DNA of 28,650 nt, from the IMG/VR virus record IMGVR_UViG_3300045940_000156, positions 1 through 28,650 of that record. One strand, given 5' to 3'. A program made the translations under genes and the position numbers. The first letter of the stretch is position 1; each line of letters starts with the position of its first letter. The notes under the pieces are model-generated. The model was not told the origin of the DNA, searched no databases, and was given only the letters and a program-made list of their open reading frames with translations. The stretch comes from a virus. Positions 1 to 28,650 of the stretch are shown here, one piece after another.

Positions 1-17
1 CGGCAGACGCAAAAATT

Positions 18-44
18 GTCCACCAATGGTCCACCAATGGTCCA
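18..44. repeat. Short tandem direct repeat, 11-bp unit
   Basis: The 11-mer GTCCACCAATG occurs at 18-28 and again at 29-39, followed by a partial third copy (GTCCA, 40-44). Each unit contains ACCA and TGGT arms as a small imperfect dyad. It lies about 60 bp upstream of the first small gene, which encodes a ribbon-helix-helix protein, so an operator role is possible. It could equally be the 3' end of a gene cut by the window edge, because two forward frames are open here. Confidence 0.45.
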
Positions 45-102
45 AACTGCGGCATCGACTTAAGATATTGATAGAAAGCAATTTGCAGGACTGGAGCAGT
101 CT

Positions 103-330
103 ATGAGGGAGCCAGAAGAGGCGTTAGAGCCATTTCAAGCCGTCTCAAACGGTCACGGACTGGGCCGACACGTCCCTGCCACGCGGGTCCATCACCTGCG
201 TATTCGCCTCTCAGATGAGGTGTACGATTTACTCAAAGCCCGGGCCCGCGAGCAGCACCGCTCGATGCAGGGCCAGGTGCTGCGCCTGATCGAAACCGAC
301 GTGCGGCGGGCGAAAAAGGAGACCCCCTGA
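103..330 (+). CDS. Small ribbon-helix-helix (Arc/FitA-like) DNA-binding protein
   Basis: This 75-residue protein has a disordered N-terminal third. From about residue 32 it reads RIRLSDEVYDLLKARAREQ followed by a second helix ending LRLIETD, the beta-strand/helix/helix pattern of ribbon-helix-helix repressors and FitA-type antitoxins. Such proteins dimerise and bind short DNA repeats with the N-terminal strand. GGAG at 93-96 lies 6 nt before the ATG. The stop codon overlaps the next start (TGATG at 328-332), so the two genes are probably translated as a pair. No toxin such as a PIN-domain protein follows, so a stand-alone regulator is more likely than an antitoxin. The fold call is fairly safe; the DNA target is unknown. 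Confidence 0.7.
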   Translation: MREPEEALEPFQAVSNGHGLGRHVPATRVHHLRIRLSDEVYDLLKARAREQHRSMQGQVLRLIETDVRRAKKETP

Positions 331-536
331 TGGTGCCCGCGCTCACCTGCCAGGGCTGTGACGTCCTGCTGACGGCCAGCACGCTGTGTACCGAGCGGTC
401 GCTCCTCGCCGTGCCCCGGTGGGTCTGCCGGCAGTGCTGCGATTGCCCGGAGCACCGCGCGGAGGCCGAGCAGGACATCGATGGCACGGTGATCTGGCCA
501 CTGCCCCGCCGGGACCCGGAGCCGCCCCCCGCTTGA
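330..536 (+). CDS. Small Cys-rich zinc-ribbon-like protein, function unknown
   Basis: This 68-residue protein contains a CQGC pair near residues 8-11 and a second cluster, CRQCCDCPEH, near residues 33-42. Two closely spaced Cys pairs are typical of small zinc ribbons and suggest one bound zinc. The C-terminus is Pro-rich (ending EPPPA) and probably disordered. The start ATG shares bases with the stop of the upstream ribbon-helix-helix gene, which argues for translational coupling and makes this a real gene rather than a shadow frame. I do not recognise the family. A nucleic-acid-binding or protein-binding accessory role is only inference. Confidence 0.55.
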   Translation: MVPALTCQGCDVLLTASTLCTERSLLAVPRWVCRQCCDCPEHRAEAEQDIDGTVIWPLPRRDPEPPPA

Positions 537-576
537 GCCCCCAGACGCGGTACCCCGTGGCGGGTACCGTGGGGGC
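537..576 (+). terminator. Strong two-part hairpin directly after the zinc-ribbon gene
   Basis: An inner stem CGGTACCC (548-555) pairs with GGGTACCG (562-569) around the 6-nt loop CGTGGC. An outer stem GCCCCCA (537-543) pairs with TGGGGGC (570-576), with a 4-nt bulge (GACG) on the left side. It begins at the base after the TGA at 534-536. The stem has 15 paired positions and is very GC-rich, but no U-run follows, so it may be a transcript-end stabiliser, a Rho-associated pause, or a protein site rather than a classic intrinsic terminator. It separates the small-gene pair from the protease gene. Confidence 0.5.
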
Positions 577-702
577 CTGTCGGGGGTGGGATGGCAGGGC
601 ACCCCCCACCTAGCGTCCTGCGCGCGATCTCCTTCCCGCGCGGGGCGCGGCCGGCAGGGCGGGGGCAAAGGAGGCAAGAGGTCCTACGTGAAAGGAGCCC
701 CT

Positions 703-1644
703 ATGGTACGGAATCTGCTGGCTCTCCTGACGTCTTGCGTTCTTGTAAGCGTCCTTGAAGGCGAAGTGCGAGGGCAAACCTTGCCTGAAGCGATCGAGGG
801 TATTCGTCCCTCCATTGTGCAGATCAGGCTCTCCGTGGCTGATCTTTCTGAAGAAGAGAGTAAGAGGATCGGACGATCGTGGTATGAGCTTCCTCTTGGC
901 ACAGGATTTCTTGTCAACGACGAGGGCTACGTCATTACAGCACATCATGTCATTGAAGGGGGGACAAAGGCTCTGGAGAGCATTCCTGCAGCCCGCAAGC
1001 AGGTGATGGTTGGTCTCAGTCTTCCCACGCTGCCTACTGGGGATGAGCGGCAAATTATCGCGCAAGGTTTCTTCCAGTTGATTGCCTTCGACATCATTGA
1101 TACGGACCAGCAAAATGATTTGGCCTTACTGAAATTAAAACAAAACCCGTTGAAGGGGAAAGTGAGAGCGCCTCTACAAATCGATACCCAGAAAATATCG
1201 CCGCTGGCTGGCGTAGCACGGCTTAGTGTCAAAAGGCCACACGATGGCGCGGCTATTGCGATCTCTGGATATCCCCTCAGCTCTCCTGTCTTAGTCACAA
1301 CTGCAGGAGGGATGGCGACATCGTGGGCATTCGATGCTGGGCAGTTGCCATCCCCAGGGGCTCCTGCATGGTTTGTGAAGCCACAGGTGCGCAATTTTTA
1401 CTTAGCCGACATTGAAGCAAACCCTGGGAATAGTGGCGGGCCAGTCTATCTGGTAGACAATGGGGCAGTCATTGGGATCTGCACGGCAGGCAAAAAGGCT
1501 CCAGTCGTTGATCAGTACGGGAAACATGTAAAACTACCTGATAAAACCGAGCTGTATCAGTGGGCTGGATTGACCGTTGTCGTGCCTATTCATTATGCGA
1601 TCGAGCTGCTGAAAAAACATCATCTTGCTTTCCAGGAGCCATGA
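703..1644 (+). CDS. Secreted trypsin-like (HtrA/S1-type) serine protease
   Basis: This 313-residue protein is probably exported. A Sec-type signal spans about residues 1-25 (basic MVRN, hydrophobic core LLALLTSCVLVSV, cleavage near VRG/Q). The catalytic triad is visible: His in TAHHV (about H82), Asp in QQNDLALLKL (about D139) and Ser in NPGNSGGP (about S244). The oxyanion-hole glycines around the Ser are present. There is no PDZ domain, so it is a stand-alone protease rather than full DegP. The start at 703 is preferred over an in-frame start at 586 because AAAGGAG lies just upstream and the signal peptide then begins the protein. It is a cargo-type gene beside phage genes, so it may be a lysogenic-conversion factor or flanking host DNA. 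The substrate is unknown. Confidence 0.8.
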   Translation: MVRNLLALLTSCVLVSVLEGEVRGQTLPEAIEGIRPSIVQIRLSVADLSEEESKRIGRSWYELPLGTGFLVNDEGYVITAHHVIEGGTKALESIPAARKQVMVGLSLPTLPTGDERQIIAQGFFQLIAFDIIDTDQQNDLALLKLKQNPLKGKVRAPLQIDTQKISPLAGVARLSVKRPHDGAAIAISGYPLSSPVLVTTAGGMATSWAFDAGQLPSPGAPAWFVKPQVRNFYLADIEANPGNSGGPVYLVDNGAVIGICTAGKKAPVVDQYGKHVKLPDKTELYQWAGLTVVVPIHYAIELLKKHHLAFQEP

Positions 1645-1725
1645 GAGAACATTTTCCCATGAGAGCTTTGGGCCTCAATCACCTTCTTGCCTTCCTGTGT
1701 CCCTTCCTTCTTCTACGCCCTGCGC

Positions 1726-3420
1726 TCAGAGCAACGCGGGTTGTGGGTCTGTCCCTTTCTGACGCCGTCCAGCCTGGGGAAAGGTCACGGAGGGAGCGTA
1801 GCGCGGATACTGCACCGGTTTGCCTTGGAGCAACTCGGCAATGGTCAGGAGCTGGAGGCGTGGAAACTGCTGCTGCGGAAAATCTGTCGGGACGTAGAAA
1901 CCCGCGGCGGCTGCTTCCTGGCGCATGGGCTTCGTCGGCTCGTTGAGGGTCACCAAGACCCCGATGGCCGCTTGCTCCCGCTGCAACACTCCGGCCAGGT
2001 CGCGCACATAGGAGGCATTGACGTGGCCGCTTTTGACCTGGACCACGATGCGCTTGGGCTTCCCGCTCTGGTCATCGCGAAAGAGGATTTCCCCATCGAC
2101 CCCGCGATCCGCGCCCTTTTTCTTGTCCTGTGCCGGGCGGGCCTCGATCAGGTCGAGCGCCCACCATTCAAACTGGTAGCGATTGTGCTGTGCCAGAGCC
2201 TGGGCACTGGCCACGTCCTTGGGGACACCGATCACCTCATACGGGGCGAGGTCCTTGGGAAAGGTGGTCTCCAACCGGTGTTTCATGATGGTCATGGCGA
2301 TATGGGTGATATCGATTCCAATCCAGCGCCGGTTGAGGCGCTCGGAGACGGCAATCGCCGTGCCACAGCCGCAAAAGGGGTCGAGCACCACGTCACCCTC
2401 GTTGCTGCTGGCTTTGATGATGCGCTCCAAGAGCGTCTCGGGTTTCTGCGTTGGATAGCCCATACGCTCTTTGTCTTTGGCGGAAAGCGGGGCGATGTCG
2501 TTGATCATGTCTTGGATAAGCATGCCTTCCATGTCATCCAGATACCGCTTGAATCCTGGCACGCCGCCTTGCTTTTCCGGCCAATAGACTCGTCCCATCT
2601 GGTCCAAAGATGCCAAAGCCTCCAGGGGAGATTTGGGGAGGTTCTCAAGACCGGGTATGTTCCGTGGAATAGCCCAGTGTCTCCCCTTTGCGGTAGGATC
2701 ACATCCTTTCCACGGCAATCCAGACTCACCACTGCGTGTTCCAGCCCCTGTCAAATCGCCGACCCTGAATCGCCGCCCATCACGGTCTTTATAGCGATAA
2801 AAGGTCTCAAGGTATTTTGGGTCATATTCCTGATGGACTCTATTCCATGTAAAACTTTCAGAGCCGGTATAGAACAAAATGATGTCATGGATTGGTCCCC
2901 ATCGTTTCGCGGCATTATGGGCACTCGTGCGCTTCCAGACGATTTCGTTCTGGAAGTGCATCGGGCCAAAGATAGCGTCCATCACCATCTTTAAGTAATG
3001 ACTGGCGGTCGGATCACAATGCAGATACAAGCTCCCAGTCGACTTCAGCACCCGGTGCAGTTCCACAAGCCGGGGTGTCATCATGGTGAGATAGGCCAGC
3101 ATGTCCGTATTCCCCAGGCACTCCCGGAGAGCTGAGAGCAGTTTCGCCACTTTGGCTGGCCCCCGCGTGACGACATCCCAATAGGTCTGCTCGGATTCCT
3201 GGCCCCAGTGCCAGGTATCGTCAAACGCGGTAATTTGCGCTGCGGACTTCTCGCCGCTGTGTTCGCCGAAGAGCACATTGTACGTGGCGTTGGAGTTGAA
3301 CGGCGGGTCGAGATAAATCAGATCGACGCTGTCGTCAGCAATGTGCGAGCGGAGAATCTGTAAGTTATCCCCAAAATAGAGCGTGTTGGTCCATGCGGAC
3401 GGGGGCTGTGTGGCTTTCAT
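1726..3420 (-). CDS. DNA N6-adenine/N4-cytosine methyltransferase fused to an Mrr-like PD-(D/E)XK nuclease domain
   Basis: This 564-residue protein opens with a beta-class amino-methyltransferase: catalytic motif IV DPPF at 38-41, GYPTQKP at 321-327 and the AdoMet-binding motif DPFCGCGT at 347-354. That order (IV before I) matches type III Mod and related enzymes. After about residue 415 a second domain shows D442 in DRGVDGE, then VVQVKSG with Q461 and K463. This is the D...QxK signature of Mrr-type restriction endonuclease folds. One chain may therefore both methylate and cut, as in type IIG-like enzymes, or the nuclease-like domain may only bind DNA. The ATG overlaps the stop of the upstream HIRAN gene by 4 nt (ATGA). 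Target sequence unknown. Confidence 0.85.
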   Translation of the reverse strand: MKATQPPSAWTNTLYFGDNLQILRSHIADDSVDLIYLDPPFNSNATYNVLFGEHSGEKSAAQITAFDDTWHWGQESEQTYWDVVTRGPAKVAKLLSALRECLGNTDMLAYLTMMTPRLVELHRVLKSTGSLYLHCDPTASHYLKMVMDAIFGPMHFQNEIVWKRTSAHNAAKRWGPIHDIILFYTGSESFTWNRVHQEYDPKYLETFYRYKDRDGRRFRVGDLTGAGTRSGESGLPWKGCDPTAKGRHWAIPRNIPGLENLPKSPLEALASLDQMGRVYWPEKQGGVPGFKRYLDDMEGMLIQDMINDIAPLSAKDKERMGYPTQKPETLLERIIKASSNEGDVVLDPFCGCGTAIAVSERLNRRWIGIDITHIAMTIMKHRLETTFPKDLAPYEVIGVPKDVASAQALAQHNRYQFEWWALDLIEARPAQDKKKGADRGVDGEILFRDDQSGKPKRIVVQVKSGHVNASYVRDLAGVLQREQAAIGVLVTLNEPTKPMRQEAAAAGFYVPTDFPQQQFPRLQLLTIAELLQGKPVQYPRYAPSVTFPQAGRRQKGTDPQPALL

Positions 3421-4013
3421 GGGCTCTTCGGGTTCCTGGGTGTGGAAGGCACGAACACCTCAATTTCGACCCCGAGATTGAGATCCCTGGAGGGCGGGAG
3501 AAAGGCTTTCCGGGGACATATCCGCAGGTCCACTCCCGCATACTTCGTCGCGATGGCATCGGGTAAATATCCGATATGGCGCTTCACAGGTGTGCCGTTG
3601 ACGGTCCCTGACGCCATGACTTTCCGGGCGTGCGGATTCACGGGATTGTCTGGTTCCTCTTCCACACACAGCAGAAAATCCGGGCTCGGGGCAATCTGCA
3701 GAAAGTCCAGGCTCCGGGTCCCGAAAGACAACCCGGCAATTTTGACCTCATGGTGCCTGGTCTGTTTCCACCCTTGTGGAGGTCTTCCTCCACGATAACT
3801 GATAAAGTTTTTGTTGCTCCAGTCTGCACGCTGATACCACCCATCAGGCACGCTGTCGCCGTCTGCAATAACGGCAAATGGAAAGTCACGGACTAAAGCC
3901 GTCTGCTCCAGAGGGGCAGGATCACGCGCGGGGAGCTGCTGCGGAGCGGCTCGGAGTGGTACTATACTGTCCTCAACAGTCCGTCTGCCAAACAACCAGG
4001 TCAAAAAGCTCAT
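3417..4013 (-). CDS. HIRAN-domain protein
   Basis: This 198-residue protein has an N-terminal Pro/Ala-rich linker (about 15-40), a middle region rich in aromatic and basic residues (about 45-90), and a C-terminal part resembling a HIRAN domain (about 88-165). Recognisable elements are KIAGLSFG, then EEEPDNPVNPHARKV, then KRHIGYLPD. HIRAN domains bind DNA ends or single-stranded DNA 3' ends, are known as accessory modules of SNF2 helicases such as HLTF, and also occur alone in bacteria and phages. It overlaps by 4 nt both the upstream regulator gene and the downstream methyltransferase-nuclease gene. A role in delivering DNA ends to, or restraining, that enzyme is inference. The domain call is moderate, because it rests on motif pattern alone. 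Confidence 0.6.
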   Translation of the reverse strand: MSFLTWLFGRRTVEDSIVPLRAAPQQLPARDPAPLEQTALVRDFPFAVIADGDSVPDGWYQRADWSNKNFISYRGGRPPQGWKQTRHHEVKIAGLSFGTRSLDFLQIAPSPDFLLCVEEEPDNPVNPHARKVMASGTVNGTPVKRHIGYLPDAIATKYAGVDLRICPRKAFLPPSRDLNLGVEIEVFVPSTPRNPKSP

Positions 4014-4180
4014 GGGAATGTGGTCTCCTGTACGTTTCCACGTGTTTTCGAGGAGTGCTGCGCTAAATACTCGGTAATCAACTGCAGGACTTGCTGGCTA
4101 GCAGAGATGCCTTGCTCAACACACGCCACCCGAAAGCTCCGCCACAGACTCTCGTCCAGATAGATCGTCACTTTCTTCAT
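4010..4180 (-). CDS. Ribbon-helix-helix (CopG-like) regulator of the HIRAN/methyltransferase operon
   Basis: This 56-residue protein begins MKKVTIYLDESLWRSFRVA and continues with a second helix (QQVLQLITEYLAQ). That is a compact ribbon-helix-helix fold with the DNA-reading strand KKVTIYLD. The frame stays open upstream, but the ATG at 4180 is preceded by a clear AAGGAGG on the minus strand and starts exactly at the fold, so the longer form is rejected. Its stop overlaps the ATG of the HIRAN gene (ATGA). Direct repeats of ATGCTGT sit 28-60 bp upstream, as expected for autoregulation by this family. It probably controls expression of the whole three-gene operon. Confidence 0.75.
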   Translation of the reverse strand: MKKVTIYLDESLWRSFRVACVEQGISASQQVLQLITEYLAQHSSKTRGNVQETTFP

Positions 4181-4207
4181 CGGCTCCTCCTTGATTTCCA
4201 TGGCTGC

Positions 4208-4246
4208 TATGCTGTCATGCTGTTGTACTGTCATGCTGTATATGCT
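4208..4246 (-). promoter_or_regulatory. Candidate operator: 12-bp direct repeats at 16-bp spacing
   Basis: On the + strand CTGTCATGCTGT occurs at 4212-4223 and identically at 4228-4239, exactly 16 bp apart. Partial copies of the ATGCTGT core flank both (4209-4215 and 4242-4246). The array lies between the - strand ribbon-helix-helix regulator and the + strand HNH gene. It is only about 30 bp upstream of the regulator's ribosome site, where an autoregulatory operator would overlap its promoter. A TTGACG hexamer read on the minus strand (4291-4296) could be a -35 box, but I found no convincing -10 box at the right distance. Confidence 0.55.
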
Positions 4247-4350
4247 ATCGGCATCTGCCCCCAGAACTTGAGTGCCACGCCTTCCCCTTGCGTCAACTCC
4301 ACTCAATGTGTACCTTATGCCTCAGTACACACGAGACTTAGGAGCACCAC

Positions 4351-4692
4351 ATGCCCTGGCGTCCGCCCAGCCATCGTGCGCGCCCCCGCTCGCGAAAGCA
4401 GGCAGATGCGCAGTACAATGCCGAACGACGCGCCGCGCATGGTCCTGATCCCCGCAGCACCGCCCGCTGGCAACGGCTGCGCCGCTGGATGCTCCACCAC
4501 TTCCCCTGGTGTATGGACCCGTACGGTATGCACGTCCAGCACGGCGCTCAGGTACTGGCCACCGAGGTCGATCATCGCGTCGGCGTCCGGGTCAACCCGG
4601 CGCTGGCCTTTGAGCCGAGCAACTTGCAGACCCTGTGTCATGCCTGTCATGCGCGCAAGAGCGGGGAAGAACGGCGGGGTGTCCACGCATGA
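4351..4692 (+). CDS. Phage HNH endonuclease (terminase-associated)
   Basis: This 113-residue HNH nuclease has a basic N-terminus, then STARWQRLRRWMLHHFPWC (about 36-54), the catalytic VDH at 73-75 and the closing NLQTLCHACHARKS (about 91-104), whose Cys pair holds the structural metal. Only one of the usual two upstream metal cysteines (C54) is obvious. Small HNH proteins directly upstream of the terminase genes are common in HK97-like phages, where they work with the terminase to cut or pack DNA. AGGAG at 4338-4342 supports the ATG. The stop codon overlaps the next gene start (ATGA at 4689-4692). Confidence 0.85.
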   Translation: MPWRPPSHRARPRSRKQADAQYNAERRAAHGPDPRSTARWQRLRRWMLHHFPWCMDPYGMHVQHGAQVLATEVDHRVGVRVNPALAFEPSNLQTLCHACHARKSGEERRGVHA

Positions 4693-4994
4693 GTCATCGC
4701 ACGTGTGTGGCGCAGTATCTGAGCGATCCGACGACGAGACAGCGCTACGTTGTCCTCGATGAGATGTTCTGTCGCTTGCTGACTGAATGGCTTGTAGCAC
4801 AAGACACGGTACTCACCTGGGAGCATCTCCCGACGTGGCCAGGATGTACACTGGATGAGTATCTGACCCTCACGGCGGTGCTCGAACGCCTGGCACAGCA
4901 CGTCGGGTATCCCCTGACACCTGGGGAGAGCATCTTGCCGTTGTTGCAACGCGTGGCAGGTCGCTTGCAGCAGGAGCGTGACGCAATGCCCTGA
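4689..4994 (+). CDS. Hypothetical protein between HNH and small terminase
   Basis: This 101-residue protein is predicted mostly helical, with aliphatic- and Gln/Arg-rich stretches near the C-terminus (LLQRVAGRLQQERDAMP). No catalytic motif or membrane segment is visible. The frame is open from 4635, but the ATG at 4689 forms an ATGA overlap with the HNH stop and is the natural start. Its position between the HNH nuclease and terminase genes suggests a packaging or regulatory accessory role, though nothing in the sequence proves it. I do not recognise the family. Confidence 0.6.
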   Translation: MSHRTCVAQYLSDPTTRQRYVVLDEMFCRLLTEWLVAQDTVLTWEHLPTWPGCTLDEYLTLTAVLERLAQHVGYPLTPGESILPLLQRVAGRLQQERDAMP

Positions 4995-5147
4995 GATCCT
5001 GATGATCGGTTGCTCCCCGAGGGGGGGGGTGAATTCCTAGGACCTGCCGCCTATAGAACGACGCGCCAGTCACGCGTATTTTTTCACGGGTTTTGTGCGC
5101 GTTTTTTGGGCCGTGTCTCTCGCACGAACCCCTTGAGGATCCACACG
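4995..5147 (+). other. Intergenic stretch before the small terminase, with a G9 run
   Basis: About 150 bp without a supported gene. It contains an uninterrupted run of nine G at 5021-5029 and two short T-runs (about 5080 and 5102). This is the only sizeable gap in the packaging module, so it is the obvious place to look for a cos or pac site. I see no diagnostic sequence for either. Confidence 0.3.
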
Positions 5148-5639
5148 ATGGGCAAACGGGGACCGCTGCCCACGCCGACAAAAGTCCTGCGGATGCGCGG
5201 CTCCTGGCGGGCCAAAACCCGGCCACCGGAGCCGGGCGCACCAGCGGCCGAGAAACCACCCTGCCCGGCCTGGCTCGATGCCGACGCGCGCAAGGTCTGG
5301 CGGGCGCTCATGCCTCAGCTCGCCCGTCTGGGGATGCTGACGCGTCTTGATCAACACGCGCTTGCTCGGTACTGTACGCTGTGGGTCCGCTGGCGCAAGA
5401 TGGAAACGTTGCTCGCGGAGAAAGGCGAACTCGTCATCAGTTATACCGAGGAAGGAGCGGTCGCGGGAGTGCACGTCACGCCGTATGTGGCGATTGCGAG
5501 TACCCTGGCCGATAAATTGTTGCGGCTTGAACAGCACTTTGGCATGACGCCAAGCGCACGGGCCGCTCTCCATCTGGAGTTGCCCGATCCCCATGCCATC
5601 CCGAACGACCCGAAAGCCAAATTCTTCCGCCAGGCGTAA
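5148..5639 (+). CDS. terS: Terminase small subunit, P27 family
   Basis: This 163-residue protein begins MGKRGPLPTPTKVLRMRGSW, the typical basic opening of P27-type small terminases (a GRRPKPT-like start followed by a loose basic linker). A helical core follows, with PAWLDADARKVWRALMPQL and a middle region of YCTLWVRWRKMETLL. The C-terminus ends in an acidic/basic tail (PNDPKAKFFRQA) thought to engage the large subunit. The small subunit recognises phage DNA and stimulates packaging. ATG 5148 is chosen over an in-frame start at 5010, because the family consensus starts here and GAGG precedes it. The gene overlaps the large-subunit gene by 47 nt. Confidence 0.85.
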   Translation: MGKRGPLPTPTKVLRMRGSWRAKTRPPEPGAPAAEKPPCPAWLDADARKVWRALMPQLARLGMLTRLDQHALARYCTLWVRWRKMETLLAEKGELVISYTEEGAVAGVHVTPYVAIASTLADKLLRLEQHFGMTPSARAALHLELPDPHAIPNDPKAKFFRQA

Positions 5640-7329
5640 GCCGCTCCCCAAAACCTGGCAGACGCTGCTGCGGCAGCTCCCCGGGTATGACCCGCTTGCC
5701 ACCGCGGGCGATGCCTGGTTTGACCCCGACCTCGCCACGAAGATGCTTGACTTCTTCCCGACCTGCCTCCAGCACATCGAAGGGGCGGTTGCCGGGCAGC
5801 CCTTCCACCTCGAATGGTGGCAACAGGCGATTGTCGCCAATCTGTTTGGGTGGCAACGCCTGGATGAGCAAGGACGACAGGTGCGTCGCTATCGAGAGCT
5901 GTTTCTCTACGTGCCCCGGAAGAACGGCAAAACGCCCCTCTGTGCGGCTATCGGGGTGTTGATTCTGTTCTGTGATGACGAGATAGGCCAGCAAAACTAC
6001 ATTGGCGCCGGCGACCGGGAACAGGCGGGGAAGCTCTTCCGCTACGCCAAGGGCATGGTAGAACGGGAGCCCGAGCTGGCGAAGCGCTGCCGGATCTACG
6101 GCGGCAATGCTACGGCGGGGCAATCGCGCTCCATCGTGATCGAGGAGGAGAGTAGTTTCCTGCGCATCATTGCGGCGGATGCCGAGACCGCGCATGGGGA
6201 CACGACCCATGTAGCCATTATCGATGAGCTGCACGTGCAACCGAACCGCAACTTCTTTGATACGGTGCGCACCTCGTTTGCATCGCTGAACCGTCGCCAG
6301 CCGCTGTTTCTCCAGCTCACCACGGCCGACTACGACCGCCAGAGTATCTGCAATGAACAGTACCGTCTGGCGTGTCGGGTGCGCGATGGGGAGATTGAGC
6401 GCCCGGACCTCTTGCCGGTCATCTACGAAGCCCCAAGAATCTGGCATGGCGTTGAACTCGACTACACCGATCCGGCGGTGTACGGCAACGAGGACCTCTG
6501 GTCTCTGGCCAATCCCAACCTCGATGTCAGCGTGTCACGGGCCTATTTGCGGAGCGAGTGTCAGCGGACGCAGGACATTCCGGGCTACCTGCCCACGTTC
6601 TTACGCTTGCACCTGAACGTGCGGACCCAACAGGTCTCCATGTGGCTGGATCTGCAGAAGTGGGACGCGAGTGCCGGGGTGGTTCTCCCCGAGGATCTCG
6701 CCGGGCGGGCGTGCTGGGCTGGGCTCGATCTCGGGGCCACGTCGGACCTCACCAGTCTGTGTTTGCTCTTCCCCGAAGACGAGGGAACCTACACAGCGCT
6801 GTGGGTCAACTGGGTCCCGGAGGAGACGGCGAAGAAGCGCGAGCGGCGGGGCGATCCGGTCTACATCGAGGCGCGGCAACGCGGGGAGCTCCTGACGACC
6901 GAGGGTGATGAGACCGATTACAGCGTGATTCGGGCGCAGATCAACGACCTGGCCGAGATGTATAGTCTCCAGGAAATCGCTGTCGATCGGTTGTTTCAAG
7001 GGGTGGAGTTCTGCCAGCATCTGGTGAGCGACGGTTTCACCGTGGTGCCCTTCGGCCAGGGCTTCTTGTCGATGGCCGCTCCAACACAGGAGCTGGAACG
7101 GCTGGTGAATCGCGGCAGTTTGCACCATGGGGGCAACAAGCTGGTGCGCTGGACGGCAGGGAATTGCGTTGTGCGCCGGGATGCCGCGGGGAATATGAAG
7201 CCGGACAAGGAAAAGAGCCCCGATAAGATTGACCCGATAGTGGCGGTGATTATGGCTCTGGGCCGGTGTATGGTGCGGGAGGAAAAAGGTCTCAGTGTGT
7301 ATGAGACACGAGGATTGATGAGTATATGA
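5593..7329 (+). CDS. terL: Terminase large subunit (HK97/P27-associated type)
   Basis: This 578-residue packaging motor has an N-terminal ATPase with a Walker A-like VPRKNGKT at about 107-114 and Walker B VAIIDE at about 207-212 (glutamate 212 catalytic). The C-terminal RNase H-like nuclease has its first metal Asp in GLDLGATSD (about D379) and a last Asp in DPIVAVIMAL (about D547). The length is normal for the family. It translocates DNA into the prohead and cuts concatemers. The first ATG at 5593 lies inside the small-terminase gene without a clear Shine-Dalgarno, so the exact start is uncertain by a few codons. The stop overlaps the next ATG (ATGA). Confidence 0.93.
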   Translation: MPSRTTRKPNSSARRKPLPKTWQTLLRQLPGYDPLATAGDAWFDPDLATKMLDFFPTCLQHIEGAVAGQPFHLEWWQQAIVANLFGWQRLDEQGRQVRRYRELFLYVPRKNGKTPLCAAIGVLILFCDDEIGQQNYIGAGDREQAGKLFRYAKGMVEREPELAKRCRIYGGNATAGQSRSIVIEEESSFLRIIAADAETAHGDTTHVAIIDELHVQPNRNFFDTVRTSFASLNRRQPLFLQLTTADYDRQSICNEQYRLACRVRDGEIERPDLLPVIYEAPRIWHGVELDYTDPAVYGNEDLWSLANPNLDVSVSRAYLRSECQRTQDIPGYLPTFLRLHLNVRTQQVSMWLDLQKWDASAGVVLPEDLAGRACWAGLDLGATSDLTSLCLLFPEDEGTYTALWVNWVPEETAKKRERRGDPVYIEARQRGELLTTEGDETDYSVIRAQINDLAEMYSLQEIAVDRLFQGVEFCQHLVSDGFTVVPFGQGFLSMAAPTQELERLVNRGSLHHGGNKLVRWTAGNCVVRRDAAGNMKPDKEKSPDKIDPIVAVIMALGRCMVREEKGLSVYETRGLMSI

Positions 7330-7538
7330 GCACAGAAAGTCACCGCGATCGTCGCGTGCAATCCTCGCGTGTGGCGTTGGCCAATGCGCCAGCGCCCCCG
7401 CAACGTATCCAACTCATGATCGAAATATTGCTTGCTCATCAACGCGAGATTTGCGAGTATCACAGCGGAACAATCGTGATGCACTTTAATAAACAATCGC
7501 TTGACGTACGCTTGACGCATAATTTGACGCGTTCTTAA
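7326..7538 (+). CDS. Small hypothetical protein after the large terminase
   Basis: This 70-residue protein shares ATGA with the large-terminase stop, which supports translation. It has a basic, Ser-rich N-terminus and a central helix (QRIQLMIEILLAHQREI). No known motif is seen. It is the last gene before an intrinsic terminator 22 bp downstream, so it closes the packaging transcript. Its base use (few CCGG, some CGATCG-like words) is ambiguous between the two regimes of the window. Confidence 0.5.
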   Translation: MSTESHRDRRVQSSRVALANAPAPPQRIQLMIEILLAHQREICEYHSGTIVMHFNKQSLDVRLTHNLTRS

Positions 7539-7560
7539 AACTGTCCGTAGCTTCCAGAGC

Positions 7561-7608
7561 GGGCGGGGTTTCGTGTCCAGAGGACATGAGGACCTCGCCC
7601 TTTTTTTT
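7561..7608 (+). terminator. Intrinsic terminator between packaging and portal genes
   Basis: GGGCGGGGT (7561-7569) pairs with ACCTCGCCC (7592-7600) in a 9-bp stem with one G-U pair. An inner stem TGTCC (7574-7578) pairs with GGACA (7582-7586) around an AGA loop. Eight T residues follow at once (7601-7608). This is a classic Rho-independent terminator on the + strand. It lies only 17 bp upstream of the portal start, so the head/tail genes need read-through, antitermination, or their own promoter. Confidence 0.85.
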
Positions 7609-7624
7609 GCAGTGAGTACGTCCT

Positions 7625-9007
7625 ATGTCCTGGTTGTCGACGCTGTTGCATCCTGTCCGTTTCTGGCGTGCACAAAGCCCGCGCTCGATCGATACCAGCA
7701 CGCTCGATCATCGCGCAAGCGGCTGGCTTGTCTCGTGGGCGCTTGGGCGAGCGACAACGTCTGGCGTCGCTGTTTCGCCTGCCAGCGCTATGGCGCTGTC
7801 AACGTACTATGCATGCTTGCGCAACGTCTCAGAGGACATCGCCAAGCTGCCCCTCATCACGTATCAACGCGTTGGCCGTGGCAAACGTCGTGCGCCAGAA
7901 CATCCCTACTATGAGCTGTTGCGTGCACAGCCCAACGAGGATATGTCCTCGATGTCCATGCGTGAAGTCTTGATGCATCATGCTATGGCCTGGGGGAACG
8001 CGTACGCTGAGATCGTCTGGACGCCAGGACAACGCCGCGTGCACGCGCTGTATCCTCTGCATCCAAGTCGCGTCTGGATACGTCGCGACGACGCGGGCGC
8101 GCTGGTGTATGACGTGGTGGGCGATGACATCACGTTGCCAAGCGGCGAGTCGTTTGGCGTGCAACGCATACGCCAGTCGAGCATGTTACACGTCAAGGGT
8201 TTGGGCGCAGAGGGCTACAGCGGCTATAGCGTCCTCGCACTGGCCGCGGAAAGTCTCGGCTTAGGACTGGCAGCGCAAGCGTTTGGCGCCGCGTTTTTCG
8301 GCAATGGCGCAAGTATTGGCGCGATCCTCTCCCATCCATCCACACTGTCACCAGAAGCGCAGAAGCGCTTGCGCGAGTCGTTTCAGACGGTCTATGGCGG
8401 CGGACCCTCGAACGCCATGAAAGTCGCAGTGCTGGAGGAAGGCTTGAAGTATGAAAAGCTGGGGATTCCGCCCAATGAGGCGCAATTTCTGGAAACCCGC
8501 CAATTTCAGGTCCTCGAAATAGCGCGCTGGTTTCGCGTGCCGCCGGACAAGCTGGGCGATCTCAGCAACGCGACTTTCAGCAACATCGAGCATCAAGCGA
8601 TCGCGTATGTCGTCGACACGCTTACTCCCTGGGCCGTGCGCTTTGAACAAGAGTTCAATCGCAAGTTATTCGCTGGGACGGACTTTTTTTGTGAGCACGT
8701 CTTTCAAGCGCAATTGCGGGGCGATCAACAAGCACGCGCCAATTTTTACAAGGAACTTTTTGGCATGGCGGCGTTGTCACCCAACGACATACGCGAGCTG
8801 GAGAACATGAACCCCATCGCCCATGGCTCGACATACTTTGTCGCCGCCAACAACTATCGCCCGCTGCAAGAAGTCGTCGAGGGAGAAGGGCTTGCAGCGC
8901 GCAACGGGCAACGCGACACAACTCCCCGTGTGCCCGCGTTGCCCGCTCGCAATGGCACGTCCGCAGACGACCAGGACGCGGACGCGGACGACAGCGCAGA
9001 CGCTTGA
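7625..9007 (+). CDS. Portal protein, HK97 family
   Basis: This 460-residue protein matches the HK97-type portal. SAMALSTYYACLRNVSEDIAK near residues 53-73 is the conserved opening (a serine, then a run leading to the I-A-x-LP turn). A central region carries the MAWGNAYAEI block. The C-terminal half includes PPDKLGDLSNATFSNIEHQA, the highly conserved clip/stem signature. Twelve copies form the ring through which DNA enters the capsid. The last about 40 residues are Asp/Ala-rich and likely disordered. The ribosome site is weak. It is the first gene past the terminator and the first with the GTCGAC-rich, CCGG-poor base use. Confidence 0.93.
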   Translation: MSWLSTLLHPVRFWRAQSPRSIDTSTLDHRASGWLVSWALGRATTSGVAVSPASAMALSTYYACLRNVSEDIAKLPLITYQRVGRGKRRAPEHPYYELLRAQPNEDMSSMSMREVLMHHAMAWGNAYAEIVWTPGQRRVHALYPLHPSRVWIRRDDAGALVYDVVGDDITLPSGESFGVQRIRQSSMLHVKGLGAEGYSGYSVLALAAESLGLGLAAQAFGAAFFGNGASIGAILSHPSTLSPEAQKRLRESFQTVYGGGPSNAMKVAVLEEGLKYEKLGIPPNEAQFLETRQFQVLEIARWFRVPPDKLGDLSNATFSNIEHQAIAYVVDTLTPWAVRFEQEFNRKLFAGTDFFCEHVFQAQLRGDQQARANFYKELFGMAALSPNDIRELENMNPIAHGSTYFVAANNYRPLQEVVEGEGLAARNGQRDTTPRVPALPARNGTSADDQDADADDSADA

Positions 9008-9022
9008 CACGAGGACACACGC

Positions 9023-10117
9023 ATGCCCATACCCAAACCCCGCAAGAATGAGTCGCAAGACGACTTCATGAGTCGTTGCATGGGCGATGACATCATGCAA
9101 GAGGACTTTCCCGACCAGGAACAACGCAGCGCCGTGTGTCATCGCCAATGGCGCGAGGAACATGGCGAGACGTCGAGCGATGGCACGACCGCACAGTGTT
9201 GGATGCATCATCTTGGCGTCTGGGCAATGGAACCGATGCGCTTTCGTCGACTGGTCGACGTCTGGAAAGCGGGCTTGCTGCCAGTCGTCACGCTCGATCC
9301 CGCAGCGCGTGCACGCGAAGAACGGCCGTATGATGTCCAGGACGGTGTTGCTGTGGTGTCGCTTATTGGTCCCATGACGAAAGGGCCAAGCAAGTTCACG
9401 GGCACCAGCACGCTAGAGACACGTCAGGCGTTGCGCGCAGCGCTGCGCGATCGTGACGTGGCACAAGTCCTGCTCCATGTCGACTCGCCAGGAGGACACG
9501 TTGCGGGCGTGCAAGAACTCGCAGACGACGTCTATCGCGTCAACGCCAGCAAACGCGTGACAGCGTACATCGAGGACCTCGGCGCCAGCGCTGCGTACTG
9601 GGTGGCGTCGCAAGCCAGTCGTCTCGTTGCCAACAGCACGGCTGAGATCGGCTCTATTGGCACAATGGCTATTCTGGAGGATGACAGCAAACGTCTGGAA
9701 CGCCTGGGCGTCACAGTGCACGTCATAAGCACAGCGCCATACAAAGCGATCGGCGCGCCCGGCGTTCCAGTCACGCCAGAAGCGTTGCACTACTTACACG
9801 AGCGCGTGAACGCGATCAATCGACACTTTCTGGCGAGCATTCAACGCGGACGACTTCTGACACCAGAACACATCCAACACGTCAGCGATGGACGCGTGTT
9901 TGCGGCGGACGTCGCACGAGAGTTGCGCTTGATCGACACGATACAGTCGTTGGATACCACCCTGGCAGAGATGCGCGAGACGTCCTCGCAGAGCGGAACG
10001 TCCTCGCGTCGAGCGATGTTGGCGCAACATCGCGTGTTGAGTCCAAAGCTGCGTATTGAGCACACGCAGCGCTTACTACGGGAGGCAATGTCACATGCCA
10101 AGCGCAGCATCGTTTGA
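9023..10117 (+). CDS. Head maturation protease, S49/SppA-like, with N-terminal phage module
   Basis: This 364-residue protein has two parts. Residues 1-45 (PKPRKNESQDDFMSRCM, then FPDQEQRSAVCHRQW) are a short module often found at the front of phage head proteases. From about residue 105 comes a ClpP/SppA-fold protease: VDSPGG at 153-158, the likely nucleophile Ser189 in DLGASAAYW, and the general base Lys241 in APYKAIG. This resembles lambda gpC and SppA. It is expected to remove the capsid scaffold during prohead maturation. GAGGACACACGC precedes the ATG. Its 3' end overlaps the capsid start by 23 nt. The C-terminal helical part (about 300-364) may act as scaffold. Confidence 0.88.
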   Translation: MPIPKPRKNESQDDFMSRCMGDDIMQEDFPDQEQRSAVCHRQWREEHGETSSDGTTAQCWMHHLGVWAMEPMRFRRLVDVWKAGLLPVVTLDPAARAREERPYDVQDGVAVVSLIGPMTKGPSKFTGTSTLETRQALRAALRDRDVAQVLLHVDSPGGHVAGVQELADDVYRVNASKRVTAYIEDLGASAAYWVASQASRLVANSTAEIGSIGTMAILEDDSKRLERLGVTVHVISTAPYKAIGAPGVPVTPEALHYLHERVNAINRHFLASIQRGRLLTPEHIQHVSDGRVFAADVARELRLIDTIQSLDTTLAEMRETSSQSGTSSRRAMLAQHRVLSPKLRIEHTQRLLREAMSHAKRSIV

Positions 10118-11513
10118 AGTTCCCAAGAGTCGCGCCATCAAAAATCTCAATGACTTACTTGTGGAGGCACGCGAGTCGGCAGAGAAAGCACAAGCCCTGG
10201 AGGAACGGGCAGCGGACGAGGAACGCGACTTGACAGAGGATGAGCACGAGGAAATTGAAGCACTGCTCAACAACGCGATCGCGTTGCGCAAGCAATATGA
10301 CGAGCAATTGGCTGCCGACCAGAAAGCGGCGCGCCGTGCGATGATCGCGGACACGCAGCGCTATGTGATGGACGCGCCGTCTGCCAGCATGACGCTGACA
10401 CGCGGCGGACTGACACGCGTCACGCACATGCACGATCGCATCATGGACGATCCCAAACGCGGCTTTACTGGCGGCTTTGGCGAGTTCCTGTCTGTCGTCC
10501 ATAAAGCGGCGATACCAGGACAAGGCTTGATCGACGAGCGCTTGCTGAAAATGCAGATGCACGCTGCGGCGAGCGGCATGAATCAGGGCGACGTCACGCA
10601 GGGCGGCGCGCTCGTGCCACCGTCGTACAGTCAGCAACTCTTGAACGTGATCAATCAAGCGCCAGAAAACTTGATGCAGTATTGCCAGCAATATACGGTT
10701 GTCGGTGAGTCGCTGACGTTCCCTGTCGCGGGCGATAGCATTGGCGCCTCGCGCTATGGCGGCTGCCAAGCGTACTGGGTGGCCGAGGCCGACCAGAAAA
10801 CCGCCAGTTTTCCGAGAACGCGTCAACTCAAGCTTGAGCCGCAGGAACTTGCGGTTGTGGTGTTTGCGACGGACAAGCTGTTGCGCAATGCCAGCGCGCT
10901 CGAGGCGTATATACGCCAAGCGGCCAGCGAGGCAATTATGTGGAGCGTCAACAACGCGATCTTGTTTGGCACTGGCACCGGACAGCCCTTTGGTATCATG
11001 AACTCGCCCGCGCTCATCACGGTCCCAGAGGAAGGCGCGCAGACCGCCCTGCTTGTGCTGGAAAACGTCAACAATATGTATGGCCGCTTGCATCCTCGCG
11101 CCGAGCAGGGGGCGCGCTGGTTCGTCAACAAGGACGTCGAGCCCGCGCTTGAAAGTCTCAATGCGCTCGTGGGCACGGGCGGATTTCCCGTGTTCATTGC
11201 GTCGCCAACGGGCTGGCCGAACATTGCAGAGCCACCCCAGCGTCGACTCAAAGGACTTCCGCTGCATACCGTCGAGTATTGCCAGACGCTTGGCACGACG
11301 GGCGATATTATCCTTGCAAACCTCGGCTTTGTGGCGCTTGGCTTGCAAGGCGGCATCGAGGAAGCGATGTCGATACACGTGCGCTTTCTCTGGGACGAGA
11401 CAGCGTTTCGCTTTGTGTTCAATGTCGACGCGCAACCCATTTTGACGGTGCCGCTCACGCCGGCGCATGGCACCAACACGCTGTCTGCATACATTGCGCT
11501 GGCGACGCGCTAG
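10095..11513 (+). CDS. Major capsid protein, HK97 fold, with N-terminal delta domain
   Basis: This 472-residue protein has a charged coiled-coil N-terminus (about 1-80: repeated Glu/Ala/Lys, including EERAADEERDLTEDEHEEIE), typical of the scaffolding delta domain that the head protease removes. The rest reads as an HK97 gp5-like capsid: GGALVPPSYSQQLLNVI near residue 170, ILFGTGTGQPFGIMNS near 295, and C-terminal strands ending PILTVPLTPAHGTN. ATG 10095 is chosen over a TTG in the same frame at 10056 because GGGAGG (10080-10085) precedes it. It overlaps the protease gene, a common arrangement. Confidence 0.92.
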   Translation: MPSAASFEVPKSRAIKNLNDLLVEARESAEKAQALEERAADEERDLTEDEHEEIEALLNNAIALRKQYDEQLAADQKAARRAMIADTQRYVMDAPSASMTLTRGGLTRVTHMHDRIMDDPKRGFTGGFGEFLSVVHKAAIPGQGLIDERLLKMQMHAAASGMNQGDVTQGGALVPPSYSQQLLNVINQAPENLMQYCQQYTVVGESLTFPVAGDSIGASRYGGCQAYWVAEADQKTASFPRTRQLKLEPQELAVVVFATDKLLRNASALEAYIRQAASEAIMWSVNNAILFGTGTGQPFGIMNSPALITVPEEGAQTALLVLENVNNMYGRLHPRAEQGARWFVNKDVEPALESLNALVGTGGFPVFIASPTGWPNIAEPPQRRLKGLPLHTVEYCQTLGTTGDIILANLGFVALGLQGGIEEAMSIHVRFLWDETAFRFVFNVDAQPILTVPLTPAHGTNTLSAYIALATR

Positions 11514-11523
11514 GGGGTCGACC

Positions 11524-12003
11524 ATGCAAGGACGCACACTCGTCAACGTCATTGGCGCGATTCTTCCGCGTGACATCACGGGCGCAGCGATCGTCGGTCA
11601 ATGGATCTCGTGCAAATACTATCGCGCTGTGTCGATCGTGCTTGTGCAAGGCGGCTGGGCGGGCGGCACGCCCGCTGTGACGCTCGTGCAAGCGCGAGAC
11701 GTGCAAGGACTGGACGCCAAACCGCTGGCGTTTGCCAAGCGCTATCAACAAGCGTTCAACACGGGCGCGACGGGCTTTGTTGAGTCGCTCGTCAGCAACA
11801 ACACGTTCCCGCTTCCCGCCACCGCGAACCAGATCCATCTCATCGAGATCAACAGCGCAGCGCTCGACAGTAACGCGGGCTTTGATTGCATGCGCTGCGA
11901 GATCTCCAGTCCTGGCGCGTTTGCGGATCTGTTGTGTGGGTTGTATCTCGGGATCAGTCCGCGCTACGTCGACAGCAAAATGCCCAACGCGCTGGCAAAC
12001 TAG
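11524..12003 (+). CDS. Hypothetical head-region protein downstream of capsid
   Basis: This 159-residue soluble protein is predicted beta-rich. Its opening TLVNVIGAILPRDITGAAIVG and ending (LYLGISPRYVDSKMPNALAN) resemble the small proteins often found just after HK97-type capsid genes. Those are thought to be head decoration or neck proteins. Four Cys residues occur, without a metal-binding spacing that I recognise. The frame is open upstream to 11467, but ATG 11524 lies 10 nt after the capsid stop and starts the recognisable part. The function is inferred from position only. Confidence 0.6.
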   Translation: MQGRTLVNVIGAILPRDITGAAIVGQWISCKYYRAVSIVLVQGGWAGGTPAVTLVQARDVQGLDAKPLAFAKRYQQAFNTGATGFVESLVSNNTFPLPATANQIHLIEINSAALDSNAGFDCMRCEISSPGAFADLLCGLYLGISPRYVDSKMPNALAN

Positions 12004-12014
12004 GAGGACAGCGT

Positions 12015-12467
12015 ATGCAGCTCATTCGTTTTGGCGATCGTGGCATGAACATGGACTTGCTGTTGGCGTGGGAGCTCGTCACAGACGCCCCTGGCGCGTC
12101 CTCTGACACGTCCGCGTCTGCCAGCGTGTCTGAGCGCACGTCGAGCGCAACGAGCGCGCCAGCGTCGACCATAACGCCAGAATCGACCACAACGCCAGCA
12201 TGGGCGATCACGCCAGCGTCGAGCGCGGACGAGTCGCCAACGTCAGACGTGCCAGTGATGACGACAACAAGTGTCGTTGCGCCAGCGCAGGACCTCATAC
12301 TCAGCGCTGGCGACGCGCCAGCGTCAGTGCCAGAGGACAACATCACGCTCACATTGTATTTTGCGCTGGCAGACACAAGCGGACCGTACACGATCGCGTT
12401 GACGGGCGCGCAAGCGCGGACGATGCAACGCTGGCTCGCAGCGCGCAGCGGCGCGTTGCTGCGCTAG
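12015..12467 (+). CDS. Small head-region protein with a Ser/Thr/Pro-rich insert
   Basis: This 151-residue protein starts MQLIRFGDRGMNMDLLLAWEL and ends with ITLTLYFALADTSGPYTIAL then TGAQARTMQRWLAARS. Together these look like one small beta-hairpin/helix domain. Between them (about residues 25-110) lies low-complexity sequence rich in Ser, Thr, Ala and Pro, built from recurring GCGCCAGCG and ACGCCAGCG words. TAGGAGGA precedes ATG 12015, a strong ribosome site, so the frame open upstream is not used. Such inserts usually form flexible surface loops. I do not recognise the family. Confidence 0.6.
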   Translation: MQLIRFGDRGMNMDLLLAWELVTDAPGASSDTSASASVSERTSSATSAPASTITPESTTTPAWAITPASSADESPTSDVPVMTTTSVVAPAQDLILSAGDAPASVPEDNITLTLYFALADTSGPYTIALTGAQARTMQRWLAARSGALLR

Positions 12468-12482
12468 ACAAGGAGAAAAATT

Positions 12483-13385
12483 TTGCATCTCTACACTATT
12501 CACTGGCAACAGATTGTCGAGTTGTTGCACCAGATGAGCGTTGTTGTGGGCGAGGGCTTGCCCTACTCCTGGTCTGTCTCGCAAGATCAACAACTTTTGC
12601 TGGTGTATCTCACCGATGATCCCGAATCCTCAGAAGTCACAACGACGCCCGTCGATCTCGCCCCCGTCATACCAGACGAACCGCTACCGCCGCCAGAGCC
12701 GTTGACGTTGCTCACGATCGAGCCAACAGAGATGGCGCTTGGCGATCTTGATACAACGCTCATTGTCCGCGGCCATGCGTTCCGCGATTCAACGGTGATC
12801 GTGTTCAACAACGTCGTGGTGCCAACAACGTACGCGTCGCCCGAGGAACTCAATACGATCGTGAGTCCCTCGATGGCCCCTGGCGCACCAGTCGCGCCCG
12901 TCGCGGGTGCAGTGCCCGTCCAGGTCCAGCAAGATCAACTCGTCGTGCCAGAGGACGCGTCGATCGTGTTCACGTATACGGGCGTTGCGCCAACGCCAAC
13001 GGGCGTCATTCCTGGCAGTCCTGGCACGTTCACGCCCCTGGGCGCGACAACGCCCGCCGATCTCGTCACGTTGCAAGGACTCGGCGCGCTGGGCGAGACA
13101 ACCGCTTGGACGTCGAGCCAATATGTCGTCCTGGGCGATGCGTCGATGGCAGCATGGACGGGATCAGCATGGGCAGCGCGAGCATGGCCCACTGGCGTCA
13201 CAGCCGGCACTCCTGGCAGCTTCACCCCCGCTGGTTGTCTGGTGCCACAAACGTTGACGTCCTTGCAAGCACGGGGCGCGCTCGGCCAGACCGCCGCATG
13301 GACGACGGGACAACGGGTCGTCCTGGGTGACGCGTCCAATGCGTATTGGAACGGCACCGCCTGGACAGCGGGCAGCGCGCCATAA
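12483..13385 (+). CDS. Virion decoration-type protein: Ig-like (IPT/TIG) domain plus two C-terminal repeats
   Basis: This 300-residue protein starts at TTG 12483 after AAGGAG (12469-12474). Residues 1-60 are unique. Residues about 75-167 resemble an IPT/TIG Ig-like fold (LLTIEPTEMALGDLDTTL, then VIVFNNVVVPTTY). Residues about 172-234 and 236-300 are two copies of a ~64-residue unit with TPGSFTP-like, TTAWT and YVVLGDAS...W.G.AW elements. Such units decorate phage heads or tails and may bind surface sugars. A Pro-rich linker (PDEPLPPPEP) joins the parts. It sits between head genes, so capsid decoration is the best guess. Confidence 0.65.
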   Translation: MHLYTIHWQQIVELLHQMSVVVGEGLPYSWSVSQDQQLLLVYLTDDPESSEVTTTPVDLAPVIPDEPLPPPEPLTLLTIEPTEMALGDLDTTLIVRGHAFRDSTVIVFNNVVVPTTYASPEELNTIVSPSMAPGAPVAPVAGAVPVQVQQDQLVVPEDASIVFTYTGVAPTPTGVIPGSPGTFTPLGATTPADLVTLQGLGALGETTAWTSSQYVVLGDASMAAWTGSAWAARAWPTGVTAGTPGSFTPAGCLVPQTLTSLQARGALGQTAAWTTGQRVVLGDASNAYWNGTAWTAGSAP

Positions 13386-13409
13386 GTCTGGCAGCGACAG
13401 GACATCAGT

Positions 13410-13994
13410 ATGTACACGTTGTGTACGCTAGAGGACGTCACACAATTGCAACGCGGCAGCGTCGACGCGGAGTTGTACCCGCTCATCACGCAACTCGTGC
13501 GCAGTGTAACGCGACTGTTTGCCACACACTGCGATCGCATGGACTGGGACTATCGCGAGGCGGTCGACTATTTTGACAGCGCGTGTCGACTGTGGGCGCG
13601 ACACTTGCCGATCGACAGCACGCAAGCGTTGACGATACGCACCTCAAGCACAAGCCAATGGACGCCAGACGCCAGCGTTGTGGTCGACGCGTCGCAGTAT
13701 GTGGTGTGGCCGGATGAGGGCACGATTGTTTTTCGCATCGCGCCCCCCTCTGGTCTGCGCAACGTCCAAGTCAGCTATACGGGCGGCTATCTCACCAGCG
13801 ACGCTGTCGGCGCACCAGAGGACTTGCGCGAGCTGGCGACGATGCAAGCCAGTTTTTTTTTCCAGCGACGCTCAGAACTGGGCTTGATCGCGCATAGTCT
13901 GGAAGGGTCCGCCATCACGCAGGAACAAAAGTTGACATTGCTTCCGCTCGTGTGGCGGCACTTGTGGCGCTATCGACGCACGGTGTTTGCATAG
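13410..13994 (+). CDS. Head-tail connector, HK97 gp6-like
   Basis: This 194-residue protein has an N-terminal helical half: CTLEDVTQLQRG, then a helix bundle around VRSVTRLFATHCDRMDW. A beta-rich middle includes the strand YTGGYL. A C-terminal helical segment carries the PEDLRELATMQASFFFQRR block typical of gp6-like connectors. These form the ring below the portal. The position, two genes before the tail tube, fits. AGGACATCAGT lies upstream of the ATG. The family call is by motif pattern, not by search. Confidence 0.7.
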   Translation: MYTLCTLEDVTQLQRGSVDAELYPLITQLVRSVTRLFATHCDRMDWDYREAVDYFDSACRLWARHLPIDSTQALTIRTSSTSQWTPDASVVVDASQYVVWPDEGTIVFRIAPPSGLRNVQVSYTGGYLTSDAVGAPEDLRELATMQASFFFQRRSELGLIAHSLEGSAITQEQKLTLLPLVWRHLWRYRRTVFA

Positions 13995-14004
13995 GACAGA
14001 CAGC

Positions 14005-14508
14005 ATGGCACTGGCATTGCCGCCGCCGTTTCTGGCGATTTTTCGTCCCAGTATACGTGAACGACTCTGGCAAGCGATCGAGACACAGCTTGCGACGATA
14101 CACGTCGACAATGGCTGGCCGTTCACGCTGCATCTTGGTCGACGTGGCAACTTGTCGCCGCTCGACTTGCAAAGCTTTCCCGCGGCGGTCTTGATTCCCG
14201 TCACCGATGAGCCAGACAGCGACGCGTACAGTACCAATCGCAGAATACTCAGCTTTCGCGTGGCGTGCTGGGTTCGGCCGCATGCCAAGACCGCCATACA
14301 ACTTGAACCCGTGTTGAACGCTGTCGCGATCGTGATGCAGCAAGATCCGCTGTGGAATCGACTGGCAGACAACACCGACGAGGGGGTGACAGTGTATGTG
14401 TACGTCGAGGGCGAAAGCGAGGAAGCCTGCGCAGAGATCGAATATAGCGTGCAGTATCGCACGCGTATCGAGGACCCAACGTTGGCCCCTGGCGAGCCAC
14501 AGCCCTAG
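14005..14508 (+). CDS. Probable tail terminator / tail completion protein (gpU-like)
   Basis: This 167-residue protein starts ATG 14005, after AGGACAGACAGC. Its pattern is a first helix (IRERLWQAIETQLATI), then alternating strands (LSFRVACWVRP), then a long helix (LEPVLNAVAIVMQQDPLW) and closing strands. This is the layout of lambda gpU-like tail terminators and related minor tail proteins that cap the tail tube. It lies just before the tail tube gene, where such a protein is expected. It could instead be a head-closure protein, as no separate one was recognised. Confidence 0.55.
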   Translation: MALALPPPFLAIFRPSIRERLWQAIETQLATIHVDNGWPFTLHLGRRGNLSPLDLQSFPAAVLIPVTDEPDSDAYSTNRRILSFRVACWVRPHAKTAIQLEPVLNAVAIVMQQDPLWNRLADNTDEGVTVYVYVEGESEEACAEIEYSVQYRTRIEDPTLAPGEPQP

Positions 14509-14520
14509 AGAGGACGCGTT

Positions 14521-15636
14521 ATGGTGCTAGAAAGACATCTGGTTGATCGCATCGAAATGTCGCTTTTTCGTCGCGAAGCTGTCTATGGACAGGGAGTGTC
14601 GCCCTACGACGCTGCAGGCGTGTGCCAGATGACCGATTTTGACGACGCGTCGCCGCATGTCACATGGGACGATACATTGCAAGCCAACAACGATGTCATC
14701 ACGGGCAAGGAATTTCCCACGCATCAAGAAATCCCGCGCCAGTCGTTTGGCATGACGTATACCGAGCCGCGTTGCAAGCCCAACACGATCGCGGGCTTGC
14801 TGGGCTTGACGATGGGCAGTGTGTTTGCGTCGCAACGCGACGGTAGTCGCAACGCGTATCGTCACGCGCTGCGACTAGGGGGCGCCACAACGCTGCCCTC
14901 GATCGCGGTGCATGTATCGTACGATCGCGCCACAATCGAGACGGGCTTTCGCTACTATGGCGTCAAGTGTAGTTCGTTGACGCTGTCCAACAATGGCCCA
15001 TACTGGCAACTCGCGGCAACGCTCATCGGCTCTGGTCGACGCGTCAACGATACGCCCAACGCGACGATTACGCCCCCTGTGGCAGAAAACTGGGTGCGCT
15101 GGGGCGATACGCGCTTTTTTATGCGTCCGCTGACGTCTGGCGTCATTGTGCCGCCTACAGCGCCAACGCAGCGCGCTATGAACTTGTCTGGCGGCGCGAC
15201 AACGGGCGCTATCGAGATCTCGCCCTATATGCGCAGCTTCACCGTCACGCTCAACAACAATCTCGCGGCTGAGTCGGGTTATCGTCCCTGGTCTGGCGCG
15301 TATCGTGCCAATTTTCACGGCACGCGTCGCGAGATCACGTCAGAAATCACGTTTGACGTCGACGATGCGTATGAAGCGCGCTATCTCGACAACTATTTCA
15401 AGCAATACAACATCGCGCTAGAAGTCGACTGTGGCAGCGTCGACGTGATCGTGGCAGGGGGCGTGTATCGCTGGGGCTTTCAACTCTTGTTTCCCGCGCT
15501 GCGCTTAACACGCGTTGCACGAGGACAGCAAGACATGCTCGACAATATTACCTACAGCGCGATCGCGCTCGACGATCGCACCAACGCGCCTATGTATGCG
15601 TGGATCTACAATCAACGTCCGCGCTATCTGGGCTAG
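14521..15636 (+). CDS. Major tail tube protein
   Basis: This 371-residue, beta-rich protein has a regular strand pattern and duplicated halves. YYGVKCSSLTLSNNGPYWQL near residue 145 and YMRSFTVTLNNNLAAESGY near 237 are the paired strands of the tube fold, where CSSLTLS-type segments are conserved in phage tail tube proteins. It lies between the terminator-like gene and the tail chaperone, as expected. It is longer than a lambda gpV core, so it may carry an extra domain or be a fused duplication of the fold. GAGGACGCGTT precedes ATG. Confidence 0.75.
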   Translation: MVLERHLVDRIEMSLFRREAVYGQGVSPYDAAGVCQMTDFDDASPHVTWDDTLQANNDVITGKEFPTHQEIPRQSFGMTYTEPRCKPNTIAGLLGLTMGSVFASQRDGSRNAYRHALRLGGATTLPSIAVHVSYDRATIETGFRYYGVKCSSLTLSNNGPYWQLAATLIGSGRRVNDTPNATITPPVAENWVRWGDTRFFMRPLTSGVIVPPTAPTQRAMNLSGGATTGAIEISPYMRSFTVTLNNNLAAESGYRPWSGAYRANFHGTRREITSEITFDVDDAYEARYLDNYFKQYNIALEVDCGSVDVIVAGGVYRWGFQLLFPALRLTRVARGQQDMLDNITYSAIALDDRTNAPMYAWIYNQRPRYLG

Positions 15637-15640
15637 TGCT

Positions 15641-16231
15641 ATGGCAGAGTCGTTCGTCAGTATACAGCTCGTCAACGCCGATGCGGTGAAAAAGCACTTG
15701 CGCGAGCATGGCGCAACGTTGCGTCCTCGCATTGCGACGATCATGCGCGAGACGATGCAAAAAGCTGTCACGCATGGACGCACACACGAGTTGTCCGGCG
15801 GCGCAGGCCAATTGCATGTCCGTACGGGTCGATTGCGGCGCAGCTTTCGCTTTCGTGTGCGTCGACGTCAGACAGGCGTCACGGGGCAGCTTGGTTTTCT
15901 TGGTCGAGGCGTGGGCTATGCGTGGGTCCAGGAATATGGCGCGACGATACGTCCGAAAAATGCACGCTATCTCATCGTGCCACAAGCGGGCGCGTTGACG
16001 CGGACGGGACGCTTGCGAGCGCTCGCAGGTCGACGCCAGCGTGGACAGACGTATGTGCGAGGACGCGTCGTCTATGAACGACGCGGACGTGTCAGTGTGC
16101 CGTTGTTCCTTCTCACGCGTCAAGTTGTCGTGCCAGCACGACCAACGCTCGCCCCCACATGGCAACGCTTCCGACCACAGCTCATGACGCGTCTACGCGA
16201 TGATATGTTGAATCCCAGCGTGAAAGGGTGA
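15641..16231 (+). CDS. HK97 gp10-like / minor tail (neck) protein
   Basis: This 196-residue, very Arg-rich protein carries HVRTGRLRRSF near residue 61 and YAWVQEYGATIRPKNARYL near 93. These are the signatures of HK97 gp10-like virion morphogenesis proteins (RTGxLRxS and Y-x-x-x-x-E-x-G). ATG 15641 lies 4 nt after the tail-tube stop; an in-frame start further up (15515) would run deep inside the tube gene and is rejected. It sits after the tube gene, whereas gp10-like genes usually precede it. In lambda terms it would correspond best to gpZ. Confidence 0.72.
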   Translation: MAESFVSIQLVNADAVKKHLREHGATLRPRIATIMRETMQKAVTHGRTHELSGGAGQLHVRTGRLRRSFRFRVRRRQTGVTGQLGFLGRGVGYAWVQEYGATIRPKNARYLIVPQAGALTRTGRLRALAGRRQRGQTYVRGRVVYERRGRVSVPLFLLTRQVVVPARPTLAPTWQRFRPQLMTRLRDDMLNPSVKG

Positions 16232-16235
16232 TGCT

Positions 16236-16814
16236 ATGGCGTCCTCGCTCGATGACTTCCGCCAGCGCGCTCGCAAAACGATCGTGCTTCCAAGCGGTTT
16301 GAGCGTCACGGTGCACTTTTGTCACATGATCGATCTTATTGGACGCGTTGACTTGCCTGTGCCAAGCGTCTCGACCATGGGCGATCTCAGCTTGCGCGAG
16401 ACGTACCAGTATCATCGCGACTTGTTTGACGCCATGATCGTCGCGGCGTGTGTCGCGCCACGTTTTGCGCCCCGTGGAACGCCAGAGGACGTCGAGCGCG
16501 TTGCGATCGAGGATCTAGAGGAAAACGACTATTGCGAGCTGGGCAAAGCGATCTCGCATCATTCCGGTTTCAATCCAGAGGTGGCCGCGTTGCTCGATCG
16601 CTTTCGTACACAGTTTGGACGCACGAGCAGTGAAGCAGATAGCGCAGACGTTTCACGTCCTGCCGCATCAAGTCCTCCAGACGACGCCCGCCCAGTTTTA
16701 TCTGAATTATTTGATCATGATGCTTCCCGACCAAGCGCCAGCGTCGCTGTCGATGCCCCCGCAAGCGCGGACAGCGACAACGCCCAGCTTGACACACGCC
16801 TTGCGCATGCATGA
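16236..16814 (+). CDS. Tail assembly chaperone (gpG-like)
   Basis: This 192-residue protein starts with VLPSGLSVTVHFCHMIDLIGRV, a strand-loop typical of tail assembly chaperones that precede the tape measure. A conserved helical block around DYCELGKAISHHSGFNPEVA follows. After about residue 125 it changes to low-complexity Ser/Asp/Ala/Pro sequence that looks unfolded. In the same place the +1 frame encodes a folded-looking sequence (see the overlapping entry). The chaperone wraps the tape measure during tail assembly and is absent from the virion. The last bases overlap the region just before the tape-measure start. Confidence 0.7.
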   Translation: MASSLDDFRQRARKTIVLPSGLSVTVHFCHMIDLIGRVDLPVPSVSTMGDLSLRETYQYHRDLFDAMIVAACVAPRFAPRGTPEDVERVAIEDLEENDYCELGKAISHHSGFNPEVAALLDRFRTQFGRTSSEADSADVSRPAASSPPDDARPVLSELFDHDASRPSASVAVDAPASADSDNAQLDTRLAHA

Positions 16815-16845
16815 GGACGTAAGCAATGGCCGAGCGCGGAATTGA
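16615..16845 (+). CDS. Putative frameshift extension of the tail assembly chaperone (gpT-like)
   Basis: In the frame one base ahead of the chaperone gene, an open stretch encodes LDARAVKQIAQTFHVLPHQV then LQTTPAQFYLNYLIMMLPDQ and ends at a TGA at 16843-16845. The helical look, and the HVLPHQVLQ/PAQFYL pattern, are like the C-terminal parts made by frameshifting in lambda-type G/GT genes. The shift from the main frame would be +1 or -2, near CAGTTTGGA (16611-16619). There is no independent start other than a TTG, so it should be read as a second product, or as evidence of a frameshift mutation in the gene. Confidence 0.35.
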   Translation: MDARAVKQIAQTFHVLPHQVLQTTPAQFYLNYLIMMLPDQAPASLSMPPQARTATTPSLTHALRMHEDVSNGRARN

Positions 16846-19800
16846 TATCCTCGTCCAAGTTCGCGATCAAGCCACGAGCGCGCTGAAAAGCATCGAGGGC
16901 GCTGTGTCGCAGTTCGGCGGGCGTGTCGACAAAGTCGCTGGCACCATGGGCAATCTGTCCAGTGTCTTTCGTGGCAGCATGATCGGTCTGGCGTCTGTGG
17001 CGGGCGCGCAGGGACTGGGACAGGTCCTGCAAAACGTGGTCGACGTTGGCTCGCAAATGCAAAGCTTGCGGACGACCATGACTGTTGTTGAGGGCAGCAA
17101 TCGCGCTGCGGCAGCGTCGTTTGACTTTGTCCGCGAGACAGCGAACCGACTGGGCTTTGATACGTCGACATTGGCGCAGCAATATACACGTCTCAGCGCT
17201 GCCAGTCAGGGCACGGCGCTGGCAGGCCAGCAAACGCGAGATATTTTCCTGGCGATCACGACAGCGGGCCGGACCCTTGGCTTGTCGAGCGATGCGCTTG
17301 GCGGCGCGCTTACCGCGGTCGAGCAAATTATCTCCAAGGGCACTGTCAGCGCGGAAGAACTTCGCGGACAGCTTGGCGAGCGCTTGCCAGGCGCGTTCCA
17401 GATTGCAGCCAGAGCCATGGGCGTAACGACGCAAGAACTTGGCAAGATGCTGGAACAAGGCCAGGTCCTCGCCAATGATTTTCTGCCAAAATTCGCCGCG
17501 CAACTTCAGAAAGAGCTAGGCGGGGGCGCGGAAGCGGCGGCCAACACTGCGGCTGTCGCGTTCACACGCTTTCAAAACAGTCTCAAGGAGATTGCTGACA
17601 GAGTCGCGCAGTCTGGCTTGCTGGAATACTTGGCGAAAGCTGCAGGCTATGCGGTCAACGTCTCAGAAGCGTTGTTAAAGCTTACTGGGGCGCAGAAAGC
17701 CTACAACCAGTCTGTTGCTGAGTGGAAAGACCTCACCAGAGGCCAACCCTTGAACGACTTGGCACGCCAAGCGGAAGCATTGCGCACGACCATCAAACAA
17801 ACGCAAGAATACATTGACAATCTCATCAAACGACGCGACGAAGCGCAGAAGCGCGTTGAGACGGGCTGGCTCATTACTGACGCCGATCGCAACTATGTGC
17901 AGCGCTTGAATAATGAGATCACGCGACTTACGACACAAGTTGACGACAATCGCAAAGCGTTACAAAAACTGGAAGGGGAAGCCAGAACACTCAGCGAGAC
18001 GATGAGCGCAGGCGATAAAGGTCTTGCGGTGAGCATCGAGCAGTATGGCGCGACGATCGCTGCGCAAGAAAAGCGTGTGCAAGAGTTCATAAGCAAGACC
18101 AACGAGTTGTTTGCAGCGCGAACCCGGGAAACTGAAAAGCTGCAAGCGGCCAACAAAGCGATGGGACGCGAGACAGCGCCAGAGGAACTCGTCAAGCTAC
18201 AGCAAAAGTATGTCCAGGACTTGCAAAAACTGGTGATACAGTATGGCGACGTGGTCGAGAAACGCAAAGACTCGCCGGAAGTGCAACGCATACGCGAGGA
18301 AGTCAAAGAACTCGACGCGTTGTTGAAAGCGAAAGAAAAGCAAGAGGAGATCGACAAGCAACGCAAAGAAGATCAACGCCAGCTTGACGACGAGATGAAG
18401 CGGCGCACGAAAGAAGCGGCGGACGAGGAACGACGCTTGTACGAGACGCAATTACGGCGACGCGAGGCCTTGGAAGCACAGCGCTTGGAGCTGGCCGAGG
18501 ACAAAGCGGCGGCAGAAGCGTTCATCGACTCGCGTGAACGCATGAGCGCCGCGGAACGCGAAGCGGCCAACGCCAAGCTGCCCACGATACAAGCGCTGCG
18601 CGATGAGATCGCCGCATTGCAGACAGTGAACAAGCTGCGCGAGCAAGACAAGGAAAAGCGCGAGACAGAAGAAAAGAAAGCAGAAGGCGAGCGCAAGCAA
18701 CGTGCAGAAGAACTCGACACGATCGAGAAAGAGATTGCAGGACGCATCACCAGTGTCACACAAGCCACACAAGCGCAAGTGCCTGTCGAGGAAACCTTGT
18801 TGCGCTTGCGTCTGGAAAGCTTGACGACCGACCAGCAACGCATTGATGCGATCATGCAACAGTATCGTCTGTCTGAGTCCATGACCGACGAGTTGCAAAA
18901 ACAACAGCGGCTTGACGCGGAACGCCAGCGTGACATGCAAGACTTCTTGGAACGCATGCGCGAACCCGTGGTGCCCGAACCCCGTACGCGGCGCGAGGCC
19001 TACCAACAAGAGATCGATCGCTTGCGCGATCGTGGGGCCCCAGAAAGCGAGCTGGCCGAAGCATCACGCTTGGCAAGCTTGCGCGTTGAAGCTGAAACGC
19101 TCAACGACGTCATGGAGGGCATGCGCGACACAGCGGAGGATTTGGGCGACACGCTCGAAAAGGGCTTGCTCGACGTCATGGAAGGCGCTGCACTGTCAGG
19201 CAAGAACTTGAGCGAGATGTTGCAAGACATGGGCAAGGGCTTGATCAAGCTGTTTGGAAAAGAAGTGATCGAGCTTGGCCTAAAACCCTTGCGCAGCTTT
19301 CTCAATGAAATGGCGAAAGAACTGGCGCAAAGCGAGTTGATCAAGACGATTGTCAAGTTTGGTCTGAGTCTCCTGGGTGGTGCTGTCGGTGGCGGGGTCA
19401 ATCTTCCTGGCGGCACGACCGAGCTGGCTGTTGCCAGCGGTGGCAGTCCATTACTAAGTGCACACGGCGGTATTTTTGGCGTTGGCGCGCCATCGCCCGT
19501 ATCGACAAGCGGACTGGCAAGCGGCGGCGTTGTCGCGTCGCCCAGTGTGCGCATTGTGGGCGAAGCAACGCCAGAAGCCGTCGTGCCCTTAACGTCCGCT
19601 GGGGTGACACGCTTCACGACGGGCTTGTTGTCCGCGAACCCGCAGCTTTTCTCGACCAAGCGTCTGGAGGACACCATGCGTACGGGGATGCACACGCTTG
19701 CTGCCAGCGCTGCCCGTCGCGACGAGACAGGACATCTCGTCGAGACGATGCGTACGGGCATGCACACGCTTGCTGCCAGCGCTGCCCGTCGCGACGAGAC

Positions 19801-20251
19801 AGGACATCTCGTCGAGACGATGCGTACGGGGATGCACACGCTTGCTGTCAGCGTTGCCAGTCGGGACAAGACCGGGCAACTTGTCCAGGCGATGCGTCTG
19901 GGACAGCAAGCGCTTGCTGCCAGCGTTGCCCGTCGCGACGAGACAGGACATCTCGTGCATACGATGCGTCTGGGCATGCACACGCTCGCTGCCAGCGTTG
20001 CCAGTCGGGGCGAGACAGCACCCCTCGTCATGCAATCGAGTGACGCTGGCGTATCGACCGAACAACTCCAGAGCACCGTACGCGACGCGATCGCGCAACG
20101 CCCGCCCGTCGAGTTGACGATTGTGCTCAACAATCCAGTCGACCCGCGTCGTATGGGTTTGCAACCCGATGAAGTCGTGCAAGTCGTGGGCAAGAATATC
20201 CAGGAGGATGGACTACTACGACGTGTGATCGTCAAGAACACGAGGAATTAA
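16826..20251 (+). CDS. Tail tape measure protein
   Basis: This 1,141-residue protein sets tail length. Residues 1-230 match the lambda-type tape-measure N-terminal domain (RTTMTVVEGSNRAAAAS, then LSAASQGT, GALTAVEQIISKG and ELRGQLGERLPGA). About 300-740 is Gln/Glu/Lys/Arg-rich coiled coil. About 800-860 has amphipathic and hydrophobic segments (LIKTIVKFGLSLLGG). About 880-930 has the ASGGVV...VRIVGEATPEAVVPL block typical of tape-measure C-termini. Residues 951-1070 form a five-copy, 24-residue repeat. At about 1.5 angstrom per residue the tail would be near 170 nm (inference from the family rule). GAGGACGTAAGCA precedes ATG. Confidence 0.92.
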   Translation: MAERGIDILVQVRDQATSALKSIEGAVSQFGGRVDKVAGTMGNLSSVFRGSMIGLASVAGAQGLGQVLQNVVDVGSQMQSLRTTMTVVEGSNRAAAASFDFVRETANRLGFDTSTLAQQYTRLSAASQGTALAGQQTRDIFLAITTAGRTLGLSSDALGGALTAVEQIISKGTVSAEELRGQLGERLPGAFQIAARAMGVTTQELGKMLEQGQVLANDFLPKFAAQLQKELGGGAEAAANTAAVAFTRFQNSLKEIADRVAQSGLLEYLAKAAGYAVNVSEALLKLTGAQKAYNQSVAEWKDLTRGQPLNDLARQAEALRTTIKQTQEYIDNLIKRRDEAQKRVETGWLITDADRNYVQRLNNEITRLTTQVDDNRKALQKLEGEARTLSETMSAGDKGLAVSIEQYGATIAAQEKRVQEFISKTNELFAARTRETEKLQAANKAMGRETAPEELVKLQQKYVQDLQKLVIQYGDVVEKRKDSPEVQRIREEVKELDALLKAKEKQEEIDKQRKEDQRQLDDEMKRRTKEAADEERRLYETQLRRREALEAQRLELAEDKAAAEAFIDSRERMSAAEREAANAKLPTIQALRDEIAALQTVNKLREQDKEKRETEEKKAEGERKQRAEELDTIEKEIAGRITSVTQATQAQVPVEETLLRLRLESLTTDQQRIDAIMQQYRLSESMTDELQKQQRLDAERQRDMQDFLERMREPVVPEPRTRREAYQQEIDRLRDRGAPESELAEASRLASLRVEAETLNDVMEGMRDTAEDLGDTLEKGLLDVMEGAALSGKNLSEMLQDMGKGLIKLFGKEVIELGLKPLRSFLNEMAKELAQSELIKTIVKFGLSLLGGAVGGGVNLPGGTTELAVASGGSPLLSAHGGIFGVGAPSPVSTSGLASGGVVASPSVRIVGEATPEAVVPLTSAGVTRFTTGLLSANPQLFSTKRLEDTMRTGMHTLAASAARRDETGHLVETMRTGMHTLAASAARRDETGHLVETMRTGMHTLAVSVASRDKTGQLVQAMRLGQQALAASVARRDETGHLVHTMRLGMHTLAASVASRGETAPLVMQSSDAGVSTEQLQSTVRDAIAQRPPVELTIVLNNPVDPRRMGLQPDEVVQVVGKNIQEDGLLRRVIVKNTRN
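19676..20035 (+). repeat. Five tandem 72-bp coding repeats in the tape measure gene
   Basis: Units begin at 19676, 19748, 19820, 19892 and 19964, each exactly 72 bp, so the frame is kept. The consensus reads MRxGMHTLAASxARRDETGH followed by LVxT. Units 1 and 2 differ at a single base by eye (GGG versus GGC), which implies a recent duplication. Units 3-5 are more divergent. They lie between the VGEATPEAVVPL block and the last C-terminal domain. Confidence 0.9.
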
Positions 20252-20253
20252 CG

Positions 20254-20547
20254 ATGCGCATGCGCATTGTCGATGCAACCCGCGTCCTGGTCGACGTTGA
20301 CGAGACAATGGCGCGTACAGCGACACCAGACGTCCTTGACGCGTTTCGCTTGCCCAGTCGCGGCGAGGAACTCTTGCTAAGCGATCCCGATACGGGCGCA
20401 CTCGTGTTCTATACCATTGTGCAAGTCCAGCATCACTATGGCGTCGACGCGTCTGGCAGCATGGCGCGCCGTCATGTTGACGTGCACGTGCGCATGATCG
20501 ACCCTGGCGCGCATCGTTACAATCCCTTGGCGGGCGCGGAGGGCTAG
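20254..20547 (+). CDS. Small tail-tip-region hypothetical protein
   Basis: This 97-residue protein starts 2 nt after the tape-measure stop, behind CGAGGAATTAACG. Its strands (MRIVDATRVLVDVDE, ALVFYTIVQVQHHYG, RHVDVHVRMID) suggest a compact beta fold. In lambda-like phages a small protein of about this size (gpM) follows the tape measure, but I cannot show homology. The spacing and ribosome site make it a real gene. Confidence 0.6.
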   Translation: MRMRIVDATRVLVDVDETMARTATPDVLDAFRLPSRGEELLLSDPDTGALVFYTIVQVQHHYGVDASGSMARRHVDVHVRMIDPGAHRYNPLAGAEG

Positions 20548-20550
20548 CGC

Positions 20551-21135
20551 ATGGCAGACCCCTTGCTTGTCCTCGATGACTACTTGACGCCCGCCTATAG
20601 CGTCTTTCGCGAGACAGTCGCGCCACAATTACAGACGCCGCTTGGCGCGGGCGTCGTCCAGCATCGACGCCAGTATGCGCGCCCGCTGTCGCGCTTTCGT
20701 CTGCAAGCACCCCAGGAAGTTTGGCAACGCGCTAGCAACTTCTGGGCGTTTGTGTCTTATGTCCAGTCAGACATCCCATTTCGCTTTTCGGGTTATCAAT
20801 ACGGCAATCACAGTCTGACCCCTTTTTTTGTGGCGTTTGGCGATGGACAGACACGCGATGTCCTCTTGCCGCATCGCAACGTGTCCAATGTCACGATCTA
20901 CGTTGGCACACGGGGGCAGACGGGTACGCCAGTGCCGATCGCGACGCTCAACAGCGCTGCGGGTAGTCTGACCCTGTCGAGCGCGCCCGCGTTCAATAGC
21001 TACATACGCGCCACATATGCCAATTGGTACAAGTGTCTGTTTGACGTGCAGGGTGATGTCCTGCTCACCGAGGACAATTACTATCTCGACCAGTATCGCT
21101 ATGAAAGCGTGCTGGTGATCGAGGTGCCGTTTTGA
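20551..21135 (+). CDS. Probable distal tail / DUF2460-like tail tip protein
   Basis: This 194-residue protein carries RRQYARPLSRFRLQAPQEVW near residue 39, then FWAFVSYVQSDIPFRFSGYQ near 69, and a closing strand YESVLVIEVPF. The layout (a ring-forming beta protein with 'PLxRF' and a 'FxVxF.DG' loop) resembles DUF2460/Dit-like proteins that join tail tube and baseplate. It precedes gpL-, gpK- and gpJ-like genes, as distal tail proteins do. Its stop overlaps the next start (TTGA). The family assignment is tentative. Confidence 0.55.
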   Translation: MADPLLVLDDYLTPAYSVFRETVAPQLQTPLGAGVVQHRRQYARPLSRFRLQAPQEVWQRASNFWAFVSYVQSDIPFRFSGYQYGNHSLTPFFVAFGDGQTRDVLLPHRNVSNVTIYVGTRGQTGTPVPIATLNSAAGSLTLSSAPAFNSYIRATYANWYKCLFDVQGDVLLTEDNYYLDQYRYESVLVIEVPF

Positions 21136-21632
21136 AAAGCTACAGTGCAGCGTTCATCGATCGTCTCAATCGTCCCTATAACGCGGGCGTCTTTCTCAAG
21201 GCTGTCGTGGTGGCGCATGAGAACGCAACAGACTATTTCGTGCATTTTGGCGAGCCAGTGACGTTCCAGGGGCACACGTATCAACCGCTGCAAATGCAAT
21301 GGGAGGGCGTGGACGCGTCCTCGACCATGCAGCTTCCAAGTGTCAAGATCACGGTTGCCAACGTCCTGGGCACAGCCGAACACTACATTGACACTGTCAA
21401 CTTGCTGGGACGCGATGTGGTGTTGCAATTTATGCATCTGGACTTGTTGCAGAATCCCGCCGACGTCGAGGAAGTCGCGTTGCAAGTGCAATCGATCGAA
21501 ATGACGTCAACGACTGTAAGCTTGCTGTGTGGCTTGAATCTGGGCTTGAACGACAGCTTGCCTAAGGACGTCATGACGCGAGCGGAATATCCAGGCCAGA
21601 TAGACGACGTGCGTCGCTTGACGATCGTGTGA
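21132..21632 (+). CDS. Minor tail protein, gpL-like
   Basis: This 166-residue protein starts at TTG 21132, overlapping the previous TGA (TTGA). Its pattern FHFGEPVTF-like near residue 38, WEGVDASSTMQLPSVKITVA near 57 and GLNLGLNDSLPKDVMTRAEY near 135 matches the gpL/DUF1833 class of tail-tip proteins. The single Cys (in LLCGL) means the [4Fe-4S] site of lambda gpL is missing. The TTG start has no strong Shine-Dalgarno and probably relies on coupling. It forms part of the tail-tip complex with gpK- and gpJ-like products. Confidence 0.65.
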   Translation: MKSYSAAFIDRLNRPYNAGVFLKAVVVAHENATDYFVHFGEPVTFQGHTYQPLQMQWEGVDASSTMQLPSVKITVANVLGTAEHYIDTVNLLGRDVVLQFMHLDLLQNPADVEEVALQVQSIEMTSTTVSLLCGLNLGLNDSLPKDVMTRAEYPGQIDDVRRLTIV

Positions 21633-21635
21633 ACC

Positions 21636-22061
21636 ATGCACGACGACCAGAAGGACTGGCGTATGGCGTCCATGTTCACGTCCGCAATGCTCGATACATT
21701 GGAAGCTTTCGCGCTGACGCATCTGGGCGTCGCGTGGGTCGATGAGTGCTGGGACTTGCACCGCGGCGCGGACTGTTGGACATGGGTCTGGCACTGCTAC
21801 AACGCCGCGGGCATCGTCTTGCCCCGCAATCTGTGGGCAGCCAAGACGTTGTTTGGCGCGATCGCGTGTCCTGGCAGTCCTGGCGACGTGCTGTATTTTG
21901 AACCTCCTGGCGCCCCGCGCCCGCATCTGGGCGTTGCACTGCGCCAGCGTCGCTTTGTCGATTGCAATTGGAGCGGCGCCGGCGTCGCAATCAATGACGT
22001 GTCACACGCCCCCTGGCGCAACGCGCTGGTGCACGTCTGGCGCTATCGTGGCAGCATATAG
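21636..22061 (+). CDS. NlpC/P60-type peptidase of the tail tip (gpK-like)
   Basis: This 141-residue protein carries the NlpC/P60 catalytic cysteine in GADCWTWVWHCYNAAGI (C47) and the His in RPHLGVAL (H97). The block GDVLYFEPP lies between them, as in the family. In the phage tail tip such an enzyme cleaves peptidoglycan cross-links to let the tail through the wall. Lambda gpK also carries an N-terminal JAMM domain, which is absent here. ATG 21636 is 3 nt after the gpL-like stop. Confidence 0.82.
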   Translation: MHDDQKDWRMASMFTSAMLDTLEAFALTHLGVAWVDECWDLHRGADCWTWVWHCYNAAGIVLPRNLWAAKTLFGAIACPGSPGDVLYFEPPGAPRPHLGVALRQRRFVDCNWSGAGVAINDVSHAPWRNALVHVWRYRGSI

Positions 22062-22069
22062 GACGCACA

Positions 22070-25000
22070 ATGGAACTCGTCTTGCATGGCGTCGACAGTA
22101 CACGACGCGTGTATGGCTACAATCCCGCGCAGAAAACGCTTGGCGCGATCATGCACGCGCATCATGACGCGGTCCTGGTCTGTCGTGTCAATGGCGTGCT
22201 GGTCGAGGACTGGCAGACGTACACGCCACAGTCACACGATACGATCGCGCTGTGGATGCGTCCTGGACTGGGATCGGAACTCGCCGCAGCGCTGATCGCT
22301 GCGCTTATTACGTCGATTGTGTCGTTTGGGATCTCATACGGACTGGGCTTGCTGCTGCAAAACAAGCCGGACCCGACCCGTCAGCAACGCAACGAGGACA
22401 CGTTTGGCATTGCGGGCTTGTCCAACACGATCGCAGTCGGGACGCCCAAAGTCCTCGTGTATGGGACGCGTCGCGTGTTTGGACACATCATTGGGACGCA
22501 AGTCAGCGCGTATGTACGCGGCATGGAGTTTAGCATCCTCTATTTCATGGGCGACGGCGAAGTGGAGTCGCTCACGAACATCGAGATCAACGAGATCCCG
22601 ATTGCGCAATTTCCTGGCGCATCGTTTGTGACGCGGACGGGCACGGACCCGCAAGACGCGATCGCGCAATGGACGTGGCCTGTGCAGGTCTATTACGATG
22701 GACGCGAGCTGGCGTTGCAACAAGCGATCGTGTATCAGACACGCAGCGCCAGTATTAACGACATCACCCTCATTGTATCCGTTCCCTATTTGCAGACGAT
22801 ACGCGCCAACACGCATAACAGCTTTCGCGACCCTGGCGAGATGCGCTTTCGTATCGAGACAAAGCGTCTGGAGGGCGATGCATGGCATACGGAACGCTTT
22901 GGCGGCAATGCCTATTTTCGCATGCATGGCACAGTAACCCACGTGACGTTTGCCGAGATCCATCTTGTTATGGCGATCAAAGCGCAATGGCAAGTCCGCG
23001 TCACGCTCATCGATAACAGCAAGAACGATCAACGACCGAACGCCAATCTGTACAACGTGCAAGAGCTGGAACGCGGCGGCACAGCGCGGACGTATCCTCA
23101 CAGCGCGCTACTCTCGATCTCTGGTGTTGCGTCCGCACAGATTACCTCGTTTGAAAGCATGAAAGCATCGGCGCTTGTCAATGGACGACGTGTCCTCACC
23201 TGGAACGGCGCGACGTATACGCGTCGTTTTACACGCAATCGTGCTTGGGTCATTCGTGACATTGTGACCGATCCCCGCGTTGGCATGGGCCATCGTATTC
23301 CGCCAAGCCTCTGGGACGACGATGCAGCGTTGAGCGCTGCCACCTATTACATGGGCGAGATCGCTGGCGAAGCACGCGACTATTGCGATGTCGTGATCAA
23401 TCAACGTCGACCAGCATGGGACTGGATACGTGAGCTGGCGATTGAGGGCAACGCTGCGCTCGTGGCATCACAGGGCAAGTTGAAATTGCTCATCGATCGT
23501 CCGCAGACAGCGCGTCGTGCGTTCAGCAATCCTGGCAACATGGCAGACAATTCGGTGTCGTCCAGTCTGGGCAGCACGGGCGACGTGCCAAACACCATAC
23601 GGGGCGAGTTCACCGACGCGTCGCGCAACTATCGTCTGTCTATCCTGGAAGTGCAAGCGGCGGACATGGGCGGCGAGTTGCTCAAAGAAGCGACGATAAG
23701 TCTCAAGTCGATCGTACGCCCCTCGCAAGCGCAGCGCTCGTTGTCCTACGCGCTCAAGAAACAGCGCTTGCAACAGCGTCGCTGGACATGGCGCAGTCCG
23801 CTCACAGGCATGCCTAGCGAGCCGTTTGACGTGGTACGTCTTGGCTATCTCACCGCAACGCAGCAACGCGGGGTCGAGGGCTTTCTGCAAGCGGGATCGA
23901 CGGGCTTGCGACTTGTTCTCGATCAACTTGTGGCGTTGGAACTCAACGAGACGTATGAAGTCGTGATCGTCTTGCAGCGCAACAATCACATGATGTCACG
24001 CACCTTTATTGCGGAAGCGACGCGACGCCAACACACGATCGACGTTGCGCCCGCGCTGGAGCAAGTGCCACAAGCGGGCGATCTCTATTTGCTTGGTCGA
24101 CTGGCGCGCTCGATGACAACCGTGATGCTGGAGAAATTGGAACTGAACACGCAGGACGACACCTATACGATCTCAGGCGTTGAGTATCGCAGCGAAATAT
24201 ACGACACGTCTGGCACGGGGGCTGTACCAAGCACGATCAAAGCGTTTCATGACTTTCCGGCCATGCACGCACAGGACGCCACAACACGCTACCATGCGTC
24301 CTATCTGATCGATCCCGTGACGCCCATGCAGACGCTTGCTGTCGAGCCGTGGCCGGGCGCGCAACTCTTTCGCTCACGTGATGTCGAGCCAGACTATGAG
24401 CTGTCCTATCAGGGCGCACCGTTGCCATGCTTCGGCGCTGCGCTCACAACGCTTGGCGCAGCGCTGCCCCAGCGTACGGATCTCGCCAGCACTGTCGACG
24501 TCCATGTGGACAATGGCATGTTGACGACGATCACGGCGCACGAAATGCAACTTGGATTCAATCTGCTCTTTCTTGGACAAGAACTCCTGCAATTTCGCAT
24601 CGCGACATCGCTGGGATCTGGCAACTATCGTCTGAGCCAGTTACGACGCGGACGACGCGGCACAGAATGGGCGACCACAACGCACAGCACGGGCGAGACG
24701 TGCTTGCTCGTCGGTACGGGCATTTTCACGCGTGACGTCCTCCGCGTCGAGCGCGATCGCGCCCGCAATTGGAAAAGTCCCAGCATCGGCCAGGACGTCC
24801 TTGACGTGCCAGCGACAGCGTACGCTGTGGCGTCGCGCAACTTGCAACCCTGGACGCCTGGCAGCGCACGAGGACAACGCCTGGTCGATGGCACCTGGGT
24901 CCTGTCCTGGCGTGGTCGAGCGCGCTTTCTTGGCGCATGGGTCGACTTACAAGAAGCGCTGCCCGACTATGACGTGCACACGTATCGTCTGACGATTTTT

Positions 25001-25213
25001 GGCGACAGCACGCGAGCGACGATCGTCCATGACGTCGAGCTGGGACAGTCGATGGACTATCAAGCGCTGCAAACGTATCAATACGCCAGCGCGCAACAAG
25101 CGGCGGACTTTGGCAGCGTCCAGAACACACTCTACTGGACGCTGCAACAAGTGGGAACCGATGATGTCAGTGTTGCGCCACCACTTACCAGCACAGCGGG
25201 CGAGGGTACGTGA
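22070..25213 (+). CDS. Tail tip host-specificity protein, gpJ-like, with gpI-like N-terminus
   Basis: This 1,047-residue protein is the central tail fibre/receptor-binding tip. Residues 1-66 form a ubiquitin-like opening (a MELVLHG strand, then VNGVLVEDWQTYTPQSHDTI). Residues 67-97 are hydrophobic (AAALIAALITSIVSFGISYG), as in lambda gpI, which seems to be fused here to J. Residues about 115-400 carry the conserved VGTPKVLVYGTRRVFG and INEIPIAQF blocks. The rest alternates fibronectin-like and beta domains. The start follows the gpK-like stop by 8 nt, with AGGACGCACA before the ATG. The C-terminal part, which usually sets host range, has no recognisable motif. The stop is 2 nt from the end of the opposing HNH gene. 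Confidence 0.88.
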   Translation: MELVLHGVDSTRRVYGYNPAQKTLGAIMHAHHDAVLVCRVNGVLVEDWQTYTPQSHDTIALWMRPGLGSELAAALIAALITSIVSFGISYGLGLLLQNKPDPTRQQRNEDTFGIAGLSNTIAVGTPKVLVYGTRRVFGHIIGTQVSAYVRGMEFSILYFMGDGEVESLTNIEINEIPIAQFPGASFVTRTGTDPQDAIAQWTWPVQVYYDGRELALQQAIVYQTRSASINDITLIVSVPYLQTIRANTHNSFRDPGEMRFRIETKRLEGDAWHTERFGGNAYFRMHGTVTHVTFAEIHLVMAIKAQWQVRVTLIDNSKNDQRPNANLYNVQELERGGTARTYPHSALLSISGVASAQITSFESMKASALVNGRRVLTWNGATYTRRFTRNRAWVIRDIVTDPRVGMGHRIPPSLWDDDAALSAATYYMGEIAGEARDYCDVVINQRRPAWDWIRELAIEGNAALVASQGKLKLLIDRPQTARRAFSNPGNMADNSVSSSLGSTGDVPNTIRGEFTDASRNYRLSILEVQAADMGGELLKEATISLKSIVRPSQAQRSLSYALKKQRLQQRRWTWRSPLTGMPSEPFDVVRLGYLTATQQRGVEGFLQAGSTGLRLVLDQLVALELNETYEVVIVLQRNNHMMSRTFIAEATRRQHTIDVAPALEQVPQAGDLYLLGRLARSMTTVMLEKLELNTQDDTYTISGVEYRSEIYDTSGTGAVPSTIKAFHDFPAMHAQDATTRYHASYLIDPVTPMQTLAVEPWPGAQLFRSRDVEPDYELSYQGAPLPCFGAALTTLGAALPQRTDLASTVDVHVDNGMLTTITAHEMQLGFNLLFLGQELLQFRIATSLGSGNYRLSQLRRGRRGTEWATTTHSTGETCLLVGTGIFTRDVLRVERDRARNWKSPSIGQDVLDVPATAYAVASRNLQPWTPGSARGQRLVDGTWVLSWRGRARFLGAWVDLQEALPDYDVHTYRLTIFGDSTRATIVHDVELGQSMDYQALQTYQYASAQQAADFGSVQNTLYWTLQQVGTDDVSVAPPLTSTAGEGT

Positions 25214-25215
25214 TG

Positions 25216-25947
25216 CTAGAGCAGATGTTTCCAAGATTTCCCCGTTTGGATACGCCACACGTTGCTAGACGAAATCCCAAAACGCCGCGCTACACTCCTG
25301 GGACGTTCTTGGCCTGTGAGTCGTCGAATCTCTTGCACAGCGTCGTCGGTCAGTTTCGCCATACCGTGTTGTGTGCCCTGAAAGATCTTGTGACGACCCT
25401 TCGCGACTTTATCCGCGCTGTTCTCTGCGTGTGTCCCAAGGAACAAATGCAGAGGATTGCAGCATGCTCGGACATCGCAACGATGCAACACGAACTGTCC
25501 AGGGGGAATCGTGCCGCCTGCCAGAACGAACGCAATGCGATGCGCTCCGGTTATGGTCCGGCGTTTGTTGACGGTTAGATGAAGCGTCCCATAGCCATGA
25601 CGTGTATGGCCTTGCCACAACCAACATCCATAGGGGCCTTGTGATTGATCAAGCAGCGTCAGGAAGCGGTCAAGCTGGGTACTGATTTGCATGTGGGCAG
25701 GATTACAACACAGCTTATTGTGACACAAGAGACGAACAATCCGCGTGCGTGGAACAGCACGGCCATGCGTGAGTTCGTAGGCCATGCGAAAGACCGAGAC
25801 AAACCGAGCAGGATTGCTCTGCCGCGCAAATTGCCCGTAGCCGTTTTTGGGATCGATTGCTCCTGTCCATATCCAGCACGTAGAAGGGTTGTCGCGGTAC
25901 AAGACGTGCTGCCAAAACCGATCAGCAAGAGAACGTGGACGTACCAT
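25216..25947 (-). CDS. HNH homing-type endonuclease with two HNH_3-like domains and an HTH tail
   Basis: This 243-residue protein lies antisense to the late operon. Residues 24-87 and 108-180 are two HNH_3-like units (a CW.W.G....GYG opening and a C.NP.H close). In unit 2 AHRIAF and LHRCDVRACCNPLHL are intact. In unit 1 the first His position reads FRMAY and the motif reads LLCHNKLCCNPAH, so it has lost expected residues and is probably inactive. Residues 197-240 (KLTDDAVQEIRRLTG, then FGISSSNVWRIQTGK) are a helix-turn-helix common in these enzymes. Such free-standing endonucleases spread themselves by cutting uninvaded copies. AGGAGG on the minus strand precedes ATG 25947. The gene interrupts the tail operon. 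Confidence 0.82.
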   Translation of the reverse strand: MVRPRSLADRFWQHVLYRDNPSTCWIWTGAIDPKNGYGQFARQSNPARFVSVFRMAYELTHGRAVPRTRIVRLLCHNKLCCNPAHMQISTQLDRFLTLLDQSQGPYGCWLWQGHTRHGYGTLHLTVNKRRTITGAHRIAFVLAGGTIPPGQFVLHRCDVRACCNPLHLFLGTHAENSADKVAKGRHKIFQGTQHGMAKLTDDAVQEIRRLTGQERPRSVARRFGISSSNVWRIQTGKSWKHLL

Positions 25948-25952
25948 ACAGG

Positions 25953-25972
25953 CTCAACCTCCTGGCGTTGAG
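25953..25972 (-). promoter_or_regulatory. Hairpin around the HNH endonuclease ribosome site
   Basis: CTCAAC (25953-25958) and GTTGAG (25967-25972) form a 6-bp stem whose loop carries most of the minus-strand Shine-Dalgarno (CCTCCT on the + strand, 25958-25963). The ATG is 6 nt beyond the stem. Translational control by such a hairpin is known for some phage homing endonucleases. Here the stem is short and the control is inference. Confidence 0.35.
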
Positions 25973-26077
25973 AATGATTCCTGAATGCGGCGTGTAGCAA
26001 ACCCGGTCAGGAAGCCAGGCTTGTCGGTACAACTAGCTAGGAAGTACCTATGCTACACAATTACAATAATATAACTC

Positions 26078-26105
26078 GAAAAGATTGCTTGCAGGTAATC
26101 TTTTC
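26078..26105 (+). terminator. AT-rich hairpin before the tail fibre gene
   Basis: GAAAAGATT (26078-26086) pairs perfectly with AATCTTTTC (26097-26105), a 9-bp stem with a 10-nt loop (GCTTGCAGGT). It sits in the AT-rich 177-bp gap between the HNH endonuclease and the tail fibre, ending 4 nt before a perfect Shine-Dalgarno. Only four T lie at its 3' edge, within the stem, so it is either a weak terminator or a cis element for the fibre mRNA. No good promoter was seen in the gap. Confidence 0.45.
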
Positions 26106-26109
26106 CTGG

Positions 26110-26247
26110 AGGAGGTGATGCCACATGCCCGTCAGTGAATTCCGCTCCTTGGAACTGATGGACATTTGACTCGGTTCGCTCGGCAAAGAAACGATATTCA
26201 ACGACGGCATCAACAATCTGTCGCGTGGTGTTTCGGGCTTTCACATT
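26110..26247 (+). promoter_or_regulatory. Perfect Shine-Dalgarno and 5' fibre frame interrupted by an in-frame TGA
   Basis: AGGAGGTGAT (26110-26119) is a full 10-nt complement to the 3' end of 16S rRNA. ATG 26125 opens a frame reading MPVSEFRSLELMDI, then TGA at 26167-26169. The same frame continues without further stop (LGSLGKETIFNDGINNLSRG) straight into the long fibre frame. ATG 26125 is exactly 41 codons before the GTG at 26248. The region therefore looks like the real N-terminus of the fibre broken by one nonsense codon, or a read-through site (TGA followed by C, a leaky context). Confidence 0.6.
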
Positions 26248-28257
26248 GTGTCAGTCGATGGTTTGAGTGTGCCATTGGAACTCGCCACAGACATTGACGA
26301 CTTGTCCTTGTATGCGGTGCTGCGCTTCACGGGCACACTCATCCAAAATACGGTCGTGATCGCGCCAGGACGCGCCAGGGTGTATGTCCTGGAAAACGCC
26401 ACAACGGGCGCGTATACGCTGACGTTCACGACCAGCACGGGCACGGGCTTGTCGCTCGCGCCCGCGTCAACAGTGTTTGCCTATTCGGACAGCGTCAACG
26501 TGTATGCCATTGGCGAGTCGTCTGCAAGCGCGCTGCCGATCGCGTCGGAATCGATCGCGGGCATCACCCGCTATGGCACGTCTGACGAGACGATTGACGG
26601 ACTGTTGAACAGCGTTGCCGTCACGCCCGTCGGACTCAGCGCACGTCTGGCAGCGCTGCCAGGACCGCCAGCGGCGACAACGAGCGTTGCGGGTATCGCG
26701 TCCTTGGCGACGTCCGCTGAGGGCATCACGGGCACGAACAACACAAAGATTGTCACGCCGCTCGTGCTGCAAAGTAAGATCAACGCACTTCCTCTGGCAA
26801 GCGAGACAGTCGTTGGCTTATCAGAACGAGCGACGCAAGCGGAGACTATCACAGGGACGGATACGACGCGCTTTGTCACCCCGGCCACGTTGCAAGCGAA
26901 AATCAATACCCTTCCTGTCATACCGATAAGCGGGACGGCGTACAGTGTCGTGCGAATTCCGAGCACGGGCACGGGGCAGGAAGCCACGCCAAATCTCGTC
27001 ACTGGCAGTAGTACCGGCTGGCTCGGGATCGGCGCCACCACGGCACCACAAGCGGCGCTGCACATTATCTCCAGCGTGGGGTTCTTGCTCGATCGCTATA
27101 GCGATGACATTACTTATCCCCCGTTCGTCTCGCGCAAGAATCGCGGCACATCGGGCACGCCCCAACGTCTTCAGGCAAACGATCGAATTCTTGGGCTTCA
27201 GGGACAGGGGTATGTGCGCTCGGCGGATAATACGAGTGACGCCCCGATAACGCTCAGCGCCATCATGTCGCGGGTGCGCAACGTGGATGCCCAGGGGCGG
27301 GCGGGCGCTGACCTGTCGTTCTGGACCAGCACTGATACCTCAGCGGGCATCACGGAAAAAATCGTGATGCTGCCGTCGGGCTATCTGGGCCTCGGCCTGG
27401 GCACGCTTATCGATCCCGTCGCACCCCTGCATATTGCCAGCGTGAATACGACCAGCGGGCAACTGCTCCTGGCCTCGCAAAAGGTGCAAGTCACGGCGGG
27501 CATGGTCGTGAGCGGAGTGGATTTCTGGAGCAACGATGGCAATCTGCCGAGTCCTGGGCAACTGGTGGCCTATGTGCGAGCCGTGGCGCAGGAATCGCAT
27601 ACGCCGACCACGCTCGGTACGTCCTTGAGCATTGCCGTCACGCGCCAGGGCACAGCGATCGAGACGGAAGTAGGACGGTTTGACCAGTTCGGCAATCTTC
27701 GTCTGGGTGGTGCCACCTTGTCCACGGCCCTGCAAAATGGGCTGACGCTCAAGAGCGGCGTGGCGGCCACGGCGACGGGCACTGATCAGGTGGCGCTGTG
27801 GACAGCGGATACGGGAGGCGTCGCAAATAAAGCCGGACTGCACCTGCGCAGCGAGGACGGCACCAGCCATGTGCTCGGCGACGTGGTCGGGATCGGCACA
27901 CTCTGCGCCGCCACGCTCGGCCTCGGGGCCTATCAGGCGCTCAATGTGAACGGCTCGCTCATGTTTGTCGGGGCGAGCAGCGTGCAGGAGCGGACCATGA
28001 TTCGCCTGGAGCCGACCTACGTGGTCAGTACCGACGCGACCCGGACGGCCCGACTGCGCTTTATTGCCTTTGATGCGACGGCAGCTCGGGAGTGTTTGCG
28101 CATTGAGGCGTCGGGCACAGTTCCCTTGATTTCCTTCTTCGGTGTGGCGTCCGCCGCGCGGCAAACGGTGCCTGCGGCCGCCACCGATGCCGCGACCACG
28201 CAGGCGTTAGTGAACGCCTTACGGACCGCACTCATTACCTTCGGCCTCTGCCAATAA
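26248..28257 (+). CDS. Tail fibre protein
   Basis: The uninterrupted frame encodes 669 residues from a GTG with no good ribosome site; the natural start is probably ATG 26125, upstream of an in-frame TGA. Residues about 1-95 form a beta-rich virion-attachment region (LRFTGTLIQNTVVIAPGRA). Residues 99-138, 142-183 and 184-224 are three copies of the phage tail-fibre repeat (Phage_fiber_2 type: A.AG...LATS.E...GTD...VTP..L). From 225 on there are WLGIGATTAPQAALHI and YLGLGLGT..DPVAPLHIAS motifs of trimeric fibre shafts with receptor-binding ends. No intramolecular chaperone tail is seen. Base use changes at about 26,920, at the repeat/shaft boundary. It determines host binding. Confidence 0.8.
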   Translation: MSVDGLSVPLELATDIDDLSLYAVLRFTGTLIQNTVVIAPGRARVYVLENATTGAYTLTFTTSTGTGLSLAPASTVFAYSDSVNVYAIGESSASALPIASESIAGITRYGTSDETIDGLLNSVAVTPVGLSARLAALPGPPAATTSVAGIASLATSAEGITGTNNTKIVTPLVLQSKINALPLASETVVGLSERATQAETITGTDTTRFVTPATLQAKINTLPVIPISGTAYSVVRIPSTGTGQEATPNLVTGSSTGWLGIGATTAPQAALHIISSVGFLLDRYSDDITYPPFVSRKNRGTSGTPQRLQANDRILGLQGQGYVRSADNTSDAPITLSAIMSRVRNVDAQGRAGADLSFWTSTDTSAGITEKIVMLPSGYLGLGLGTLIDPVAPLHIASVNTTSGQLLLASQKVQVTAGMVVSGVDFWSNDGNLPSPGQLVAYVRAVAQESHTPTTLGTSLSIAVTRQGTAIETEVGRFDQFGNLRLGGATLSTALQNGLTLKSGVAATATGTDQVALWTADTGGVANKAGLHLRSEDGTSHVLGDVVGIGTLCAATLGLGAYQALNVNGSLMFVGASSVQERTMIRLEPTYVVSTDATRTARLRFIAFDATAARECLRIEASGTVPLISFFGVASAARQTVPAAATDAATTQALVNALRTALITFGLCQ

Positions 28258-28268
28258 AGGAGCATCAG

Positions 28269-28526
28269 GTGGCACAAGATAGCGATTGGATTAGCAGGTA
28301 TAGGCAGGCCACAACAGCATGGCTGCACGCGCTCGATGGGCTGCTCGCCCTGAACGGTCAGTATGTGGCTTTAGACTATGGGAACTCACTGACGGAGGAG
28401 GACTTCGCGGGAGCCAACAGTGACGTGGACAAAGAGGACATCACGGCGGCAGTGGCGTCGATCGACGCCATCAATACCCTGGTCCGGTCGGGACACGCCA
28501 CGAATCTGTATACCCTGATGCTTTAG
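28269..28526 (+). CDS. Small acidic protein after the tail fibre
   Basis: This 85-residue protein starts at GTG 28269 behind AAAGGAG (about 28257-28263). It looks all-helical: WISRYRQATTAWLHALDGLL, then an acidic middle (EEDFAGANSDVDKEDI) and a last helix (VASIDAINTLVRSGHATNLY). Small proteins of this type often follow fibre genes in siphophages, ahead of the lysis genes. No membrane segment is seen, so it is not a holin. Function unknown. Confidence 0.65.
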   Translation: MAQDSDWISRYRQATTAWLHALDGLLALNGQYVALDYGNSLTEEDFAGANSDVDKEDITAAVASIDAINTLVRSGHATNLYTLML

Positions 28527-28535
28527 GAGGCCATC

Positions 28536-28650
28536 ATGAGTCTCGAAGGCGCGACCCTGACCACGAACCATCAGGCCGTCCGTATCCTGCTGTCGGATGT
28601 GGAAATCTTGCGGCTGAAATTGGCGCAAACCCAACTCGAACTGGTGCTGG
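28536..28650 (+). CDS. Start of a small helical protein, cut by the window end
   Basis: ATG 28536 follows TAGGAGG (about 28524-28530), a strong ribosome site. The 38 residues visible begin MSLEGATLTTNHQAVRILLS and run on as a Leu-rich helix (VEILRLKLAQTQLELVL), likely a coiled coil. The reading frame is open to the last base. It follows the 85-aa gene by 9 nt in the same operon. The family cannot be judged from this fragment. Confidence 0.6.
   Translation, partial: MSLEGATLTTNHQAVRILLSDVEILRLKLAQTQLELVL

Follow-up and report, generated by a model that had tools for sequence, protein, structure and literature searches.

Tailed phages use −1, −2 or +1 frameshifts in their tail chaperone genes, and the shift in HSTV-2 is very likely +1 (PMC5009743). 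In lambda, one gene gives two products, gpG and the longer gpGT, which is made via a frameshift, and both act on the tape measure, while Mu makes its gpGT by a −2 shift (PMC5009743, PMC3498833). Tail or capsid genes of the Listeria phages PSA, A118 and A500 are also described as shifting by +1, at CCC_UGA or CCC_UCC (PMC5009743). The closest known chaperones to the one described here are those of the HF1-group haloviruses (Hafunaviridae, including HSTV-2, HF1, Serpecor1, HRTV-25, HRTV-27 and others), for which TTT-CGC was proposed as a +1 site in 2020 (PMC7230728). UUU_CGN is the +1 site of influenza A PA-X and of the plant amalgaviruses (PMC3498833, PMC5052127), and UUU_Ynn is reported to be especially +1-prone in bacteria (PMC5009743).

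The DNA examined here is a virus record of 28,650 bases from IMG/VR, and the whole of it is referred to as the window. One gene in the window appears to yield two tail assembly chaperones through a programmed +1 ribosomal frameshift at UUU_CGU, a reading to which we assign a probability of roughly 0.8. As in lambda, one gene would give two products of which the longer arises by a shift, but lambda shifts −1 and the site proposed here is a +1 site, and family searches found no sequence match between the two. The Listeria phages share the +1 direction; their sites differ and lie in structural proteins rather than chaperones (PMC5009743). The P-site slip at UUU_CGN proposed here is that of PA-X and the amalgaviruses, which are found in RNA viruses of eukaryotes and in other genes, so that the likeness is one of mechanism only. 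The initial annotation had called a +1 shift unusual in such a gene, and this is right only in part, since +1 is among the modes that tailed phages use and PRFect counts 350 forward sites among 2718 annotated, experimentally untested ones (PMC10885494).

Gene order, relatives and identity of the gene

The record encodes terminase, an HK97-type capsid protein, a tail tube protein, a neck protein, the chaperone, a tape measure protein and a tip protein, and we infer that the virus is siphovirus-like; the host of the group is presumably bacterial. On the plus strand, the tail tube gene (14521–15636; Phage_tube_2, Pfam PF18906, E 5.7e-10) is followed by a gene for a Neck1-like neck or tail completion protein (15641–16231; phrog_5, E 2.3e-7), by the gpG-like 0-frame chaperone ORF of 192 aa (16236–16814) and by the tape measure gene (16826–20251; phrog_2335, E 1.1e-64). 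A second plus-strand frame is open from 16519, where the first codon past an in-frame stop begins, to the end of its own stop at 16845. The +1 extension shares its last 20 nt with the beginning of the tape measure gene. At the left end of the window, a minus-strand gene for an adenine DNA methyltransferase (1726–3420, a CcrM-like match) was found near an ORF for an HtrA-like protease (586–1644). A 24-residue repeat was also seen, which could alter tail length.

Scans of IMG/VR found the same module in L002, in L003, L004 and L005, and in L085, making four distinct lineages with the window. L003, L004 and L005, three contigs whose IMG/VR sample numbers differ, are identical over 1,200 nt. Tail tube proteins served to rank the relatives. 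Identity to the window in L002, L004 and L085, respectively, was 59, 70 and 55% for the tail tube protein, 40, 37 and 36% for the 0-frame chaperone and 46, 46 and 42% for the +1 segment. The sampling is narrow, because the IMG/VR sample numbers of all the relatives neighbour each other. No relative was found when IMG/VR was searched with the window chaperone alone, or in scans of genome contigs with the tail tube alignment and with the +1 segment. Among 50,697 phage records, tblastn returned no match to the fused protein at an E limit of 1 and none to the tail tube protein at a limit of 1e-5.

In the window, L002 and L004 the chaperone gene sits between the tail tube and tape measure genes, directly upstream of the latter, and judged by this position it is a tail chaperone. 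In L085 the gene comes after the tail tube gene and is followed by minus-strand ORFs (4640–5861), at the place where the other lineages have the tape measure gene directly after the chaperone; the tape measure could be mapped only inexactly in that contig. The location of the neck protein gene varies. It is found between the tail tube and chaperone genes in the window and in L004, and in L002 (4871–5365) and, by eye, in L085 (1350–2012) it precedes the tail tube gene.

Neither the 0-frame and +1 proteins nor the fused protein had a usable family match in Pfam (best DUF7391, E 0.052, in one of the four members), NCBIfam (no match) or PHROGs (best E 0.013, for the +1 part of one of the four members). 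A PDB sequence search with alignment A2, one of six (A1–A6) that comprise three lineages with L085 absent, gave 0 matches. Foldseek with the fused model (mean pLDDT 49) returned 114 matches, 0 of them at E 0.001 or below.

An AlphaFold2 model of the 0-frame product, made from a 3-row alignment, had a mean pLDDT of 55 and predicts, at low confidence, a helix, two strands and further helices. The initial annotation had noted that this frame turns unfolded-looking after about residue 125. In agreement with this, the last predicted helix ends at residue 127, and pLDDT falls to 31–35 in blocks from residue 131 onward in the window protein. When the model was compared with 229 chains, the best was 3KLU (YqbN; Z 4.4, rmsd 3.5, 84 residues aligned), which we take to be a tail assembly chaperone, and the next was 7xdi (Z 3.9). 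A Z of 4.4 between a predicted model and YqbN can reflect a common arrangement only.

Conservation in two reading frames

In all four lineages the second frame lies at +1 relative to the 0-frame ORF. The openness of this frame says little by itself, because in simulations that fixed the 0-frame peptide and used each phage's own codon usage the chance of it staying open was 0.44–0.64. Similarity between the lineages was more informative. Over the 40 codons past the site, all six lineage pairs were most similar in the +1 frame, with 19–27 identities and a BLOSUM62 sum of 99–147, against 12–16 identities and 44–65 in frame 0 and 12–21 identities and −2 to 93 in the +2 frame. In the 20 codons ahead of the site, all six pairs were most similar in frame 0.

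The substitution pattern flips in the same way. Across the four aligned lineages, codon positions 1, 2 and 3 vary at 82, 67 and 108 of the 119 codons ahead of the site, and at 31, 23 and 16 of the 40 past it, so that positions 1 and 2 are spared in the first part and position 3 in the second. The best change point was 6 codons past TTT (next best 5, 18, 7 and 4), with a log-likelihood gain of 23.0 that was matched by none of 1000 column shuffles (shuffle maximum 16.1). The frame change in the tail chaperone gene is therefore real and conserved. It also agrees with the claim in the initial annotation that the frame one base ahead encodes a gpT-like segment reaching to 16,845.

An indel mutation, an assembly error or a pseudogene would look identical in a single genome, and the first two had been raised as possibilities in the initial annotation. 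Both are excluded, because the two-frame layout is kept in four lineages on separate contigs, and the arrangement is thus real biology rather than a sequencing error. The identity of L003, L004 and L005 over their shared stretch, under different sample numbers, and the selection pattern visible in both frames also argue against any reading of this kind.

The 0-frame continues past TTT for 69 codons and a stop in the window (16605–16814), and for 57, 71 and 67 codons in the relatives. In the window this tail is Ser/Asp/Ala/Pro-rich and of low predicted order. Given the +1 peptide, the chance of the tail staying open for as long as it does was 0.37 in the window, 0.39 in L002, 0.62 in L004 and 0.28 in L085, which taken together for the four lineages is a weak hint only.

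Position and direction of the proposed shift

The shift cannot lie much earlier than TTT, because the +1 frame opens just 17 nt ahead of it in L004 and L085. The earliest +1 residues that are invariant in all four lineages are the sixth and seventh after TTT, and the interval left for the shift is about a dozen codons. The proposed site is TTT_CGT in the window (16602–16607, codons 123–124), and at the same aligned column TTT_CGC is found in L002 (7551), L004 (4771) and L085 (4370). The initial annotation had correctly seen a change of frame, and had placed it near 16,611–16,619, slightly downstream of this site. Further in-frame TTT_CGN sequences were found early in the chaperone gene of L002 (7197), L004 (4423) and L085 (4022), and align to codon 8 of the window gene, where the sequence is TTC CGC.

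Within the 17 columns around the site, TTT is the sole codon for which +1 re-pairing is possible in all four lineages. Only one of 473 comparison columns (357 from the tail tube gene and 116 from the chaperone gene ahead of the site, 8 of which also fall within the 17) had such a codon in all four, a TTT_CC in the tail tube gene, and about 0.04 such columns are therefore expected per 17-column stretch. In the window, L002 and L004, Phe is preferentially encoded by TTT, and in the window 41 of 118 TTT codons (16 ORFs) are followed by C; a looser ORF set contained 58 TTT_C and 20 TTT_CG pairs in 8235 codons. Two of the six invariant Phe columns outside the site are also TTT throughout, and conservation of TTT at a single Phe would not be surprising on its own. 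As TTT is favoured and TTT_C pairs are common, the site is assigned by its position and by exclusion, and not by codon choice alone. It is highly unlikely that the +1 shift occurs at another codon in the interval. The best change points do lie 4–7 codons past TTT, with one at 18, but the change point marks where the +1 constraint turns strong and may fall after the shift, and the other columns offer no codon that re-pairs at +1 in every lineage.

Slippage by −2 would lead into the same frame, as it does for the gpGT of Mu (PMC5009743, PMC3498833), and four haloviral records carry the annotation 'putative programmed translational -2 frameshift'. For the present group this is very unlikely. Among the codons up to 9 away from the site in the window, L002 and L004, none fully re-pairs at −2, whereas a move from UUU to UUC at +1 re-pairs fully. 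Where the initial annotation had offered '+1 or -2', the direction is best read as +1.

The +1 segment might instead be a separate small protein begun within the chaperone gene, by internal initiation or coupling and with no fusion. There are +1-frame starts past the site in the window (TTG at 16615, GTG at 16630), L002 and L004, and these three share a GTG at one common column. In L085, however, the 120 nt past TTT hold no start codon in the +1 frame, the only candidate being a TTG 8 nt before it, and this makes a separate T protein the weaker reading. No start is common to the four lineages, and inspection by eye of the upstream 18-mers revealed no common Shine-Dalgarno-like sequence. We consider initiation within the gene unlikely.

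Under the favoured +1 frameshift, the majority of ribosomes would translate 16236–16814 to give the 192-aa protein, in the role of gpG. A minority, holding codon 123 (UUU) in the P site while CGU awaits decoding in the A site, would move one base forward as tRNA-Phe re-pairs from UUU to UUC. These ribosomes would resume at GUA (16606) and end at the stop at 16843–16845, having added the gpT-like extension of 79 codons (16606–16845, stop included), which is conserved in the +1 frame in the four lineages. The 202-aa fused product would carry this C-terminal segment in the role of gpT, and would form a link between tape measure and tail tube. The ribosome shift itself, its efficiency and the gpG and gpGT roles are what we infer from the locus. 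A low shift efficiency would fit the role of a chaperone by analogy with lambda, in which the two chaperone products are made at 30:1 (PMC5009743).

A rare A-site codon has been proposed to aid the slip at UUU_CGN, although the role of this codon is described as uncertain (PMC3498833), and none is present at the chaperone site. CGC is the most-used Arg codon in the window, L002 and L004, and CGT accounts for 99 of the 476 Arg codons in the window. Since CGC is so frequent and TTT is the favoured Phe codon, a hungry codon does not drive the slip. Downstream RNA structure did not exceed chance in any of the four lineages (z −0.94, −1.43, −0.11 and +0.36), and no Shine-Dalgarno-like element near the site was common to the four by eye. 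A short purine run directly ahead of TTT, also judged by eye, is present in L002 and L085 and absent in the window and L004. The sequence GAGGT was found about 20 nt upstream of TTT in all four lineages (16578–16582 in the window), where it encodes a conserved Glu-Val. Its distance from TTT exceeds that of the prfB element, and it is probably merely coding.

Recurrence of the motif in tail chaperone genes

The chaperones of the HF1 group resemble that of the window in that a pair of ORFs, of which the second is in the +1 frame, precedes the tape measure gene; they differ in belonging to archaeal myoviruses. Seven haloviral records from four genera were taken from the 53 phage records with a match to the HSTV-2 chaperone. 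All seven contained one single in-frame TTT_C in the overlap, as TTT_CGC in six and TTT_CGT in one. L096, L098, L099 and L100 are haloviral records annotated as −2, yet the one in-frame TTT_C of each overlap belongs to a TTT_CGN, as would suit a +1 shift. The 0-frame stop lies 2–7 codons past TTT in the HF1 group, compared with 57–71 in the window group. In comparisons of the two groups with hhalign, the two protein parts gave probabilities of 0.07% and 0.14%, from shallow alignments. As neither part has detectable similarity, two unrelated chaperone families appear to share this site, although with alignments of this depth a distant kinship of the two may exist.

A survey of frames upstream of the tape measure gene in more distant relatives (L001–L075) began with 75 loci and retained 48, after removal of 7 that were too short, 9 without an ORF pair and 11 duplicates. 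The second frame was at −1 in 30 of the 48, accompanied in 21 of the 30 by an in-frame X_XXY_YYZ heptamer; the other 18 loci were called +1. At L001–L003, which belong to the family itself, the heuristic picked an incorrect pair of ORFs, and only the −1 cases with a heptamer were used, as a contrast. Shifting by −1 at heptamers is common among more distant tape measure relatives (21 of 48 loci). Examined by eye, none of the 16 survey '+1' calls outside the family was a convincing +1 chaperone pair, and the real pair in L069 is at −1.

There is perhaps an even chance that UUU_CGN is a recurrent, independently evolved +1 site of tail chaperone genes, used in at least two families without detectable similarity, one in archaeal viruses and the other in a presumably bacterial siphovirus group. 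Such a site would function in the absence of a rare A-site codon, of a stop codon and of any evident structure downstream, and the haloviral records would be wrongly annotated as '-2'. In the window group the 0-frame is kept open alongside the +1 segment for 57–71 codons, and each of the two frames may have a function. A literature search for the motif together with chaperones or frameshifting returned only PMC7230728, within a coverage that leaves out most subscription journals.

Shifting by +1 in tail chaperones is already known or annotated, and the gene described here is a well-supported further case. It would provide a simple reporter target for the slip at UUU_CGN where there is no rare codon. 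Sites for +1 shifts within genes are 'notoriously difficult to spot' (PMC5009743), and the recurrence of the UUU_CGN motif across chaperone families is a useful hint. A second, apparently unrelated chaperone family with this motif would offer a concrete criterion by which to recognise fused chaperones otherwise annotated as a single gene with a junk tail.

Follow-up and report, generated by a model that had tools for sequence, protein, structure and literature searches.

The A1 protein of Q-beta is an extension of the coat protein that is made by UGA read-through. In lambda, the side tail fibre gene stf is known in a broken form. Lambda PaPa carries an stf frameshift (Hendrix and Duda 1992, as cited in PMC2762979), and 15 of 19 stf mutants of evolved lambda were frameshifts, reflecting repeated loss under selection (PMC2762979). 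Gene 60 of T4 contains a 50-nt insert near its start, beside the HNH gene mobA, which is bypassed by the ribosome and may have protected against cleavage (PMC3014915, PMC5009743). Furthermore, the sites cut by free-standing phage homing enzymes lie in neighbouring genes, often at a distance of hundreds of bp, and microhomology repair junctions have been reported in T4 (PMC2988022).

The window (the whole stretch of DNA analyzed here, a 28,650-base IMG/VR virus record) contains a fibre gene that shares traits with each of these systems. As with lambda stf, a siphophage fibre gene downstream of J has a broken frame while the rest of the gene is intact. Unlike lambda, where frameshifts are spread over much of the gene, all of the breaks found here, in an uncultured virus and its relatives, lie in codons 14-21 beside an HNH gene. 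Similar to T4 gene 60 and mobA, an HNH homing gene (window 25216-25947) adjoins a gene with a frame-breaking insert near its start, and one related contig (G022) has a stop directly after a take-off codon together with a matched landing codon. In contrast to T4, the inserts comprise 1, 6, and 8 nt rather than 50 and differ in each lineage, while the window has neither a matched landing codon nor a hairpin in the gap. The resemblance to Q-beta A1 is that a structural gene contains a UGA with a long open frame behind it; however, the UGA of the window is not conserved among relatives and interrupts the frame at codon 15 instead of following a complete protein.

Gene order and anatomy of the fibre gene

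The window has a siphophage gene order of terminase, portal, protease, a further head gene, tape measure, J, HNH gene (opposite strand), and tail fibre, and its long structural genes other than the fibre are all intact. A trypsin-like serine protease domain is encoded at the edge of the contig (586-1644, + strand), and a DNA methylase (N6_N4_Mtase) fused to a C-terminal Mrr-like restriction domain at 1726-3420 (- strand). The features surrounding the fibre gene are as follows.

22070-25213, + strand: J-like central tail fibre / tail-tip protein, intact, 1047 aa (PHROG phrog_31 central tail fiber J, E = 8e-60)
25216-25947, - strand: HNH homing-endonuclease-like gene, intact, 243 aa, between J and fibre (Pfam HNH_3, E = 2.3e-18; zf-His_Me_endon, E = 3.6e-7)
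25974-26065, + strand: conserved structured leader (helix of 25992-25998 with 26052-26058, two inner hairpins, pseudoknot of 25978-25984 with 26007-26013)
26079-26104, + strand: A+T-rich hairpin AAAAGATT...AATCTTTT, just 5' of the Shine-Dalgarno sequence, conserved with compensatory changes
26110-26119, + strand: Shine-Dalgarno sequence AGGAGGTGAT, perfect across 10 nt, with AGGAGG at 26110-26115; near-perfect in relatives
26125-26169, + strand: start of the fibre frame, with ATG at 26125-26127, 14 codons (MPVSEFRSLELMDI), and TGA; conserved at the protein level
26167-26169, + strand: in-frame TGA, next base C (TGAC), within a stretch 2 codons longer than in relatives
26170-28257, + strand: remaining tail-fibre frame, 695 codons without further break, ending with TAA at 28257 (PHROG phrog_910 tail collar fiber, E = 2.2e-26 on the part from 26248)
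28269-28526, + strand: small conserved gene 3' of the fibre, 85 aa, with homologues at the same position in relatives

An earlier note on this DNA had described a 10-nt perfect Shine-Dalgarno sequence, an ATG, 14 codons, TGA-C, and approximately 700 open codons; this anatomy was exact, with 695 codons counted. The sequence GGAGGTGAT occurs a single time in the window, both strands counted, compared to 0.16 occurrences expected by chance. As a tail-fibre gene downstream of J with an interrupted frame, the gene has the organization of a broken lambda Stf-like side tail fibre.

The leader element, a three-way helix with a pseudoknot, lies in the stretch that separates the start of the HNH gene from the Shine-Dalgarno sequence of the fibre; its outer helix and its pseudoknot have 7 bp each. 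Across its 26 pairs, 94.9% of cells were paired and 4 pairs were changed on both sides, compared to 0 in slid-partner controls. A model of the element (R1) matched only the three fibre leaders described below among 27 loci searched. No Rfam family matched, and beyond the known relatives a pattern scan of viral contigs returned only matches without the remaining structure. An HDV-like ribozyme was considered and rejected, since the 3' strand of the pseudoknot sits in an inner hairpin loop, which is not the HDV order, and Rfam gave no match. The predicted element could serve either the fibre or the HNH gene.

Different breaks in related fibres

Direct searches of viral contigs with the fibre or J returned no relatives, while a terminase query yielded four contigs with 79% identity. 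Fibre homologues were then located in G002 and G003, and a further contig (G022) was reached via two-sequence alignment. G002 and G003 are practically one virus from two samples, with 1 difference in more than 6 kb from the fibre start onward. A more distant fibre in G004 starts with an intact ATG and has no HNH neighbour, such that the comparison comprises three broken lineages (window, G003/G002, and G022) and one distant outgroup. Further searches of phages, viral contigs, and genomes for fibre relatives returned only the same lineages; three Novosphingobium/Sphingomonas loci gave a distant match to J only.

All three broken fibres begin with a strong Shine-Dalgarno sequence. The leader peptide of the window corresponds to VPVSEFRSIESMDIGSLGK and LPPVSEFRSCETMDIGSL in the relatives, which share the form PVSEFRSxExMDIGSL, and the continuation after the break, KETIFND[GA]..NLSRG.SG, is common to the three fibres. 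Between these conserved segments each lineage is broken differently. The fibre of G003 has one extra A, placing it one base out of frame, and the break is identical in the second sample (G002). In G022 the stretch is 8 nt longer, contains a TGA, and is out of frame, reading CTT TGAGG CTT, with the take-off codon CTT directly before TGA and the landing codon again CTT. All three breaks are confined to about 21 nt (codons 14-21), and no second stop or shift was detected in any of the fibres over 695, 702, and 595 codons. Each break is a true feature of its assembly, and no two lineages share the same one.

The earlier note had proposed comparing homologous fibres at codon 15. In this comparison the in-frame TGA of the window was absent from G003/G002 and G022, and no residue aligns with it, the relatives carrying frameshifts instead. 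Of the readings offered in the earlier note, a break in the fibre frame is supported, while read-through as a conserved programme is not; the note had overlooked the neighbouring HNH gene, the structured leader, and the 2 extra codons in the stretch holding the TGA. Taken alone, the TGA is a broken fibre allele; it may have come with the 2 extra codons or from a later point mutation.

The J gene of G022 is also split by a frame break, at approximately residue 660 (L051:5180-5240), such that both host-recognition genes of this contig are interrupted while its other matched genes are in frame. This contig may represent a decaying or defective prophage, or may carry errors.

Coding on both sides of the break

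Codon differences between the window and G003 were examined in all three frames. Before the TGA, 8 of 10 differing codons were synonymous in the fibre frame, whereas neither of the other two frames gave any. After the TGA, across 19 codons from KETIFND onward, 9 of 12 were synonymous in the fibre frame, compared to 0 and 1 in the other frames. Since the differences are mostly synonymous in the fibre frame only, both halves are coding. Furthermore, the GSL(G) motif belongs to the leader side of the break in G003 and G022, whereas the window has it on the fibre side. Together with coding on both sides, this makes one continuous ancestral fibre frame the simplest interpretation of the alignments. 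In a freely drifting gene, the absence of new stops would be expected to hold only to about 6-8% divergence; the lack of any other break in the conserved downstream frame therefore suggests that the breaks are recent or that the gene is still in use.

The adjacent HNH gene

The HNH protein of the window contains an HNH_3 domain with a zinc-binding loop, and its best matches are phage HNH endonucleases, a common group. It seemingly contains two tandem HNH-type repeats (two HNH_3 stretches; 25216-25947, - strand). A homologue was found in G022 at the same place, between J and fibre and on the opposite strand, while in G003/G002 only an N-terminal remnant of the gene is left, immediately behind the J stop (L035:3820-4010). 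No homologue was detected in the other 19 viral records searched. An HNH gene or its remnant thus adjoins all three broken fibres and is missing from G004, whose fibre starts intact. An intron spanning the HNH gene was rejected: in G022 the stop codons of HNH and J overlap, so that a 5' splice site could not fit between the two genes, and no Rfam intron was found.

Decoding of the in-frame UGA

UGA is an ordinary stop in this virus. The 24 main ORFs of the window end with 11 TGA, 8 TAG, and 5 TAA, in agreement with the earlier observation that other genes use normal stops and none needs UGA decoding. The idea of a UGA-reading host is contradicted within the window itself, where UGA terminates the J tail-tip gene and the terminase among others, and UGA reassignment was rejected on the same stop usage. 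UGA followed by C is the leakiest stop context, and this context is present. The following 50 or 100 nt contain no structure beyond chance. No hairpin was favoured in the 50 nt after the TGA (-4.9 kcal/mol, z = +1.15), consistent with the SECIS-like hairpin previously reported as absent. Without such a hairpin, and with no homologous residue at this position, selenocysteine was rejected. No tRNA genes (suppressor) were found in the window or in the scanned loci of relatives. A prfB-type +1 shift at ATTTGAC was discarded because it ends up in the wrong frame for the fibre, and internal fibre-frame starts were rejected since no suitable one was present in the window or G003. Conserved UGA read-through, selenocysteine insertion, and UGA reassignment are therefore not supported, because the relatives break differently at the same spot and lack this TGA.

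Recoded expression would fit G022 best, where CTT TGAGG CTT has the form of a stop-hop, and G003 moderately (+1 on AAAA). In the window, where ATT precedes the TGA and no matching landing codon lies downstream, it would amount only to plain leakage at UGA-C.

Explanations for the clustered breaks

The favored explanation, to which a probability of roughly 0.5 is assigned, is that independent frame breaks at a local hot spot abolish or strongly cut a lambda-Stf-like fibre, possibly as repair scars at an HNH target. The gene after J would be a side tail fibre whose ancestor, judging from the relatives, had one continuous frame from a strong Shine-Dalgarno sequence. Each of the three lineages would have broken this frame on its own in codons 14-21: the window through a TGA, G003 through a shift of one base, and G022 through an insertion of 8 nt. 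The break would stop most or all full-length fibre, like the stf frameshifts of laboratory lambda; leaky UGA-C could still yield a few per cent of product in the window. A local hot spot is suggested by the concentration of every break on a single short site adjoining an HNH homing gene; it would most likely stem from scars of end joining, or from selection of cut-resistant alleles, where the HNH enzyme has its target. For three positions drawn at random from 2000 nt, the probability of lying within 20 nt of each other is P = 3e-4, a value computed after seeing the data and from three lineages. Several observations run against this explanation. With a fibre frame that is long, open, and conserved beyond the break, the lesions must be recent or the gene still in use, G003 keeps its break despite loss of most of the HNH gene, G022 also has a frame break in J, and the lambda stf frameshifts are spread rather than focused.

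Continued use of the fibre would be accommodated if the insertions were tolerated, with recoding keeping fibre at useful levels through a different event in each lineage, namely UGA read-through in the window, a +1 slip on AAAA in G003, and a CTT-to-CTT stop-hop over TGAGG in G022. The strong start and conserved leader peptide, a downstream frame conserved without decay, the paired CTT codons of G022, the HNH gene or remnant beside each fibre, and the possibly protective bypassed insert of T4 (PMC3014915, PMC5009743) are all consistent with this explanation, yet it is tentative and clearly the less probable. No recoding signal is common to the three breaks, which require three different events; the window lacks both a matched landing codon and downstream structure; unprogrammed events of such kind are expected to be rare; and a matched CTT arises by chance about 1 in 64 times and could stem from microhomology. 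A fuller version, in which codons 14-21 are the HNH target, each lineage's insertion gives immunity to cutting, and fibre is still made by read-through, slip, or hop as in early T4-gene-60-like tolerated inserts, is more doubtful still. Slightly less probable again is the plain loss of a dispensable side fibre through unrelated mutations at coincidentally shared positions; lambda stf is readily lost by frameshift and J is broken too in G022, but the confinement of the breaks to about 21 nt in a gene of 2 kb (the post hoc P value above) and the lack of a second lesion in any copy argue against it.

The remaining explanations are improbable to varying degrees. Programmed UGA read-through or selenocysteine insertion for low fibre copy number, the former raised in the earlier note, would suit a UGA followed by C after a strong start, and is highly unlikely given that the homologues are frameshifted with neither the UGA nor an aligned residue, that no hairpin follows, and that tRNA genes are lacking. 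It is just as improbable that the locus comprises two cistrons, the leader peptide ending at the stop and the fibre being restarted downstream by reinitiation. In G022 a fibre-frame TTG does overlap the stop (TTGA), but no fibre-frame ATG, GTG, or TTG lies near the break in the window or G003, and the first candidate in the window (GTG at 26248) has no Shine-Dalgarno sequence and would lose the conserved KETIFND...NLSRG segment. A sequencing or assembly error at 26167, another of the earlier suggestions, is the least credible of all; although the window is a single metagenomic contig, an error fails to explain two relatives broken at the same spot, one identically in two samples, and the window's other long structural genes are intact.

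Significance

It is not the stop codon that merits attention at this locus, but that the same handful of codons has been broken repeatedly and independently next to a homing endonuclease gene. If plain loss is the explanation, the three lineages would represent a wild counterpart to the laboratory lambda stf frameshift. If the HNH enzyme does target the shared site, this group would show homing genes leaving frame-breaking scars in neighbouring genes, and would provide natural cases for testing ribosome tolerance of such scars, a proposed origin of the T4 gene 60 bypass.
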